Shown: positions 1 through 64,000 of the stretch, in pieces
Position numbering within the stretch: the stretch's first letter is position 1
Layout: every line of letters starts with the position of its first letter
Source: Thiomicrorhabdus sp. 6S3-12
Lineage (GTDB): Bacteria > Pseudomonadota > Gammaproteobacteria > Thiomicrospirales > Thiomicrospiraceae
DNA length: 64,000 nucleotides
Direction: 5' to 3'
NCBI RefSeq assembly: GCF_017571475.1
Contig: NZ_JAGETW010000009.1
Span: 1-64,000 of the forward strand
Program-made: the position numbers and the translations under genes
The notes under the pieces: model-generated
What the model was told of the DNA's origin: nothing
Database searches by the model: none
The model's input: only the letters and a program-made list of their open reading frames with translations

Positions 1-567
1 AACCTTGACGACGGTCTGAACGCTTTGACTACAGATGTTCAAGAGCTGTTGACCGGTGATCAGACATTGACCGAAGTTGTTGACAGCCTTCTGGGCGGCG
101 AGCCGGAACAAGGTACTGCCGGTTCTGCGGATCGTATCGTTGACGGAGCTACCGATCTTGTTGATCAGCTGATCGGTACCGATACCGAAAATCTTGACGA
201 CGGTCTGAACGCACTGACTACCGATGTTCAGGACTTGTTGACTGGTGAGCAGAACCTGACTGAAGTTGTCGATAGCCTGCTAGGTGGTGAGCCTGAAGAA
301 GGTACTTCCGGTTCTGCGGATCGTATCGTTGACGGAGCTACCGATCTTGTTGATCAGCTGATCGGTACCGATACCGAAAATCTTGATGACGGCCTAAATG
401 CACTCACTACCGATGTTCAGGATCTGTTAACTGGTGAGCAGACATTGACTGAAGTGGTTGACAGTCTGCTTGGTGGTGCGCCTGAGGAAGGTACTGCGGG
501 GTCGATTGATCAGGTGGTTGACGGTGCGACGGATCTGGTTGATCAGTTGCTGGGTACTGACACTACA
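1..567 (+). repeat. Three tandem 189-bp in-frame coding repeats
   Basis: Units lie at 1-189, 190-378 and 379-567, each exactly 63 codons. Units 1 and 2 are identical over roughly the last 70 bases (from the codons for GSADRIVDGA onward), while their first halves differ mainly at third positions. The third unit is more diverged at its 3' end. This pattern fits recent unit duplication or gene conversion. The array probably continues upstream of the window. Confidence 0.9.
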
Positions 568-939
568 TTTGTTGATGATACAGTTAATTCGCTGACTTCA
601 CTGGTTTCAGGCATTCTTGACGGTGATAATTTGAATCTGATTTCTCTTGATTCTGCTGTCTCTGGCGGTGTGGAAACCGAGTTTAGTTTGCTTGATGGAT
701 TGTTCGATAATTCAACTGCGCTTTCTTTGGACAGTGCGGAACTGGTAGAAGGTGAATCAGCAGACTCACTTATCACTGATCTGGAAAATCTTCTTGCAGA
801 CGGAACTAAAGAATTGACCTCTACCGCTGCGCAAGAGGGTGAAAACTTGGTTGAAACCACTACCGGTGCGATTGAAACCGTTCTTTTGGATATCAATCTG
901 TTTGGTAATAACGGAAATGATAACGGCGGATTGTTTTAA
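1..939 (+). CDS. C-terminal part of a large repetitive acidic protein (partial, 5' end outside window)
   Basis: The frame is open from base 1, so the gene starts upstream of the window and only its last 312 residues are visible. About the first 189 residues are three tandem 63-residue units rich in Asp, Leu, Thr and Gly. Each begins NLDDGLNALTTDVQ and ends with a VDGATDLVDQL block. After the repeats comes a diverged acidic region, and the protein ends in an Asn/Gly-rich tail. No Cys, transmembrane segment or enzymatic motif is visible. The regular repeats suggest an extended or coiled structural, surface or secreted protein. That is inference from composition; no family was recognised. A strong terminator follows at 1055. 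Confidence 0.8.
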   Translation, partial: NLDDGLNALTTDVQELLTGDQTLTEVVDSLLGGEPEQGTAGSADRIVDGATDLVDQLIGTDTENLDDGLNALTTDVQDLLTGEQNLTEVVDSLLGGEPEEGTSGSADRIVDGATDLVDQLIGTDTENLDDGLNALTTDVQDLLTGEQTLTEVVDSLLGGAPEEGTAGSIDQVVDGATDLVDQLLGTDTTFVDDTVNSLTSLVSGILDGDNLNLISLDSAVSGGVETEFSLLDGLFDNSTALSLDSAELVEGESADSLITDLENLLADGTKELTSTAAQEGENLVETTTGAIETVLLDINLFGNNGNDNGGLF

Positions 940-1054
940 AAACTTTTCTCAGGGAAACACCGAATAAGTTCTTATTGGCTTTTTGCAAGTTTCCCTTGGT
1001 CGGGCTACAGACAACGATAAAAACCTTTTGGTAACACGGATGTTATCACTCTTC

Positions 1055-1083
1055 AAGGCGCCAGCGGTTCGGCGCCTTTTTTT
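1055..1083 (+). terminator. Rho-independent terminator of the repetitive protein gene
   Basis: An 8-bp stem AAGGCGCC/GGCGCCTT (1055-1062 and 1071-1078) with an 8-base loop runs into a T tract. Confidence 0.9.
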
Positions 1084-1140
1084 GTTTTGGGAGCCGGAAA
1101 AGCTTTAAAATGAGCGCAAATTCCAATTTGAGATCAGTCA

Positions 1141-1830
1141 ATGCAACTTTTACGCGAACACGCGGACTTTATTATCGTAGATAAGCCTCCCGGTGTTAAC
1201 TTTCATGGCGAAGTCGACGAGAACGGCTACCAATGCGGAGTCGCAGATCTGGCGGCAAAGCAGTTCGGCTATAACAAGCTGTGGTCTGTTCATCGGCTCG
1301 ATAAAATGACTTCCGGTCTGTTGATTCTAGCTAAAAACGCCGAAGCGGCTGCTGAATTGAGTGCCATGTTCGCCGAACGTAAAATCGGCAAGTTTTATGT
1401 GGCACTGGCCGATAAAAAGCCCAAGAAAAAACAGGGATGGATAAAAGGCGATATGCTCTCGGCCAGAAGAGGCAGTTTCATGCTTGCCAAGTCAATGAAC
1501 AACCCGGCTGTTACACAGTTTATATCTACGTCGATTCAAGCGGGCCTGCGTCTATTTTTAATCAAGCCGCATACCGGAAAAACACATCAGATTCGAGTGG
1601 CTATGAAAAGTCTTGGCAGCCCGGTCATCGGAGACCGGCGGTATCAGAATTTACAGGATGCGGATCGCTATGATCGAGGCTATTTGCATGCCTATGCGTT
1701 GGATTTTAATTGGCATGGAGAGGCGATTCGCCTGTTGTGCAAACCGCAGCAGGGCGATTGGTTCAATTTGCGTGCGGTGCAAAATAAACTGGATGAATGG
1801 CAGTCTCCCTGGCTGCTCTTCAAATCATAA
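1141..1830 (+). CDS. RluA-family RNA pseudouridine synthase
   Basis: A 229-residue protein with the RluA-family catalytic core. The HRLDKMTSG motif lies at residues 51-59, so Asp54 is the expected nucleophile. The IIVDKPPG segment (11-18) and the later KPHTGKTHQIRVA segment are also typical. It lacks an N-terminal S4 domain and is shorter than RluC or RluD, so it matches the short stand-alone RluA-like subgroup. The family isomerises uridine to pseudouridine in rRNA or tRNA; the target base here cannot be told. The next gene begins just after its stop, so the two are probably co-transcribed. Confidence 0.88.
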   Translation: MQLLREHADFIIVDKPPGVNFHGEVDENGYQCGVADLAAKQFGYNKLWSVHRLDKMTSGLLILAKNAEAAAELSAMFAERKIGKFYVALADKKPKKKQGWIKGDMLSARRGSFMLAKSMNNPAVTQFISTSIQAGLRLFLIKPHTGKTHQIRVAMKSLGSPVIGDRRYQNLQDADRYDRGYLHAYALDFNWHGEAIRLLCKPQQGDWFNLRAVQNKLDEWQSPWLLFKS

Positions 1831-1844
1831 TGGGATATGAAAAA

Positions 1845-2285
1845 ATGGCTCTGAAAGAGAGATTCTGGGAAACAAAGACGCTTGACGAAATGAGCAACGA
1901 AGAGTGGGAAGCGGTATGCGACGGTTGCGGTCTGTGCTGTCTTACCAAACTGCAGGATGAAGAGACGGACGAGATCGTTTATACCCGTGTGGTTTGTCCT
2001 TATTCGGATCCGAAGACGGCACAATGCACCGACTATGCCAACCGTTCGACCAATGTCCCGACCTGCGTCCAATTGACTCGAGAGCGGGTTGCCGAATTCG
2101 ATTGGCTGCCGGATACCTGCGCTTATCGGATTCTATATCGAGGACAACCGTTGCCGCAATGGCATCCGCTTGTTTCTGGGACAAGAGAAAGCGTCGCCGA
2201 AGCCGGTGTTGGCCTGCTAGCGATTCCTGTGGTGGTTGATAGCGGCGATCTGGATTATGAAGATTATCTTATCGAGCATCTTTAA
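1845..2285 (+). CDS. YcgN-family cysteine cluster protein
   Basis: A 146-residue protein matching the YcgN/UPF0260 family. It has a FWETKTLDEM opening, the CDGCGLCC cluster (Cys25, 28, 31, 32), further cysteines at 51, 61 and 74, and the LPDTCAYR and WHPL segments seen in E. coli YcgN. The cysteines are thought to bind a metal or Fe-S centre; the family function is not established. The frame extends upstream to 1797, but those residues would overlap the preceding gene. The ATG at 1845 has GGGA nine bases before it and matches the family's N terminus, so it was preferred. An ATG at 1830 is the alternative. Confidence 0.85.
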   Translation: MALKERFWETKTLDEMSNEEWEAVCDGCGLCCLTKLQDEETDEIVYTRVVCPYSDPKTAQCTDYANRSTNVPTCVQLTRERVAEFDWLPDTCAYRILYRGQPLPQWHPLVSGTRESVAEAGVGLLAIPVVVDSGDLDYEDYLIEHL

Positions 2286-2499
2286 AGGCGTTTAGAAGGT
2301 ATAAGCATAAGATGCGGGGGCTTGAATCCGTTTTTTCCGGGGACAATTAAGAAATAAATAAATAGCTGGGCACTGATAAAAATAATTGATTTCAGTATGA
2401 TTATTTTGAATTGGTGATTTTATCCTTTAGCCTTGAATATAAGAGTATTCTTTATTTAAAGAATTCTGATAGGTTTATACATAAAAATAAGGATAAAAA

Positions 2500-3264
2500 A
2501 TGCAGCAAGAAAAAACGACGTGGCTTAATCTGCTCAGCGTCTCTTTGCCGGTTAAGGCACTTTTTACGGGCTATCTCCTGGTTGTCGGTCTCGGGCTTCT
2601 GATGGCCGGCGCCCAGATTATGTTGACGCACGGTATGGCCGACGGAAAATTCGGTTTATCGGTAGATGACATCGTTTACAGCTATTACGGAAATCGTGAA
2701 GGTTCCAAGCTGGAATCGAAACTCAACGGTTCTATGAAAGACAAGGCTACGCCGGAAGAGAATCTGACCATGATCAAATGGGCGCGTACCGGTGCTTCCG
2801 AAGAGGAATGGAAAAGCACGATCAAGCCGATTGTGGACAGCAAATGCGCGGTTTGTCATGCCCATATCGATGCGCTTCCGAACGTTACCCAGTTCAAGAC
2901 GATGAAAGAGATCGCCAAAGTCGATGAAGGTGCTTCGGTCAGCGCGCTGACTCGAGTTTCGCACATCCACCTTTTCGGTATCGCGTTCATCTTTTTCTTT
3001 ATCGGGCTGATTTTCTCGATGTCGGTCGGATTTAACCCTTGGCTTAAAGCTTTATTGATTTTTACTCCGTTTGCTTTTTTGATTGTCGATATCGCCTCCT
3101 GGTGGCTGACGAAAATCAATCCGAATTTTGCCTATTTTGTCATTATCGGCGGGTTTGGTTATTCTCTCGCGTCGACGGTGATGATTTTCTCGTCGTTATA
3201 TCAGATGTGGGTTATGCCATGGCGCGGGCAGCAGAGTGAACAGAATACCTGGAAAGACTCCTGA
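2500..3264 (+). CDS. Membrane protein with a single haem-c binding site
   Basis: 254 residues. A first hydrophobic segment (about 20-41) is followed by an exported stretch of about 110 residues carrying one CxxCH haem-c motif (Cys116, Cys119, His120), then three further membrane segments (about 157-178, 183-206, 212-236). A VSHIHLFG motif (His155, His157) sits at the mouth of the second segment and could supply haem or metal ligands. The layout suggests a small membrane-anchored cytochrome involved in respiratory electron transfer or redox sensing. I do not recognise a named family. The start has AAGGA upstream. The gene stands alone between AT-rich DNA and a terminator. Confidence 0.75.
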   Translation: MQQEKTTWLNLLSVSLPVKALFTGYLLVVGLGLLMAGAQIMLTHGMADGKFGLSVDDIVYSYYGNREGSKLESKLNGSMKDKATPEENLTMIKWARTGASEEEWKSTIKPIVDSKCAVCHAHIDALPNVTQFKTMKEIAKVDEGASVSALTRVSHIHLFGIAFIFFFIGLIFSMSVGFNPWLKALLIFTPFAFLIVDIASWWLTKINPNFAYFVIIGGFGYSLASTVMIFSSLYQMWVMPWRGQQSEQNTWKDS

Positions 3265-3320
3265 ATCGGCATTGGTTTTAGGCCGTACTGGAGCGCAGCA
3301 AAAATAAATCTCCGCATACA

Positions 3321-3358
3321 AAAAAGCCGCCGAGTTTTTCAACTTAGGCGGCTTTTTT
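3321..3358. terminator. Bidirectional rho-independent terminator
   Basis: An A tract, a GCCGCC/GGCGGC stem (3326-3331 and 3347-3352) and a T tract. It lies between two convergent genes, the haem-c membrane protein (+) and slyD (-), and can serve both. Confidence 0.88.
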
Positions 3359-3381
3359 ATGAACGCGGAAAATTCCCGAAA

Positions 3382-3861
3382 TCAGTGGTGGTGTCCACCT
3401 TCTCCGTGCGCATGTCCATGTTCAATTTCTTCATCTGTCGCAGCACGTACGCCGGTGATTTCGATTTCAAATGTCAGGTCTACGCCAGCCAACGGGTGGT
3501 TGCCGTCAACAGTCACGTTTTCACCTTCGATTTTGGTCACTTCCACCGAGTGCATGCCGTGCTCGGACTGAGCTTCGAAACGCATGCCGACTTCAATCTG
3601 CTCAACACCTTGGAACATAGCGCTAGGTACGGTTTGTACCAGCTGTTCGACACGTTCTCCGTAACCTTCAGCAGCAGGAACCTGAGCGGTGAATTTATCA
3701 CCGACTTTTTTACCTTCCATCTGCTTTTCCAGTCCCGGGATAATATTACCGTGGCCGTGCAGATAAGCCAGAGGATTGCCGTTCGATGCATCCAGGGTTT
3801 CTCCTGCATCATTGCTCAGGGTGTATTCGAATAGGCCAACGATATCTTTTGTAATATTCAT
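3382..3861 (-). CDS. slyD: SlyD-type FKBP peptidyl-prolyl isomerase
   Basis: 159 residues starting MNITKD. The FKBP domain has the SlyD arrangement: a short N-terminal FKBP half (GLFEYTLSNDAGETLD), the LHGHGNIIPGLE segment, an inserted IF chaperone domain in the middle, and the second FKBP half ending in EIEITGVRAAT. The tail is His-rich (HGHAHGEGGHHH), as in metal-binding SlyD proteins that supply Ni(II) to hydrogenases. It acts as a cytoplasmic prolyl isomerase, chaperone and possible nickel store. The frame runs four codons further upstream to a TTG, but the ATG at 3861 has GGAAC at suitable spacing and matches family N termini. Confidence 0.92.
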   Translation of the reverse strand: MNITKDIVGLFEYTLSNDAGETLDASNGNPLAYLHGHGNIIPGLEKQMEGKKVGDKFTAQVPAAEGYGERVEQLVQTVPSAMFQGVEQIEVGMRFEAQSEHGMHSVEVTKIEGENVTVDGNHPLAGVDLTFEIEITGVRAATDEEIEHGHAHGEGGHHH

Positions 3862-3989
3862 AAGATGTTCCAAGTTTTGTCGCTTTAAAAAGTTCTAAAA
3901 CCGTTATCATACAGATTCGAATGTTTAAAAGCACATTTCTGCAAACATTTTCCAAACAGCACTCGATAAATAACTAAGGAGATAACAGG

Positions 3990-4412
3990 ATGTTATGGCT
4001 TAAAACTTTTCATATTCTGTTTATGATGTCGTGGATGGCGGGGATTTTTTATCTGCCGAGAATTTTCGTGCATTTTGTTGAAGGCAAGGAAGCGGGACAG
4101 GATGTTACCCGTCTGGCGACTATGGCGGAAAAACTCTATAAGTTTATGACCATTATGATGATGCTGGCCATCGGTACCGGTCTTTGGCTCTGGTTCGCCT
4201 ATTTTCCGCTGGCGAAGGATATGGGATGGCTTCATGCCAAGATTGTCGTAGTGGTGTTGCTGTTGGTCTACCATATGTGGACCAAGCGTCGCATGTTGGA
4301 GATGCAGGAAGGGCATCTGGATCACAGCGGAGTCTATTACCGTTGGGCAAATGAAATTCCGTTGTTGCTGGCGATTGCGATTCTGATTCTTGTGGTCGTA
4401 AAACCGTTTTAA
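3990..4412 (+). CDS. hemJ: HemJ-type protoporphyrinogen IX oxidase
   Basis: A 140-residue membrane protein of the HemJ family (previously TIGR00701/UPF0093), with about four hydrophobic helices. It begins MLWLKTFHILFMMSWMAGIF and has the FYLPRIFVHF segment and the LHAKIVVV segment, which hold the family's conserved His and Lys residues. HemJ oxidises protoporphyrinogen IX to protoporphyrin IX in haem synthesis in bacteria lacking HemG or HemY. A strong AAGGAG Shine-Dalgarno precedes the ATG. It is a single-gene unit followed by two hairpin terminators. Confidence 0.9.
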   Translation: MLWLKTFHILFMMSWMAGIFYLPRIFVHFVEGKEAGQDVTRLATMAEKLYKFMTIMMMLAIGTGLWLWFAYFPLAKDMGWLHAKIVVVVLLLVYHMWTKRRMLEMQEGHLDHSGVYYRWANEIPLLLAIAILILVVVKPF

Positions 4413-4445
4413 TTTACGCCGGTAGCTACCAGCAGATAAAAGAAA

Positions 4446-4488
4446 AGCCGGGCTGCAGAAACAGACCCGGCTTAAAAAAGGCGTGAGC
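4446..4488 (-). terminator. Hairpin terminator, best oriented for the minus-strand TonB receptor gene
   Basis: An AGCCGGG/CCCGGCT stem (4446-4452 and 4476-4482). Read on the minus strand it is followed by a T-rich tract (TTTTCTTTT); on the plus strand the following sequence is A-rich. Confidence 0.6.
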
Positions 4489-4543
4489 TAAACGATTTAG
4501 GCTTTTAGGAGAGTGTTAATCCGTTTAAGTCATGCCTGTCAAA

Positions 4544-4566
4544 GCCCCGTTCAAGGGGCGTTTTGT
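4544..4566 (+). terminator. Hairpin terminator between hemJ and the TonB receptor
   Basis: A 5-bp GCCCC/GGGGC stem (4544-4548 and 4555-4559) followed by GTTTTGTTCTT on the plus strand. Confidence 0.55.
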
Positions 4567-4590
4567 TCTTAGGAGCACTTTTTGTATTGA

Positions 4591-6720
4591 TCAGAAAGTC
4601 AGCTTCGTCCCGGTATACACCAGTCGCCCGCGCAGCGGCCCCCATATATGGCCGACATCCCAGTCGGAACTTCCGGCATCGGCGCCGTCATAGAATAGCG
4701 GCGAATCGCCTTCTCCTGTCTGGGTGTAGTCGGTAATATTGTTGACACCGGCATACACCTGCCAGTTTTTGCTGATCTCTTTGGCGATGCGAATGTCCGC
4801 TGTGACATAAGCCGGAGAGTGGTCGCCTTTGGAATCGACACCATTTGCCTGATTATAATGATCGAAATAAGCGGCATTCTGGTAGTCGTTGTAGTCTCGC
4901 TCGCCAATAGCGGTGACCGTCAGATTCATCTCCCAGCCGTGGCCTTCGTAATCCAGCATCAGTTTGGCGCGCTCCTCAACCGGTATGACTCCAAAAGTAT
5001 CTCGGTAGGCACGGTCATATTGGAACATCTCGAAACTGGCACCGATCGACCAGTGCGGTGTCAGCTGGTGCGACGCGATAATGTCAGCATGCACGACCTG
5101 TCCGCTCTGATCCGAATTGACCAGTGTCGGACGGGTATAATTATCGGCGTCGATATAGGTTAGGTTATCGACCTTGGCCCAGGAGATTGTGGTTTCGAAA
5201 AGTGTTTCCGCGTCGTTATAGTTAAGTGCGTAGTGCAGGTTAGTCGACTTTTCCAGTTTATCGACATCAACCCCGAAACCGTCATCGAGAATGCCGTGAT
5301 CCGCTTCAAAGAACTGTAACGGCACACGGTAACCTTTACCGGCCGAGAGTCTAGAAGTCCAGTTGAAGTTATGATCGTATCGCAGGTGCGCGCGTGGTGC
5401 GATCATGGTTTCGTTAAAGGTTTTGTTCTGATCGACAAAATCGACATCAATCTGGTCGATACGCAAAGCGGTGGCCAGCTCCAGTTTACTGCTCGGCGTC
5501 CAGGTGTCGCGGATATAGATCCCGTTGGCTTGCATGTCGTAAGAGTCGTCGGCAGGGTGGGTTCCACCAGTCGATTCGGATCGCATCTTATCCAGCTTCA
5601 TATCGGTTCCGAAGGTGAGCTGATGCTCGTCACTGGCAAAATAGTCACCGCGGGCATCCAGATAGATAATCTCCTGTTCCGCTTTGTAGGTGGTCGGTTC
5701 ATAGATTGCGTCCATGCTGGATTCGACAAAAGAGCCTGTCAGGCGTGTCTGCAGATTCTCGTTGCGATCGGAGTACCATTTCGCCGTTAGGCTACGCTTT
5801 TCGGACTGGATGTTCTCGAGAAAATCGCGGGCCGTCGTTGTACTGTCAGGGGTGTTGTTGATTGAATCGTCGGTAAAGCCCGGTTCGTCAGTAGCTTCCT
5901 GAGTGCGGGCGTCATTCCGCGATCCGGCCAATGGCGATCCAACGACAGGTCCGCCGAAAATTTCCGACTGCTGGTCTTCGACGCGGAATTCAAGGCGGTT
6001 GTTGGTGTCGATCTGATGCCATAATTGCGCATTCAGCGCTCGATTTTCCAGTGCAGGGGATTCATTGACCCAGTTATCATCCTGATCGTACTGATCGAGA
6101 TTATCGCTTTGTGCGGAAACCGCCAAAGCCGTTTTACCGTCTTTGGAGACTTTACTGCCGGAGATTTGATACTTGCGGTATTCCTGATTCCCCTGCGACA
6201 GGTCGACAACCAGACGATCTTCTCTGGGGGCGCTGGTGACGACATTAACGACTCCGCCGATCGCTTCGGGGGCAATCAGAGAAGGGCCGGCGCCACGGGA
6301 TATTTCAATGGAGCTGACACCCGCCATCGGAATTGCATCGAAACCGTAGAAGCCTTCTACGATCGAACTGTTCGGCACGCCGTTGGTCATCAAAGTCGTA
6401 TGCTCGCCTTTGAGCCCGTTAAGCATAATGCGTTTTACGCCGCACATAGAGCATTCGTTACTTACACGCACGCCCGGTTCGTCGGCAATGGCCTGAGCCA
6501 GATTGGCCGCCTGTTTTTGCTCGATCTTTTTCGATGAAACGCTTTCGGTATGCACAGTGTCATCTTTTACTTCAAGCATTTGCGATTTGGATTGAAGGTT
6601 TGTTTCCTCTACGGTAACCGTATTTAGTTCGGTTCCGGCCTGTGCCGTGCCGGTAAAGCCAATGAATAGGGCAATCTGTAAAGGTTTAAGTCTGATTAAA
6701 CTAGGACGGGTAAACGGCAT
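4591..6720 (-). CDS. TonB-dependent outer-membrane receptor with a CxxC plug
   Basis: 709 residues: a signal peptide (cleavage near AQA-GTEL, about residue 28), a plug domain (about 50-165) and a long beta-barrel ending in Phe, as is usual for outer-membrane barrels. The plug contains Cys90 and Cys93 (ECSMCG) just before a RIMLNGLKGEHT segment, then SRGAGPSLIAPEAIGGVVNVVT, the classic plug end. TonB receptors import iron chelates, haem, cobalamin or other metal complexes using the proton-motive force. The substrate here is unknown. A Fur-like box about 85 bases upstream points to iron control. It is divergent from a small Cys-rich gene sharing the intergenic region. Confidence 0.9.
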   Translation of the reverse strand: MPFTRPSLIRLKPLQIALFIGFTGTAQAGTELNTVTVEETNLQSKSQMLEVKDDTVHTESVSSKKIEQKQAANLAQAIADEPGVRVSNECSMCGVKRIMLNGLKGEHTTLMTNGVPNSSIVEGFYGFDAIPMAGVSSIEISRGAGPSLIAPEAIGGVVNVVTSAPREDRLVVDLSQGNQEYRKYQISGSKVSKDGKTALAVSAQSDNLDQYDQDDNWVNESPALENRALNAQLWHQIDTNNRLEFRVEDQQSEIFGGPVVGSPLAGSRNDARTQEATDEPGFTDDSINNTPDSTTTARDFLENIQSEKRSLTAKWYSDRNENLQTRLTGSFVESSMDAIYEPTTYKAEQEIIYLDARGDYFASDEHQLTFGTDMKLDKMRSESTGGTHPADDSYDMQANGIYIRDTWTPSSKLELATALRIDQIDVDFVDQNKTFNETMIAPRAHLRYDHNFNWTSRLSAGKGYRVPLQFFEADHGILDDGFGVDVDKLEKSTNLHYALNYNDAETLFETTISWAKVDNLTYIDADNYTRPTLVNSDQSGQVVHADIIASHQLTPHWSIGASFEMFQYDRAYRDTFGVIPVEERAKLMLDYEGHGWEMNLTVTAIGERDYNDYQNAAYFDHYNQANGVDSKGDHSPAYVTADIRIAKEISKNWQVYAGVNNITDYTQTGEGDSPLFYDGADAGSSDWDVGHIWGPLRGRLVYTGTKLTF

Positions 6721-6802
6721 TCTATTTCCTGTTTGTCTTATCGTTGTTAAATATTTGTATTAAGTTCTAGAGCTTATCTTTGCTTTTCTTTATAAACGTA
6801 AG

Positions 6803-6821
6803 CTTAATGAGAATGATTTGT
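6803..6821. promoter_or_regulatory. Putative Fur box near the TonB receptor start
   Basis: Contains AATGAGAATGATT, matching about 12 of 19 positions of the consensus GATAATGATAATCATTATC by eye. It lies 83 bases upstream of the TonB receptor start codon. Confidence 0.55.
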
Positions 6822-6858
6822 GTTTGCTATTTTGTTGATTGGGGTTGCAAAAGTCAAG

Positions 6859-6877
6859 CGAAATGATAATAATTACT
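6859..6877. promoter_or_regulatory. Putative Fur box upstream of the Cys-rich small protein
   Basis: The core ATGATAATAATTA matches about 13 of 19 Fur consensus positions by eye. It lies in an AT-rich promoter-like stretch 38 bases before the ATG at 6915. With the box at 6803 it would place both divergent genes under iron control. Confidence 0.6.
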
Positions 6878-6914
6878 ATTAATAATATGTATTAAGGTTC
6901 CAGGAGGTTTCTTT

Positions 6915-7172
6915 ATGAGTCCTAAAATTCATTATTTGCGGTCTTCACAGCAGTTGGAGACAACAGAGGTTCAGGCAGACGAGTTGGCCGTGGCACTGCC
7001 GGCGCATATCCTTGAGCGTTTGATTCGTGAGGGGGCGATTCGCCCGAGTGAGTTGCGTCCTTTGCATTCGCAGGCCAAGCAGGAAATCAAAAAGTTTTGT
7101 CTAAGCGCCTGTCAAGGGCGTGACTGCGTCAGCTGTATTTTCAGAAATAAGTGCCACTTCAGGGAAGAGTAA
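6915..7172 (+). CDS. Small cysteine-rich protein of unknown function, Fur-type promoter
   Basis: 85 residues with a very strong AGGAGG Shine-Dalgarno. The middle (about 28-60) looks helical and charged. The C terminus has five cysteines (Cys62, 66, 71, 74 and 80), arranged C-x3-C-x4-C-x2-C-x5-C, suited to a metal or Fe-S centre. There is no signal peptide or membrane segment, so it is probably cytoplasmic. It is divergent from a TonB receptor across two Fur-like boxes, so a role in iron or haem handling or sensing is likely by context. I do not recognise the family; it does not resemble HemP or bacterioferritin-associated ferredoxin. Confidence 0.75.
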   Translation: MSPKIHYLRSSQQLETTEVQADELAVALPAHILERLIREGAIRPSELRPLHSQAKQEIKKFCLSACQGRDCVSCIFRNKCHFREE

Positions 7173-7268
7173 TTTCATAAGCGTCGGTTTTGATACCGAG
7201 GAGTAACTATCGTTAGCAAAGGGTTTGGGCTAAAATAGCGCCACGAATTTTAAGCAGTGGTGGAAATT

Positions 7269-8642
7269 ATGTCTAAACAGAATCCTACGATCGGTGTTAT
7301 CAGTCTCGGTTGTCCGAAAGCGACGGTCGATACCGAGCGTATTCTGACTCAATTGCGTACCGAAGGGTATCAGCTGACTAACAGCTATGAAGACGCCGAT
7401 ACGGTTATCGTCAATACGTGCGGTTTTATTGACAGCGCCGTTCAGGAATCTCTGGACACCATTGGCGAAGCCCTGGAAGAGAACGGTAAAGTCATTGTTA
7501 CCGGGTGTCTGGGCGCGAAAGAAGATGTGATTACCGACGTCCACCCGAAAGTACTGGCTGTTTCAGGCCCGGCCGCTTATCAGGAAGTGGTTCAGGCGGT
7601 GCATGACGTGGTTCCGCCTCCACAGCACAATCCGTTTGTCGATCTGGTTCCGCCACAGGGTGTTAAGCTGACGCCGAAACATTACGCCTATCTGAAAATT
7701 TCCGAGGGTTGTAACCATCGTTGTACCTTCTGCATCATTCCGTCAATGCGCGGCGATCTGGTCAGCCGTCCTGTAGCCGATGTTATTTCTGAGGCAAAAC
7801 GTCTTAAAGAGGCCGGGGTTAAAGAGTTGTTGGTGGTGTCGCAGGATACCGCCGCTTACGGTGTCGATGTTAAATACAAAACCGATTTTGCCGAAGGGCG
7901 CCCGACGAAAACTTCTATGGTCGGTCTCTGCGAAGCTTTGGGTGAAATGGGTGGCGTCGACAATTTCTGGGTCCGTTTACACTATGTTTATCCTTACCCG
8001 AATGTCGAGGAAGTGATTCCGCTGATGGCAGAAGGGAAAATCCTACCGTATCTGGATATGCCGTTGCAGCACGCCAATGCGCGCGTGCTGAAAGCGATGA
8101 AGCGTCCCGGTAATGTCGACAGAACCTTGGAACGCATCAAAAAATGGCGCGAGCAGGTACCGAACCTGACGATCCGCTCGACCTTTATTGTCGGTTTCCC
8201 GGGAGAAACCGAGGAAGAGTTTCAGGAACTACTGGACTTCTTAGAAGAGGCGCAATTGGATCGCGTCGGCTGTTTCCAGTATTCGCCGGTGGAAGGGGCG
8301 GTTGCCAACGAACTGGCCGAACCTGTTCCGGATGAAGTTAAACAGGATCGCTGGGAGCGCTTTATGGAAACCCAGCAGCGCATTTCCGCTGCAAAGATGC
8401 AGGCCAAAGTGGGGCAGACGATGCAGGTTCTGGTCGATGAAATCGATGATCAGGGGGCGGTTGCTCGTTCTATGGCGGATGCGCCGGAAATCGACGGTCT
8501 GGTCTTTATCGAGGACGGACATCACCTGCAGCCGGGGCAGTTTGTTCAGGTTGAGATTGTCGCCGCTGACGCCTATGATCTTTGGGCTAAGCCGGTGGAA
8601 GAGTTTGCCGAGCAGGAAACCTCTTTTATCGAACTCGGATAA
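7269..8642 (+). CDS. rimO: Ribosomal protein S12 methylthiotransferase RimO
   Basis: 457 residues from the ATG at 7269, which has GGTGGA just upstream; GTG codons at 7257 and 7260 are less likely. Three domains are visible: an N-terminal UPF0004 domain with cluster-binding cysteines ([23 protein letters not shown]), a radical SAM domain with CxxxCxxC (Cys148, 152, 155, in GCNHRCTFC), and a C-terminal TRAM domain. RimO methylthiolates the conserved Asp of ribosomal protein S12 using two 4Fe-4S clusters. It is distinguished from MiaB by the S12-type N terminus (ISLGCPK) and length. It is a single-gene unit ended by a terminator. Confidence 0.93.
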
Positions 8643-8681
8643 TCGCAGCAAATTGCCTGGATGTCTTTATGATGTCTTTAT

Positions 8682-8706
8682 AAAAGGAGCTTCGGCTCCT
8701 TTTTTA
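8682..8706 (+). terminator. Rho-independent terminator of rimO
   Basis: AAAAGGAGC-TTCG-GCTCCTTTTTT: a tight stem with a UUCG tetraloop followed by a T run. Confidence 0.9.
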
Positions 8707-8805
8707 TTTGCACAGATATTTACCCCATCATACAATTGACATGGAGAATCACTGGTCACTTTGCCTTAAATAAAGTGGCGGCTTTAATGGAAATCGAAAC
8801 ATTTA

Positions 8806-9639
8806 ATGTCTGTAATAAAACTGACTAAAGCGGATATTAAACCGCAGAAAATCGAACAGGAAATGTTGCAGTTGCTCTCCGAGCTCAGATTGTTCAAGTC
8901 GCGTATTGAAAAACTCGACAAGGAGCAGTTCTGGCTGCCGGAAAACTGGCGCAGCGAAAAGCATCCGGCGATTGCTCAGTTGGCCGGCCATCTGGCGCAG
9001 GTACATTTTTTACCGCAGCAGGATTCAAAAGAAACCACGCTGTTGCCGGGAATTGTTCTGGCGGATGAAAGTTTAATCCGCGAAGTAGAACGTATTAATG
9101 CATTGAAGGCGCAGTTCAAAGCGCGTATGACGTTTGCCAAAAAAACGCTCGGGCGCAGTCCTTATCTGAGTCTGGTTAAGCAGGTGGTGCATCCGCATTC
9201 CATCAGTCTGCTACAACTGTACCGTGACTTTCGTTGTCTGTACGAACCGGTAATCGAAGTGAAGTTTTCCTGGGTATTTAAAGAGACAGCGAATGTCAAA
9301 CTCACGCCGCAGGGGGCGATCAAGCACATTGAAGAACAGATCGAGAATCCGAAAATCCGCCAAGACCTGATTCATAAGGTAGCCGGGTTGGGAGCGGTCG
9401 ATTTTCTCTATCAGCGCCAGATTGCGCCGCATTTGCAAGCGAATATTAAATTCGAGACAGGTAAGCCGATCGCCAAAAAAGTGCATTCACCGCTGTTTCT
9501 TATGCAGGATCGCTTCCCGCAATTGTCACAGCAGGAGCTGCCGATCGAGCCGACACCGGTTGTCAGCAAGCGCGCACCGCGCAAGGATAAAAAATCCTGG
9601 CAACGTCTGTATGAAGGATTGAATCTGTTCTATGCCTGA
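8806..9639 (+). CDS. tus: Tus-like DNA replication terminus site-binding protein
   Basis: 277 residues. I aligned it by eye with E. coli Tus (309 residues). Corresponding blocks are the LPGIVLADES segment with INALKAQFK (Tus: LPGVLCYQ, INKLKTTFE), the YRDFRCLYEPVIEVKFSW segment (Tus: YRTLTVLHDPATLRFGW) and the helix that follows. The order and spacing match. Tus binds Ter sites and blocks DnaB-driven forks from one side. Most known chromosomal Tus proteins are from enterics and relatives, so it is unexpected here. No clear E. coli-type Ter site was seen upstream. Its stop overlaps the next gene by 8 bases, so the two are probably one transcript. Confidence 0.68.
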   Translation: MSVIKLTKADIKPQKIEQEMLQLLSELRLFKSRIEKLDKEQFWLPENWRSEKHPAIAQLAGHLAQVHFLPQQDSKETTLLPGIVLADESLIREVERINALKAQFKARMTFAKKTLGRSPYLSLVKQVVHPHSISLLQLYRDFRCLYEPVIEVKFSWVFKETANVKLTPQGAIKHIEEQIENPKIRQDLIHKVAGLGAVDFLYQRQIAPHLQANIKFETGKPIAKKVHSPLFLMQDRFPQLSQQELPIEPTPVVSKRAPRKDKKSWQRLYEGLNLFYA

Positions 9640-10159
9640 GAAATTGCAACAAAAATCGGCAATCTGCGGTTTTGCGCCGATTGTTCCAGAAGAACCGAAA
9701 TTGATTATTCTCGGCACTATGCCGAGCGTAAAGTCTTTGCAAGATGCGTTTTACTATGCGCATCCGCGTAATGCTTTCTGGCCGATTATTTCCTCTCTGG
9801 TCGGCAGAGTGTTGATCAGTGAAGAGGATAAACGCCGCGCCTGTAATGAGTTAGGCATACTGCTTTGGGATGTGCTTTCGGCCTGTGAACGCGAAGGCAG
9901 TCTGGATAGTGCCATTAAACAGCCCGAAGCGAATGATTTTGCCGCTCTTTTAGCGCAATTTCCGCACATCAAATCGATCTTTTTTAACGGCCAGCCGGCG
10001 GCAAAACTGTTTCAACAGCAGGTCATTAAAAAGCAATCGTTGCCCGATGATCTCATTTTAACGACGCTTACTTCCACCAGTCCGGCCAATGCACGCTTAA
10101 CAATTGATGATAAGATATTGTTCTGGAAAGAAAAATTGTCACCTGTTCTGTTTAATTAA
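9632..10159 (+). CDS. DNA-deoxyinosine (family-6 uracil-DNA) glycosylase
   Basis: 175 residues of the uracil-DNA glycosylase fold, matching the hypoxanthine-DNA glycosylase subfamily: LIILGTMPSVKSLQ, the AHPRNAFWPI segment, LLWDVLSACEREGSLD, and a C-terminal STSPAN motif. The family excises deaminated adenine (hypoxanthine) and sometimes uracil, starting base-excision repair. It begins inside the end of the tus-like gene, so translation is probably coupled. The pairing with a replication-terminator gene may simply be operon convenience. Confidence 0.85.
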   Translation: MPEKLQQKSAICGFAPIVPEEPKLIILGTMPSVKSLQDAFYYAHPRNAFWPIISSLVGRVLISEEDKRRACNELGILLWDVLSACEREGSLDSAIKQPEANDFAALLAQFPHIKSIFFNGQPAAKLFQQQVIKKQSLPDDLILTTLTSTSPANARLTIDDKILFWKEKLSPVLFN

Positions 10160-10240
10160 TCCTAATATTCTCTAACAGAATTCTGAAAAATCCGGTAAAA
10201 TACCGGGTTTCCTTTAATCACTTCATGTAGGAGATTTGCC

Positions 10241-11773
10241 TTGCAAGCAGAGACTCAGAAGTCGACAAATGTTGTATCCGAATTGTTGTCGCCAGCGGGA
10301 ACGCTGAAAAATATGGAATACGCTTTCGCTTACGGAGCCGACGCGGTTTACGCCGGTCAGCCGCGTTACAGTCTGCGTGTACGAAATAACGAATTCAACG
10401 AAGAGAACCTGGCGAAAGGGATCGCCCGTGCGCACGAACTGGGTAAAAAGTTCTATGTGGTGTCGAACATCGCTGCGCACAATGCCAAGGTCAATACCTA
10501 CATGAAGGACATCAAGCCGATTATCGACATGAAGCCGGATGCGCTGATTATGTCTGATCCGGGTTTGATTGCGATGGTTCACGCCGAATACCCTGAGCAG
10601 GAAATTCACCTGTCGGTGCAGTCCAATGCGGTGAACTGGGCGACGGTCAAGTTCTGGTACGACAACGGCGTGCGCCGTGTGGTTCTGTCGCGCGAGCTGT
10701 CAATCGCCGAAATCCGCGAGATTCGCGAGAAGGTTCCGGAAATGGAATTGGAAGTGTTTGTCCACGGTGCTCTTTGCATCGCATATTCAGGCCGTTGCCT
10801 GCTGTCCGGTTACATCAACAAGCGTGATGCTAACCAAGGTACCTGTACCAACGCGTGCCGTTGGAATTACAACACCTATGAAGCCAAAGAAGACGAAACC
10901 GGTGAACTTGTAGGTACGCCAAAAGTTAATGTTGAAAATATTACCGATTTGACGGGTACTACGGATCGTCCGGCACCGGAAATGCCTTCTTATGAACCGA
11001 CTTTGGGAGAAGGTGAAACCACCGATCAAGCGATGCTTCTGGAAGAAGAAGGGCGCCCGGGTGAACTGATGCCGGCTTTCGAAGACGAGCACGGTACCTA
11101 TATCATGAACTCCAAGGATTTGCGTGCAGTCGAGCTGATTCCGGAACTGGTCGATATGGGTGTACACTCGCTGAAAATCGAAGGGCGTACCAAGTCGCAC
11201 TACTATGTCGCGCGTACCGCTCAGGTTTATCGTAAAGCGATTGACGATGCGCTGGAAGGCAAGGAGTTTGACCGTTCATTACTGGAAGATCTGGAAAGCT
11301 TGGCGAGCCGTGGTTATACAGAAGGTTTCCTGCGTCGTCACGTGCATTCGGAATACCAGAACTACGAATACGGCGTCTCAAAATCGGAACGCCAGCGTTT
11401 TGTCGGTGAAGTGGTTGATGTGGTGGAACGCGACGGTCGTTCCATGCTGGAAATTGATGTGAAAAACAAATTCTGTGTTGGTGACTCGATTGAGATCATG
11501 TCTCCGGCCGGCAACGTATCGATGGTTCTGGATCATATGCAGACGCATCATGACGAAGTGGTTGATTGTGCTAAAGGTTCCGGCTGGCGTGTTCGTATCC
11601 CGAATCCTTTCAAGGACTTGGACAAAGAGACTCTGCTTTATTGCCTGATTATGCGCAACGAATCATGGGGCGGAGACGTCAAGCGTGACGCCGCGGCTAA
11701 AAAAGCTAAAGAAGAGCAGGAAGCCAAGGATGCAGCAAACCGTGCAGCTGCCGCAGCAAAAAAAGCTAGCTAA
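10241..11773 (+). CDS. trhP: TrhP (YegQ-type) U32-family tRNA hydroxylation protein
   Basis: 510 residues, starting at TTG with AGGAG eight bases before it. The U32 signature is present (EVFVHGALC, four residues later GRCLLSGY), followed by CTNACRW, giving the cysteines that hold an Fe-S cluster in this family. The TIM-barrel N-terminal half begins ELLSPAGTLKNMEYAF. The length, with a C-terminal beta domain, fits TrhP rather than the shorter UbiU or UbiV. TrhP makes 5-hydroxyuridine at tRNA position 34 using prephenate. The last 25 residues are Ala/Lys-rich and unlikely to be catalytic. A YfhL-type ferredoxin follows 13 bases later, supporting a redox partner. Confidence 0.85.
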   Translation: MQAETQKSTNVVSELLSPAGTLKNMEYAFAYGADAVYAGQPRYSLRVRNNEFNEENLAKGIARAHELGKKFYVVSNIAAHNAKVNTYMKDIKPIIDMKPDALIMSDPGLIAMVHAEYPEQEIHLSVQSNAVNWATVKFWYDNGVRRVVLSRELSIAEIREIREKVPEMELEVFVHGALCIAYSGRCLLSGYINKRDANQGTCTNACRWNYNTYEAKEDETGELVGTPKVNVENITDLTGTTDRPAPEMPSYEPTLGEGETTDQAMLLEEEGRPGELMPAFEDEHGTYIMNSKDLRAVELIPELVDMGVHSLKIEGRTKSHYYVARTAQVYRKAIDDALEGKEFDRSLLEDLESLASRGYTEGFLRRHVHSEYQNYEYGVSKSERQRFVGEVVDVVERDGRSMLEIDVKNKFCVGDSIEIMSPAGNVSMVLDHMQTHHDEVVDCAKGSGWRVRIPNPFKDLDKETLLYCLIMRNESWGGDVKRDAAAKKAKEEQEAKDAANRAAAAAKKAS

Positions 11774-11786
11774 GGAGTTTTGAGCA

Positions 11787-12044
11787 ATGGCGCTTAAAAT
11801 TCTTGAAGGCTGCATTAACTGCGACATGTGTGAACCGGAGTGCCCGAATAAGGCGATTTCGATGGGCGAAAAGGTCTATGAAATCAATCCGGATCTGTGC
11901 ACCGAGTGTGTCGGCTTCTACGATAACCCGACCTGTTTAAGTGTTTGCCCGATCGATGTGATCATTAAAGATCCGGATCGGGTTGAAGAGCACGATACGC
12001 TGTATGAAAAATTCGTTCATCTGGTGAATGAAGATAAAATATAA
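11787..12044 (+). CDS. YfhL-type 2[4Fe-4S] ferredoxin
   Basis: 85 residues with two cluster motifs: CINCDMCEPECP (residues 9-20) and CTECVGF...CLSVCP. The insertion between the second CxxC and the last cysteines is the YfhL/Alvin-type signature. It lies 13 bases after trhP with AAGGAG upstream, so the two are co-transcribed. In E. coli YfhL is genetically linked to U32-protein-dependent RNA hydroxylation (RlhA), so this ferredoxin may feed electrons to TrhP. Confidence 0.9.
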   Translation: MALKILEGCINCDMCEPECPNKAISMGEKVYEINPDLCTECVGFYDNPTCLSVCPIDVIIKDPDRVEEHDTLYEKFVHLVNEDKI

Positions 12045-12060
12045 AACAGCTTAAAATAAA

Positions 12061-12091
12061 AGCGAAGCCGGGAAACCACTTCGCTTTTTTT
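12061..12091 (+). terminator. Rho-independent terminator of trhP-ferredoxin unit
   Basis: An AGCGAAG/CTTCGCT stem (12061-12067 and 12079-12085) followed by a T run. Confidence 0.9.
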
Positions 12092-12179
12092 ATATCCGCA
12101 ATCGATCCGCTACCTTGCAGGACGCGGAGTTTTGCTAGAGTATGTATTTCCCATGCGCGCCTGTTTAAGGAGAGAATAG

Positions 12180-12476
12180 TTGATTGTTTTTAAAACCAAA
12201 GATTATCCGGATGTCGCTTATTTTGATCAAGTTGCCCTGAACTTGATTTCCTTAATGGGTCACAGCGAAACGGTTCCCGGCGCTTTAACCGATAATGAGA
12301 TCGAACAGGCATTTAATCACTTGAAGAATGCGATTTCGTCACCCAGCGCTCAAAGCGGCGATAGTTGGGATGATGATTCGGTTAGCATGTCACACCGAGC
12401 CGGCCCTTTACTCGATTTATTACAAACCGCCATGCGAAATAATGAATATGTGATTTGGGAAAAGACACTTCGTTAA
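12180..12476 (+). CDS. DUF1840 domain protein
   Basis: 98 residues, starting at TTG with AAGGAG at good spacing. It matches the DUF1840 pattern by eye: an N-terminal MIVFKTK strand, then LISLMGHSETVPGAL, an acidic spacer, and a C-terminal SHRAGPLLDLLQTA helix. No catalytic residues are evident and the function is unknown. The protein is soluble and cytoplasmic. Confidence 0.8.
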   Translation: MIVFKTKDYPDVAYFDQVALNLISLMGHSETVPGALTDNEIEQAFNHLKNAISSPSAQSGDSWDDDSVSMSHRAGPLLDLLQTAMRNNEYVIWEKTLR

Positions 12477-12530
12477 TACAGCGAAAGCGTCAAGTTAACC
12501 TATATTTCAACCAGCGACTGAACAGAAAAG

Positions 12531-12809
12531 ATGACAATACATTACCTAATCCAAACCTTTGATAATCAAGAACCACCGCACCTTCTAAAAACCATCAAGA
12601 TCAGAAATGCCGCGTCCTTGCCTTCAATTGATCACACTTTGAATATCGATTTCGAAGACTATGTCGTTAAGGAAGTCAGACATAGAGTCGCATACAAAGA
12701 GCATAGTATGACTGACGAAAAGGGGATTCTTAGCACTTATCAGGAAGTCGATGGCATTGTCGTTATTGCTGTTAAAAAAGAAGACAGCGCGTCCTATTCA
12801 GTCAAGTGA
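12531..12809 (+). CDS. Hypothetical protein
   Basis: 92 residues, not recognised. It looks soluble, alternating beta-like segments (LIQTFDN, TIKIRNA, GIVVIAVKK) with charged stretches, and has no cysteine, signal peptide or membrane helix. The ATG at 12531 has only a weak upstream purine stretch (GAAAAG). It lies 54 bases after the DUF1840 gene and could share its transcript. Confidence 0.55.
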   Translation: MTIHYLIQTFDNQEPPHLLKTIKIRNAASLPSIDHTLNIDFEDYVVKEVRHRVAYKEHSMTDEKGILSTYQEVDGIVVIAVKKEDSASYSVK

Positions 12810-12854
12810 TGGATGTCATTCCAACTGTCATGCGTAAATTAAAGGCTGACTAAA

Positions 12855-13658
12855 ATTAAAACGTATTTAGTAAATTGGCTTAAGCCTTTAGTCTTTTCAA
12901 TTACTTTGTTTTCGCAGTCAGCGAATGCTGATTCGATTTCGCAATCTGATTACACCTCGATTGGACAAAAAATTTACCAGAATGAGTGCGCAGGCAAACC
13001 CGAATATCTGTTGTTCTGGAGTGAAAAAGAGGCGTTTCCTTCTTTAGGCATCGGCCATTTTATCTGGTTTCCAAAAGGTGTAGATGCGCCTTTTGAACAG
13101 ACGTTTCCCGAGTTTTTACGCTATGTGCAGCGTAATTCATCCTCGACAAAATTGCCTGTGGGCAACGCCGGGTTTTCCAATGCGCCGTGGAAAAACCGCG
13201 AAGTCTTTTATGCTTTGAAAGAGCTTGGAAAACTGGCGGACTGGCAGGCGTTTTTACAGGATACATTTGCTCTGCAAGCCGCTTTTATCGTGCAGCGTTT
13301 TCAATCAAAGCTTCCGGAACTTTTGGCTCAGGTTCCGTCTAACCGACGCGACGAAATACAATCAAAAATCGATGTCTTGCTTGCATCCGAAAAGGGCATG
13401 TTTGCTTTGGTGGATTACAGCAATTTCAAAGGATTGGGGACGAACTCTAAAGAACGCTATCAAGGAAAAGGATGGGGGTTGGTACAGGTCTTGTTGGCTA
13501 TGAAGCTACCTGAACACCTGAGTGAAACCGCTGTTTTGAATGCCTTTGTCCGTGCCACGAAACAGACCTTGCAACAGCGAACGCAATTGGCTCCGAATCC
13601 GAAACTGGAAGCGAGTTGGTTACCGGGCTGGTTCAAGCGTTTAGACGCCTATCTTTAA
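12855..13658 (+). CDS. Exported hypothetical protein with a probable ATT start codon
   Basis: The frame has no ATG or GTG near its beginning, and a TTG at 12906 would start inside a signal peptide. Extending to an ATT at 12855 gives the N terminus MKTYLVNWLKPLVFSITLFS, followed by QSANA-DS, a good signal peptide with an Ala-x-Ala cleavage site. AAAGG sits nine bases before that ATT, and an in-frame stop lies at 12840. The mature protein (about 240 residues) has a GIGHFIWFPKG segment and a C-terminal WLPGWFKRLD end. It looks periplasmic and is of unknown function. Total about 267 residues. A CTG at 12846 is an alternative start. Confidence 0.65.
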   Translation: MKTYLVNWLKPLVFSITLFSQSANADSISQSDYTSIGQKIYQNECAGKPEYLLFWSEKEAFPSLGIGHFIWFPKGVDAPFEQTFPEFLRYVQRNSSSTKLPVGNAGFSNAPWKNREVFYALKELGKLADWQAFLQDTFALQAAFIVQRFQSKLPELLAQVPSNRRDEIQSKIDVLLASEKGMFALVDYSNFKGLGTNSKERYQGKGWGLVQVLLAMKLPEHLSETAVLNAFVRATKQTLQQRTQLAPNPKLEASWLPGWFKRLDAYL

Positions 13659-13679
13659 CCTGCCCGTTTAGTTGTCCGG

Positions 13680-14529
13680 TTATTTTGCCAAAGGAAGAAT
13701 GCTTACGCCCAGATCCGCTGGTTTGGCATGGTACAAAGAACTTAAGACAATACCGTCGACACCGCTTTGCGCATAGCGGCGAACATTTTGTTGATTAATT
13801 CCGCCGGCGATAATGACTTTTAGTTGCGGAAAGTTGTTTTTTAACTGTGCAGTCCACTGGCTTAAGGTATCCACTTCAACCTTGTCGAACTGGATCAGGT
13901 CTGCACCGGCCTGTGCAGCTTGCTGAGCCTGTTGTACAGTGTCGCATTCAACCGAAATTTTCTTCTCGCACGCGGACTGCTGCAGCTGTGGGATTTTGTC
14001 GTGCAGAGCGTCACGTCCGCCGATAATATTAAGATGATTCTCAAAGATCAGAATGGTTTCGGAAAGCCCGAGTCTGTGTGGGTGTGCGCCGCCGTTACTG
14101 ATCGCTTTGATCATCGGTTTTTTCATGCCGGGCAGGTGCTTGCGGGTGACCAGCAGTGGGATGTTGCTGACCGCCTCAACCTCGGCAACCATTTTAGCGG
14201 TATGGGTGGCGACACCACACAGATGCTCCAGCAGATTCATAGCGACTTTCCAGCCGCGGTGCAGAGCATCGGCACGTCCGTCAACGCGGAGAATTTCAGT
14301 TTCGGCCGGCACGTCTATGCCCGAAGGCAGCTGTAATTTAATCTCTGCGCCCGAGCAGCTCGAAAATGCGTGCGGCTTCTTCCATCATGCTTAAGCGTGT
14401 TGCATGCCGGGATTTGACCGTCAATCGTGCAGATTGATTGTTAATTTCGAGAAGATGGCCGGTCAGGTCGAGCAGTGGGGCATCTTCGTTAATCCAGGAT
14501 TCAATTTCATGGGTTTGGAAATAGATCAT
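13680..14529 (-). pseudogene. modD: modD (molybdenum utilisation, phosphoribosyltransferase-like), interrupted by a +1 frameshift
   Basis: Two frames together spell a ModD protein. The N-terminal part starts MIYFQTHEIESWI (ATG at 14529) and ends EEAARIFELLG, then reads RRD and stops at 14338. Dropping one base from the GGG run (plus-strand CCC at 14350-14352) restores ELLGAEIKLQLPSGIDV and joins cleanly to the C-terminal frame (HRGWKVAMNLLEHLCG through GVDGIVLSSLYHA). The family resembles quinolinate phosphoribosyltransferase and occurs in molybdate loci, with the reaction unproven. Either the gene is newly broken, the base is a sequencing error, or frameshifting occurs. The molbindin gene just upstream supports the assignment. 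Confidence 0.8.
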
Positions 14530-14608
14530 CTTATCGTTGTTCGTGTTGAGTTGCTTAGATTGTGTTGTGTAATAAATCAGAATTCTTTGAGATGCTTGCT
14601 GCTCCCAA

Positions 14609-14628
14609 GACATATCCTGGGATATGTC
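14609..14628. promoter_or_regulatory. Perfect 9-bp inverted repeat between molbindin and modD
   Basis: GACATATCC-TG-GGATATGTC, a 20-base palindrome with a 2-base centre in the 187-base gap upstream of modD (minus strand). Its size suits a dimeric regulator such as ModE, but it does not match the ModE consensus closely. No regulator can be assigned. Confidence 0.45.
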
Positions 14629-14716
14629 ATAAAGCATGCTCAAAACATGTCCGAAAATATGCCTTAAGACGCCGCCAGTACTTGGACGGGTATAAGGGTT
14701 CAACCTCAAAGAGAGG

Positions 14717-14926
14717 TCAGTCGACGGCAACCATAACGTTGGACGCTTTGATTACTGCATAAGCCTGTTTACCGACTTCCAGACCTAATGTTTCTACGGA
14801 GCTGTTGGTGATAATCGAAACGATTTCGACACCGTTGCCGACTTCAATCACGACTTCACTGTTGATCGCTCCCATATGGATGGCTTTTATGGTGCCTTTT
14901 AACTGGTTACGTGCACTAAATTTCAT
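14717..14926 (-). CDS. Molbindin (Mop/TOBE domain) molybdate-binding protein
   Basis: 69 residues, a single Mop domain: MKFSARNQLKGTIKAI start, then GAINSEVVIEVGNG, IVSIITNSSVETLGL, and GKQAYAVIKASNVMVAVD. Such proteins form hexamers that store molybdate or tungstate oxyanions in the cytoplasm. The ATG has AGGAGT at ideal spacing. It reads toward modD. No molybdate transporter genes are present in this window. Confidence 0.92.
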   Translation of the reverse strand: MKFSARNQLKGTIKAIHMGAINSEVVIEVGNGVEIVSIITNSSVETLGLEVGKQAYAVIKASNVMVAVD

Positions 14927-15299
14927 TTATAACTCCTGAATTTCATTGTTACTGTTATTTTATATTTCGTTAGGTATATAACGATAGGTGAAAAAAATCC
15001 GTCTGCAAAGGAAAGAAGGCGGATTGAATTTCGCTTATGAATTTTTCATTATTTCTTTTAGGTAATAACGAAAAGCACGTAAATTTAAAGATAGATGTCG
15101 CTGAATGTCAATTGAATTTCGGTGATGGATTTCAAAATTAAAGTATAAAAATGTTTTATAAATAGGTATTATTTATTAGTAGATAATAAAAGTTAATAAT
15201 CTTGGGCCAAGTTTATTTGCTGTTTGTTGAAGATCAATGCAACGAATTGAAACGTCTTTACACGGGCATAGCACCCGTTTCAAATTCAGGAGAGTGACA
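14927..15299. other. 373-base intergenic region between molbindin and the Spy-like gene
   Basis: It holds the ModE-like site near 14961 and a weak AATCCG/CGGATT hairpin around 14997-15027 whose minus-strand reading is followed by T residues. Beyond that is very AT-rich DNA (15040-15220) that probably includes the promoter of the Spy-like gene, though no clear -35/-10 pair stands out. No coding frame here is convincing. Confidence 0.5.
14961..14984. promoter_or_regulatory. ModE-like operator candidate upstream of molbindin
   Basis: Contains TATAT, nine bases, then TATATAACG; CGTTA/TAACG (14969-14984) also forms a dyad. The TATATAACG half-site is characteristic of ModE boxes. It lies 35 bases before the molbindin start, consistent with molybdate control. 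Confidence 0.4.
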
Positions 15300-15800
15300 A
15301 TGAGAAAACCTTTCATCCATGCTGTTCTCGGTGCAGCAATTCTATCCGCTTCAGGTCATGTTACGGCGAGCGAAACCGGTGTCTGTAAACCGGTGGTGCC
15401 GACTGCGCAGGCCATCCGTGCAACATTGCATGCCAATTACTTGCCAAACTTCATTCCAATGATCGTAAACAGTGAAAAGGAGCTTAATCTGACGGAGGAA
15501 CAGTGTCGTACCTTCAATAAGTTCCGCTCGGAAAAGGCGGTCAAAGGAAAACAGTTGATCGAGCAGATCAATGCAATGGAACAGGAATCCCGCGTGATGG
15601 CATTGCAGGGAGAGAGTCTTGAGGTGATTAAGCAACGCCATGCGAAAATCGCGGAACTTCGTGAAAAGTTGGTTGAAGGCAAAATGAAATGCCACCAGTT
15701 CGTAAAGAAAGTTCTTAGTGCCGAGCAATACACCAAGCTGGTTAAGGATATCTATCCGCAGATGCGCAGCAAAGCGATGGAAATCATCAACGTTAAATAA
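15300..15800 (+). CDS. Spy/CpxP-like periplasmic protein
   Basis: 166 residues from the ATG at 15300, which has AGGAG upstream. The frame extends 21 codons further to 15237 but without signal-peptide character. A signal peptide (about residues 1-24, ending HVTASE) is followed by a mostly helical protein. A LTEEQCRTF segment and a later LSAEQYTKL segment are the LTxxQ-type repeats of Spy and CpxP periplasmic stress chaperones. Two cysteines near the LTxxQ motif and at KCHQF may bind metal or pair. The assignment is by motif only. Confidence 0.65.
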   Translation: MRKPFIHAVLGAAILSASGHVTASETGVCKPVVPTAQAIRATLHANYLPNFIPMIVNSEKELNLTEEQCRTFNKFRSEKAVKGKQLIEQINAMEQESRVMALQGESLEVIKQRHAKIAELREKLVEGKMKCHQFVKKVLSAEQYTKLVKDIYPQMRSKAMEIINVK

Positions 15801-15819
15801 TGTTATCGTTTGTACAAAT

Positions 15820-15849
15820 AAAAAAGCCGGCATGAAGCCGGCTTTTTTA
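15820..15849. terminator. Bidirectional rho-independent terminator
   Basis: An A tract, GCCGGC (15826-15831), a five-base loop, GCCGGC (15837-15842) and a T tract, between a plus-strand gene and the convergent chemoreceptor gene. Confidence 0.88.
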
Positions 15850-15872
15850 TTTATGGGGTGATTGTATTTAGC

Positions 15873-18491
15873 TTAAAACTCTTCCCATTCGTCACCACCA
15901 CTCTGGCTGTTGCCGGGAGCGGGGATTTGAGCGGGTTTGGCAGTGCTTTTCGTCTCCTTTTCCGGCGCTGAAGAAGCTTTAGCAGGCTGCTTGGCCGTCG
16001 CTTTAGGCGCCGGAGCGGCAGGCGAACTGATTTTCGGCGCGACGTAACTGGGCTGGTTACCGGTTTTAAAGAAGGCCATATTCTGTTGCAGCACTTGCGC
16101 CTGTTCGCTCATGGTCGCCGCTGCCGCAGAGGTTCTGTCAACCAGTGCCGAGTTTTGCTGGGTTGCGATATCGATATCGCTGATCGCTTGATAGACCTGA
16201 TTAACGCCTTCGGATTGTTCGGCGGAGGCATTGGTGATCTGGTGGATCATGCCATTGGCTTTATCGATGGACTCGGTAATGCTCTTGATGACTTTACCGG
16301 TCTCGCTGGCCAGTTTGGTTCCCTGGTCAATACGCAATACGCTGGAATCAATCAACTGTTTGATGTCTTTCGCTGCATCGGCGGATTTTTGCGCCAAAGC
16401 GCGTACTTCACCGGCAACGACGGCAAAGCCGCGACCGTGTTCTCCGGCACGTGCCGCTTCGACCGCAGCATTCAGTGCCAGCAGGTTGGTCTGGAAAGCA
16501 ATGCTGTCGATCAGGGTGACAATTTCGGCAATTTCGTGACTTGAATCCTGAATCGAGCCCATGGCTTCAATGGTTTTTTCCATGACCTGACCTGCCTGCT
16601 CGGTCTGACTGTTGACTTCTTCGAACAGAACGGCGGCATGATGAGCGCTTTCAGTGTTGTTCTGGACCGCGGAATTCATCTCTTCCATAGTCGCCGAAGT
16701 CTCTTCCAGAGCCGCTGCCTGTTGCTGTACGCGGGAACTTAAATCGGTTGCGTCGCGCGAAAGCGTTCCGGCTTCGTCACTGACGGTCGCCGAAGTGTGT
16801 ACTGCTTGATCGACCGTTTCCGCCAGTCGTTCAATCGATTGATTAATCGCGTTTTTAAGCTGTTCCAGCTCGCCTTGATATTCGCCGTTAATGCGTTGCG
16901 TCAGGTCGCCGGAGGCTTGAGCGGTAACCACTTTGGTGATTTCGCCAAGTGCTTGTTCAAGTTCGTCCATCGATTGGTTGATGCGTTCTTTAAGCGTGGT
17001 AAGTTCGCCGTTGGTTTGCAGGTTAACGCGGCTGTTGAAACGTCCCTGACGCATATCCTGCATGACCAGGTTAATGCCCTGAATGATTTCGTTGGTCTCA
17101 TTCATTGCCGTTTGCGCGTTGTCCAGCATGGTACGGAAATCGCCTTGAGCCATCCCCGAGTTGACGGCAATGTCGTATTCGCCGTCCTTAAGTGATTGCA
17201 TGACATTCGAGAGCTCATGCATTACATGAGATATGTTCTTGGCACTGCTGTTAACACCATCTTTCAGTGCGCCAAGATCCCCTTTGTACTCTCCGCTGAT
17301 CTGGCGTGAGAAATCGCCCGAGGCAATCGCCTTAACTACGTTATTGGCCTCGTCCAGCGCCTGACTGATGTTATTCAGCAGGTTGTTTAAAGCGCTCGCG
17401 GTACGGCCGACTTCATCCTGACCGTTAACCGTGAACTTCTGACTGAAATCGCCGCTGTTGACAATCTGATCGGTCATCTTCTGCACTGATTCCAGCGGTC
17501 TGATGACGACTCGGGTGACTACCATTACCAGAATGCCCGAAAGAACAATAATGCCGAAAATAATGCCCAGAATCGACATCCAAGCTGAGTTCATCGCCTG
17601 ATTAATCGGGCCTTCATAGACGTTTTTATCCAGAATGAAAATATGGCGGCCGAACGCCTGATTGTTTTCATCCAGTGCCGGCACGTCAATATAGGCTTTA
17701 TTACCATTTACATATACATGATGATCGTTAGCGTCGACTTCTTTAAAGCTGCTTTTGACCATTTCCAGCGATTCCGGTTTAAACCAGCGGTCATTGGCAA
17801 CGACATAGTTATTTCCGATTGAGGTGTTTTTATTCAGTAGCTGAGCGTTGTTGAATTTGTTCTGTAAATACTCTTTGCTGACAAGAAGTACCCAGTAACC
17901 GTTGTTCTCTTTGACAAAGGTTTTGCTGACGGAAGCCAGACCTTGCGTCATTGACAGCATACCGACCATTTCACCCTGATAGAGAACCGGTGACAGAGAG
18001 ACTACGCCAACACCGCGTTCGTCAATCGTCAAAGAACCGAAGGCCTGCTTGTCTTGTTGAACTTTTTTGAAAAAAGCATTTTGTGCGTGATTGGTGCTGG
18101 GATTGCCTTGATGCCATGATTGAATCAACGATTGCCCGTTGGTAGCGATCAATTCCGTCTTAATATTCTTATAATTTGTCTGATCGGCATAACGTTGGCG
18201 AATGGAATCGATCAGTTGTTTGGCCGCAGATAATTCGCCGCTTCTCAGGGAGTAGATTGCCTGATCGTTAAAACTGAGTGCTGTGGAGCCGGTAATTCCG
18301 CCCTGAACCTTTAGATGCAGCTGGTCGTCGATAAAGGTTTTCATTTGATGGGTCAGTCTGTTTTCAACTTCTCCTTTAACCGGAGCGACGGAGGTGAAAT
18401 ACAGGATTACGCCGATAACGAATGCGACTGAGAGGCCGACGATAGTGGCAATGGTAATAACTTTTGTTCTGAGCGAAGATTGGGCGGACAT
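15873..18491 (-). CDS. Methyl-accepting chemotaxis protein with Cache-type sensor and HAMP array
   Basis: 872 residues. Membrane segments at about 11-32 and 303-330 flank a periplasmic Cache-like sensor domain (about 35-300). A canonical HAMP (330-383) is followed by several HAMP-like repeats with SGDF or SGDL and GEYxGxL motifs (about 385-565). The signalling domain (about 580-800) has the conserved hairpin tip around IDSIAFQTNLLALNAAVEAA. A Pro/Ala/Lys-rich linker leads to a C-terminal EWEEF, which resembles the CheR/CheB-tethering pentapeptide. It senses an unknown ligand and signals to CheA through CheW. No che genes are nearby. It is a single-gene unit. Confidence 0.93.
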   Translation of the reverse strand: MSAQSSLRTKVITIATIVGLSVAFVIGVILYFTSVAPVKGEVENRLTHQMKTFIDDQLHLKVQGGITGSTALSFNDQAIYSLRSGELSAAKQLIDSIRQRYADQTNYKNIKTELIATNGQSLIQSWHQGNPSTNHAQNAFFKKVQQDKQAFGSLTIDERGVGVVSLSPVLYQGEMVGMLSMTQGLASVSKTFVKENNGYWVLLVSKEYLQNKFNNAQLLNKNTSIGNNYVVANDRWFKPESLEMVKSSFKEVDANDHHVYVNGNKAYIDVPALDENNQAFGRHIFILDKNVYEGPINQAMNSAWMSILGIIFGIIVLSGILVMVVTRVVIRPLESVQKMTDQIVNSGDFSQKFTVNGQDEVGRTASALNNLLNNISQALDEANNVVKAIASGDFSRQISGEYKGDLGALKDGVNSSAKNISHVMHELSNVMQSLKDGEYDIAVNSGMAQGDFRTMLDNAQTAMNETNEIIQGINLVMQDMRQGRFNSRVNLQTNGELTTLKERINQSMDELEQALGEITKVVTAQASGDLTQRINGEYQGELEQLKNAINQSIERLAETVDQAVHTSATVSDEAGTLSRDATDLSSRVQQQAAALEETSATMEEMNSAVQNNTESAHHAAVLFEEVNSQTEQAGQVMEKTIEAMGSIQDSSHEIAEIVTLIDSIAFQTNLLALNAAVEAARAGEHGRGFAVVAGEVRALAQKSADAAKDIKQLIDSSVLRIDQGTKLASETGKVIKSITESIDKANGMIHQITNASAEQSEGVNQVYQAISDIDIATQQNSALVDRTSAAAATMSEQAQVLQQNMAFFKTGNQPSYVAPKISSPAAPAPKATAKQPAKASSAPEKETKSTAKPAQIPAPGNSQSGGDEWEEF

Positions 18492-18679
18492 AGATTTAGC
18501 CTCGATGGGGTTAGATCATTTATAAAATTACCGGGAGATTTTGATGTGCGCCTGGCGTGCCAAAGCACGTCAAAGCATGTCAAATCGTTACTAAACTGTA
18601 ACGGCAGTAGCCGATAATCGTCAATTATTATAAGGTTATTCTTGGAATTATTACTTATAAACTTGATTAGGAAAAAGGT

Positions 18680-19627
18680 GTGCACACGACTTCTTTGCAA
18701 AAGGCCGCGGCGATCTGGTCTGCCTGCCGGCCGAATTTTCTTCTATTAGGGTTGATAATGCCCTTATCTGCCACGGCTTTGAGCACCTATCAAGGCATTG
18801 ACTGGCATCCCGTTGTGCTTGCGTTGTTACTGCTTAGCGCCTTGTTGGCGCATGCTGCGGTTAATTTGCGTAACGAAATCGAGGACACCGAATCCGGCCT
18901 CGATGCAATTACCTTTAAAACCGCTTTTAGCGGAGGCAGCGGGGCGCTGCTCGGTTTTCAGGCAGATCTTGGCTTTGCCGAACGCGCTTATCAGATTATG
19001 GTTGCGGTGTTGCTGGTGTTGGGGTTGTATTTTTCCTGGAGTGTAAGCCTGTGGCTGCTTGTGTTGGGTGGGATCGGTCTGATTTTGATTCGTTTTTATA
19101 CTTCGACGATCACGCGACGTCCAATAGTTTATTGGTTGGCGGCCGGATTGGGATTCGGGCCGGTAATGCTTTTGGGGTCCTATTGGGTCATTGCCGGCCA
19201 GGTGGATAGCGCAGCACTGATTTTTGCATTGATCTGTTTTTTTCTGGTCAATAACCTGTTGCTGCTTAATCAGTTACCCGATATTCAGGCGGATCGAAGC
19301 GTCGGCCGCAGCAATGTCTGGATCGTCTATGGCAATAATAGCGCCTATTCGTTGTTTGTTTTTTCCTGCTTGAGCAGTCTGCTTCTACTAGTGATTATGG
19401 CGGCGCTGCTGGAGCATATGATTCTAAATCTGCTGACCCTTTGGGCTGTGCCAATGCTCTGGATGGCGGTACATTTGAAAAAATGGCTTAAAGAGAATCC
19501 GGACATGACAATCAGCTTAGAAAATTTACCTATTTTGCGCCCAATTCTAGCAATGAATGTCATAATAAACCTCTTTTTTCCGTTGAGCATCGCTTCTGTC
19601 CTGATGATTGGAACTGGTGCCGTTTGA
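18680..19627 (+). CDS. UbiA-superfamily prenyltransferase
   Basis: 315 residues with about eight or nine membrane helices. The two Asp-rich motifs of the superfamily are visible as NLRNEIEDTESGLD (about 62-75) and NQLPDIQADRSVGR. It begins IWSACRPNFLLLGLIMPL, like MenA-type enzymes. The family transfers isoprenoid chains to aromatic acceptors (quinones, haem, others); neither acceptor nor product can be told. It starts at GTG with an AGGAAAAAGG stretch upstream. cysM starts 27 bases after its stop, so they are likely co-transcribed, although a functional link is not obvious. Confidence 0.82.
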   Translation: MHTTSLQKAAAIWSACRPNFLLLGLIMPLSATALSTYQGIDWHPVVLALLLLSALLAHAAVNLRNEIEDTESGLDAITFKTAFSGGSGALLGFQADLGFAERAYQIMVAVLLVLGLYFSWSVSLWLLVLGGIGLILIRFYTSTITRRPIVYWLAAGLGFGPVMLLGSYWVIAGQVDSAALIFALICFFLVNNLLLLNQLPDIQADRSVGRSNVWIVYGNNSAYSLFVFSCLSSLLLLVIMAALLEHMILNLLTLWAVPMLWMAVHLKKWLKENPDMTISLENLPILRPILAMNVIINLFFPLSIASVLMIGTGAV

Positions 19628-19653
19628 ATACAATTTGCTACGAAGGAATTCGA

Positions 19654-20541
19654 ATGTTTGCAACCCTTACTGATTTTGTCGGCAATACGCCGCTTGTCAA
19701 AGTTCAGCGTCTTCTCAATCCGCAAACCAACAGCGTGATTCTCGCCAAGCTGGAAGGGAATAATCCGGCGGGTTCGGTCAAGGACCGTCCTGCTTTGTAT
19801 ATGATTCAGCAGGCGGAAGTGCGCGGAGAGATTAAGCCGGGGGATACCCTGGTCGAAGCGACAAGCGGAAATACCGGTATCGCACTGGCTATGGCAGCGG
19901 CCCTGAAAGGCTATAAGATGAAACTGATTATGCCGGACAATATGAGTATGGAACGCAAAGCGTCCATGTCCGCTTATGGAGCCGAATTGATTACGGTTTC
20001 CAAGGAAGAGGGGATGGAAGGCGCTCGCGATCTGGCTCAGAAAATGGTCAGGGACGGTCAGGGGGTTATGCTTGATCAGTTCTCCAACCCGGATAATCCG
20101 CTGGCGCACTATCATTCGACCGGCCCGGAAATCTGGCGCGATTCGCAGCAGAAAATTACACATTTTGTCAGTGCAATGGGCACCACAGGGACCATTATGG
20201 GCACCTCCATGTATCTGAAAGAACAGAATCCGGATATCCAGATTGTCGGTGTGCAACCGCAGGAAGGAGCCGCAATCCCCGGGATTCGCCGCTGGCCGAA
20301 GGAGTATATGCCGAAGATCTACGAGGAGACTCGTGTAGATCGAATTATTGATATGTCACAGACATTGGCCGAAGAAACTATGCGCGAGATGGCGCGCAAG
20401 GAAGGTATTTTTGCGGGTGTTTCTTCCGGAGGCGCTATGGCTGCGGCGCTGAAGGTCGCCAATGAAGTGGAAAACGCCGTGGTGGTGACGATTGTCTGCG
20501 ACCGTGGCGACCGTTATCTTTCCACCGGTGTTTTCAATTAA
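19654..20541 (+). CDS. cysM: Cysteine synthase B (O-acetylserine sulfhydrylase)
   Basis: 295 residues of the PLP fold-type II family. The PLP lysine is Lys43 in NNPAGSVKDRPA. The TSGNTGIALA motif binds the substrate carboxylate, and GTTGTIMGT holds the PLP phosphate. CysM-type features include RRWPKEYMPKIY and a short C terminus ending DRGDRYLSTGVF. It makes cysteine from O-acetylserine and sulfide or thiosulfate in the cytoplasm. The ATG at 19654 has AAGGA upstream; the frame also runs back to a TTG at 19624, which is less likely. Confidence 0.92.
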   Translation: MFATLTDFVGNTPLVKVQRLLNPQTNSVILAKLEGNNPAGSVKDRPALYMIQQAEVRGEIKPGDTLVEATSGNTGIALAMAAALKGYKMKLIMPDNMSMERKASMSAYGAELITVSKEEGMEGARDLAQKMVRDGQGVMLDQFSNPDNPLAHYHSTGPEIWRDSQQKITHFVSAMGTTGTIMGTSMYLKEQNPDIQIVGVQPQEGAAIPGIRRWPKEYMPKIYEETRVDRIIDMSQTLAEETMREMARKEGIFAGVSSGGAMAAALKVANEVENAVVVTIVCDRGDRYLSTGVFN

Positions 20542-20578
20542 GCGCGTACAACAGAATCATGCAGGATAAGAAGAAAAA

Positions 20579-21079
20579 ATGGCAAGGGAAATCGAACGTA
20601 AGTTTTTAGTCGAGGACGAGAGCTGGAAAGCGTTAGCGCACAAGAAAACGCATTTTGCACAAGGTTATTTGACTCCTTTGAAAGGGGCAGTAAAGAGTTC
20701 GGTACGGGTGCGGATCGAAGGAGAGCGGGCCAATATCAATATAAAAAGTCTTGAGATCGGTTTAAGTCGTGACGAGTATGAATACTCGATTCCCATGGAA
20801 GATGCCGAAAAAATGTTAAAAACGCTGGCCGTCGGTCCAGTGATCGAAAAAATGCGTTATCTGGTGAACTACGGCAGTCATACCTGGGAAATCGACGAAT
20901 TTTACGGGGATAACAGCGGATTGATTGTAGCCGAAGTGGAAATGGCGTCTGAAAACGATGAAATAGCCATGCCGGAATGGGCCGGTAAAGAGGTGACTCA
21001 CGAAGCCCGCTATTATAATATTAGTCTTTCCGAATATCCGTACCAGAGCTGGAACGAAAACGAGAAAAAAGGATTTTAG
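20579..21079 (+). CDS. CYTH-domain protein (triphosphate tunnel metalloenzyme)
   Basis: 166 residues beginning MAREIERKFLV, which holds the ExExK motif that defines CYTH proteins. Alternating charged strands (SSVRVRIEGERANINIKS, EIDEFYGDNSGLIVAEVEM) form the tunnel residues. Bacterial single-domain members hydrolyse inorganic triphosphate or nucleoside triphosphates; some are adenylate cyclases. Length and motif suit a short tripolyphosphatase. It lies 37 bases after cysM and 2 bases before the TolC gene, so it is in an operon. Confidence 0.88.
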   Translation: MAREIERKFLVEDESWKALAHKKTHFAQGYLTPLKGAVKSSVRVRIEGERANINIKSLEIGLSRDEYEYSIPMEDAEKMLKTLAVGPVIEKMRYLVNYGSHTWEIDEFYGDNSGLIVAEVEMASENDEIAMPEWAGKEVTHEARYYNISLSEYPYQSWNENEKKGF

Positions 21080-21081
21080 TT

Positions 21082-22434
21082 ATGCGCCAACAACCAAATA
21101 AAGAGTTTAAAGGTCAGTGGAATCCGCTCAAAGCGCTTCCGAAGGCGTTGTTGATCGCCGGTGTTTTCGGGCTTTCGCAGGGAGCTCATGCCAAGGCGAA
21201 CGGGCTTATTGATGTCTATCAGATGGCATTGCAGTATGATCCGGTATTGGCCCAAGCCAAAGCACAGTATGAAGCCGACAAGGAACAGTTGAATGCGTTG
21301 GAGGGCGGTCTTTTGCCGCAGATTCAGGCCGGCGCTTCCTATACCAATTCCGATAGTTCGCTGTCCGGTTATGACGCCGAATATACCAATATGTCGCTGA
21401 GCCTGAATCAGAGCGTATATCAGCACGAACTCTGGGCTCGAATCGATCAGTCGGAAATTGCGCTGCAGGCCTCTCAGGTTGCTTTACAGACAGCCGAAGA
21501 AGAGTTGATTCTTAAAGTTACGGAAGCTTATTTCAATGTGTTGCTTGCCGAACAGACATTGGAACTGTACAAGTCACGCGAAAAGTCCGATCTGTTGCAG
21601 CTGGAAAGCGCTCAGGCATCGGCAGAAGTCGGTTTGGCGAGTCAGGTGGATGTTCTGCAAGCCAAATCCAGTTACGATCTGTCAAAATCGAACCGTATTA
21701 ATGCCGAAAACAGTCTCGATCTGGCACAGGAAGAGTTGCTTAAAATTACCGGAAAACCTTTCGAATCTCTGAAAATGTTACCGCTTGAAACGCAGCTGCC
21801 GCACTATGAACTGAGTCTTGCCGAAGTGGAAAATCAGGCTCAGGAGAATAATCTGGGCGTTCGCGCTTCAGTTTATCAGGCGCAAATCGCCAAGCAGGAG
21901 ATTGAAGTGCAGAAGTCGGGGTATTGGCCTGTCGTTTCCGCTCAAGCACAATATAACGATCGAAATTACCAGACCGATCAATCCGATGTTTCCGACACCT
22001 CAATCGGGGTTAATGTGACAGTTCCGCTATACACCGGTGGCAGTACGACTTCGAATGTCAGCGCGGCCCGCTTTGCCAGTCAGAAGAGTAATGAGGCGTT
22101 GCGTGACAGTAAAAACCTGGCACGTCTCAATGCCCGTTCGCAGGTACGTAATATCCAGCGCGGCGAAGTTTTGATTGCCGCACTGCGTGAAGCGGTCAAA
22201 TCGAATGATGCTTTCCTCGAAGCGGCGGAAGAAGGCTATAAAGTCGGCCTTAAAGATATGCTTGAAGTTTTAAGTGCACGTGCCAATCAGGTTGATGCGC
22301 GCAAAAATCTTGTCGAAGCCCTGCACAATCAGGTTCTAAACCGTCTGCGTCTGGAATCTGCGCTCGGCGATCTGACACCGCAGGATCTGGAAGAGTTCGA
22401 CCGACTGCTTAAGGCGGGAAGCAACGCCTCTTGA
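21082..22434 (+). CDS. TolC-family outer-membrane channel protein
   Basis: 450 residues. A signal peptide (about 1-36, ending GAHAKA) precedes two related helical halves rich in Gln, Ala and Leu, each with the OEP pattern (IDVYQMALQYDPVLAQAKAQYEA early, RLNARSQVRNIQRGEV in the second half) and short barrel strands (VNVTVPLYTGG). It forms a trimeric channel for type I export or drug efflux. No inner-membrane partners are adjacent, so it could serve several systems, as E. coli TolC does. Its Shine-Dalgarno lies inside the end of the CYTH gene. Confidence 0.9.
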   Translation: MRQQPNKEFKGQWNPLKALPKALLIAGVFGLSQGAHAKANGLIDVYQMALQYDPVLAQAKAQYEADKEQLNALEGGLLPQIQAGASYTNSDSSLSGYDAEYTNMSLSLNQSVYQHELWARIDQSEIALQASQVALQTAEEELILKVTEAYFNVLLAEQTLELYKSREKSDLLQLESAQASAEVGLASQVDVLQAKSSYDLSKSNRINAENSLDLAQEELLKITGKPFESLKMLPLETQLPHYELSLAEVENQAQENNLGVRASVYQAQIAKQEIEVQKSGYWPVVSAQAQYNDRNYQTDQSDVSDTSIGVNVTVPLYTGGSTTSNVSAARFASQKSNEALRDSKNLARLNARSQVRNIQRGEVLIAALREAVKSNDAFLEAAEEGYKVGLKDMLEVLSARANQVDARKNLVEALHNQVLNRLRLESALGDLTPQDLEEFDRLLKAGSNAS

Positions 22435-22453
22435 TGGACGGCGAATCTGCTTT

Positions 22454-23986
22454 ATGAATGACTTTTATTGCCGTCGGCGTTTCTTAAAATATGTTTCAAC
22501 GGCCGCAGCGGCTCCGTCACTGCTGGCCGGCTGTTCTCAGCCTCTGGCCTATACCACGATCCGCATGGCGGTGACCGGACGGCCGCAAATGCTTGACCCG
22601 CGCAAGGCGACCGATGCGCTTTCCAGCCGGGTTAACCGCCTGCTCTATCGTAAGTTGATCGATTTCAACGACCGTTTCGAACCGATTCCCGACCTGGCCG
22701 ACTGGCAAAAGCTGTCGGATACGCATTACCGTTTTCGCCTCAGGGAACAAAGCCGTTTCATCAACGGTGATCTACTGACCGCAGAAGATATCGCGGCAAC
22801 CTATAACAGTGTTTTGGACAAAGGTTTCGGTTCCGCGCACCGCGGATCGCTGAAGAATATTCAGCGTATCGAGGTTATTGATCGAAACACGGTCGATTTT
22901 TTTCTGACTCAGGTGGACGCATTGTTTGTCGGCCGTCTGGTTATCGGTATTGTGCCTAAAAAACTGGTTGAGAAGCAGCACCCGTTTCATCTCGATCCGG
23001 TCGGTTCTGGTGCCTGTCAATGTCTGAAAATATCCGAGCAGTCGATTGTTCTGCAAAGGCGCGAAGACAAAGTTCTGTTGGAGTTCGTTCCGGTTAAGGA
23101 TGCCACCGTGCGGGTACTCAAGCTGCTGAATAACGAAGTGGATCTGTTACAGAACGATCTGTCGCCGGAACTGGTCAATTATTGCCAGCAGCAGGATGGG
23201 GTTGATGTCAGTTTTCGTGAAGGAACCAATTTCGGTTATATCGGTTTTAACTTTGACGATCCGCTATTAAAGCAGCCTGCGCTTCGTCAGGCGATTGCAC
23301 ATGGCATTAACCGTCAGGCAGTGATCGACAGCATGTTTAAAGGGCATGCACGACTGGCGCAGGGGCTTCTGGTTCCTGAGCACTGGTGCGGTGTCGAAGG
23401 AATGCCGGACTATGAATATAATCCGGATAAGGCCCGAGAATTATTACGACAGGTCCAGGTACCGCCTGAATTGCTGAAACAAGACGCCCAGAACCGGACG
23501 GTGATCGAATTGAGTTACAAAACGTCAAATGATCCGACGCGGATTCGTTTGGCGACCATTTACCAGGCGCAACTCAAGCCTCTGGGAATTGAACTGAAGA
23601 TTCAGAGTTACGACTGGGGAACCTTTTATAACGACATTAAAAAAGGTCGTTTCCAGCTATACAGTCTGGCTTGGGTCGGCGTTAAAAGTCCAGATATTTT
23701 CCAGTATGTTTTCGCGTCGAATGCGATTCCTCCGAAAGGGGCTAATCGCGGACGCTATGTCGATCCGGTCGCTGATGATCTGATTTTGCGTGCCGGACAG
23801 AGTCCGGATCTTGAAGAACAAGCCGAACTTTACCGGCAGCTGCAACGTCGCCTGCATGCCAGTTTGGCAGCCATGCCTCTATGGTACGAGGATCAGTACG
23901 CGATTCACAGCAAGCATGTTCATGGCTATCGTCTTTTTGCCGATGGCCGTTTCGATGGTCTGCTTGATGTTCAAAAAAATATTTAA
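22454..23986 (+). CDS. Peptide/nickel-type ABC transporter substrate-binding lipoprotein
   Basis: 510 residues of the SBP family 5 (OppA/DppA type). The N terminus has RRRFLK, a hydrophobic stretch and a LAGC lipobox with Cys27 as the lipidation site; the RRxFLK pattern also allows Tat export. The body shows family hallmarks: MLDPRKATDALSSRV, a FRLREQSRFINGDLLTAEDI segment and GTNFGYIGFNF. It binds peptides in the periplasm for uptake. The two matching permeases lie about 3.4 kb downstream at 27338-29107, and no ATPase genes are in the window. Confidence 0.88.
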   Translation: MNDFYCRRRFLKYVSTAAAAPSLLAGCSQPLAYTTIRMAVTGRPQMLDPRKATDALSSRVNRLLYRKLIDFNDRFEPIPDLADWQKLSDTHYRFRLREQSRFINGDLLTAEDIAATYNSVLDKGFGSAHRGSLKNIQRIEVIDRNTVDFFLTQVDALFVGRLVIGIVPKKLVEKQHPFHLDPVGSGACQCLKISEQSIVLQRREDKVLLEFVPVKDATVRVLKLLNNEVDLLQNDLSPELVNYCQQQDGVDVSFREGTNFGYIGFNFDDPLLKQPALRQAIAHGINRQAVIDSMFKGHARLAQGLLVPEHWCGVEGMPDYEYNPDKARELLRQVQVPPELLKQDAQNRTVIELSYKTSNDPTRIRLATIYQAQLKPLGIELKIQSYDWGTFYNDIKKGRFQLYSLAWVGVKSPDIFQYVFASNAIPPKGANRGRYVDPVADDLILRAGQSPDLEEQAELYRQLQRRLHASLAAMPLWYEDQYAIHSKHVHGYRLFADGRFDGLLDVQKNI

Positions 23987-24024
23987 AAGACTTTCTAATT
24001 GCCAGTTAATAAAGGCTTATGTTT

Positions 24025-25128
24025 TTAAGTGTCCAGTCTGATCGGCAGGCGACGACTGCCCCAGGTTCCCGGCTTCTCGGCAAAAACACCGGCAATTTCA
24101 CTGTTGCAGTGATTGCATAAGGTTTTGCCGTCTCTGCTGTGCAGATTCCATTCACTGAGGTCGTAACGGGTGCGGCCGATTACTTTTTCGCCGCAATGCG
24201 GACAGTAAGTCCCTTGGCCTTCGGGATCGAGTACATTTCCGGTATAGACATACTGTAACCCTGTCTGCATGGCAATTTTGCGCGCCTTTTCCAGCGTCGC
24301 AGCCGGAGTGGCCGGGTTATCCATCATCCGGTAGTCGGGATGATAGGCGGTGAAGTGCAGGGGAACCTGTTCTCCGCAATGTTCTGCGATCCATTCGCAC
24401 ATAGCGGCGATTTCCTGTTCACTGTCATTTTCGCCCGGAATCAGCAGTGTAGTCAGTTCCAGCCAGCAATCGGTTTCCTGACTGACATATTCGATTGTTT
24501 CCAATACCGGCTGCAACTTCGCGCCGGTTAATTGCTGGTAAAAGCGTTCGCTGAAACCTTTGAGGTCGATATTGGCCGCATCCATTGCCTTGAAAAAAGA
24601 TTCGCGCGGTTTTTCGCTGATGTATCCGGCGGTCACAGCGACATTTTTAACGCCGACTTCGCGGCAGGCTTCGGCAGTATCGAGGGCATATTCATAGAAA
24701 ATAACCGGATCGTTGTAGGTGTAGGCGACCGAGGCACAGTTGTGGCTCTGTGCCGCTTGCGCTAGGCTCTGCGGCGCTGCGCGGTCGAGCAGCCGATCCA
24801 TATCTCTTGCTTTGGACATGTCCCAGTTCTGACAGAATTTACAGGCCAGATTACAACCCGCCGTGCCGAAAGAGAGCACGGAGGATCCGGGGAGAAAGTG
24901 GTTCAACGGTTTTTTTTCGATCGGATCGATGCAGAAACCGCTGGAACGTCCGTATGAAGTCAGCCACATTTTATCGTCTTTACGGCCGCGTACGAAACAG
25001 AACCCCCTTTGTCCCTCATGCAGTTTGCATTCGCGAGGACAGAGATCGCATTGAATTAAACCGTTCTCGAGTTTGCGCCAGTGGCCCACAGGGACGACCG
25101 AATCTTCGGCTAAATCGACATTTTTCAT
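24025..25128 (-). CDS. AmmeMemoRadiSam system radical SAM protein
   Basis: 367 residues from the ATG at 25128 (AGAGAA upstream; an ATG at 25149 lacks a Shine-Dalgarno). The radical SAM cluster is CxxxCxxC at Cys92, 96 and 99 (GCNLACKFCQNW). Additional cysteines occur upstream (CDLCPREC with a later CFVRG; Cys27, 30, 34, 44) and near the C terminus (YCPHCG, LCNHCN), suggesting extra metal sites. This matches the pyruvate formate-lyase-activating-like protein of the AMMECR1-MEMO-radical-SAM trio, whose reaction is not established. It is divergent from the MEMO-type gene, with only about 70 bases between. Confidence 0.88.
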   Translation of the reverse strand: MKNVDLAEDSVVPVGHWRKLENGLIQCDLCPRECKLHEGQRGFCFVRGRKDDKMWLTSYGRSSGFCIDPIEKKPLNHFLPGSSVLSFGTAGCNLACKFCQNWDMSKARDMDRLLDRAAPQSLAQAAQSHNCASVAYTYNDPVIFYEYALDTAEACREVGVKNVAVTAGYISEKPRESFFKAMDAANIDLKGFSERFYQQLTGAKLQPVLETIEYVSQETDCWLELTTLLIPGENDSEQEIAAMCEWIAEHCGEQVPLHFTAYHPDYRMMDNPATPAATLEKARKIAMQTGLQYVYTGNVLDPEGQGTYCPHCGEKVIGRTRYDLSEWNLHSRDGKTLCNHCNSEIAGVFAEKPGTWGSRRLPIRLDT

Positions 25129-25199
25129 GGGTATTCTCTTGAAAATCATTTATTTACAGTTATATATAGTGGCAAAGGCACTATTTTTTCAAGGGTTTT

Positions 25200-26027
25200 A
25201 TGCTTATGACATCAATTCGCGCAACGGCCGTAGCCGGTCTTTTCTATCCGGATAATGCAGAGCTTTTAAACGGTTGGCTGGCCAAGACACTTGGCGATGC
25301 GGCGAAGGGTAACAAGGTGGAAACGGCAATACCCCGTGCAATTATTGTTCCGCATGCCGGTTATATCTATTCCGGTGAGACCGCAGCCAAAGGATTTGAA
25401 TTATGGAAAGGCGCGCAAGATAAAATCCGTACTGTCGTCGTGATCGGCCCTGCGCACAGAGTCGGATTTCGCGGCGTCAGCACGGTGGATTTTGCGGCTT
25501 TGGCGACGCCGCTCGGGGAACTGGGGCTAGACGCTAAATTACGAGACGAACTTTTACAGCGCTTTGACTTCCTGAGCATTCATAATGCGGCTCATGCGGA
25601 CGAACACAGTCTCGAAGTTGAGTTGCCGTTTATAAAATATCTGTTGCCAGATGCGCAGGTGTTACCTCTGCTGAACGGCTCGGTTTCCGTGCAGGAAGAG
25701 GTCGATTTGATACGCGATTTATGGCGTAGAGACGGGGTCTATTTCGTTATCAGCAGCGATTTGAGTCATTTTCTCGAATATGACGATGCCCGCAAGGTAG
25801 ATGCTGAAACGGCAGATTTAATTGAGGCTCGGGGTTGGCAGGCGCTTTCCGGTGAAAAGGCTTGCGGTTATAAGGGGATTCAAGGGGTGCTTGCCGCGCT
25901 GGAAGGGCAGTCATTACAGATCGAGCGTTTGCAGACTTTGAATTCCGGTGATACGGCCGGCGATAAAAGCCGGGTCGTTGGTTACGGAGCCTGGGCATTG
26001 TACGAAAATCCGCACGAGGTGAGCTAA
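25200..26027 (+). CDS. AmmeMemoRadiSam system protein B (MEMO-type)
   Basis: 275 residues of the MEMO1 family, related in fold to class III extradiol dioxygenases. Conserved segments include PHAGYIYSG, GPAHRVGFRG, HADEHSLEVELPF and SSDLSHFLEYDDA, which supply His and Asp residues for a metal or nucleophile site. AAGGG lies 4 bases before this ATG and 10 before a second ATG at 25206, so either may be used. Its stop is directly followed by the protein A start. It acts with the divergent radical SAM protein and the AMMECR1 protein; the substrate is unknown. Confidence 0.9.
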   Translation: MLMTSIRATAVAGLFYPDNAELLNGWLAKTLGDAAKGNKVETAIPRAIIVPHAGYIYSGETAAKGFELWKGAQDKIRTVVVIGPAHRVGFRGVSTVDFAALATPLGELGLDAKLRDELLQRFDFLSIHNAAHADEHSLEVELPFIKYLLPDAQVLPLLNGSVSVQEEVDLIRDLWRRDGVYFVISSDLSHFLEYDDARKVDAETADLIEARGWQALSGEKACGYKGIQGVLAALEGQSLQIERLQTLNSGDTAGDKSRVVGYGAWALYENPHEVS

Positions 26028-26660
26028 ATGCAGAAAAGTGAAAATGCACTAGAATACAAGCAGATAGACACGGCTTATGCGCTGAATGAACCGCAGCAGC
26101 AATGTCTGTTGTCTTTGGCAAAGGGTTCGATAGAAAAAGGCTTAAAGGGTGTTGAAAACAATGGGTTAACGGCGGAACTTAATCTGGATGGTCAGCTGGC
26201 CAACCCCGGAGCCAGTTTTGTCACCTTGAATAAAGAGCAGCAGTTGCGCGGCTGTATCGGCAGTCTGCTGGCGCATCGTCCTCTGGCCGAAGATGTCGTG
26301 GCCAATGCTTTCAATGCCGCTTTCAAAGATCCTCGTTTTGCCCCTTTACAGCTTGAGGAAACCGATTTGCTTGAAATGGAAATTTCCGTCTTGAGTACGC
26401 CGCAAGAAATACAAGCGATTGAAACGCTGGAACAGTTGCTGGAGAGTTTGCAGCCGGGTTTGGATGGTCTGATTCTGACCCAGGGTTTCAGGCGCGCGAC
26501 CTTTCTCCCTTCGGTTTGGGAGCAATTGCCGGATAAGGAAGAGTTTGTCCGCCAGCTGATGCGCAAGGGAGGCATTATGCAGTGGAGCAGCGAAATTCGC
26601 TGCGAACGTTATCATTCGTTTAAATTCGGCGCTCAATGGCAGGAGATAGAATCGTCCTAG
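26028..26660 (+). CDS. AmmeMemoRadiSam system protein A (AMMECR1 domain)
   Basis: 210 residues. The AMMECR1 domain is shown by ASFVTLNKEQQLRGCIGSL, AEDVVANAFNAAFKDPRF and a GLDGLILTQGFRRATFLPS segment. LRGCIG is the family's invariant motif. The start follows the MEMO-gene stop with no gap, so translation is coupled. The C terminus (MRKGGIMQWSSEIRCERYHSF) is also typical. Its biochemical role is unknown. A hairpin terminator lies at 26740. Confidence 0.92.
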   Translation: MQKSENALEYKQIDTAYALNEPQQQCLLSLAKGSIEKGLKGVENNGLTAELNLDGQLANPGASFVTLNKEQQLRGCIGSLLAHRPLAEDVVANAFNAAFKDPRFAPLQLEETDLLEMEISVLSTPQEIQAIETLEQLLESLQPGLDGLILTQGFRRATFLPSVWEQLPDKEEFVRQLMRKGGIMQWSSEIRCERYHSFKFGAQWQEIESS

Positions 26661-26739
26661 TGTTGAATTAAGCCGGAATTGCCAATAAAACCTTTAAGGT
26701 TTGTGAAAGCGTTCTAAAACAAGGTTAGAATAGTTGCCG

Positions 26740-26773
26740 CACCGCCTGTAATGCGAGGCGGTTTTGTTTTTTT
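26740..26773 (+). terminator. Rho-independent terminator after the AmmeMemo genes
   Basis: An ACCGCCT/AGGCGGT stem (26741-26747 and 26755-26761) followed by a T-rich tract broken by one G. Confidence 0.8.
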
Positions 26774-26858
26774 ATCGGTGTATGCGTTCGGTACGACAGT
26801 TATCATGTCGAATCCTGTGTTGCGTATTTTATGAATTTGTCCGCCAGGTGGCTGTTGT

Positions 26859-27341
26859 TTGAAGTTTTCGATTCAGGTTTCCATTGCAGATCAGCGACTC
26901 GATTTAACAGAGGACGGTCGTGTGCTTAAACGCTATTCCGTCAGTACGGCTATGAAAGGGCCGGGCAATACTAAAAATTCGGGGCAGACACCGATCGGCA
27001 AACATTACATTCGCGCCAAAATCGGTGGCGGAGCGCCCGAAAATACGGTTTTTGTCGGTCGCCGGACGACCGGCGAGATTTATTCTCAGGCTTTGGCCGA
27101 GCAATATCCCGAACGCGACTGGATCCTGACCCGTATTCTCTGGTTATGTGGCATGCAGCCGGGGATCAATCGTCTCGGGAATGTCGATAGCATGCAACGT
27201 TATATCTATATTCATGGAACCCCGGATTGTGAACCGATGGGAATTCCTTTATCGCATGGCTGCATCCGCATGCGCAATGCCGATATTATGGAACTTTTCG
27301 ATCGGATAGGATACGGAACCGAAGTGGAGATCCTTCTGTGA
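26859..27341 (+). CDS. YkuD-family L,D-transpeptidase/carboxypeptidase lacking a signal peptide
   Basis: 160 residues with the YkuD catalytic motif: His119 in YIHGT and SHGCIRM with Cys135 as nucleophile. It starts at TTG with AGGTGG eight bases upstream. The N terminus (MKFSIQVSIADQRLDL) enters the domain directly, with no signal peptide or lipobox, so the protein should stay in the cytoplasm. Signal-less YkuD proteins such as Acinetobacter ElsL act as L,D-carboxypeptidases that trim recycled muropeptides. The following Opp-type permease genes overlap by 4 bases, and nagZ is nearby, which favours that role over cell-wall cross-linking. Confidence 0.8.
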   Translation: MKFSIQVSIADQRLDLTEDGRVLKRYSVSTAMKGPGNTKNSGQTPIGKHYIRAKIGGGAPENTVFVGRRTTGEIYSQALAEQYPERDWILTRILWLCGMQPGINRLGNVDSMQRYIYIHGTPDCEPMGIPLSHGCIRMRNADIMELFDRIGYGTEVEILL

Positions 27342-28261
27342 TCGGGTTTATTCTGCGTCTGTTCGGATCGATTCTGTTTGTCTCTTTTATTGTCGGAACG
27401 CTGGTCTTCATGCTGCTGCATCTGGTACCGGGCGATCCGGTTGCCGTCATGCTCGGCGACTGGGCGTCTCCGGCAGACGAACAGGCGCTGAGAACGCAGC
27501 TCGGTCTCGATATGCCGATCTGGCAGCAGTACTGGCACTATCTTGCCGGTCTTGTTCAAGGAGACTTGGGCAATTCGCTGTTTTATCAGCAACCGGTTGC
27601 CGATTTGATTGCCGAACGTTTTCCGTTGACAGCGCACCTGGCGGTAATGTCGCTTTTTCTGGCCATTCTGATCGCTTTCCCTTTAGGAATCTGGGCGGCG
27701 CTGCGCGCGGGCAGGTGGCCGGATCATTTGTCCATGGGGGTTTCGCTGCTTGGCGTTTCCATTCCGAATTTCTGGTTGGGGCCAATGCTGATTCTGGTGT
27801 TTGCATTGTGGCTTGGCTGGTTGCCGGTCAGCGGTGCGCAGCAGCCGTGGTCATGGGTTTTGCCGACGGTGACCCTGGGAACGGCCTTGGCCGCTATTCT
27901 GGCGCGTATGTTACGCGCTTCTCTGCTTGAAGTGATGCATGAGGATTATATTCGTACGGCTCAGGCCAAAGGCTTGTCTTCGATTCAGGTGTATGGCCGC
28001 CATGCGCTGTTTAACGCACTCTTACCCGTCGTAACCATTCTCGGTTTGCAATTGGGTACCCTGTTGGGCGGAGCCGTGATTACCGAGGTGGTTTTCGACT
28101 GGCCGGGACTGGGAAATCTGCTGGTTGAATCGATTCAGCGGCGGGATTATCCGGTTGTACAGGGGTGTATTCTGGTAATCAGTGTCGCCTATATCAGTAT
28201 TAACGGTCTGACGGAGCTGGTGTACGCCTGGCTCGATCCGCGGATCCGTCTGGCGAAATAG
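27338..28261 (+). CDS. Oligopeptide-type ABC transporter permease (OppB/DppB-like)
   Basis: 307 residues with about six membrane helices. The start has the OppB hallmark FMLLHLVPGDP. The LGVSIPNFWLGPML segment and the EAA-type loop (EDYIRTAQAKGLS, then HALFNALLPVV) contact the ATPase. It starts at GTG within the last codons of the YkuD gene. With the OppC-like permease 39 bases downstream it forms the membrane channel of a peptide importer. Genes for the two ATPases are missing from the window and may be elsewhere. Confidence 0.92.
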   Translation: MIGFILRLFGSILFVSFIVGTLVFMLLHLVPGDPVAVMLGDWASPADEQALRTQLGLDMPIWQQYWHYLAGLVQGDLGNSLFYQQPVADLIAERFPLTAHLAVMSLFLAILIAFPLGIWAALRAGRWPDHLSMGVSLLGVSIPNFWLGPMLILVFALWLGWLPVSGAQQPWSWVLPTVTLGTALAAILARMLRASLLEVMHEDYIRTAQAKGLSSIQVYGRHALFNALLPVVTILGLQLGTLLGGAVITEVVFDWPGLGNLLVESIQRRDYPVVQGCILVISVAYISINGLTELVYAWLDPRIRLAK

Positions 28262-28300
28262 AGGAATATCGGCTGCTACCGATAGGTATTGTGATTAGGG

Positions 28301-29107
28301 ATGATTGGTAAGTTCAGTTTTCTACTTGTATTTCTATGGCTCTTGATGGCAGTGTCTGCGTTTTTTATCGGCGAGGGCGCTAACCAGGTCAATCTGAACC
28401 TGCTTTTGACTCCGCCCGGCAGCGAGCACCTTCTCGGTACCGACGAACTCGGCCGTCCATTGCTGCAAAGAGTGGTTCTCGGCGCACAGACCTCGTTAAT
28501 GGTGGCACTGAGTGTGGTCGTGTTTTCGGCGATGATCGGCACCACTATCGGTATCGTCAGCGCTTATTACGGCGGTTGGATAGACCGTGTTCTAACCAAA
28601 ATCATTGATGTCTTTCTCGCTTTTCCCGGTCTGTTGCTGGCCATTGCGCTGGCGGCGGTGCTCGGGCCCGGAATCGAAAATGTCATCTTTGCACTGGTTG
28701 TCGTCGGCTGGGTCGGTTTCGCTCGTCTGGCGCGTGCACAGACCTTGAGTTTGCGTTCTCGGGAACATATTCTGGCGGCAAAAGCCTTGGCGGTACCGAA
28801 CTACCGTATTTTTTACCGTCATCTGCTGCCGCTGATTCTGGCTCCGCTCGGAGTGGAAGCCACTTTTGGTATTGCCGGAGCGGTCATCGCCGAGGCAGGA
28901 TTGTCGTTTCTCGGCCTGGGTGTCCAGCCGCCGGAGGCGTCATGGGGAAATATGATTAAGGAAGGAACCCGTTATCTTCTGGTGGCACCGCATCTGGTTC
29001 TGGCGCCGGGTATTGCGCTTATGCTGCTGGTTCTGGCCGTCAACCTGTTAGGCGATCAGTTACGCGACTATTTGGATGTCAGAGGTCGCCACCAGCATAA
29101 GGCCTAA
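28301..29107 (+). CDS. Oligopeptide-type ABC transporter permease (OppC/DppC-like)
   Basis: 268 residues with about five or six membrane helices. It has the DppC features LLGTDELGRPLLQRVVLGAQ after the first helix, VDIGI-type IDVFLAFPGLLLAIAL, the EAA loop (REHILAAKALAV, then HLLPLI), and SFLGLGVQPPEASWGNMI. It partners the OppB-like permease just upstream. The domain order matches nickel, peptide and murein-peptide importers. No terminator is evident before the convergent MOSC gene. Confidence 0.92.
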   Translation: MIGKFSFLLVFLWLLMAVSAFFIGEGANQVNLNLLLTPPGSEHLLGTDELGRPLLQRVVLGAQTSLMVALSVVVFSAMIGTTIGIVSAYYGGWIDRVLTKIIDVFLAFPGLLLAIALAAVLGPGIENVIFALVVVGWVGFARLARAQTLSLRSREHILAAKALAVPNYRIFYRHLLPLILAPLGVEATFGIAGAVIAEAGLSFLGLGVQPPEASWGNMIKEGTRYLLVAPHLVLAPGIALMLLVLAVNLLGDQLRDYLDVRGRHQHKA

Positions 29108-29129
29108 GCACTTGCGCAAATTGATTTGA

Positions 29130-29573
29130 TTAATCCAGCCAGCGGATATCGTCGCCACACTGGATTTCTCCGGCTTGCAGGACTTCGCAGCGTGCGCCAC
29201 CGCGCCAGTCAGGTGTCAGGGCGGCTTTCAACCCGGGGGCCAATTCATCCATTCTCGGACAAGGATCGGTTTCGCGAGTGATTCTGCAGATAACGCTTTC
29301 TCCGATTTGCAGTCGACGCCCGATATCCTCCGCCGAGAAATCGATATGGTCGGCTAAAAGGTTGGCCCGGCGTTCCTGCCAGTCAATCTCTGCACCGGCG
29401 TCTGCACAAGCTTGTTGCCACGCGTCGCGGCTTAGAATGGTAAGGCTGGTGCTGGCACGTTTATTACCCTGGTGGTCTCCAAGTCCGTTTTCGGTATTGA
29501 CAAAAGCGTGCTGATGAAGAGTAATAGGGCCTCGGCTCTGTTGATGGGTTGCTATGGCCAGTAACTTCGGCAT
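29130..29573 (-). CDS. MOSC-domain protein
   Basis: 147 residues, a single MOSC domain: a beta-rich core with ITLHQHAFVNTENGLGDHQG, SLTILSRDAWQQ, IGRRLQIGESVICRITRETDPCPRMD. The Cys in DPCPRMD is the position used in this superfamily for persulfide or molybdenum-cofactor sulfur transfer. Short stand-alone members such as YiiM/YcbX-like proteins handle N-hydroxylated compounds or sulfur mobilisation; the substrate here is unclear. GGAGC precedes its ATG. Confidence 0.85.
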   Translation of the reverse strand: MPKLLAIATHQQSRGPITLHQHAFVNTENGLGDHQGNKRASTSLTILSRDAWQQACADAGAEIDWQERRANLLADHIDFSAEDIGRRLQIGESVICRITRETDPCPRMDELAPGLKAALTPDWRGGARCEVLQAGEIQCGDDIRWLD

Positions 29574-29715
29574 GGTAAAAGCTCCGTTTAGGATAAAATC
29601 ATCGGGTTAAATTTTTACTATTTTATAGCGTTCCGATGACAGCAGAATGAAAAACGCAGCTCGATTTGCACAGGCAAAACTGTATGAATAACAAAACAAG
29701 ACGCAAAGGAATTGT

Positions 29716-30822
29716 ATGGTAAATCAATCCGGTAAGGCGATGTCTTTAGGCTCGATTATGGTTGATCTGCAAGGTACCTCGATGACCAGTCAGGAACGGG
29801 AGCGCTTACTTGATCCGAAAGTCGCCGGCGTCATTCTATTCAGCCGGAATTTTGAATCGGTCGAACAGTTGCAGGCTTTGACGACGGAGATTCATAAGTT
29901 GCGGCATCCGCGTTTATTGATCGGCGTTGATCATGAAGGCGGCCGGGTGCAGCGTTTCCGTCAAGGCTTTACTCATCTTCCGCCTATGCGTCTATTGGGC
30001 GCTTTGTATCAAAAAGACAAGAAAGCGGCACTGGATTATGCTCACAAAATCGGCTGGCTAATGGCCGCAGAACTGTTAAGTGTCGGCGTCGATTTCAGCT
30101 TTGCCCCCGTATTGGATCTTGATTACGGTGGCTCCAAAGTGATCGGCGACCGGGCATTTGCGGCGCATCCGAAAGAAGTGGCCGAACTGGCGCTGCATTT
30201 AATGAATGGTATGAAGCAGGCGGGAATGGCCTCGGTGGGCAAACATTTCCCAGGGCACGGTTTTATCGAGGCCGACACACATACTGAAACCGCAGTCGAT
30301 CCGCGCACGCTGCAACAGATTCAGCAGCAGGATATGCAGCCATTTCTGAGCCTGATCGAAAATGGTCTGGATGCGATTATGCCGGCGCATGTGATCTATC
30401 CTCAGGTAGATTCCAAGCCGGCGGGCTTCTCTGAATTCTGGTTACAGAGAGTCTTGCGTCAGCAGTGTCATTTTGAAGGCGCGATTATCAGCGATGATCT
30501 ATCTATGCAGGCTGCCGTTGAATATGGCGATGTTACCCAGCGGGTTGAAGCCGCGTTACAGGCCGGTTGCGACCTGGTTCTGGTCTGTAACGATCCGCAG
30601 GCTGCGGATCAGGTATTGGCCAGAGTGCAATGGGTCGGTGATCTCCTGAGTCATGCCAGATTGATTCGTCTGCATGCTCATCATCAGCATCAGATTCATA
30701 AACTGCGCTATGAACCTCTCTGGCAGGCTGCGGTACAGGCAGTAGATCACCTCAACGGCTGGGCGGAAAAGCATGTCACGGACAACACGACAGGCGAATT
30801 TTCCGCGTCACTGTTAAATTAA
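29716..30822 (+). CDS. nagZ: Beta-N-acetylhexosaminidase NagZ
   Basis: 368 residues of glycoside hydrolase family 3. GVDHEGGRVQRF and the KHFPGHG motif (active-site loop with the catalytic His/Asp dyad) are clear, and the IISDDLSMQAA segment carries the catalytic Asp nucleophile region. No signal peptide is present, so it acts in the cytoplasm, removing N-acetylglucosamine from anhydro-muropeptides in cell-wall recycling. It is slightly longer than E. coli NagZ (341 residues). AAGGA precedes the ATG. The upstream YkuD enzyme and Opp permeases fit the same pathway. Confidence 0.93.
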   Translation: MVNQSGKAMSLGSIMVDLQGTSMTSQERERLLDPKVAGVILFSRNFESVEQLQALTTEIHKLRHPRLLIGVDHEGGRVQRFRQGFTHLPPMRLLGALYQKDKKAALDYAHKIGWLMAAELLSVGVDFSFAPVLDLDYGGSKVIGDRAFAAHPKEVAELALHLMNGMKQAGMASVGKHFPGHGFIEADTHTETAVDPRTLQQIQQQDMQPFLSLIENGLDAIMPAHVIYPQVDSKPAGFSEFWLQRVLRQQCHFEGAIISDDLSMQAAVEYGDVTQRVEAALQAGCDLVLVCNDPQAADQVLARVQWVGDLLSHARLIRLHAHHQHQIHKLRYEPLWQAAVQAVDHLNGWAEKHVTDNTTGEFSASLLN

Positions 30823-30855
30823 TTCCAACTGAATCAATTCTTAAAGGTTTTATCA

Positions 30856-31995
30856 ATGACATTCGGCATGCAAAGCTTAATGGAACTCTGGGAATATCTG
30901 GTTATGCTGTTCGGTGGACAGGTATGGCTTTTGATGGTTACGCTGATCTTAACTGCAACGGCTGTGGCCGATGTTATTCAGAGAAAGGTTTTAAGTGTTC
31001 TGCATAACCAGCTGGTTAGAAGAGAAAAAATCTGGCTGGACAGTTTTGTCGACGCGGCGCGCTCTCCGGCGTCTTTCTTTATCTGGGTAACCGGTACCGT
31101 TCTGGCGTTAAATACGTTGATACTCAAAGTCGGAATTTACGTCGAGCTGGTTAAATACATTACCGATTTCAAATCGACCATTCTGACTTTGTCGGTCGGT
31201 TGGTTTGTGATTCGTCTGGTACAGCGTCTGGAACTGCATCTCAAAGATGTGGCCAAAGAAGACGACCGTTTGGACGAGGTAACCGTCGAAGCGCTGGCCA
31301 AAATTATCAAACTGCTGGCGTTTGTTCTTACCGGTCTGTTTTTCCTCAGCGCCTTCGGAGTCAGTATGACCGGGTTGCTCGCTTTTGGTGGGGTCGGGGG
31401 TATTGCCGTCGGTTTTGCCGCTAAGGATCTGCTGGGGAATGTGCTCGGAGGCTTGATGATCTATCTGGACAAGCCATTTACGGTAGGCGAGTGGATTCGT
31501 TCACCGGATAAGGATATTGAAGGGACGGTTGAAAATATCGGCTGGCGTATGACAACGGTGCGCACTTTCGATAAGCGTCCTCTGTATATTCCGAATGGGA
31601 TTTTTGCCAATATCTCGATCGAGAATCCGTCGCGCATGACCAACCGGCGTATCAAGGAATCCATGGGTATTCGTTACGCAGATGTCGGTAGAATGAAATT
31701 GATCGTTGACGATGTACGTAGTATGTTGCTGAATCACCCGGAGATCGACACCACTCAGACGTTGATTGTCAACTTCAACGGCTTTGGCGCATCGTCACTG
31801 GATTTCTTTATTTACACCTTTACCAAAACCACCAACTGGATTCTGTTCCACGAGATTAAGCAGGATGTACTGCTGAAAGTGAGTGAAATCGTTGAGAATC
31901 ATGGTGCGGAGATGGCCTTCCCGACACGAACCCTGTACATCGAGAAGGACGAAGTGGAAACTGCGGCGAGCGAGCCAGCGTCAGAGCAACGCTGA
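30856..31995 (+). CDS. MscS-family mechanosensitive channel
   Basis: 379 residues with four or five N-terminal membrane helices. The pore-lining helix is Gly/Ala-rich (LLAFGGVGGIAVGFAAKDLL), followed by NVLGGLMIYLDKPFTVGEWI and a beta domain (GTVENIGWRMTTVRTFDKRPLYIPN) and C-terminal vestibule. It releases solutes on sudden osmotic downshift. It is longer at the N terminus than E. coli MscS (286 residues), like YnaI/MscM types. AAAGG lies before the ATG; it is 33 bases after nagZ. Confidence 0.9.
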   Translation: MTFGMQSLMELWEYLVMLFGGQVWLLMVTLILTATAVADVIQRKVLSVLHNQLVRREKIWLDSFVDAARSPASFFIWVTGTVLALNTLILKVGIYVELVKYITDFKSTILTLSVGWFVIRLVQRLELHLKDVAKEDDRLDEVTVEALAKIIKLLAFVLTGLFFLSAFGVSMTGLLAFGGVGGIAVGFAAKDLLGNVLGGLMIYLDKPFTVGEWIRSPDKDIEGTVENIGWRMTTVRTFDKRPLYIPNGIFANISIENPSRMTNRRIKESMGIRYADVGRMKLIVDDVRSMLLNHPEIDTTQTLIVNFNGFGASSLDFFIYTFTKTTNWILFHEIKQDVLLKVSEIVENHGAEMAFPTRTLYIEKDEVETAASEPASEQR

Positions 31996-32002
31996 CGCTG
32001 GA

Positions 32003-32635
32003 TTAAAAGTTGGCTGCGGTCGTATGATGGCTCTCAAGTTTCGCCTTGAGATTGGTCAATGATTGATAGGGCATGTCTACCGCCATGCTGTTAGCCAAAC
32101 AACTCGGCAATAGTCCGCCGGGCTGCGCCGCCATTTCGAAAATGACCCGAGTCGTGTTGTCATTGATTTTCTGCAGCTTCCAAAAGCCGTTCAATTCGGT
32201 AATGCGTACCTTGTTTTCTTTTAACGGAAGCGCATCCGGTTTCGCTTGCAGAGTGATCGTGATTTCGTCCTGTTTTGCATCATCGACGGTAACCTGGGTT
32301 ACGCTGTCGCGATCGCTGACCGGCCAAGGGGCATTGGTGACACTGTAAATCAAAAACTGTTTGTCTCCGGTCTGTTTAATACGTTTCGCTTCCAGAGTAT
32401 TGAAATACCACTCTTTGGCTTTTGGCGTATCGGAAATAAAATCAAACACTTGCTGAATCGGAGCGGCAATCGTTACCTCGCCGCGAAACGCCTTGAATTC
32501 CGAGTTTTCGACTTTTTTGGTCCATACGCGCACATCGTTATTATCAACGGTAGTCTGTTCCTGCCACGCCTGAGCCATCCCTGTATGGAAGAATAAACTG
32601 ATAGCAGCCGCAGTCATAAACTGTCGTAAAGTCAT
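32003..32635 (-). CDS. START-domain exported protein
   Basis: 210 residues: a signal peptide ending HTGMAQA-WQ (about residue 23), then a START/Bet v1-like lipid-binding domain with FRGEVTIAAPIQQVFDFISDTPKAKEW and the WPVSDRDSV block typical of START proteins, plus a VIFEMAAQPGGLLP segment. It probably binds a hydrophobic ligand in the periplasm; the ligand is unknown. AGAGG precedes the ATG. It is transcribed alone, toward the mscS gene. Confidence 0.85.
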   Translation of the reverse strand: MTLRQFMTAAAISLFFHTGMAQAWQEQTTVDNNDVRVWTKKVENSEFKAFRGEVTIAAPIQQVFDFISDTPKAKEWYFNTLEAKRIKQTGDKQFLIYSVTNAPWPVSDRDSVTQVTVDDAKQDEITITLQAKPDALPLKENKVRITELNGFWKLQKINDNTTRVIFEMAAQPGGLLPSCLANSMAVDMPYQSLTNLKAKLESHHTTAANF

Positions 32636-32789
32636 TGCGGAAACCTCTTATATAAGAAAATACTGATATGATTATATCTAAAAGTTTTGCAAAATAATAT
32701 AAGTAAATGATTATATTATTTAATGATAAGTCTTAAGGATAGGCTTATTCGATTAGAATAAGTTATTGAAAACTAAGGAATGGCGGGGG

Positions 32790-33815
32790 TTAGAGGATAA
32801 TGACTTCCGGTTCCAGATAGACGCCGAACTTGTGGTTAACGGCTTCCTGAACTTGTTGCGATAACTCGACCAGTTCGTTTCCTTTCGCTCCGCCGAGGTT
32901 GACGATGACCAGCGCATGTTGTGCGGAAACGCCGGCCGCGCCGATATGTTTTCCTTTCCAGTCACATTGCTCAATCATCCAGGCTGCGGGAATCTTATAG
33001 GTTCCATCGAGCATTTTGTGGTGCGGTAGATCCGGGTTCTGTTCCTGGAGTTGTTTGAAATAGTCGGCATCGACAACCGGGTTTTTGAAAAAGCTTCCGG
33101 CATTCCCCTCTACGGCAGGGTCCGGAACACGTTGCTTGCGGATTTCGACGACGCGGTCGAAGACCATTTTCGGCGTAATGCTGTCTTTGTTGATAATGTC
33201 TCTGAAAGAGTCTCTTAGAGGCTCGTACGAAAGGTTGGGTTTGCCGCTGGCAAATTTTCTCAAGCGCACTGTGATACGGAATACCATCAGGCGGTTGATG
33301 TATTCCTGCTTGAAGATGCTGGTGCGATAGCCGAAGTTACATTCGGCGTTGCGGAATTCTCTATGCTGGCCGTCAAATACATTCAACGTTTGTACACGGG
33401 TAATCACATCCTGAGCTTCAGCTCCGTAGGCTCCGATATTCTGCACTGGTGCTGCACCGACCGAGCCAGGAATCAATGCGAGGTTTTCAAGCCCCCACCA
33501 GTTGTTTTCGACGCTATATTTAACCAGATCGTGCCACTTGACTCCGGCACCGACCGTCAGCCAGACGTTTTCGTTGTCTTCTTTGACGACGCGGATTTTA
33601 TTGTAACTGCAGCGCAGTGTCAGGCCCTGAAAGTCATGGGTAAACAGAAGATTACTGCCGTCACCGATAATTCGCCAAGGTAGAGAGGCCAGTTTTACAT
33701 CGGTGCGCAGTGTCAGAATATCACTCTGCTTATTGATCTCGACGTAGTATTGACTGCTTACATCGACATGAAAAGTGTTGTGTTTGAGTAGGGAGTAGTT
33801 GGCCTGAATGTGCAT
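32790..33815 (-). CDS. murB: UDP-N-acetylenolpyruvoylglucosamine reductase MurB
   Basis: 341 residues, the size of E. coli MurB (342). FAD-binding residues are in the GDGSNLLFT block and LIPGSVGAAPVQNIGAYG. The catalytic serine lies in EGNAGSFFKNP (short type I loop arrangement). The C terminus ends VYLEPEVIIL. The enzyme reduces the enolpyruvyl group to lactate, giving UDP-MurNAc in cell-wall synthesis. Its start region overlaps the promoter of the divergent sodium symporter. There is no strong Shine-Dalgarno. Confidence 0.95.
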   Translation of the reverse strand: MHIQANYSLLKHNTFHVDVSSQYYVEINKQSDILTLRTDVKLASLPWRIIGDGSNLLFTHDFQGLTLRCSYNKIRVVKEDNENVWLTVGAGVKWHDLVKYSVENNWWGLENLALIPGSVGAAPVQNIGAYGAEAQDVITRVQTLNVFDGQHREFRNAECNFGYRTSIFKQEYINRLMVFRITVRLRKFASGKPNLSYEPLRDSFRDIINKDSITPKMVFDRVVEIRKQRVPDPAVEGNAGSFFKNPVVDADYFKQLQEQNPDLPHHKMLDGTYKIPAAWMIEQCDWKGKHIGAAGVSAQHALVIVNLGGAKGNELVELSQQVQEAVNHKFGVYLEPEVIIL

Positions 33816-33831
33816 AGCATTTGTGTATAAT
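33804..33831 (+). promoter_or_regulatory. Sigma-70-like promoter of the sodium-dependent transporter
   Basis: CTGAAT (33804-33809), 16 bases, TATAAT (33826-33831), 37 bases before the transporter ATG. It overlaps the first codons of the divergent murB. Confidence 0.55.
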
Positions 33832-33867
33832 GATTCCGCAGTAGGGGAGTATTATAAAGGAATATTT

Positions 33868-35304
33868 ATGGGGCAACTAAATCTTTCTAAGGAATCTTGG
33901 TCATCCCAGACAGTCTTTATTTTAGCAGCCGTCGGTTCGGCCGTTGGCTTGGGGAATTTATGGAAGTTTCCCTACATTACCGGTGAAAACGGCGGCGGAG
34001 CTTTCGTCTTGGTCTACCTGATCTGTATCCTGCTGATCGGAGTTCCGGTTCTGATCGCCGAATTTCTTCTGGGTCGCTCCGGTGGCGCCAACCCCCTGCA
34101 AACCATGGCCAACCTTACGCGACGGCACAAGGCCTCCAAACTCTGGTGGCTTCTCGGACTGAACGGTGTTCTGGCCGGCGTTCTGATTCTCTCGTTTTAT
34201 ACGGTTATCGCCGGTTGGGGTGTAGCCTATTTCATCAGCAGCTTGCAGGGCGGATTCGATCATATTTCAACCGAAGCCGTCGGTGCACATTTCTCAGGTT
34301 TATTGCAAAGCCCCTATCAACTTCTGTTCTGGCATACGGTTGTCAGTATTGCGACGGTTATGATTGCCTCCCGGGGGATCCGCAGCGGTATCGAAAAAGC
34401 GATTAACTTTATGATGCCGGGGCTGCTGATTATCCTGCTGATTCTTCTCGGTTACGCGACCACCACCGGCGCTTTCGGCCAGAGTTTCAGTTTCCTGTTC
34501 AGTCCGGATTTTTCCAAGCTCAGCTGGGAAGCGGTGTTGATTGCAATGGGGCACGCCTTCTTTACCTTGAGTATCGGTATGGCGGCAATGATGGTTTACG
34601 GCTCGTATCTGGGCGAAAAGCAGTCGATTATTAAAGCAGGACTGTGGATCGCTGCAGCGGATACCTTGATTGCGTTGCTTGCCGGTCTGGTGATCTTTTC
34701 GATCGTGTTCGCCAACGGTATGGAACCGGGGTCCGGACCAGGACTTCTGTTCCAGACTTTACCGGTTGCTTTTGGTCAGATGTGGGGCGGTGTCTTTTTC
34801 GGAACCCTGTTTTTCGCTCTGGTGGTTATGGCGGCTCTGAGTTCGGCCATTTCATTGATTGAGCCGGCCTTAAGCTGGATGGAACAGAGCTGGGGAATGA
34901 AACGCGCCAAAGCGGCATGGCTTCTGGGATCAGTGATCTGGTTTATCGGTATAGGCACGGTATTTTCTTTCAACCGTTGGGAAGACTTCGAGGTATTGGG
35001 CGGACGCAACATCTTTGAAACACTGGATTTCATCACCACCAATATTATGCTTCCACTGGGCGGAATGCTGATGTGTGTATTTGTCGCCTGGGTTATGAAC
35101 GATCAGGTACGCGAAGATCAGTTGAAACTGGCGCCTTTGTGGATGAAACTGCTGGTTTTTGATCTCAAATGGATTGCCCCGGTTGCCGTAATGGTGGTTT
35201 TTGCCTCCAATCTGGTTGCGGCCGACAGTACTGTTATTATGGTCGGCATCACCCTGATGCTGTATTCCGCCTATATCTGGCAGCGAAAAAGCCGTCTGGC
35301 TTAG
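33868..35304 (+). CDS. Neurotransmitter:sodium symporter family transporter
   Basis: 478 residues with about 12 membrane helices. The first helix has the NSS signature (VGSAVGLGNLWKFPYITGEN), whose residues bind Na+ and substrate in LeuT. GGGAFVLVYL and the HAFFTLSIGMAAMMVYGSY segment follow. It takes up amino acids or related compounds by Na+ symport, which suits a marine organism; the substrate is unclear. The ATG at 33868 has AAAGGA upstream, whereas the frame's first ATG at 33808 would overlap murB. Confidence 0.92.
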   Translation: MGQLNLSKESWSSQTVFILAAVGSAVGLGNLWKFPYITGENGGGAFVLVYLICILLIGVPVLIAEFLLGRSGGANPLQTMANLTRRHKASKLWWLLGLNGVLAGVLILSFYTVIAGWGVAYFISSLQGGFDHISTEAVGAHFSGLLQSPYQLLFWHTVVSIATVMIASRGIRSGIEKAINFMMPGLLIILLILLGYATTTGAFGQSFSFLFSPDFSKLSWEAVLIAMGHAFFTLSIGMAAMMVYGSYLGEKQSIIKAGLWIAAADTLIALLAGLVIFSIVFANGMEPGSGPGLLFQTLPVAFGQMWGGVFFGTLFFALVVMAALSSAISLIEPALSWMEQSWGMKRAKAAWLLGSVIWFIGIGTVFSFNRWEDFEVLGGRNIFETLDFITTNIMLPLGGMLMCVFVAWVMNDQVREDQLKLAPLWMKLLVFDLKWIAPVAVMVVFASNLVAADSTVIMVGITLMLYSAYIWQRKSRLA

Positions 35305-35403
35305 TCTGGCTTAAGGGCTTGCTAAAACCTTTTCAGGACACGGTTTAAAAAAACGTCCGGGCAAGCAGCGGGGCGGCTCTCTCTTGAAGAGACGCAGCAT
35401 GCT

Positions 35404-35934
35404 CTAGTCGTGACTGCTTTCTTTATATTCCTGAGTCCACGCAGGGTCGAATTCGATCTGGTTTAATTCCAGTCCCAGATCCGCCATACGTTTTTCCAAC
35501 TCATCTTTCTCTCGCTGTATATCCAACAAGGCCGAACTGTTTTGATCGAATTTATGCATTTGCGTCAGTCCGAGATGGTAGAAGCGCAGGATTTTCATCG
35601 CTTGCTGGTCGCCTTGCTGTGCCGATTCCTGAATATGGCGCAAACGATTGGTGACATGCATTAAATTGCGTTTCAGGCGAAAGCCGTACATTGCCTCGTG
35701 CATAAAAGGTTTGTCGGCCATAAACGTCTTGACGATAAAAGCGGTAATCAGCAGGCCGACAAAAGCGCCCAAAAAGTTCAGGACCAAGTGGTTATTGTTG
35801 TACGGGCCAAGGTAGTGGACGCTCAGGCTGGCAAAAATAAAGCCGATCACAATGAAGATGGCCATCATGATTAAGGTCGCGTTACGTGATTTAGTGCGAT
35901 AGACCTTTGGGTCGATAGGTTCGATCTGAAACAT
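35404..35934 (-). CDS. DUF3087 membrane protein
   Basis: 176 residues with two membrane helices (about 21-43 and 51-70), followed by a cytoplasmic helical domain (KRNLMHVTNRLRHI, LRFYHLGLTQMHKFD) and a charged coiled-coil-like stretch (REKDELEKRMADLGLELNQIE). The order matches DUF3087, a family of unknown role in marine gammaproteobacteria. GGAG precedes the ATG. It is a single-gene unit. Confidence 0.75.
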   Translation of the reverse strand: MFQIEPIDPKVYRTKSRNATLIMMAIFIVIGFIFASLSVHYLGPYNNNHLVLNFLGAFVGLLITAFIVKTFMADKPFMHEAMYGFRLKRNLMHVTNRLRHIQESAQQGDQQAMKILRFYHLGLTQMHKFDQNSSALLDIQREKDELEKRMADLGLELNQIEFDPAWTQEYKESSHD

Positions 35935-36072
35935 AGCCGCTCCGTTTTCCGTTCGTTAATCCATTAATGACAGACGGCTATTTTAGAGAGAATTTGAGAT
36001 TTGTCAGCTATTCGGTGGAATTTTCCTGCGCGACAGGCATTTGATATCCTGTGCGCAGGGGATAGGGAGCGT

Positions 36073-36900
36073 TTATTGGACGCCGTCCAGTCTGCCGGTG
36101 GTGTCGATATCGTGATAGCGTTTGCAGGCTTCGAACACATACTGGCTGCAGGCGATGCTGTAGAACTGTTTCGCCTTGATCAGATCCTGTTTGACAAGTT
36201 GTTCGTATCCGGTCGCATACATATTGGCCAGAGCAAACGCTCCTTGCGGAGAGTTCTGGGCACTTGCCGATTTGAGAAGTTCGATGGCCTGTGCCGGGTT
36301 TTTATTGATTTTCCCTTCCAGAATCCATTTGGACATAATGACTTTCGCCTGCGGATTGTCTTTTTCGACCGCTTTTTGCACCCAGTTGCGCGCTTTATTC
36401 GCATCCGCTCCAACGCCCGGTGCACCTTGTTCATACAGCATTGCAAGGCGGGTCATGGCCAAAGGTTCATCGCGATTGGCGGCTTTATCAAACCAGAAAA
36501 GTGCGTTTTTTGCATTGCGTTTGACGCCGACGCCGTCGGCATACATAACACCGGTGTTATACATCGCTAGAGAGTAGATTGGATCCTGTAGTTTTTCGCG
36601 CAGCGCCTGACGCGACAGCTCGCGATGCCAGTGAAAGGACTGCTGATAGTCGACGCTTCGGGAATTCATCGCATCGCCGTAGATTCGCGCCAGCTGGTAT
36701 CGGGCTTTCGGATCGCCCTTGATCGCCGCCTGACAAATCTTTAGAGCTTCGCCCTGGAAAGTATTCAGACAGGCATTGGGATTGAAAGCATACAGTTGCT
36801 GGCTGATCAGCATGGCGCTCAGCGCGGTGAGCAATTTTCCGATGACGGAAAAACGTTGTTTTTTTGGGGTATTGGTGTTGGGAGAGCTAAGTAATTTCAT
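36073..36900 (-). CDS. Sel1-like repeat exported protein
   Basis: 275 residues. A signal peptide or anchor (about 20-38, ending QQLYA) is followed by five or so Sel1/TPR-type helical repeats with the AxxxLAxxYxxG pattern (ARYQLARIYGDA, AMYNTGVMYADGVGV, AMTRLAMLYEQGAPGV, AFALANMYATG). Such repeats mediate protein-protein contacts, often in the cell envelope. Several cysteines occur near both ends. The partner is unknown. The start has only a weak Shine-Dalgarno. Confidence 0.85.
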   Translation of the reverse strand: MKLLSSPNTNTPKKQRFSVIGKLLTALSAMLISQQLYAFNPNACLNTFQGEALKICQAAIKGDPKARYQLARIYGDAMNSRSVDYQQSFHWHRELSRQALREKLQDPIYSLAMYNTGVMYADGVGVKRNAKNALFWFDKAANRDEPLAMTRLAMLYEQGAPGVGADANKARNWVQKAVEKDNPQAKVIMSKWILEGKINKNPAQAIELLKSASAQNSPQGAFALANMYATGYEQLVKQDLIKAKQFYSIACSQYVFEACKRYHDIDTTGRLDGVQ

Positions 36901-37117
36901 AGAGTTCTGTTGTAGTGTTTTTGTGGTTGCCGTAAAGGTCTTTCAATTACGGAACTTAACGGTTTTGATGCTGAAAAATACGATTAAAAACTGCTAGTTA
37001 ATATAACGGACTCGTTGTGGATTAACAATCGCTTCTTGCTGTTAAATGGCATGTGTTTACATTTTACTTGGCGTTAGGGATAAAACCTCTTGTCGTAAGT
37101 GCGTGCCGAATTAGCGG

Positions 37118-37145
37118 TTGAATTCCCGAAGATTCCCGTTATACT
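37118..37145 (+). promoter_or_regulatory. Sigma-70-like promoter of the thi operon
   Basis: TTGAAT (37118-37123), 16 bases, TATACT (37140-37145). Transcription would start near 37152, just ahead of the riboswitch. Confidence 0.7.
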
Positions 37146-37157
37146 GATTGGCAAATT

Positions 37158-37246
37158 TGTCGGAGTGCCTTTAGACATAGGCTGAGATCGCGCAAGCGGG
37201 ATCCGTTGAACCTGATCTGGTTAGTACCAGCGAAGGGAACAATCGT
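37158..37246 (+). ncRNA. TPP riboswitch (THI element)
   Basis: Contains the conserved blocks of the TPP aptamer: CGGAGTGCC at the 5' side, GGCTGAGAT, and CCGTTGAACCTGATCTGG with TTAGTACCAGCGAAGGGAA at the 3' side. It lies upstream of thiC, about 170 bases before the start codon. Binding of thiamine pyrophosphate should repress the operon. A GATTC/GAATC hairpin at 37319-37332 in the leader may be part of the expression platform; a classic terminator is not obvious, so control could be at translation. Confidence 0.95.
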
Positions 37247-37398
37247 CAGAATGAAACCTTAGTGCTGCATGACTGTTTTCAATTTTTGAAGACAATTCTG
37301 TCAGTGACACCTTAATGAGATTCTTTCGAATCCAAGAGTTTTCATTTCCTCTATTTAGATGTCTATCGAGTTCTTCGCCTAATTAAATTTATTGTTAA

Positions 37399-39357
<1,959 letters not shown>

Positions 39358-40497
39358 ATGAGTGGCCGAGTCGATCGGTCTGTGCAAACAGGGACCAAGC
39401 CTAAAATCGCCATTTTAGGTGCTGGTCTTCTGGGGCGTCTTTTGGCATTTTCGCTGAAAGACGAGATGCAGATTGATCTGTTTGATCAGGATGATGGTCA
39501 AGGGGAGCAGAGTGCCGCTTATCTGGCGGCAGCGATGCTTGCGCCTCTGGCTGAATCAGCGGAAAGCGGTACCGGCATTATGCGGCTCGGAGAGATTGCG
39601 CTGGAACTGTGGCCGAGGATTTTACAGTCTTTACCGAAGAAGGTCTTTTTTCAGCGAAATGGTTCACTTCTGCTCGCCTTCGAACAGGACAGAGCCAGTT
39701 TGGAGACTCTGCAGAGGAACTTGAAAGGGGATAATTACCGGCGGATTGATCGTGCCGAGATTGCCTCTCTCGAACCGGAGATCAATCAGCGTTTTGCGCA
39801 TGCTCTGTTCCTTCCCGAAGAAGGGCAGCTGGACAACCGTCAGTTGCTTGTCGTCCTAGGTGAAGTCTTGCGGGTGCATCCACATATTGACTGGCAAACA
39901 CGCAGCCATGTCCGGCTTTGCGAACAAGGTTTACGGGTAAATGACGAATTCCGAAACGGGTATGACTGGATTGTCGATTGTCGCGGTTTAGGCGCGGCAG
40001 AAGACGCTCAGCCGGATCTGCGCGGTGTTCGCGGGGAAGTGGCGCGGGTGCATGCACCGCAGGTGACTTTGCAGCGCCCGGTGCGTTTAATGCACCCCCG
40101 TTATCCGATCTATATCGCTCCGAAACCGGACCACCATTTCGTCATAGGGGCGACTCAGATTGAAACTCAGGATCGGCGTCAGCCGACGGTGCGTTCTGCG
40201 TTGGAACTGCTCTCTTCCTGTTTTTCGGTGCACAGCGGATTTGCCGAGGCGGAAATTCTGCAGATTCAGTCGGGTCTCAGACCAGCATACCTGCATAACG
40301 AACCGCAGATGCGGGTTAAGGGGAAAATCATCAGTCTTAACGGCCTGTTCCGACACGGTTATCTGCTTTCTCCGGTACTGGTAGACCTGTGTCGCAGCTA
40401 TCTGCTTGGTCAACCGATGGATCAGCGTTATCTGCACGCCTTGCCGGAACTGTTGCAGATTGCTGATGATGCTCATGCTTTTCAGGAGGCGTTATGA
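39358..40497 (+). CDS. thiO: Glycine oxidase ThiO
   Basis: 379 residues of the DAO flavoprotein family. The FAD-binding Rossmann motif IAILGAGLLGRLLA lies at about 18-31. DWIVDCRGLGA and the LRGVRGEVARV block are shared with glycine oxidases, and a late HGYLLSPVL segment matches ThiO. It oxidises glycine to the imine used in thiazole formation. The stop overlaps thiS by 4 bases. The first residues (to about 17) extend beyond many homologues. Confidence 0.92.
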   Translation: MSGRVDRSVQTGTKPKIAILGAGLLGRLLAFSLKDEMQIDLFDQDDGQGEQSAAYLAAAMLAPLAESAESGTGIMRLGEIALELWPRILQSLPKKVFFQRNGSLLLAFEQDRASLETLQRNLKGDNYRRIDRAEIASLEPEINQRFAHALFLPEEGQLDNRQLLVVLGEVLRVHPHIDWQTRSHVRLCEQGLRVNDEFRNGYDWIVDCRGLGAAEDAQPDLRGVRGEVARVHAPQVTLQRPVRLMHPRYPIYIAPKPDHHFVIGATQIETQDRRQPTVRSALELLSSCFSVHSGFAEAEILQIQSGLRPAYLHNEPQMRVKGKIISLNGLFRHGYLLSPVLVDLCRSYLLGQPMDQRYLHALPELLQIADDAHAFQEAL

Positions 40498-40691
40498 AAA
40501 TTGAAATCAACGGTCAAGTAATGGTTCTTGAACAGGCGCAGACTCTGCAGATGGCCTTGTCGCTGTTCGGGGCCAGAATGCCCTATGCGGTCATGCTCAA
40601 CGAGGAGTTTATTCCGAATTCCGAGCACGAACATCGTGTTTTGCATGCCGGAGATAAGGTTGAAGTCGTCACTGCGATTCAAGGTGGCTAA
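40494..40691 (+). CDS. thiS: Sulfur carrier protein ThiS
   Basis: 65 residues with a ubiquitin-like fold and a C-terminal Gly-Gly (VVTAIQGG), the site adenylated by ThiF and thiocarboxylated to carry sulfur to the thiazole. A strong AGGAGG Shine-Dalgarno lies inside the end of thiO. No thiF is present in the window. Confidence 0.95.
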
Positions 40692-40768
40692 AGTGGCTAA
40701 GGCAGCTGAAAAAGAGTTTGTTAACACGGCTCGTAAACGTATCTTTACAGAATTCAGGAATTAAAATT

Positions 40769-41554
40769 ATGTCGGGTTTAAATATTTATGGCACTGAGCT
40801 GAAAAGCCGGATGCTGATCGGCAGTGCGCTCTATCCGTCGCCTAAAGTGATGCAGGAAAGTATTCTGGCATCCGGTGCGGAAGTGGTGACGCTGTCATTG
40901 AGTCGTCAAAATCCGCAACAGGCTGGCGGCGAAAACTTCTGGAACATTATCCGTTCGCTCGGTTTGAAACTCTTGCCGAACACGGCAGGTTGTCACTCGG
41001 TCAAGGAAGCGGTCAATATGGCCAAAATGAGTCGGGAGTTGTTTCAGACCGATTGGGTCAAACTGGAACTGGTTGGCGATGATTTCAATCTGCAACCGGA
41101 CCCGATTGATCTGGTCAAAGCGACGGAAATCCTGTTGAACGACGGCTTTAAAGTCTTGCCTTACTGTACCGACGATCTGGTTATTGCCCGCCATCTGGTC
41201 GAAGCGGGCTGCAAAGTGATTATGCCGTGGGGATCTCCGATTGGCACCGGCAAAGGGCTTTTGAATCCTTATGCGTTGCAGGCCATTCGCGACCGTTTCC
41301 CGGAGGTGACGATCATCGTCGATTCGGGAATCGGTGTACCATCGCATGCGGTTCAGGCGATGGAGATGGGGGTTGATGGAATTCTGTTGAATACTGCCGT
41401 AGCGCATGCACAGCAGCCGCAGAAAATGGCGCAAGCGTTTCGCGGCGCCATTGAAGCGGGCCGTCTTGCGTATGAGGCTGGACCCATGGCGGAACAGCAC
41501 GCCGCCAGCGCTAGCACGCCAACACTGGATTCGCCTTTCTGGCATTCTGCTTAG
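40769..41554 (+). CDS. thiG: Thiazole synthase ThiG
   Basis: 261 residues, a TIM barrel. The Schiff-base lysine is in [10 protein letters not shown]. Other signatures are [15 protein letters not shown], the [14 protein letters not shown] segment and [21 protein letters not shown]. It forms the thiamine thiazole from DXP, ThiS thiocarboxylate and the glycine imine. The ATG at 40769 has AGGA upstream. The last codons (SPFWHSA) carry a 19-base sequence repeated 1.78 kb downstream at 43315, bracketing an inserted cassette array; see the repeat entries. Confidence 0.96.
41534..41552 (+). repeat. Direct repeat, left copy (thiG 3' end)
   Basis: CCTTTCTGGCATTCTGCTT, which ends just inside the thiG stop codon. 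It matches the right copy at 43315-43333 in 18 of 19 bases (T versus G at position 15). The pair flanks the gene-cassette block. Confidence 0.85.
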
Positions 41555-41803
41555 CAAAACAACTTAGTTAAATTTTGCGAGTTAAAAAGCCACTTATCTG
41601 TATTAATAAGTGGCTTTTTTGTTTTTTTATTGGGTTGAAAATGTGTATTATTAATCCAAAATCAATTTTTAGCGATCGACAGGTTTCTATGTCAGATAGC
41701 AGATAACAAAGCAAATTGACTGGAACACATAAATAAGTCTGGCAGAGTGACCGCTCAAACCGGCTAAGCGCCAATAATAGGGCAAATATGCCTGATACTA
41801 AAT
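41555..41803. other. Non-coding segment between thiG and the first gene cassette
   Basis: Apart from the thiG terminator, this stretch is AT-rich and has no convincing gene or attC-like palindrome. It ends at ATGTTAGGT (GTTAGGT at 41804), the recombination-type boundary of the first cassette, so it may contain an attI-like or a secondary insertion site. No integrase gene is present. Confidence 0.5.
41584..41628 (+). terminator. Rho-independent terminator after thiG
   Basis: An AAGCCACTTAT/ATAAGTGGCTT stem (41587-41597 and 41606-41616) followed by a long T-rich tract. It lies inside the block bounded by the direct repeats. Confidence 0.9.
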
Positions 41804-41816
41804 GTTAGGTGTTTAC

Positions 41817-42239
41817 ATGGATTTCGAGTTCATTGTAAAAATGGTATCAACGGTTTCGGTTGCTGTTATAGGCTGGATCGTTGCTCATTACTTTACATCA
41901 CGCCGAGATATGGCAAATAAAAGAAGAGAAATACAAACCCAATACCTTATCGATGCATATCGCAAAATAGATGGCGCTATTGAGCCCGTGCAATTCTCAA
42001 AGGAATGGTGTGAGTCATTACAAAGCTCATTTTCTGATATTCAGCTATTCGGAACTAACCAGCAAATTGAATTAGCGCACGAGTTTGCAGAAATTTTGCT
42101 TACACAAGAAAAAATCAACCAGAACATACTAAAAAGTCTTCTTCATGATTTGCGTGCAGATTTACGAAGTGAATTAGGCTTAGAAAGCACCGATTCAAGT
42201 ATCGGGCATATAAGAATTCATGAAACAAAAAACACCTAA
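41817..42239 (+). CDS. Cassette 1: membrane-anchored hypothetical protein
   Basis: 140 residues from the ATG at 41817 (AGGTG six bases upstream; an ATG at 41802 would span the cassette boundary). One N-terminal membrane helix (about 6-24, VSTVSVAVIGWIVAHYF) is followed by a basic SRRDMANKRREI stretch and a helical cytoplasmic domain. No enzymatic motif is visible and the family is not recognised. The stop codon lies inside the left end of the following attC, typical for a gene cassette. It is more AT-rich than the flanking chromosome. Confidence 0.75.
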   Translation: MDFEFIVKMVSTVSVAVIGWIVAHYFTSRRDMANKRREIQTQYLIDAYRKIDGAIEPVQFSKEWCESLQSSFSDIQLFGTNQQIELAHEFAEILLTQEKINQNILKSLLHDLRADLRSELGLESTDSSIGHIRIHETKNT

Positions 42240-42303
42240 CAAGTCGTTCGTGTGGGACGCTGCGCCGCAATACGGCACGCGCCCCACAGCTTGAGCGTTA
42301 GTC
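42234..42303 (+). mobile_element. attC site 1 (70 bp)
   Basis: It begins ACCTAAC (RYYYAAC core), then AAGTCGTTCGTG, a GTGGG...CCCAC stem with GCGCCG/CGGC inner pairing, and TTGAGC, and ends GTTAGTC at 42297-42303. Layout and sequence match integron attC sites of the CTAACAA...GCGTTAG type. Confidence 0.88.
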
Positions 42304-42318
42304 ATTAAGGAAATATCA

Positions 42319-42663
42319 ATGGAACTTCAGGAATTCATAAAAACAGCATTAACAGAAATCGTAGCTGGTGTTGCAGAGGCAAGCGAACAATCAGAACCTC
42401 TTGGTGGTAGTGTTGGAAGTATGAAACTCTATGGTTATACCAAAGAAAATAAAGTAATCACAAATAATAATGACAAACCTATTGCAATGGTTGAGTTTGA
42501 TATTGCATTGACTGAGGTTTCAGGAACTGATACAAAAGGTGGTATTGGCGTTTATTTGGGTGCTGTTGGGCTTGGCTCGCAAGGCGCATCTCACGGTGAG
42601 ACATCAAGTCACTCACGTATAAAGTTTTCTGTACCTGTTGTATTACCTGATGCAAAAGGCTAA
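42319..42663 (+). CDS. Cassette 2: trypco2-like domain protein
   Basis: 114 residues with AAGGA before the ATG. The N-terminal helix (LQEFIKTALTEIVAGVAEASE) followed by beta strands ending in HSRIKFSVPVVLP fits the trypsin-co-occurring domain 2 family, found with peptidases and NTPases in proposed bacterial conflict systems. Here it stands alone in a cassette, which would normally be expressed from a promoter outside. A glycine-rich segment (GGIGVYLGAVGLGSQGAS) lies near the C terminus. The assignment is by pattern only. Confidence 0.7.
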   Translation: MELQEFIKTALTEIVAGVAEASEQSEPLGGSVGSMKLYGYTKENKVITNNNDKPIAMVEFDIALTEVSGTDTKGGIGVYLGAVGLGSQGASHGETSSHSRIKFSVPVVLPDAKG

Positions 42664-42718
42664 AAAAATACTCAACCCGACCGCGCTAACGCGCGGTCGG
42701 TTAGCTTAAATGTTAGAG
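42658..42718 (+). mobile_element. attC site 2 (about 61 bp, degenerate left core)
   Basis: A perfect 10-bp stem CCGACCGCGC/GCGCGGTCGG around TAAC, then TTAGCTTAAAT and GTTAGAG at 42712-42718. The left core reads GGCTAAA instead of RYYYAAC, although ACTCAAC at 42670 also fits. The stop codon of cassette 2 lies inside it. Confidence 0.82.
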
Positions 42719-43197
42719 TGACGGGAATCACATTGGAAACAGAAGTTATTGAAGAGCAAGCAGCAAAAGCAGTCGGCTTAATTCTATTTGAATTTACTCG
42801 ACTAGACTCAAACCTTGGACTTTTTGTTGTATGGACCAATGAAGGGCAAAATCTAAAGCATCTAACTTCAAAATTTGAAGGAAAAGGATTTAGTGACCGC
42901 CTAAAATTCATTGAAAACCTTGCACAGAAGAAATTCGATATTGGTTCAGTAGAACTTAATAAATACAATAATTGGCTTAAGAGTGCTCATGAAATCAGAG
43001 ATATTAGAAATAATCTTGTACACGGCCGTTATGGGTTTATTCCACAAACTGGGCATGTTGCAAACGTAGTTGGTCTGCCAACTTCTTCAGAACAAAGTGA
43101 AACACGTTACACAATCAAAGAACTTAATAATATTATCAAACGTATAAAAGAATTAAGTAAAAGGATGCATGAATTAAGATTTGAGCATCCAATTTAG
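42718..43197 (+). CDS. Cassette 3: HEPN-like protein (R-x4-H motif)
   Basis: 159 residues starting at GTG right after the cassette junction; a TTG at 42733 is the alternative. It is mostly helical and charged. The segment HEIRDIRNNLVHGRYG contains RNNLVH, the R-x4-H motif of HEPN proteins, many of which are RNases in toxin or defence systems. The Arg and His are in the right arrangement but the rest is not confidently alignable. It is AT-rich relative to the chromosome. Confidence 0.68.
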   Translation: MTGITLETEVIEEQAAKAVGLILFEFTRLDSNLGLFVVWTNEGQNLKHLTSKFEGKGFSDRLKFIENLAQKKFDIGSVELNKYNNWLKSAHEIRDIRNNLVHGRYGFIPQTGHVANVVGLPTSSEQSETRYTIKELNNIIKRIKELSKRMHELRFEHPI

Positions 43198-43201
43198 TTT
43201 A

Positions 43202-43263
43202 CTCTAACAATTCACTCAACCCGACCGCGCTAAAGTACGGCTGGTTAAGCTTAAACGTTAGAT
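43202..43263 (+). mobile_element. attC site 3 (about 62 bp)
   Basis: CTCTAACAATTCACTCAACC on the left, a CCGACCGCGC arm with imperfect partner GTACGGCTGG, then TTAAGCTTAAAC and GTTAGAT at 43257-43263. It is closely related to attC site 2 and to classical attC sites. Confidence 0.85.
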
Positions 43264-43274
43264 TCCACAAATGT

Positions 43275-43301
43275 GGGAAAAGGGGACGCTACCCTTTTCC
43301 C
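43275..43301. repeat. Perfect 10-bp hairpin after the last attC
   Basis: GGGAAAAGGG, spacer GACGCTA, CCCTTTTCCC. It resembles GGGGACGCTACCCTTTT-type palindromes I associate with REP-like elements, but this is not proven here. It sits between the last attC and the right direct repeat. Confidence 0.6.
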
Positions 43302-43314
43302 AATCCTCGAGTTA

Positions 43315-43333
43315 CCTTTCTGGCATTCGGCTT
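43315..43333 (+). repeat. Direct repeat, right copy (thiG 3' end)
   Basis: CCTTTCTGGCATTCGGCTT, 18/19 identical to 41534-41552. It is not in a gene here. It bounds the cassette block on the right, 33 bases before the stop of the convergent diguanylate cyclase gene. Confidence 0.85.
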
Positions 43334-43365
43334 GAAGTAAATGCGGATCAGTCAAATCCATATCA

Positions 43366-44715
43366 TCAGGTATTCTCGGTCGTTGATTGCTTGTATGCGA
43401 CAGCCTGATTTCGGCCCTGATTTTTTGCCGTATACAGGGCCTGGTCGGCTTGCAGCAGAATTTCTTCTAGCGAGTATTGTCCCGGAGGCGTTTCGGCAAC
43501 ACCGAAGCTGGCGGTAAAGTGAAGGGTTTGCCGGTTGCGTATCAGCTCGGAGTCAGCGACGGAAAGACGTAATTTTTCGGCGACATGCAGTGCGCCGTTC
43601 AGGTCGGTTTGCGGGAGCACAATGGCAAATTCTTCACCGCCAAGTCTCCCGATCAGGTCACAAGCGCGACAGGAGTTTTTGAGTGTCTTGGCAAAAGTCT
43701 GCAATACCAGATCGCCTGTCGCGTGTCCGTAAGTGTCGTTGATATTTTTGAAATGGTCGATATCGATCATGATAATCGACGTTGCGGTTTGCTGACGAAC
43801 CGCGTTCTTTAATTCCTGCTCAGCCAGCTCAAAGAAAGCTCTGCGGGTTTTGACATTGGTTAAGACATCGGTATAGGCCAGCATCTCGGCCGCTTCTTTC
43901 GCTGCGAACAGCTCATGTGTCCTTTCCTGAACCTTATCATCCAGTTCTTTGTTCAGGACCTTCAAAGCGGCCTGATACTCGTTCACGCTATGGATCATCT
44001 GGTTATAGCTGTCTTTCAGCAAGAGGATTTCATTATTGTCCGACCAGGGGATATCAAGCGTAATCGGGTGAGGTTGATTGCTATCCTGCTGTTTGATTTT
44101 ACGGGTAAATTCATTCAGCGGCTTACCAAGGTAGCGTTTAATGAAGTAAAAAATGATAAACCACAGCGCCAGCGTTTTGATGACCGAGTTGATCAGGATA
44201 AGAAAAAAACCGTATTTAACGCGTTCAAAAACCAGCCGCTCGTTTGAGTAAATGGTGACCTCTCCAAGCGGTTGAGGATTTTTAAATGCGGGTCCCTGAT
44301 AGGTAATCGGAAAGGTATAACCAAAGAGCGCATCGGCTCCCAAACCGGTTTCGGTGGCTTGTCCGGGTTTGCCGTCGGTATCGAAGTAGGCAGGGTGACT
44401 GTCTTTGTCCAAAATGGAGCCGATTTTATAATCCATTTTGTGGTCAAGTGATTTGACTTCAATGCCGACCACAATCGGACTGTTGTAAACGCCGCGTAAA
44501 ATCGATTGCAGCAACTCCTGATTATAGGTCCAAACGGAGTCGCTGATTCCCTGTCCGAAGGTCGTCGGTAACAGCTGGATCTCTTGATAAAAACTTTCTT
44601 TGGTGTTTTCGTATTCCTTGTACAACTGAACCACGGTCACGATAACGGCTACAAGAAAATAGAAGCCGAAAATGACCGTCAGAAGATGCAGTGCAATGGA
44701 GTGACGAAATGACAT
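43366..44715 (-). CDS. Membrane diguanylate cyclase (GGDEF domain)
   Basis: 449 residues. Membrane helices at about 11-30 and 170-190 flank a periplasmic sensor region. A HAMP-like linker (FIKRYLGKPLNEFTRKI) and a coiled coil (about 240-270) lead to the GGDEF domain with an active GGEEF site and the RxxD inhibitory site (RACD) five residues before it. It should make cyclic di-GMP. It lies 28 bases after a periplasmic binding-protein gene on the same strand, so the two probably form a sensor pair. Confidence 0.93.
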   Translation of the reverse strand: MSFRHSIALHLLTVIFGFYFLVAVIVTVVQLYKEYENTKESFYQEIQLLPTTFGQGISDSVWTYNQELLQSILRGVYNSPIVVGIEVKSLDHKMDYKIGSILDKDSHPAYFDTDGKPGQATETGLGADALFGYTFPITYQGPAFKNPQPLGEVTIYSNERLVFERVKYGFFLILINSVIKTLALWFIIFYFIKRYLGKPLNEFTRKIKQQDSNQPHPITLDIPWSDNNEILLLKDSYNQMIHSVNEYQAALKVLNKELDDKVQERTHELFAAKEAAEMLAYTDVLTNVKTRRAFFELAEQELKNAVRQQTATSIIMIDIDHFKNINDTYGHATGDLVLQTFAKTLKNSCRACDLIGRLGGEEFAIVLPQTDLNGALHVAEKLRLSVADSELIRNRQTLHFTASFGVAETPPGQYSLEEILLQADQALYTAKNQGRNQAVAYKQSTTENT

Positions 44716-44743
44716 GGGCGTTTAGGTGACTTTCATACCGGTT

Positions 44744-45535
44744 TTATGGTTTGGCTTTCCAATCCTGTATTCCGTAGTTCGAGAGTATTTTCTGTAACTC
44801 TCCCGTCTGGCGCATGTTTTCAATTTCGTCGGATAAAATCTGCGCATAGATTTTCGATTTTTCGTTTGCCGGGGAGAAACCGGTGAAGACATCGATAACA
44901 ACAGGGGTGGTGCCGGAAACGCTGATCAGGTCCGATTTGCCCATTTGTTGCAGTTTGTATTCCAAAACGCTCTTATCTTCGATAACGGTGGTCAGACGAC
45001 CGGCCAACAGCATCTCAAGCAATCTTTCCAATGGTTTTTCGCCGGTGATTTCCAATACGTTGTCAGGATGTTGATTGATGTAGTCCATCAGTTCAGGTTC
45101 TACATAGTCATAGCCCTTAATAACACCGATCATTTTTGCCTGTTTCAGCGAGTCGGTTCCGGTGTAGCGCCAGGTACTGTCTTTTAAGCTGAAAAAAGTG
45201 GTATTGCTGATGCCTTGCACTGTTGGAGGCATTATAAAGTCGGGTGCTTCTTCTCGAAAACAGGCTTCGGTTGCATCCAGTTTCCCTTCTCTGACAAGAG
45301 TCAGGCCGCGAGAATAAGAAACTTCAACAAACTCGACTTTATGGCCGTGTTTTTCCATGGCGGCAACCAGCATGTCGCCCAGGTAGCCAACCTTGCCATT
45401 ATTCTGGGACGGAATACAGTCATAGGGACACCATTCATCCGTAGCGACTCTTAAGGTGTCGGCAGATGCCGAAAGAGGCAGAGCCAAGGCCAGAGCGAAA
45501 ATAGAGATGTATTTTTTTAAGCAGTGCGTTTGCAT
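44744..45535 (-). CDS. Periplasmic solute-binding protein (family 3 type)
   Basis: 263 residues: a signal peptide (cleavage near LSASA-DT, about residue 25) and an amino-acid-type binding fold (LRVATDEWCPYDCIPSQN, GYLGDMLVAAMEKHGHKV, KLDATEACF). No transporter genes are nearby. It precedes a diguanylate cyclase gene by 28 bases, so it may bind a ligand and present it to that sensor rather than feed a transporter. Its ligand is unknown. The two cysteines in CPYDC may form a disulfide. Confidence 0.88.
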   Translation of the reverse strand: MQTHCLKKYISIFALALALPLSASADTLRVATDEWCPYDCIPSQNNGKVGYLGDMLVAAMEKHGHKVEFVEVSYSRGLTLVREGKLDATEACFREEAPDFIMPPTVQGISNTTFFSLKDSTWRYTGTDSLKQAKMIGVIKGYDYVEPELMDYINQHPDNVLEITGEKPLERLLEMLLAGRLTTVIEDKSVLEYKLQQMGKSDLISVSGTTPVVIDVFTGFSPANEKSKIYAQILSDEIENMRQTGELQKILSNYGIQDWKAKP

Positions 45536-45855
45536 ATTGTGTTTCCAGATAAACGAGCAAATAAGCCTAAATAAGCTTAGGGATGTCGATAAGTTTCGTG
45601 TGAGAATCTCAACGGCTTAATCTACCGAGCTTAAGTAGAAAAGCTTATACAGTATAAAGCTTCCGGCTTCAGCTTGCCCTTGTTTGAGGTCATTTTGAGC
45701 GCTTATTTATTTAGATAATTGATTGACCAAACACGTTTTTCTCGAAGTGTGGCGATAACTCAGTTTTATTTGTCTTGAAGTTTTAAGGTTTTTGATACAA
45801 GAAAGCCGCCAGAAATCTTCTGACGGCTTTTATGTCTTGTAACTACGATGTTGTT
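45536..45855. other. 320-base intergenic region
   Basis: It holds the terminator near 45802 for the csiV-mfd unit and, on the right-to-left side, presumably the promoter of the binding-protein gene. The rest is AT-rich with no coding frame or clear motif that I could support. Confidence 0.5.
45800..45832. terminator. Hairpin terminator of the mfd-csiV unit
   Basis: AAAGCCG (45802-45808) and CGGCTTT (45824-45830) enclose a further AGA/TCT pairing. T-rich flanks exist in both directions. Confidence 0.75.
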
Positions 45856-46518
45856 TTACAGGGCTTGGATTCTGACCAGAGCGCCGAAGATAGGGTGGTC
45901 AAAGTAATGCAGTTCGCCGCTATCCGCTTTGCGTTTTTCCTGTAGCTTGAAACGCCAGGTCGACGGCAGGTTGTATTCGTCAAGACCGAGACGTTGCGCA
46001 AATTCGGCGCGTATGGCGTTTGGAATGGTTCTTTCCAGTTCGAGGTCCAGCTCAATGTGCGAGAACTTGGTTTTGTAGACTTTGACCGTTCCCAGAAGCG
46101 AATCGCCACCATGTTCTTTCTCGATCAGCACTTTCGGTGACTTACGGGATTCGTAAGCGAACTGAGTCCAGCTTTCGTGGAAAATGACTCTGTATCCGCG
46201 ATTCATCCGTTTTGCAACGTCAGTCAGCGCTAAATTGCCGGAGCGCAGATATAGCGGTTTCTGGTTTGTTGTCAGGTACGACGTGCTGTTGCTTAAATCG
46301 ACGCTGGATGCAATCTCCGGCCAGTTCTCTTCGGTCCAGCCTTTTAATGCAAGCTGCTCGAAGACAATGACTTCCACCTGATAGCGAGGCGTTTTATCTT
46401 CCGCGTACGCATTCTGACCGGCTATCAGGAAGAGGATAAAGAGGGTGCTGAGGAGAGCCCAATTGCGAAGTGTATTGCGAATGGTCTCGGTGTTAAGCAT
46501 CATGGAGTGGGTGCGCAT
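45856..46518 (-). CDS. csiV: CsiV-family peptidoglycan-binding protein
   Basis: 220 residues. A signal sequence (hydrophobic stretch about 19-36, cleavage near AYA-ED) is followed by YQVEVIVFEQ, an FHESW segment, and an envelope domain with HIELDLELERT. The pattern matches CsiV, which in Vibrio binds peptidoglycan and stimulates the chitinase or lipid II-related machinery. Position next to mfd is shared with other gammaproteobacteria. Its start is 16 bases after the mfd stop, so it is co-transcribed. The exact start among ATG codons at 46518 and 46503 is uncertain. Confidence 0.7.
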   Translation of the reverse strand: MRTHSMMLNTETIRNTLRNWALLSTLFILFLIAGQNAYAEDKTPRYQVEVIVFEQLALKGWTEENWPEIASSVDLSNSTSYLTTNQKPLYLRSGNLALTDVAKRMNRGYRVIFHESWTQFAYESRKSPKVLIEKEHGGDSLLGTVKVYKTKFSHIELDLELERTIPNAIRAEFAQRLGLDEYNLPSTWRFKLQEKRKADSGELHYFDHPIFGALVRIQAL

Positions 46519-46534
46519 AAGGTTTTTTCCGTCT

Positions 46535-49500
46535 TTATGATGGGCGAATTTGTTTAATCAATAATTCGATAGCGGCCGTACGCTCTTCTAGAGTTGGCAT
46601 TGTATCGAAAAACTTCAATTCGCTCTGTCCTTTCATCTGATAATTTTTCGGATGTTTTTGAATCAACTGAATCAATTTTAGCGGATCGATATCGGGTTGC
46701 TCGTTAAATACGATGCGAATCATCGCTTCCGACGCGTCGATTTTGATAATACCGAGCGGCTCGACCAGCAGTTTTATTTCGGTTACAGCGATCAGGTTTT
46801 TGACCTGAAACGGAAGCAGCCCGAAACGATCGATCATTTCGACTTCCAGATCTCTTAAGTTATCAAGCGTTTCGGCACTTGCCAGGCGTTTATACAGAAC
46901 CAGACGACTGTGAACATCCGGAAGATAGTCTTCCGGGATCAGTGCCGGTTCGTCAAGATCGACTTCGCAACCGTAATGCAGTTGAGTATTCAACTCCGGC
47001 TGCTTACCGGATTTAAGCGCTTTAACCGACTTGTCGAGAATCTCGCTGTACAGACCGAAACCGATTTCCTGTATCTGCCCGGATTGGCCGGAACCGAGCA
47101 GTTCACCGGCCCCGCGGATTTCCAGATCGTGGCTGGCGAGCATAAAGCCGGCGCCGAGTGTATTGTGTTTGGCGATGGCGCTAAGGCGTTTATCGGCATC
47201 CTTGGTCAGCATTGCCTTGTCTCCGGTAAACAGATAGGCATAGGCTTTGTGGTGCGAACGGCCAACGCGACCGCGTAACTGATGCAGCTGGGCCAGCCCG
47301 AATTTATCGGCGCGGTGAATCAGTATCGTGTTCGCTGTCGGAATGTCGATACCGGTTTCGATAATCGTCGTGCACACCAGAATATTGAAACGGCGGTGGT
47401 AGAAATCCTCCATGACCGATTCCAACTGTTTTTCATTCATCTGACCGTGCGCATAGGTGATTTTTGCTTCCGGGATCAGCTCTTGCATCTGTTCAACCAT
47501 GCGTTCAATGCGATCGACATGGTTATAAAGCAAATACACCTGACCGCCGCGGCGGATTTCGCGCAGACAGGCCTCGCGAACTGTTTCCGGGTTCCACTGC
47601 TGAACGAAGGTCTGCACCGCCAGACGTTTGGCCGGCGGGGTAGCAATGATCGAAAGGTCGCGCAAATCGTTCATGGCCATGTTCAATGTTCGCGGAATCG
47701 GCGTTGCCGTCATGGTCAGAACATCGACCTGGGCGCGAATTTTCTTTAACTGCTCTTTCTGGCGAACCCCGAAACGATGTTCCTCGTCGATAATAATCAA
47801 GCCGATCTGTTTGTATTTGACATCTTTCTGAATCAGCTTGTGAGTACCGATAATAATGTCGACTTTACCGTCGGCAAGGTCGGCAAGAATTGTTTTCTGC
47901 TCTTTGGCGTTCTGGAAACGGGACAAGACTTCAATACGAATTGGCCAGTCGGCGAAACGGTTGCGGAAGTTTTCAAAATGCTGGTGGGCCAGCAGGGTCG
48001 TCGGCACCAGCATGGCTACCTGACGACCGGCATGCGCGGCTATAAAGGCCGCTCGCATGGCGACCTCGGTTTTCCCGAAGCCGACATCGCCGCAAACCAG
48101 ACGATCCATCGGTTGCGCGGACTTCATATCGGCCAGCACCGATTCGATGGCGATATACTGGTCCGGCGTTTCTTCAAACGGGAAACCGGCGACAAAACGG
48201 GCGTAGGCTTCGTCGTCAAGATCGAAAGCGTAGCCTTTGCGTGCAGCCCGTTGAGCGTAGATATCCAGCAACTCCGCAGCGACATCGTGCGCTTTCTGTG
48301 CCGCTTTCTGTTTAGCCTTATCCCATTTATCACTGCCGAGCTTGTGTAAAGGCGCGGTTTCCGGAGTGGCTCCGGTATAACGGCTGATCAGATGCAGTGA
48401 GCTGACCGGGACATACAGCATGGCTTCGTTGGCATACTGGATTTTAAGAAATTCGTGTGCGGTACCGCGGACATCCATGGTTTCCAGACCGAGATAGCGC
48501 CCGACACCATGGTCGATATGTACGATCGGGCTGCCTTGCTCAAGTTCGACCAGATTGGCGATCGCAGTGTCGAAGTCCTGATGCTTACGGTTGCGACGGC
48601 GGCGCTGCAGTACGGTCTGTCCGAAGATTTCCGCCTCGGTAATCAGGCAGATATCGTCGAAATAGATCGACTCTTCGAGCGGCGCGACGATGATTGCGGT
48701 AGCGAGTTGTCGGCTTGTATGCGCTTTTTCCAGCCAGTTTTGCAATTCCTGCCACGACTGGCAAACCTCCGGGGTTTGCGCCGATTTTTGGGTAAGCTGT
48801 TTTCGCAGAACGGTCATCAGTGTTTCGCGGCGACCGGTTGACTCGGCACAGAAAATGACCGGCTGATCGACTTGGTCGAGGAAGCTGTTCAGACGAGCCA
48901 GCGGGTAGTCGCTTTGCGATTCTATCCCGAGGTTCGGCAGATTGTGTCGATTGAATTTGTGCGTCGCCTTTTTGGCGGAGTCCTCGGCCGAGATGGAAAT
49001 TCGGTGATAGGATTTAAGGCCGTGCATCACTTGATCGGACGGTACCAGCAGGTCCTGCGGCTTGATCAGCGGAAAATCGCTGTTGTACTGACCGACCTGA
49101 TAACGTTCCTGATACTCTTTGAGGTTTTTTTCCAGCGCTTCCTCGATGCTGTCGAAATCGATTATCAGCGTCTCTTCTGGCAGGTAGTCGAAAAGGGTCG
49201 CGGTCTGTTTATGGAAAAACGGCAGGTAGTATTCCAATCCGCCGATCGATTCGCCGTCGCTGACATGACGATACAACTGGCTGTTACGAGTCTCATCGCC
49301 AAAGTAGTGTCTGAAATTTTGTTTAAAGGTATCAATGCCTTGGCGGTTTAAGTTAAATTCTTTTGCTGGTAAGAGGTCGACGGCGTCGATACTGTGGGTG
49401 GTGCGCTGCGTTTCCGGATCAAAGCTGCGGATGGAGTCGATTTCATCGTCGAACAGATCGAGGCGGAAAGGGGTTTTCGATCCCATCGGGAAGAGGTCGA

Positions 49501-50026
49501 TAATACCGCCGCGAACGGCGTAATCGCCATGATCCATAACCTGACTGACTCGCTGATAACCGGAGATATCCAGCTGTTGAATCAACTGTTCCTGATCAAG
49601 ACGGTCGCCTTTTTTGAAGAGAAACGTAAACTGTGCGAGAAAGGTTTGCGGTATCAGTTGCTGATTAAGCAGATTGGCCGGAATAACTAAAATCCCGGAA
49701 CGAGTTTTAGGCAGATAATGCAGCGTTTTCAGACGTTCGGAAATCAGATCCTGATGCGGCGAAAACTGGTCGTAAGGCAGGGTTTCCCACTCCGGAAGAT
49801 TGAAAACCGGACAGTCGTCATTGTCGGCGGCGAAATATTCGATCTGCTGTTGCAGTTGACTGGCTTTTTGCGAATCGGCTGCCAGTACCAGACAGAAAGG
49901 GTGCTGCTGCTGAAGTTGACTGATGAATAGTGCGCTACTGGCCAGATTTAAAGGCGTGGTAACGGATTTGTGTCCGGCTACGGTAAAGTCGGATAAGGGA
50001 AAAAAGTTCTGTTTTTTTACGGCCAT
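46535..50026 (-). CDS. mfd: Transcription-repair coupling factor Mfd
   Basis: 1163 residues (E. coli 1148). In order: a UvrB-homology N-terminal module, the RNA polymerase-interacting domain (YLGLETMDVRGTAHEFLKIQYA region), the SF2 translocase with Walker A GDVGFGKTEVAMRAAF, DEEHRFG box and the TMTATPIPRT motif, the TRG motif region, and the UvrA-binding C-terminal domain. It removes stalled RNA polymerase and recruits UvrA. The SD at its start is weak. It faces away from the RND-like gene. Confidence 0.97.
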   Translation of the reverse strand: MAVKKQNFFPLSDFTVAGHKSVTTPLNLASSALFISQLQQQHPFCLVLAADSQKASQLQQQIEYFAADNDDCPVFNLPEWETLPYDQFSPHQDLISERLKTLHYLPKTRSGILVIPANLLNQQLIPQTFLAQFTFLFKKGDRLDQEQLIQQLDISGYQRVSQVMDHGDYAVRGGIIDLFPMGSKTPFRLDLFDDEIDSIRSFDPETQRTTHSIDAVDLLPAKEFNLNRQGIDTFKQNFRHYFGDETRNSQLYRHVSDGESIGGLEYYLPFFHKQTATLFDYLPEETLIIDFDSIEEALEKNLKEYQERYQVGQYNSDFPLIKPQDLLVPSDQVMHGLKSYHRISISAEDSAKKATHKFNRHNLPNLGIESQSDYPLARLNSFLDQVDQPVIFCAESTGRRETLMTVLRKQLTQKSAQTPEVCQSWQELQNWLEKAHTSRQLATAIIVAPLEESIYFDDICLITEAEIFGQTVLQRRRRNRKHQDFDTAIANLVELEQGSPIVHIDHGVGRYLGLETMDVRGTAHEFLKIQYANEAMLYVPVSSLHLISRYTGATPETAPLHKLGSDKWDKAKQKAAQKAHDVAAELLDIYAQRAARKGYAFDLDDEAYARFVAGFPFEETPDQYIAIESVLADMKSAQPMDRLVCGDVGFGKTEVAMRAAFIAAHAGRQVAMLVPTTLLAHQHFENFRNRFADWPIRIEVLSRFQNAKEQKTILADLADGKVDIIIGTHKLIQKDVKYKQIGLIIIDEEHRFGVRQKEQLKKIRAQVDVLTMTATPIPRTLNMAMNDLRDLSIIATPPAKRLAVQTFVQQWNPETVREACLREIRRGGQVYLLYNHVDRIERMVEQMQELIPEAKITYAHGQMNEKQLESVMEDFYHRRFNILVCTTIIETGIDIPTANTILIHRADKFGLAQLHQLRGRVGRSHHKAYAYLFTGDKAMLTKDADKRLSAIAKHNTLGAGFMLASHDLEIRGAGELLGSGQSGQIQEIGFGLYSEILDKSVKALKSGKQPELNTQLHYGCEVDLDEPALIPEDYLPDVHSRLVLYKRLASAETLDNLRDLEVEMIDRFGLLPFQVKNLIAVTEIKLLVEPLGIIKIDASEAMIRIVFNEQPDIDPLKLIQLIQKHPKNYQMKGQSELKFFDTMPTLEERTAAIELLIKQIRPS

Positions 50027-50176
50027 GACTGAAGTTATATATCTAAATCAAGCGGTTTATTCTAAACTACCGGGGCTTTTATGTACGCCTATTATAGGGA
50101 TCTAAAGCCGATCTGTAGGTATTAAAACCGATGCAGCAGGCTTGAATGGCACAAATCATATACAAAAGGGATAAAA

Positions 50177-51445
50177 ATGGGAAATTGGGCTTTTAACTGG
50201 GTGCAAATAGTGGCGCACAATAAAAAGCCGATTGCGTGGCGTTTAGGGTTGCTGTTCGCGGTTATCGGTTATGGCTTAGTGGATTTTGATTGGGCTGGAT
50301 TGCAGGGGCTGCTACCTCAGCTGGTGATCGCATCTCTGGCGGTTACCGGGTTTTTGGCCTGGATAAGCGAATCTTTGAAGACGGCGCTATTACAGCTGCT
50401 CCTTTCGACCCTTGTCTTGCTGACGACCTTTGGAGTTATGGGCTGGCTGGAAATCGCGGTTCATCAGGCCTCGATACTGGCAGTATTGGCGGTCGTCATG
50501 ATGGTCACCAGTAATCTGGTTCACGCACTCAATACCTTACTGCGCGAAATGGCCCGAGGTCTGTTTCAGTTCGATGCGGTAGCCGAAGCCCTGAAACTGA
50601 ATTTTCAACCGATTTTTCTGTCCAATCTGACGACGGCGCTGGGTTTTCTCTTTGCCGGCTGGTTGAACCCGCAGATGATGGAAATGGGATGGATTGTCGC
50701 AATAGGCGCGCTGGTCAGTCTGTTTCTGACTATGACGCTGATGCCGATTTTGCTGCTGAGCTTCCTGCTTGAGTTCCGGGTCGGCAATACTGCCGACCGT
50801 CACGGTTTCCGTAATCTGCTTGAATGGCTGGAGAGCAAATTGCACTGGAGAAATACGCTTATTCTGCTTACGACACTGCTTACGGCAGTGCTGCTGTGGG
50901 CCAGTTATAAACCGTTGTTCAATCTGCCGATGTTGTTGTTACTGGTTGTTTTCGGCGCTTTGTTTCTGCTGTACTGGAAAAGTCCGCGCTTGGTATTTTT
51001 CGCTTTATGGCTGGCGATGACTGCATGGCTGATCAGTTTCCAGATCAATCAGCAGCTGGTCTTTCCGCTATTGGAGCAGCTGGCGTATTATGCCAAGAGC
51101 AGTGCATTTGACCTGGAACAGTCGATTACGGTTATTCTGATGTTGAGTCTGGGGTTGATTATCGATGATGCCGTGCATTTTTTCAGTCGTTACCATTATG
51201 CCCAGCAGGGCGTATTCCGTGACAGCCTGTCGGCGGTTAAATTTTCCATGGCCAGTGTCGCCAGACCTATATGGATCACTTCATGGCTGCTGGCAATAAC
51301 CATGTTAATTTTAGTGTTTAATAGTAATCTGTTTATTGCGGCAGCAGCTTTATTAACACTGAGCAGTATTTTTGTTGTGACCTTTATGGTTTTGCTTTGG
51401 CTACCGCTGGTTTTGACAAAAAAACCTGAAATTACAAACGATTAA
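50177..51445 (+). CDS. Small RND/MMPL-like membrane protein
   Basis: 422 residues with about ten or eleven membrane helices in two halves. The second half has LGLIIDDAVHFFSRYHYAQ, the RND/patched-type motif G-x(2)-x-D-D-A in helix 4, carrying the proton-relay Asp pair, followed by the A-x(n)-SVARPIW segment. The first half has LHA...LRE and IFLSNLTTALGFL, the matching positions. The large periplasmic loops of typical RND pumps are missing. It may be a reduced exporter; the substrate is unknown. AAAGGG precedes the ATG. Confidence 0.75.
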   Translation: MGNWAFNWVQIVAHNKKPIAWRLGLLFAVIGYGLVDFDWAGLQGLLPQLVIASLAVTGFLAWISESLKTALLQLLLSTLVLLTTFGVMGWLEIAVHQASILAVLAVVMMVTSNLVHALNTLLREMARGLFQFDAVAEALKLNFQPIFLSNLTTALGFLFAGWLNPQMMEMGWIVAIGALVSLFLTMTLMPILLLSFLLEFRVGNTADRHGFRNLLEWLESKLHWRNTLILLTTLLTAVLLWASYKPLFNLPMLLLLVVFGALFLLYWKSPRLVFFALWLAMTAWLISFQINQQLVFPLLEQLAYYAKSSAFDLEQSITVILMLSLGLIIDDAVHFFSRYHYAQQGVFRDSLSAVKFSMASVARPIWITSWLLAITMLILVFNSNLFIAAAALLTLSSIFVVTFMVLLWLPLVLTKKPEITND

Positions 51446-51713
51446 CTGTACGTTTACAGAGACGTTGAATTTCAAACCCGAATTTGGATCAGAAATTAAC
51501 TGTGTTGGCAATCTTGCGAATAAGTTTTATTTTTGATTTAAATAAGCAAAACTTGCTCTTTATCGAAAATTTTTATTTTCATTTTAATGAGCAATCCTGC
51601 ACTATTTGGGAACGTTTTTGCAGGCTGTAAACAAGTTGTTACAGTCTATATAAATTCTTATAAGCATATAAATAAATATATTAATTGAGTTAATACAAAA
51701 AATAGAGGTGAGC

Positions 51714-53030
51714 ATGGCAACAGTTGTTGTAGTTGGATCTAGCACCGGCGGTCTTCCAATGTCTTACGACATTCGTAAGCACTTGGATAAAGGGCATACC
51801 GTTAAAGTCGTTAACGCGGTCGACGAGTTTAACTTTGTACCTTCCAACCCTTGGGTTGCGGTAGGTTGGCGTAAACCGGAAGATATCTCATTCAAGCTGG
51901 AACCGCATCTTAACCGTAAAGGCATCGAATTCTATCATCAGACCTGTACGGCCCTTGATGCAGAAAATAATCAAATCACTCTGGACGACGGTAGCACAAT
52001 GGATTATGACTACCTGATCCTGTCAACCGGACCTTCCCTGGCGTTCCATGAAGTTGAAGGTTTTGGTCCTAAGAGCCACGGCGGTAATACCGTTTCTGTT
52101 TGTACGACTCCGCACGCGGCGGAAGCTTACGAGCAGTGGGAAGAGTTCTGTAAAGATCCTGGCCCGATTATCGTTGGTGCGGTGCAAGGTGCATCCTGCT
52201 TCGGTCCGGCTTACGAGTTTGCCATGATTATGGAAACGGATCTGCGTAAGCGTAAAATCCGTAAAGACGTTCCTATGACATTCGTTACAGCAGAACCTTA
52301 CATCGGACACCTGGGTCTTGGTGGTGTTGGTGATTCGAAAGGTTTGATGGAAAGCGAATTGCGTAACCGTCACATTAACTGGATCTGCAACGCCAAGACA
52401 ACTAAGATCGAAGACGGCGTGATGTATGTTGACGAGCACGACATGCAGGGGAACGTTATCAAGCAGCACGAACTGCCTTTCAAATACTCTATGATGCTGC
52501 CGGCGTTTAAAGGATCTAAATTCCTGTGCGATTTGGTTGATGCCGATCCTGAGAAAATGGGTGGCCCTCTGGTTAACCCTCGCGGTTTCGTTAAAGTTGA
52601 CCAGTTCAGCCGTAACCCGACTTACAAAAACATCTATGCACTGGGCGTTGGTATTGCCATTCCTCCGGTTGATACCACTTGTCCGGTACCTTGCGGTACA
52701 CCGAAGACCGGTTTGATGATCGAATCGATGGTAACGGCGATCTGCCACAACATCGAAGCGAACATCGAAGGTAATGATGCACACGAAGAGCCAACTTGGA
52801 ACACGGTCTGTCTGGCAGATATGGGTGATTCCGGTGCGGCGTTTGTTGCGCTGCCTCAGATCCCGCCTCGTAACCTGACTTGGGCCAAGAAAGGTAAGTG
52901 GGTACACTTGGCGAAGATCGCATTTGAGAAGTACTTTATCCGTAATATGAAAGCGGGTAACTCTGAGCCGATCTATCAGAAGTACATTATGAAAATGCTT
53001 GGAATCAATCGTCTGAAATCAGACAAGTAA
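51714..53030 (+). CDS. Sulfide:quinone oxidoreductase-like flavoprotein
   Basis: 438 residues from the ATG at 51714 (AGGTG upstream; a GTG six bases earlier is possible). An N-terminal FAD motif VVVGSSTGGLP, FNFVPSNPWVAVGWR, SGPSLA-type LILSTGPSLAF, and GLMIESM at the end match the SQR/FCSD flavoprotein family. Cysteines in GASCFGPAYEF and CPVPCGTPKTG are plausible redox cysteines. The pattern resembles type VI SQR (SqrF) of Thiomicrospira relatives, oxidising sulfide to sulfur and passing electrons to quinone. It is followed by a terminator. Confidence 0.85.
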   Translation: MATVVVVGSSTGGLPMSYDIRKHLDKGHTVKVVNAVDEFNFVPSNPWVAVGWRKPEDISFKLEPHLNRKGIEFYHQTCTALDAENNQITLDDGSTMDYDYLILSTGPSLAFHEVEGFGPKSHGGNTVSVCTTPHAAEAYEQWEEFCKDPGPIIVGAVQGASCFGPAYEFAMIMETDLRKRKIRKDVPMTFVTAEPYIGHLGLGGVGDSKGLMESELRNRHINWICNAKTTKIEDGVMYVDEHDMQGNVIKQHELPFKYSMMLPAFKGSKFLCDLVDADPEKMGGPLVNPRGFVKVDQFSRNPTYKNIYALGVGIAIPPVDTTCPVPCGTPKTGLMIESMVTAICHNIEANIEGNDAHEEPTWNTVCLADMGDSGAAFVALPQIPPRNLTWAKKGKWVHLAKIAFEKYFIRNMKAGNSEPIYQKYIMKMLGINRLKSDK

Positions 53031-53046
53031 TTGTTTTCACAGCTCA

Positions 53047-53077
53047 AAAACGCCCCGTTAATCGGGGCGTTTTTTTT
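53047..53077 (+). terminator. Rho-independent terminator of the sulfide oxidoreductase gene
   Basis: CGCCCCG/CGGGGCG stem (53051-53057 and 53063-53069) with flanking A and T tracts ending in eight Ts. Confidence 0.9.
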
Positions 53078-53221
53078 GGCTGCGAAAAAGTTGGCAAAGG
53101 CTTTGGCTGCGTCTGTTTACGTTCATCGGTTGTTTACTGCTACGCTGTAGTTGAAGGATTTGTTAAAAAATCCGCGTCAACGTATAGCAAACGATGTATT
53201 GTCTCCTGACCCTGGTTTATA

Positions 53222-53917
53222 ATGAGCGCCATTATGAATCTTGTGCAAATTCTCTATTCTCTGGATCTCTTTGGAACCGTGGTGTTCGCCATCACCGGGT
53301 TGCTTGCTGCACGCCGCAAACAGCTTGATCTGTTTGGTGCGATCGTGATCGCGATGGTCACGGCGATCGGCGGCGGAACCTTGCGCGATCTGATTATCGG
53401 CGTACCGGTTTTCTGGACCCAGAACGATATCTATATTTATGTTGTAGTGATTTCGACTGTGGCGTTCTTTTTTCTGGCGCGCTATAAGCGCTTGCCGGTG
53501 AAGATGTTGCTGTTTATGGATGCGCTGGGATTGGCGGTTTTTACCGTAATCGGGACGCAAAAGGCGATGGAGCTCGGGTTCTCCGATCCGATTGCGATTA
53601 TGACCGGGATTATGACGGGTGTCGTTGGCGGCGTCATCCGTGATGTGCTGGTCGGTGAAATTCCGCTGGTGTTGCGTAAGGAGATTTATGCGACCGCCTC
53701 ATTTATCGGTGCCAGTCTGCTGTTACTGCTGCTTCATGTCGGTATTGAGCAGGATGTTGCAGTCATTACGGCCATTCTGCTGACAGTGGCTCTGCGGGTT
53801 TGGGCGATTATGCGAAAAATCGAGTTGCCTGTATTTATTTCCTATAAAGCACCGGAGTCTTCACCCAATCCGGTTTCCGAAGAAACGAACCTCAATCACG
53901 AAGATTCGCCCAAATAA
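53222..53917 (+). CDS. TRIC-type (UPF0126) membrane channel protein
   Basis: 231 residues with seven membrane helices in two homologous halves. The paired motifs AITGLLAARRKQLDLFG and GGGTLRDLIIG in the first half, and LGLAVFTVIGTQKAM and GVVGGVIRDVLVGE in the second, define the family. Bacterial members are trimeric cation-selective channels. Physiological role here unclear. The ATG at 53222 lacks a Shine-Dalgarno; a second ATG at 53234 is possible. It lies 12 bases before the LolC/E gene. Confidence 0.9.
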   Translation: MSAIMNLVQILYSLDLFGTVVFAITGLLAARRKQLDLFGAIVIAMVTAIGGGTLRDLIIGVPVFWTQNDIYIYVVVISTVAFFFLARYKRLPVKMLLFMDALGLAVFTVIGTQKAMELGFSDPIAIMTGIMTGVVGGVIRDVLVGEIPLVLRKEIYATASFIGASLLLLLLHVGIEQDVAVITAILLTVALRVWAIMRKIELPVFISYKAPESSPNPVSEETNLNHEDSPK

Positions 53918-53929
53918 AATCGAGACCCT

Positions 53930-55180
53930 ATGTTAAAACTCCCTTTTGAGCTTTTTGTCGGATTACGCTATACGCGCGCCAAACGGCGCAATGGTTTTAT
54001 CTCCTTTATTTCGTTTTCATCCATTATAGGCATCGCCTTGGGCGTTACGGCTTTGATCACGGTACTGTCGATAATGAATGGCTTTCAGGAAGAGTTGCGC
54101 GATCGCATTCTTGGCATGACGGCACATATGACCATCACCGAACAGCATGAGCATCTCAGCGATTGGCAGCCTCTGTATCATGAAGTCAAACAGCAGCCGG
54201 ATATTCTCGGCGCAGCGCCGAATATTATGGAGCAGGGGATGCTGACCTATAACGGCAAAGTCAAAGGCGTTGCAATCCGCGGCATACTGCCGGTGTATGA
54301 AAACGAGGTCGGCGATATTGCGCAAAAAATGCGTTACGGCTCACTGGATGCGCTTAAGCCGGGACAGTTTTCTATTATCCTCGGTAAAGAGCTGGCGCTC
54401 AGCCTTGGCGTATCGATCGGCGATAAGGTTACTCTGATTGCGCCGCAGGGGTCGGTGTCAGCGGTCGGTATTATCCCGCGAATCAAACGCTTCACCATCG
54501 TCGGTTTTTTCGAAGCCGGCATGCATGAATATGACAGCGGTCTGGCGCTGATTCACCTTAAAGACGCGCAGACGCTGTTTAAATACGGTGACACGGTTTC
54601 CGGTTTACAGCTTAAGATCGATGACCTTTTCCGTGTCGGCGAAGTCAAGCAGGAGTTGGCTAACCACCTGCAGCAGACTTTATATGTTCGCGACTGGCGC
54701 CAGCAGCATCTGAATTTCTTCAAGGCCATTGAAATGGAAAAACGCATGATGTTTATTGTGCTGGCGCTGATTATTATGGTCGCGGCTTTTAATATTGTTT
54801 CGACCATGGTTATGGTAGTGACGGATAAACAGGCGGATATTGCCGTGTTACGCACGCTTGGTGCCACACCGAACAGTATCCAGTGGATTTTCATTATTCA
54901 GGGTCTGGTGATCGGACTTTTCGGTGCCATTCTCGGATTGCTCGGCGGCATCACTCTGGCCTCCAATATTGATGTGATTGTGCCGTTTATCGAAAACCTG
55001 CTCGGTTTTAAATTCTTCCCGCCGGATGTTTATTACATCAGTCAGGTGCCGTCGAAAATTATCTGGAGTGATGTCTATTCGGTCAGCGGCATCGCATTTA
55101 TTCTGACCTTGCTGGCAACGCTGTATCCGGCACGAAAAGCAGCTAAGGTGCAACCGGCGGAGGCACTGCGATATGAGTAA
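53930..55180 (+). CDS. Lipoprotein-releasing system permease (LolC/LolE family)
   Basis: 416 residues with one N-terminal and three C-terminal membrane helices around a large periplasmic MacB-type domain. [23 protein letters not shown] is the family N terminus. The C-terminal segment with [23 protein letters not shown] is the canonical LolC/E end. A single gene of this type is present, so the transporter may be a LolF-like homodimer. It overlaps lolD by 8 bases. The complex releases lipoproteins from the inner membrane to LolA. Confidence 0.92.
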
Positions 55181-55892
55181 TTCTTATGTATTGGAAGCGA
55201 AAAATCTCGGCAAGACCTATCAGGAAGGGGTGATTGAAACCCAGGTATTCCGCAATATCGATTTCCGCCTTGCCGCGGGAGAAAAACTGGCGATTGTAGG
55301 TGCCTCCGGCTCCGGTAAAAGTACCTTGCTGCATCTGCTGGCCGGCCTGGATAATCCCAGTTCCGGCGAAGTCTTGCTGCTGGGAGACGTTTTTTCCGCC
55401 AAGAGCGAAGGGAAACGCGGCAAACTGCGCAATGCCAATATGGGCTTCGTCTATCAGTTTCACCACCTGCTTCCCGAGTTTACCGCGCTGGATAATGTGT
55501 TGATGCCGCTGCGCATCCGCCGCAGTAATCTAACCGAAGCTACAGCCAAGGCCACGGCTCTGTTGGAGCGTGTCGGACTGGGGCATCGTTTGACACATAA
55601 ACCGGCGGAACTCTCCGGCGGCGAGCGTCAGCGAGTGGCTATTGCCAGAGCGCTGATCACCGATCCGGCGTGCATTCTAGCCGACGAACCGACCGGAAAT
55701 CTGGATCAGGAGTCGGCCAAACAGGTATTTGAACTGCTACTGGAATTGAATCAGGAATTTCAAACGGCGGTGCTGATCGTGACGCACGATATGCAGTTGG
55801 CGAACCGTATGGATCGCATTTTACGTCTTAAGAACGGTGAACTGCATTCGGAAGACAGTACCGACAATCTTTCAGAGCATACGCCTGCATAA
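55173..55892 (+). CDS. lolD: Lipoprotein-releasing system ATPase LolD
   Basis: 239 residues. Walker [10 protein letters not shown], signature [15 protein letters not shown], Walker [13 protein letters not shown] and a THD switch His (IVTHDMQL) are all present. The family-specific [15 protein letters not shown] segment matches LolD. It powers lipoprotein extraction with the permease encoded upstream, whose end it overlaps by 8 bases. Confidence 0.95.
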
Positions 55893-55931
55893 TCCTGTAT
55901 AAGCTTGACCACAGAAAAAACCGATAGCGAT

Positions 55932-57878
55932 ATGATCAATATACAAAACCTCTCTTTACGCGCCGGAATCAAACCTTTGTTAACTGGCGCCAATCTGGCG
56001 ATCCATCCGGGACAGAAAATCGGTCTTGTCGGTCAGAACGGCGCCGGTAAAACCACGCTTTTTAAAGCGATTCTCGGTCAGGTAACGATTGACGGCGGGA
56101 ACCTGAGCATCCCGGCAGACTGGATTATCGGTTATGTCGAGCAGGAAAGCGGCGAACTGGAACAGAAAGTTCTGCAGTATGTCAGTTTTGGCGATCAGTT
56201 GTACGCAGAGGCGATAGCGAATCGGGATGGGGCCGAAAAAACGGGAGACGAAGACGCCATCGTTCGCGCTTATGATCAGCTGGATAAGTTGCAGGGGTTT
56301 GCGGTCGAAAACCAGGCCAGACAACTGCTGTACGGTTTGGGTTTTGCTGAAAGCAGTTTTACACAATCTATCTCCGAGTTTTCCGGTGGTTGGCAGGTAC
56401 GTCTTAAATTAGCGCGTGCGCTGATGCAACGTGCCGACCTGCTGCTCTTGGACGAACCGACCAACCATCTGGATATCGAAGCGGTTTCCTGGTTGAAGCA
56501 ATGGTTGAAAAATTTTCCCGGTGCGGTACTGGTTATCTCGCATGACCGCGATTTCCTGGATCAGGTTGTGCAGGGAATCGCGCATATCGAGCAGCAGAAA
56601 ATTACCTATTACAACGGTAATTTCGCCGCTTTCGAACGTCAGCGTAATGAGCGTCTGATGCAGCAGCAGGCGTTGCACGACAAGCAAAAGCAGCAGATGC
56701 AGCACCTGAAAACCTTTATCAGCCGTTTCAAGGCGAAAGCTTCCAAAGCCAAACAAGCGCAGAGCCGTGTCAAAGCGCTGGAGCGCATGGAGATGGTTGC
56801 GGCGGTGCAGGCGAGCAATCCGTTTCACTTCGAGTTTCCCGAGCCGAAGGTGCAGCCGGACCCGATGTTACAGATCGAACAATTGCGATTTTCCTATGCG
56901 GACAGGGCAATTATCGAGAATGCCGATCTGGTTCTGCGTGCCGGCGATCGTATCGGGCTGGTTGGGGTTAACGGTTCCGGTAAGACTACGCTGCTAAAAC
57001 TGCTGGTCGGGGAATTGAAGCCGGCGAGCGGCAAAATCCAGATGGCCAGAGGGGTGAAAACCGGTTATTTTTCACAGCATCAGCTGGATACCCTGCGCCC
57101 GGAATGGAGTCCTCTGCAACACTTTCTGGCATTGGAAGAAGCACCTAGCGATCAGCAGGCCAGAGATTTTCTCGGCGGTTTCGGTTTCAGCAACGAGCAA
57201 TGTCTGCAGCCGGTCGAACCTTTTTCCGGCGGTGAAAAGGCACGTCTGGCTATGGCTTTGATTGTCTTTCAACAGCCTAATCTGATTATTCTCGATGAGC
57301 CGACCAACCACCTGGATATGGAAACGCGTGACGCGCTGGAGATGGCGTTACAGGATTATAGCGGTGCTTTGTTGCTGGTATCGCACGATAAACACCTGCT
57401 GGCCTCGATCGCTGACCAGTATTGGTGGGTTCATCAAGGTCAGGTGGAACTGTTCCACGGAGATCTCGACGAATACCTCAACGAGCAGCTGAAGCGGATT
57501 CGTCAGCAGTCGGAAGAAGAGAAAAAAGCGCTAATATCGGCTGATTCCTCCACCGCAAAAACCACAAATAAAAAGCAGCAGCGGATACAGAACGCGCATC
57601 AACGCAAACAGCTGGACGCTCTGCTTAAGGCTGATCTGCAGTTAAGCCGTAAACTGGAAAAATCGCTTGAGAATACGCAGCAGGAATTGGATCGGTTGCA
57701 TGCTTTGCTTGAAGACAGCAGTCTGTATGAAGCTGAAAACAAGGAAAAATTAACCGAGTGCTTGCAGGCGGAAGCCAAATGCAAACAGGATTTGGAAGAT
57801 TTGGAAATGCAGTGGTTGGAAATTGAAGAGGTGATCCAGCAGAAGAAAACGGATTTTGAAGCGCAGTTGGCCGGATAA
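55932..57878 (+). CDS. ABC-F family ATPase (YheS-like)
   Basis: 648 residues with two ABC domains and no membrane segments. The first has VGQNGAGKTTL and EFSGGWQVRLKLARAL; the second VGVNGSGKTTL and PFSGGEKARLAMAL; both have LDEPTNHLD Walker B boxes. The linker (about 240-300, basic) and a C-terminal coiled coil (about 540-640) suit YheS/Uup-type translation factors. Start at the ATG at 55932 matches YheS; a TTG nine codons upstream (55905) is the alternative. It likely acts on ribosomes. Confidence 0.9.
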   Translation: MINIQNLSLRAGIKPLLTGANLAIHPGQKIGLVGQNGAGKTTLFKAILGQVTIDGGNLSIPADWIIGYVEQESGELEQKVLQYVSFGDQLYAEAIANRDGAEKTGDEDAIVRAYDQLDKLQGFAVENQARQLLYGLGFAESSFTQSISEFSGGWQVRLKLARALMQRADLLLLDEPTNHLDIEAVSWLKQWLKNFPGAVLVISHDRDFLDQVVQGIAHIEQQKITYYNGNFAAFERQRNERLMQQQALHDKQKQQMQHLKTFISRFKAKASKAKQAQSRVKALERMEMVAAVQASNPFHFEFPEPKVQPDPMLQIEQLRFSYADRAIIENADLVLRAGDRIGLVGVNGSGKTTLLKLLVGELKPASGKIQMARGVKTGYFSQHQLDTLRPEWSPLQHFLALEEAPSDQQARDFLGGFGFSNEQCLQPVEPFSGGEKARLAMALIVFQQPNLIILDEPTNHLDMETRDALEMALQDYSGALLLVSHDKHLLASIADQYWWVHQGQVELFHGDLDEYLNEQLKRIRQQSEEEKKALISADSSTAKTTNKKQQRIQNAHQRKQLDALLKADLQLSRKLEKSLENTQQELDRLHALLEDSSLYEAENKEKLTECLQAEAKCKQDLEDLEMQWLEIEEVIQQKKTDFEAQLAG

Positions 57879-57939
57879 TTCATGGATCGGAATTTCTAAG
57901 ATGGATTGGCAAGATGCTTAAAAAATCCTGCCCAATAAA

Positions 57940-57976
57940 AAAGCGACCAATCTATAACAGAATGGTCGCTTTTTTT
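57940..57976 (+). terminator. Rho-independent terminator after the ABC-F gene
   Basis: GCGACCA/TGGTCGC stem (57943-57949 and 57963-57969) with a T run; on the minus strand an A tract of the plus strand gives Ts, so it also serves sppA. Confidence 0.85.
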
Positions 57977-57993
57977 ATGGCTGAGCCGGGCGT

Positions 57994-58995
57994 TTAGCGC
58001 ATACCGGTAAAGTACAGGCTCAAGCGACTCGCAGTTTGGGTACTGATGTCGCCCATCAGTTGTTCGAAGAAGTTTTTCTCGACTTCGTAGTATCGGATAT
58101 TCGGCTCTTCCATGATTTCGCGAGAAACCGAGCCCATATCGCCGATACCGTCGATCATGCCGTTTTTAACCGCTTCTTCTCCCAGCCAGACCAGACCGGT
58201 GTAGGTATTTTCGTTTTCCTTGATGCGATCACCGCGCCCGTCGCGTACGGCCTGAATAAACTGCTGGTGGGTTTTTTCCAGTACCTGACTTTGGAAGAAC
58301 TTGCGACCTTCCTCGTCTTTCGGTGCAAATGGGTTGATGAAGGTCTTATGTTCGCCGGCATGCATGGAACGGTTTTCGATACCGAGTTTATCCATCAGGC
58401 CGGTAAAGCCAAACGAGTCCATTCTGACGCCGATCGAGCCGACCAGCGAGCCTTTGTTGGCGATGATTTTATCTGCCGCTACCGTTATGTAATAGCAGCC
58501 GGAGGCGCACATGTCTTCGACCACGGCGATAACCGGTTTCTGGTATATTTTCTTCAAGCGGGTGATTTCGTCATTGATCAATGCCGACTGCACCGGGCTG
58601 CCACCTGGCGAATTGGCCTTAATGACGACTGCTTTGGAAGCGGGATTGCTGAAGGCTTGCTGCAAAAGAGGAATCATCGTTTCGGCACTGACTTCACTTT
58701 GCGGCATAATAGCGCCTTCCAGACGGATCACGGCAATATGTTCTTGAGAGGCGCCAGCCTGTTTTAACTGTTCGGCGCTGCCCATATTGTCGATGGCAAC
58801 ATAGATAAAAAATACGACGTAAGCGGCAATGGCAAGTTTCAGAAGGTTGGCAAAGCGTCGGCTCCATCGCTCCTGTTTGACAAGCGATTCGACGGCGCCG
58901 GCCAGGCGGTCAAAATTCTTCATTTCGACTACCGGTGTCTGAGCGCCAGTCTGCTGTTGATTTTCTTGCGTGGCTTTGTTCGATTCTTGTTCCAT
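57994..58995 (-). CDS. sppA: Signal peptide peptidase SppA (short type)
   Basis: 333 residues from the ATG at 58995 with AAGGATCAGGA upstream; the frame runs 26 codons further but that would reach the uvrC region. One N-terminal membrane helix (about 58-75) is followed by a single protease domain. The catalytic Ser is in MCASGCYYI, and the general-base Lys in TVAADKI, followed by KGSLVGSIGV. This is the short SohB/SppA form rather than the fused 67 kDa E. coli type. It degrades leftover signal peptides in the membrane. Confidence 0.9.
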   Translation of the reverse strand: MEQESNKATQENQQQTGAQTPVVEMKNFDRLAGAVESLVKQERWSRRFANLLKLAIAAYVVFFIYVAIDNMGSAEQLKQAGASQEHIAVIRLEGAIMPQSEVSAETMIPLLQQAFSNPASKAVVIKANSPGGSPVQSALINDEITRLKKIYQKPVIAVVEDMCASGCYYITVAADKIIANKGSLVGSIGVRMDSFGFTGLMDKLGIENRSMHAGEHKTFINPFAPKDEEGRKFFQSQVLEKTHQQFIQAVRDGRGDRIKENENTYTGLVWLGEEAVKNGMIDGIGDMGSVSREIMEEPNIRYYEVEKNFFEQLMGDISTQTASRLSLYFTGMR

Positions 58996-59112
58996 TCCTG
59001 ATCCTTTATAATAAGCAAGTTTGAGCATTTTACCCCGATATTGACTATGACCCAACAAAAGCCAGCCGAGCATCCTGACAAAACCCTTGAAAACCCGTCG
59101 CAGGAGCCTGCT

Positions 59113-60951
59113 ATGGAACGAGATCGCGACGAGGTGTTTGATATTGACGATTTCCTAAAACACCTGACCGAGCGTCCGGGCGTTTACCGAATGCTCGATA
59201 AAGAGGGGCAGATTATCTATGTCGGCAAGGCAAAAAACCTTAAGCGCCGAGTCAGCAGTTACTTTAAAAAACGTCATGACGAAATTAAAACCGCCAAAAT
59301 GGTCGAGCAGGTCGCACGCATTGAAGTCACGATCACCGAGACCGAAAGCGAGGCGTTTATCCTTGAAAATACACTGATTAAACGCCACAAACCGAAGTAC
59401 AACATTCTTTTCAGGGATGACAAGTCTTATCCCTATATCTATGTTTCAACAGAAAAAAAATACCCGTCTCTAAGTTTTCATCGTGGTGCCAAGCGCCGAA
59501 AAGGAGAGTACTTCGGGCCTTTTCCCAACGCTTCCGCCGTGCACCATACATTGCATGCGTTACAGAAGATCTTCCCGGTTCGCCAGTGCGCGGAAAGAGT
59601 TTTTCAGCATCGTTCGCGGCCCTGTTTGCAATATCAGATTAAACGTTGCTCCGGCCCTTGTATCGAAGGATTGGTTACGGATGACGACTATCAGCGAGAT
59701 GTCCGTCATACCATGATGTTTTTACAGGGAAAAAGTTTTGCCGTGGTTGAAGAACTCGGCGAGCAGATGCAGCAGGCTTCGATACAGATGGAATACGAGC
59801 AGGCGGCAATTTACCGTGATCGGATTTCCGCACTGCGTTCGATTCAGTCGCAGCATCTGATTAATCAGCCGGGGAACCGTGATATCGATGTTATCGCCGT
59901 TGCTTCTCAGGGCGATCTGGTCTGCCTGTGCCTGATGATGTATCGCGGCGGCAATTTGTGGGGCAGCGAAACTTTTTTCCCGAAAGTGGCCGCAGGCAGC
60001 GAGACGGAAGAGATCGTCGATGCCTTTATCGTACAGCATTATCAGTTACATCCGGCACCGCATACCATCCTGCTTGACCGCAAGCTGACGGAAGAAAAGG
60101 CGTTGCAGTCTTTGCTGCTGGAAAAATATCAGCGCAGAACCGGTTTCAAAGTCGCCAAAACGCAGACCGATAAAAGTTTATGGCAGTTGGCGCAGACCAA
60201 TGCCGAAGCGGGCTTGAAACAGCAGATGACGCAAAAGAGCAATCAGTTACAGCGGCTTAAAGCGTTGCAGGAAGCGTTGGAATTGGCTCAGCCGCCGAAG
60301 CATATGGAGTGTTTCGATATCAGTCATACTCAAGGTAATTTAACGGTCGCCAGCTGTGTCGTTTTTAAAGACGGGGTACCGAGCAATAGCGATTACCGTA
60401 AATTCAACATTGAAGGCATTCAGCCCGGCGATGATTATGCGGCTATGTACCAGGTTTTACAGAGACGTTATTCGCGTCTTAAAAAAGAGGCGGACAGACT
60501 CCCGGATCTGGTGGTGATTGACGGAGGAAAAGGGCAGTTGAATCAGGCGATCGAAGTTTTGAAAGGATTGGAGCTGGATTTTCTGCCTTTGGTATCCGTA
60601 GCTAAGGGCGAAGGACGGAAAGCGGGGCTTGAGGTTTTGTATACGCCCTATAACAGCGATGGAATAGATCTGGCGGACGATGATGTCGCGTTGCATCTGA
60701 TTAACCACATCCGTGACGAGGCGCATCGTTTCGCCATTACTTCGCACCGTAAGAAACGCGCCAAGGCGATGACACACTCACGCCTTGAGGATATTCAAGG
60801 GATCGGCCCTAAAACGCGGAAAAATCTGTTGTTGCATTTCGGTGGGCTGGGCGAAGTTAAGAATGCGGCGGTTTCGGAACTGCAAAAGGTAAAAGGGATC
60901 AGTAAAGATAAAGCGCAGACAATCTATGACTTTTTCCACGGGGAAGTCTGA
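59113..60951 (+). CDS. uvrC: Excinuclease ABC subunit C
   Basis: 612 residues from the ATG at 59113, which has AGGAG seven bases before and matches E. coli UvrC's N terminus; upstream ATG/TTG at 59047/59041 lack one. The GIY-YIG nuclease domain (GVYRMLDKEGQIIYVGKAKNLKRRV), a Cys cluster region (RQCAERVF, RCSGPCIEG), the UvrBC motif (about 200-235), the RNase H-like second nuclease (ECFDISHTQG, VVIDGGKGQLNQ) and a C-terminal HhH pair (IQGIGPKTRKNLL) are in order. It makes both incisions in nucleotide-excision repair. Confidence 0.96.
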   Translation: MERDRDEVFDIDDFLKHLTERPGVYRMLDKEGQIIYVGKAKNLKRRVSSYFKKRHDEIKTAKMVEQVARIEVTITETESEAFILENTLIKRHKPKYNILFRDDKSYPYIYVSTEKKYPSLSFHRGAKRRKGEYFGPFPNASAVHHTLHALQKIFPVRQCAERVFQHRSRPCLQYQIKRCSGPCIEGLVTDDDYQRDVRHTMMFLQGKSFAVVEELGEQMQQASIQMEYEQAAIYRDRISALRSIQSQHLINQPGNRDIDVIAVASQGDLVCLCLMMYRGGNLWGSETFFPKVAAGSETEEIVDAFIVQHYQLHPAPHTILLDRKLTEEKALQSLLLEKYQRRTGFKVAKTQTDKSLWQLAQTNAEAGLKQQMTQKSNQLQRLKALQEALELAQPPKHMECFDISHTQGNLTVASCVVFKDGVPSNSDYRKFNIEGIQPGDDYAAMYQVLQRRYSRLKKEADRLPDLVVIDGGKGQLNQAIEVLKGLELDFLPLVSVAKGEGRKAGLEVLYTPYNSDGIDLADDDVALHLINHIRDEAHRFAITSHRKKRAKAMTHSRLEDIQGIGPKTRKNLLLHFGGLGEVKNAAVSELQKVKGISKDKAQTIYDFFHGEV

Positions 60952-61092
60952 AAAAGGCGGCAAGGTTTTGCGCTTTAATCCCCGATTTTTATCCAGATAT
61001 GGTAGTATTGCCTCAGAATTTTATCTCGCTTGTAATTTACGCAAGCTTAAAGACATCCGCCTTTTCAACTCATTCAAAAAAAGACATAACAG

Positions 61093-61665
61093 ATGAATCT
61101 GCAATCATTGCCAATGATGATGACATGGAGTCGTGTCGTACTTATTCCGGTTTTTCTAATTTGCTACTATGCCCCGATCGAAGATGCTCGTTTCTGGGCG
61201 GGACTGGCCTTTATGGTCGCGGCGATTACCGACTGGTTCGACGGCTATCTGGCCCGCAAACTGGGGTCTTCTAGTAAACTCGGCGCCTTTCTGGATCCGG
61301 TTGCCGACAAGCTGATTGTCGCAGCGGCTTTGATTGTGGTTGCCGCCGAATATCACGATAATCTGCTGGTTATCCTGTCGGCGGTTGTGATTATGATGCG
61401 TGAAGTGGCTATTTCCGCGCTGCGTGAATGGATGGCGGAAAATAACGCCCGCGATGTAGTTGCCGTATCCTATCTTGGGAAAATTAAAACTGCGTCGCAG
61501 TTGGCCGCTTTGACCTGGCTGTTATACGGCGGCGAACTATGGGGCGTTAACTGGGGCGAGCTTGGTTTCCCGATGTTGCATTTTGCAGCGGTTCTGACAT
61601 TGATTACCTGGATTCAATATACCAAAGCGGCTTTACCGCAGATCATCGCCTCAACGAAATCATAG
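61093..61665 (+). CDS. pgsA: Phosphatidylglycerophosphate synthase
   Basis: 190 residues with about four or five membrane helices. The CDP-alcohol phosphatidyltransferase motif D-G-x2-A-R-x8-G-x3-D-x3-D appears as DGYLARKLGSSSKLGAFLDP. Starts MNLQSLPMMMTWSRVVLIPVF. It makes phosphatidylglycerophosphate from CDP-diacylglycerol and glycerol-3-phosphate. Its place after uvrC and before tRNA-Gly/Cys/Leu matches E. coli. Confidence 0.95.
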   Translation: MNLQSLPMMMTWSRVVLIPVFLICYYAPIEDARFWAGLAFMVAAITDWFDGYLARKLGSSSKLGAFLDPVADKLIVAAALIVVAAEYHDNLLVILSAVVIMMREVAISALREWMAENNARDVVAVSYLGKIKTASQLAALTWLLYGGELWGVNWGELGFPMLHFAAVLTLITWIQYTKAALPQIIASTKS

Positions 61666-61747
61666 GTTTAGCTGATCTTGTTTCGGGGCAGGGGACTTAG
61701 ACAAATCCGGAAAGCGAAACGGCTATGAAAAAAGTCGTAAAAACCGC

Positions 61748-61775
61748 TTGACCTTTTACGTCCAGACCCTATAAT
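61748..61775 (+). promoter_or_regulatory. Near-consensus sigma-70 promoter of the tRNA cluster
   Basis: TTGACC (61748-61753), 16 bases, TATAAT (61770-61775), followed by a GC-rich discriminator (ACGCCCC), typical of stringently controlled stable-RNA promoters. The first tRNA begins 14 bases after the -10. Confidence 0.85.
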
Positions 61776-61788
61776 ACGCCCCATCTAA

Positions 61789-61864
61789 GCGGGAATAGCT
61801 CAGCTGGTAGAGCGCAACCTTGCCAAGGTTGAGGTCGCGAGTTCGAACCTCGTTTCCCGCTCCA
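61789..61864 (+). tRNA. tRNA-Gly (GCC)
   Basis: 76 bases including CCA. Acceptor GCGGGAA/TTCCCGC, anticodon loop with GCC, and the TTCGAAC T-loop are present. Confidence 0.97.
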
Positions 61865-61870
61865 AAATAT

Positions 61871-61944
61871 GGCGCGATGGCAGAGTGGCTATGCAGCGGA
61901 TTGCAAATCCGTGGACCTCGGTTCGACTCCGGGTCGCGCCTCCA
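61871..61944 (+). tRNA. tRNA-Cys (GCA)
   Basis: 74 bases including CCA. Acceptor GGCGCGA/TCGCGCC, anticodon stem GGATT-GCA-AATCC and GGTTCGACTCC T-arm. Confidence 0.97.
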
Positions 61945-61953
61945 TATTCTTAG

Positions 61954-61976
61954 TTTGCAGACTTCCAGTCTGCAAA
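61954..61976 (+). other. Hairpin between tRNA-Cys and tRNA-Leu
   Basis: A 10-bp stem TTTGCAGACT/AGTCTGCAAA with a three-base loop. It could be a processing element or a remnant terminator; only a short T stretch follows. Confidence 0.55.
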
Positions 61977-62023
61977 TTCTTCTCAGTAAATCGTGCCCCT
62001 TATACATGTTTTGCTGAACACCT

Positions 62024-62110
62024 GCCCAGGTGGCGAAATTGGTAGACGCAGGGGACTTAAAATCCCCCGGTAGAAATACCGTGCCGGTTCGATTCCGGCC
62101 CTGGGCACCA
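62024..62110 (+). tRNA. tRNA-Leu (TAA)
   Basis: 87 bases including CCA, with a long variable arm (class II) and anticodon TAA in ACTTAAAAT. Acceptor GCCCAGG/CCTGGGC. Confidence 0.96.
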
Positions 62111-62274
62111 TTTATACTTCTTTATTCTTCTCAAGTTTCCAAGCAGATACTCTGCGATTTTTTTCGTCTGTAACTCCCTAAGCATGTAACTCTGTCGATT
62201 ACTTAATTCGGATGAAGAGTTCCTGTACTTGAATGCTAAACACGTTACGACTTTATTATTGGTTTGTATGGCTC

Positions 62275-62703
62275 TCAGCTCGTTTTGCTGATGAGATGGT
62301 AAGCAAAGTCGATCCAGCACAGTATCAACACCAGTCCTCCGAACAAGAAAGCCTTTCTGCGTTTTGCCAGATTATTTGCGCCAAGGTGCACTGTCGTATG
62401 CCAGAGCCGGGATACAACAAACAGCCAGCCGAGAACAAGTTGCAGCGGATCGAGACTCTGCGTGACATACACTGAAAGTACCAGAAGATAGAACAGGATC
62501 GGCAATTCGAATAGGTTTTGATAGTGTTGTTCGGTTTGCGTCAGCGTATCCGGTAATTTCCCTCCGCGATTATGAAGAAAATAGCGCGGGTTTAAACCCT
62601 CATGTGCAACTGCTTTGAAGCGTAAAAAGAGCATTCTTAAGCCGGTGTAAAAAGTTAATCCAAGCATGACCAGCATAGGATAAAAGATAAGATGCTGTTG
62701 CAA
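62275..62703 (-). CDS. MAPEG-family membrane protein
   Basis: 142 residues with four membrane helices, in the MAPEG pattern: the LRMLFLRFKAV stretch, then HNRGGKLPDTLTQTEQHYQNLFELPILFYLL, and a late SRLWHTTVHLGANN. Members include glutathione-dependent transferases. It starts at TTG with AAAGGAG six bases before. It is divergent from a TetR regulator across a 20-base palindrome, so it is likely controlled by it. Confidence 0.88.
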   Translation of the reverse strand: MQQHLIFYPMLVMLGLTFYTGLRMLFLRFKAVAHEGLNPRYFLHNRGGKLPDTLTQTEQHYQNLFELPILFYLLVLSVYVTQSLDPLQLVLGWLFVVSRLWHTTVHLGANNLAKRRKAFLFGGLVLILCWIDFAYHLISKTS

Positions 62704-62758
62704 AATAGACTCCTTTAAGACCTTGTTAGTGGTTGTGATTTATCATAATTCTGCTAAC

Positions 62759-62778
62759 AATATGTTCAAGAACATATT
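62759..62778. promoter_or_regulatory. Palindromic operator between the MAPEG and TetR genes
   Basis: AATATGTTC-AA-GAACATATT, a perfect 9-bp inverted repeat in the 90-base intergenic region. It lies 15 bases before the TetR start. This is the expected form of a TetR-family operator. Confidence 0.75.
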
Positions 62779-62792
62779 TTGGGGGAATGGCA

Positions 62793-63371
62793 ATGGCATG
62801 GCCGCAGATGCAAAAGGCGAACACCAGAAAGCAGATTCTTGAATGTGCCGCCCAGCTTTTCAGTGAAAAAGGTTTTGACCGGGTCTCCATTGACGATGTG
62901 ATGCGTAATGCGGGTCTTACCAGAGGCGGGTTTTATGCTCATTTTCATTCTAAAGAAGCTCTGTACGCAGAAGCGATTAAGATGGCTGCACAGCGAAGTG
63001 TGGCGGCAAAATTACCCGAAGCGTCGCTGACGGATACAGAAAAATTGCACTTTCTGCTGAGTAAATACCTCAATGTTATGCATCTGTCTGCCGATGAACC
63101 GTCTTGCCCGTTGGCCTTTATGGCGACGGATGTTGCGCATCAGAATGATGAAGTGCGCGATGTTTACACCAGGATTTACAAGCGGCTGGTTGTTTTTATC
63201 GCAAAACTGATGGGAGAGTCTGCAGACAGTGATCGGGTCTTAGCCTTGACGGCTATGATGATCGGCGGTGTGGCGGTGGCAAATTCACTGCAGGACGAGA
63301 AAATGGTAACGAAGCTGTTAGCGGCGTGCCGCAAGTTCGGGGATGAGTTGATTCAGGATGAAAAAGGTTAG
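62793..63371 (+). CDS. TetR/AcrR-family transcriptional regulator
   Basis: 192 residues from the ATG at 62793 (GGGGGA at 62781 gives correct spacing; an ATG at 62787 would be too close). The N-terminal helix-turn-helix is typical (TRKQILECAAQLFSEKGFDRVSIDDV, TRGGFYAHFHSKEALYAEAI). The GGFY-HF-K segment is shared with the NemR/AcrR subgroup. A Cys (SCPLAFMATDVA) in the ligand domain may be a sensor residue. It probably represses itself and the divergent MAPEG gene. Confidence 0.92.
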   Translation: MAWPQMQKANTRKQILECAAQLFSEKGFDRVSIDDVMRNAGLTRGGFYAHFHSKEALYAEAIKMAAQRSVAAKLPEASLTDTEKLHFLLSKYLNVMHLSADEPSCPLAFMATDVAHQNDEVRDVYTRIYKRLVVFIAKLMGESADSDRVLALTAMMIGGVAVANSLQDEKMVTKLLAACRKFGDELIQDEKG

Positions 63372-63422
63372 CATCGTCGATGCATAGTCGGCCTTAGGAG
63401 GCCAAGTCAGATTCGACAGCAG

Positions 63423-64000
63423 TTAATGGCTTGGTTTACGGTTGTATTGCCGTATATAACCGACGATTTCCGAGTAGGGCTGCGGCTTTGAGAACAGATA
63501 GCCCTGGTAGAGATGACAGCCCATCTTTTCCAGAATGTGTTTGTGTTCTTCGCTTTCTACGCCTTCGGCAACAATGTCCAGACCCAGTTCGTTGGCGAGT
63601 GCGATGGTATTTTTCGTCAGTACCGCAGCGCTTTTGTCTTCGAGAATTTCAAACACAAAGGATTTATCGATTTTAACCTGGGAGAAAGGCAGGTTTTTCA
63701 AACTCAGCAGCGACGAGAAGCCGGTACCGAAATCATCCAGTGCAAACTGAATTCCTTTGTTAATAAACATTTTCATCAGTTTTTCTGCGGTCATGGCATT
63801 TGAGATAACCATGCTTTCGGTTAATTCGAATTTAAGCAATCCTTGCGGAATATGATAATTCTGCAGCAGGCCGGAGACTCGATTGTAGAATTCGTCCTGA
63901 TAGAGCTGTTTGGCGCTGACGTTGACCGAAATCGGAATGCCGCTCAACACTGTCGACGCCTGCCATTTTTCAATGGTATGGCAGGCTTCCTCTATGACCC
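63423..64000 (-). CDS. EAL-domain protein, C-terminal part (start outside window)
   Basis: The frame is open to the right edge of the window; 192 residues are visible. The EAL-domain fold elements present are the NVSAKQLYQ block, FELTES, the FALDDFGTGFSS loop (DDFGTG, metal-binding Asp), VKIDKSFV, IVAEGVES and YQGYLFSKP. The EAL signature itself lies upstream of the window edge. The conserved residues suggest an active cyclic di-GMP phosphodiesterase; upstream domains are unknown. Confidence 0.92.
   Translation of the reverse strand, partial: VIEEACHTIEKWQASTVLSGIPISVNVSAKQLYQDEFYNRVSGLLQNYHIPQGLLKFELTESMVISNAMTAEKLMKMFINKGIQFALDDFGTGFSSLLSLKNLPFSQVKIDKSFVFEILEDKSAAVLTKNTIALANELGLDIVAEGVESEEHKHILEKMGCHLYQGYLFSKPQPYSEIVGYIRQYNRKPSH

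Follow-up and report, generated by a model that had tools for sequence, protein, structure and literature searches.

SGI1, an integron-bearing island, is inserted in the final 18 bp of thdF and bounded by 18-bp repeats, according to an excerpt of its description (PMC2297512). Clusters of attC cassettes without an integrase have also been described; among the origins proposed for them in an excerpt of PMC8618304 are the loss of intI and rearrangements that separate the cassettes from intI. In Xanthomonas, a sedentary chromosomal integron is located behind ilvD, many of its intI genes are inactivated, and CALINs occur at other loci (PMC12444791, in excerpt). Here we report a 1,781-bp insert behind thiG in a Thiomicrorhabdus genome. 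Compared with the excerpted accounts, it resembles SGI1 at thdF as an integron-carrying insertion in the end of a housekeeping gene, with short direct repeats (PMC2297512); in contrast, SGI1 encodes an integrase, whereas the 1.8-kb thiG insert has no recombinase and carries the attI of a chromosomal integron. The attC cassettes and a genome without an integron integrase are common to the thiG insert and the integrase-less clusters of PMC8618304, but the thiG insert additionally has an attI with the DNA upstream of it, visible borders, and an empty site. Like the Xanthomonas ilvD integron (PMC12444791), the Thiomicrorhabdus platform lies just behind a housekeeping gene, with intI often inactivated and clusters elsewhere. 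The intI of Xanthomonas, however, occupies one ancestral locus with two exceptions (PMC12444791), whereas Thiomicrorhabdus attI sites are found at many loci, with a 19-bp footprint at the present one.

The window, the whole stretch of 64,000 nucleotides analyzed here (contig C19), is part of a 2.55-Mb genome of 19 contigs rated 100% complete. Its ThiG is 90% identical to that of T. heinhorstiae, 85% to those of T. marina and T. cannonii, and 82% to that of T. chilensis, and these named relatives assign the genome to Thiomicrorhabdus. Pfam analysis showed that ThiC, a DAO-family oxidoreductase taken as ThiO, ThiS, and ThiG are encoded consecutively, and a TPP riboswitch precedes this gene row; an Rfam search of 38–47 kb gave two sub-threshold matches only, neither of them relevant. 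The thiG gene (thiazole synthase; 40769–41554, + strand; Pfam E 1e-100) ends in a 19-mer (copy 1; 41534–41552, + strand) that recurs with one mismatch (18/19) at 43315–43333 on the same strand (copy 2). The earlier note had pointed out this recurrence, which we confirmed, and no further copy with up to two mismatches was found in the whole genome. Six 18/19 direct repeats spaced by 5 kb or less are present in the 64-kb window: three lie in a single tandem array close to the window start, one is attC2/attC3, one is 56457/57300, and one is the thiG-end pair. In the thiG frame, copy 1 reads H-S-A-TAG and copy 2 reads H-S-A-TGA, with the TGA stop at 43333–43335, and coding and stop are kept on both sides; the substitute end is TCT GCT TAG and the original TCG GCT TGA.

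The closest of the 58 genomes searched, G020 (a sister species; ThiG 99% identical), contains the empty site, in which thiG with one copy of the 19-mer is directly followed by DNA of the convergent GGDEF (diguanylate cyclase) gene, located at 43366–44715 on the − strand in the window. Window positions 39248–41552 and 43315–44832 align to one continuous stretch of G020 and overlap there by exactly 19 bp. The single copy in G020 differs from copy 1 and equals copy 2, including the TGA stop and the bases after it. Since G020 is empty and carries the downstream version, 1,781 bp were added to the window genome; the end at 43315 (attR-like) is the original thiG 3′ end, and the end at 41534 (attL-like), with the last codons and TAG stop, is a replacement. 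GGDEF-gene DNA likewise lies directly behind thiG in G014 and G024, which indicates that the insert is the derived state. The earlier proposal of an entry at the thiG 3′ end is therefore upheld by the one-copy empty site, a check that had been set beforehand, and the entry substituted a new end for the old one. The locus shares with site-specific integrative elements at gene 3′ ends the direct gene-end repeats on either side of the insert and the single-copy empty site.

The insertion might instead predate the split from G020; recombination between the two copies would then have excised the insert precisely from G020. Short direct repeats are common sites of deletion, and the downstream version found in G020 is what an event of this kind could leave behind; however, one extra event is needed, and G014 and G024 are also empty, so we consider this order of events improbable. 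It concerns the timing only, and the insertion event itself is unchanged. A second thiG end was found behind none of the 20 relatives with readable thiG (up to 19.7 kb, 15-mers, ≤1 mismatch), which are the readable ones among 21 stretches fetched, L103 having too little thiG; in five of the 20, the region behind thiG contained only 21-mers with 5–6 mismatches to the thiG end. A GTDB scan (16-mers, ≤1 mismatch, 0.1–10 kb) gave a second end at 0 of 32 thiG loci, about 10 of them from the same genus.

The insert has a G+C content of 0.35–0.43 in 500-bp windows, compared with 0.41–0.57 in the flanks, and contains the parts of an integron other than its integrase gene. Positions 41640–41770 (no strand assigned) resemble the sequence upstream of intI when aligned to intact integrons and judged by eye, and the intI coding sequence is absent. 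The adjacent site at 41771–41808 (+ strand), ending in GGCAAATATGCCTGATACTAAATGTTAG, is an attI, as the same site lies beside intI in other Thiomicrorhabdus. Positions 41771–41810 were matched in 12 of 20 fetched loci (81–97% over 24–40 bp), and intI, whole or split, adjoins the matched site at five loci (L071, L072, L073, L082, and L089). Furthermore, 41781–41807 agrees with the attI pattern without a mismatch, and a reversed control pattern had no match in 32 genomes. Because the intI-upstream sequence and attI are present without the intI coding part, the block is an integron without integrase, a remnant and neither a complete integron nor a bare cassette cluster. With at least two attC sites and no nearby integrase, the block agrees with a CALIN in the broad sense; in the strict sense, a CALIN has no integron platform (attI) left, and the attI places the block outside that definition. 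The CALIN-type array of the earlier note was thus correct as to cassettes without an integrase, and the attI had been overlooked.

The three cassette genes, all on the + strand, encode proteins of 140 aa (cassette 1; 41817–42239), 114 aa (cassette 2; 42319–42663), and 159 aa with a GTG start (cassette 3; 42718–43197). Family searches with these proteins gave nothing above a cut-off; cassette 2 has a relative in an array of T. chilensis (37% identity, E 1.7e-17). The attC sites that close the cassettes, also on the + strand, were scored with a genus covariance model, in which attC2 (42658–42718; 68.5 bits, E 9.1e-18) and attC3 (43202–43263; 67 bits, E 2.6e-17) are strong and attC1 (42234–42303; 17 bits, E 0.07), which has a long hairpin, is weak; the earlier note had listed all three. 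The model was built from 33 genus sites (30 from relatives and three from the C16 array of the same genome, none from the window) that were chosen by blast similarity to attC2 and attC3, and the test therefore demonstrates membership in the attC family, not unbiased discovery. In the model alignment, standard pairs made up 86.7% of cells, compared with a shuffle mean of 83.3% (0 of 500 shuffles as high) and at most 35.1% when the partners were slid, while the number of further pair types was not above that of the shuffles (432 of 500 as high). Genome-wide matches at E ≤0.001, with 150 of 708 first-look candidates scored, were attC2, attC3, and four C16 sites. The z values of single-strand folding were −2.66, −4.96, and −2.01 for attC1, attC2, and attC3, respectively.

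No protein of the genome exceeded the TIGR02249 cut-off for integron integrases, a cut-off passed in 12 of 32 genomes of the genus; the absence of an integrase reported earlier for the window thus extends to the whole genome. No ORF longer than 159 aa is present in 41553–43314, so the insert has no recombinase-sized ORF, and the recombinase gene of its own that marks a site-specific element is missing. The four Phage_integrase matches in the genome are XerD and XerC, both over their NCBIfam cut-offs, and two tRNA-linked integrases. Judged by position, neither of the latter points to thiG: the C16 integrase lies beside a tRNA-like 3′ end (recognized by eye; the tRNA is absent from the ARAGORN list), and the C13 integrase lies 136 bp behind tRNA-Ser. 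A tblastn search with five recombinase queries covered 22 stretches of relatives' DNA that surround or follow thiG; it detected one recombinase, in T. marina, which adjoins tRNA-Leu, 17.7 kb from thiG.

The ends of the insert provide information on its source. Positions 41553–41628 (+ strand) contain an intrinsic terminator (stem 41584–41621) and resemble thiG flanks of other Thiomicrorhabdus. In a comparison of the 100 bp following copy 1 with the 100 bp following thiG in 29 relatives, G025 scored 31 and G009 scored 17; the remaining 27 flanks scored ≤10, and none of 281 control windows taken at these loci exceeded 11. The left end thus has the appearance of a thiG 3′ flank, terminator included, that stems from another lineage. 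Near the right end, a solo hairpin (43273–43302, no strand assigned) belongs to a type known from T. marina, where two copies enclose the gene for a Y1 (IS200-like) transposase. Positions 43275–43298 of the hairpin are its sole copy in the window genome at ≤3 mismatches; in a search of four genomes, it occurred seven times in T. marina and once in G014 and was absent from G020. The thiG of T. marina has CCTTTCTGGCATTC and the TAG stop in common with copy 1, and the first part is also found in copy 2. A foreign origin of both insert ends is thus indicated. Searches of plasmids, E. coli genomes, and phages with the insert gave no match, and no viral contig carried the repeat pattern of a free form; one viral-contig match to a looser thiG-end pattern was regarded as chance.

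We propose, at about an even chance, that conservative site-specific recombination placed the 1,781-bp remnant in the last 19 bp of thiG. The enzyme would most likely have been a tyrosine recombinase, supplied in trans or lost afterwards, and the strands would have been exchanged inside CCTTTCTGGCATTC, common to both partners. With the insert would have come the substitute thiG 3′ end and terminator, derived from the thiG locus of a previous host within Thiomicrorhabdus, and the original thiG 3′ end would have been displaced to the far side of the insert. The intI gene would have been lost before insertion, and the intermediate would have been circular. The in-frame replacement of the 3′ end, the terminator carried along, the short direct repeat, and the lack of target loss favor site-specific integration, as does the precedent of SGI1 at thdF. 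On the other side, the insert contains no recombinase ORF, and none with thiG specificity was found; a second thiG end was absent from the loci of relatives scanned, and neither a clear duplication of the same type at other attI arrays nor a free form was seen. The tyrosine recombinase suggested in the earlier note therefore fits the structure of the locus, but none for the thiG site was found in the genome or in the thiG stretches of relatives.

The same features at the two ends could also result from transformation, in which a linear fragment from a relative with an integron behind thiG recombined on the left within a short identity and was joined illegitimately on the right. The left end resembles a real thiG 3′ flank with terminator, and the right-end hairpin, present seven times in T. 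marina and once here, is as expected of one piece of a foreign chromosome. Moreover, G023 also has an integron behind thiG, with attI 306 bp past the thiG stop. Without the insert, however, the window is 90.6% identical to G020 over 6,602 columns (0.68–1.00 in 100-bp bins), and the bins flanking the junction (0.87–0.93) show no drop. The stretch of unbroken identity to G020 ending within the repeat measures just 29 bp, and therefore no long foreign piece of thiG entered. Because thiG keeps its usual divergence from G020 until 29 bp before the difference between the copies, the homologous arm would have been about 29 bp at most, and the right joint would by chance have had to fall within 19 bp of the left with nothing lost. 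We regard transformation as a serious alternative, although less probable than site-specific recombination.

Two further routes were weighed against the repeat itself. Transposition, or a filled-in staggered break, would produce a 19-bp target duplication in which copy 1 later changed one base, a history compatible with the 18/19 identity and, for a single change, with the roughly 9% divergence from G020. However, 19 bp is outside the usual lengths of target duplications, terminal inverted repeats were not seen by eye, the insert has no transposase-sized ORF, and the likeness of its first bases to a thiG flank is left unexplained; we consider this quite unlikely. Still less probable is an insertion at a non-classical genomic site (attG), for which an integron integrase supplied from elsewhere would have placed the cassettes, although attG insertions are known (Loot et al. 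2024, as cited in an excerpt of PMC12444791). Here, attI and a thiG-like flank came along with the cassettes. The cut by IntI needs a GWT triplet, and an attG insertion is not known to leave a 19-bp duplication, so the one observed here is not expected. Neither copy of the repeat contains a G-A/T-T (GWT) triplet, whichever strand is read, which makes an IntI reaction unlikely; the cassette capture considered in the earlier note is disfavored by this absence and by the attI that traveled with the cassettes.

The attI pattern, at up to three mismatches, revealed 43 sites in 21 of 32 genomes of the genus and none in the control. According to tblastn with one IntI query, intI upstream of these sites is full-length at eight, split at two, fragmentary at four, and undetected at 29; remnants below that tblastn threshold were recognized by eye at L074 and L203. 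Leaving intI aside, the first upstream gene of ≥120 aa points towards attI at 35 of the 43 sites, and 22 of the 29 sites without intI lie 76–586 bp behind a gene pointing towards them. Selection against promoter breakage could yield the same orientation bias. Several loci have the upstream gene in common (ilvC at L076 and L077; lspA at L079, L204, and L223; and others), and therefore the 43 attI sites do not represent 43 independent events. An attI behind thiG was found at 2 of 30 loci (as many genomes, own included); in G023, the contig ends 105 bp past attI.

Flanking repeats at other arrays were compared in one pass at 13 loci plus the window, and in another at 33 loci, window included; the latter set left out 10 loci with a whole or split intI and had seven loci with less than 1.3 kb behind attI. 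Apart from the window, none of the 33 loci, which lack a full intI, showed a clear duplication like that at thiG, so that the thiG case stands alone thus far. Repeats scoring 14–32 at L079, L080, L085, L196, L197, L201, L203, L204, L213, L215, L221, and L223 were judged by eye to be terminators, common palindromes, copies of a repeated module, or chance matches. Of these loci, L196, L197, and L203 were examined over their whole length; the terminator at L197, in a comparison with seven relatives, is a common one. The DNA downstream of the ilvC locus is variable, with no evident duplication. It is conceivable, though rather doubtful, that the Thiomicrorhabdus platform travels: units of attI and cassettes without an integrase would spread mostly to positions behind gene 3′ ends and in one orientation, through recombination directed at 3′ ends, and the 19-bp thiG duplication would be a fresh footprint of this process.

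In the parts of the open-licence literature covered, no report of thiG as an integration site was found, and the one paper retrieved mentions thiG only with regard to thiamine genes; no report combining Thiomicrorhabdus and integrons was found in the open-licence literature, and the terms orphan attI and solitary attI are absent from its top-listed papers. The arrival of sedentary chromosomal integrons at new positions is rarely visible, since most insertions are old. The thiG case offers a close relative with the empty site, borders exact to within a 19-bp repeat, and a donor lineage that can be guessed. The locus thus provides a concrete set of attL, attR, and attB for recombinase tests in a genus whose attI sites outnumber the integrase genes found. 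If the platform does travel, “sedentary” integrons would have a means of reaching new loci.

The sequence pattern for attI, the integron platform site, allowing up to three mismatches, matched 43 sites in the 32 Thiomicrorhabdus genomes (loci L071–L089 and L195–L223), with a maximum of four per genome. At 29 of the 43 no integron integrase gene (intI) was detected, and 22 of these 29 sites had a same-orientation gene 76–586 bp upstream.

In a distant species within the genus (G023), an attI lies 306 bp 3′ of thiG (L207, contig C142). The closest relative of G023 in the thiG tree, G017, has no attI behind thiG, unlike G023 itself; L207 is perhaps a second, independent integron at thiG. Directly 3′ of attI at L076, L077, L082, L083, L197, L207, and L210, and recurrent across species, is a short inverted repeat (e.g. 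GAGCCGACCGCAGGCGGTCGGCTC) followed by TAACGGGGTGGCG, which is perhaps a gene-less cassette. Downstream of the array at L196 (G026:1258300–1270300), the terminator and the left part of an attI module occur in a second copy; the locus looks as if two modules stood in tandem.

Our analysis also located a second cassette array without intI in the same genome as the thiG insert (L070, C16:165000–180000, minus strand), containing four attC sites and a cassette encoding a TIR-domain protein. On the minus-strand reading, a phage-type integrase with an Arm-DNA-bind_3 domain immediately precedes the array. Inspection by eye showed a sequence resembling attI between the two, which diverges too far to match the attI pattern, and a tRNA-like 3′ end upstream.

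A TPP riboswitch (37151–37255) lies upstream of the thi operon in the window, and the predicted terminator carried by the insert would stop the operon transcript ahead of the cassettes.
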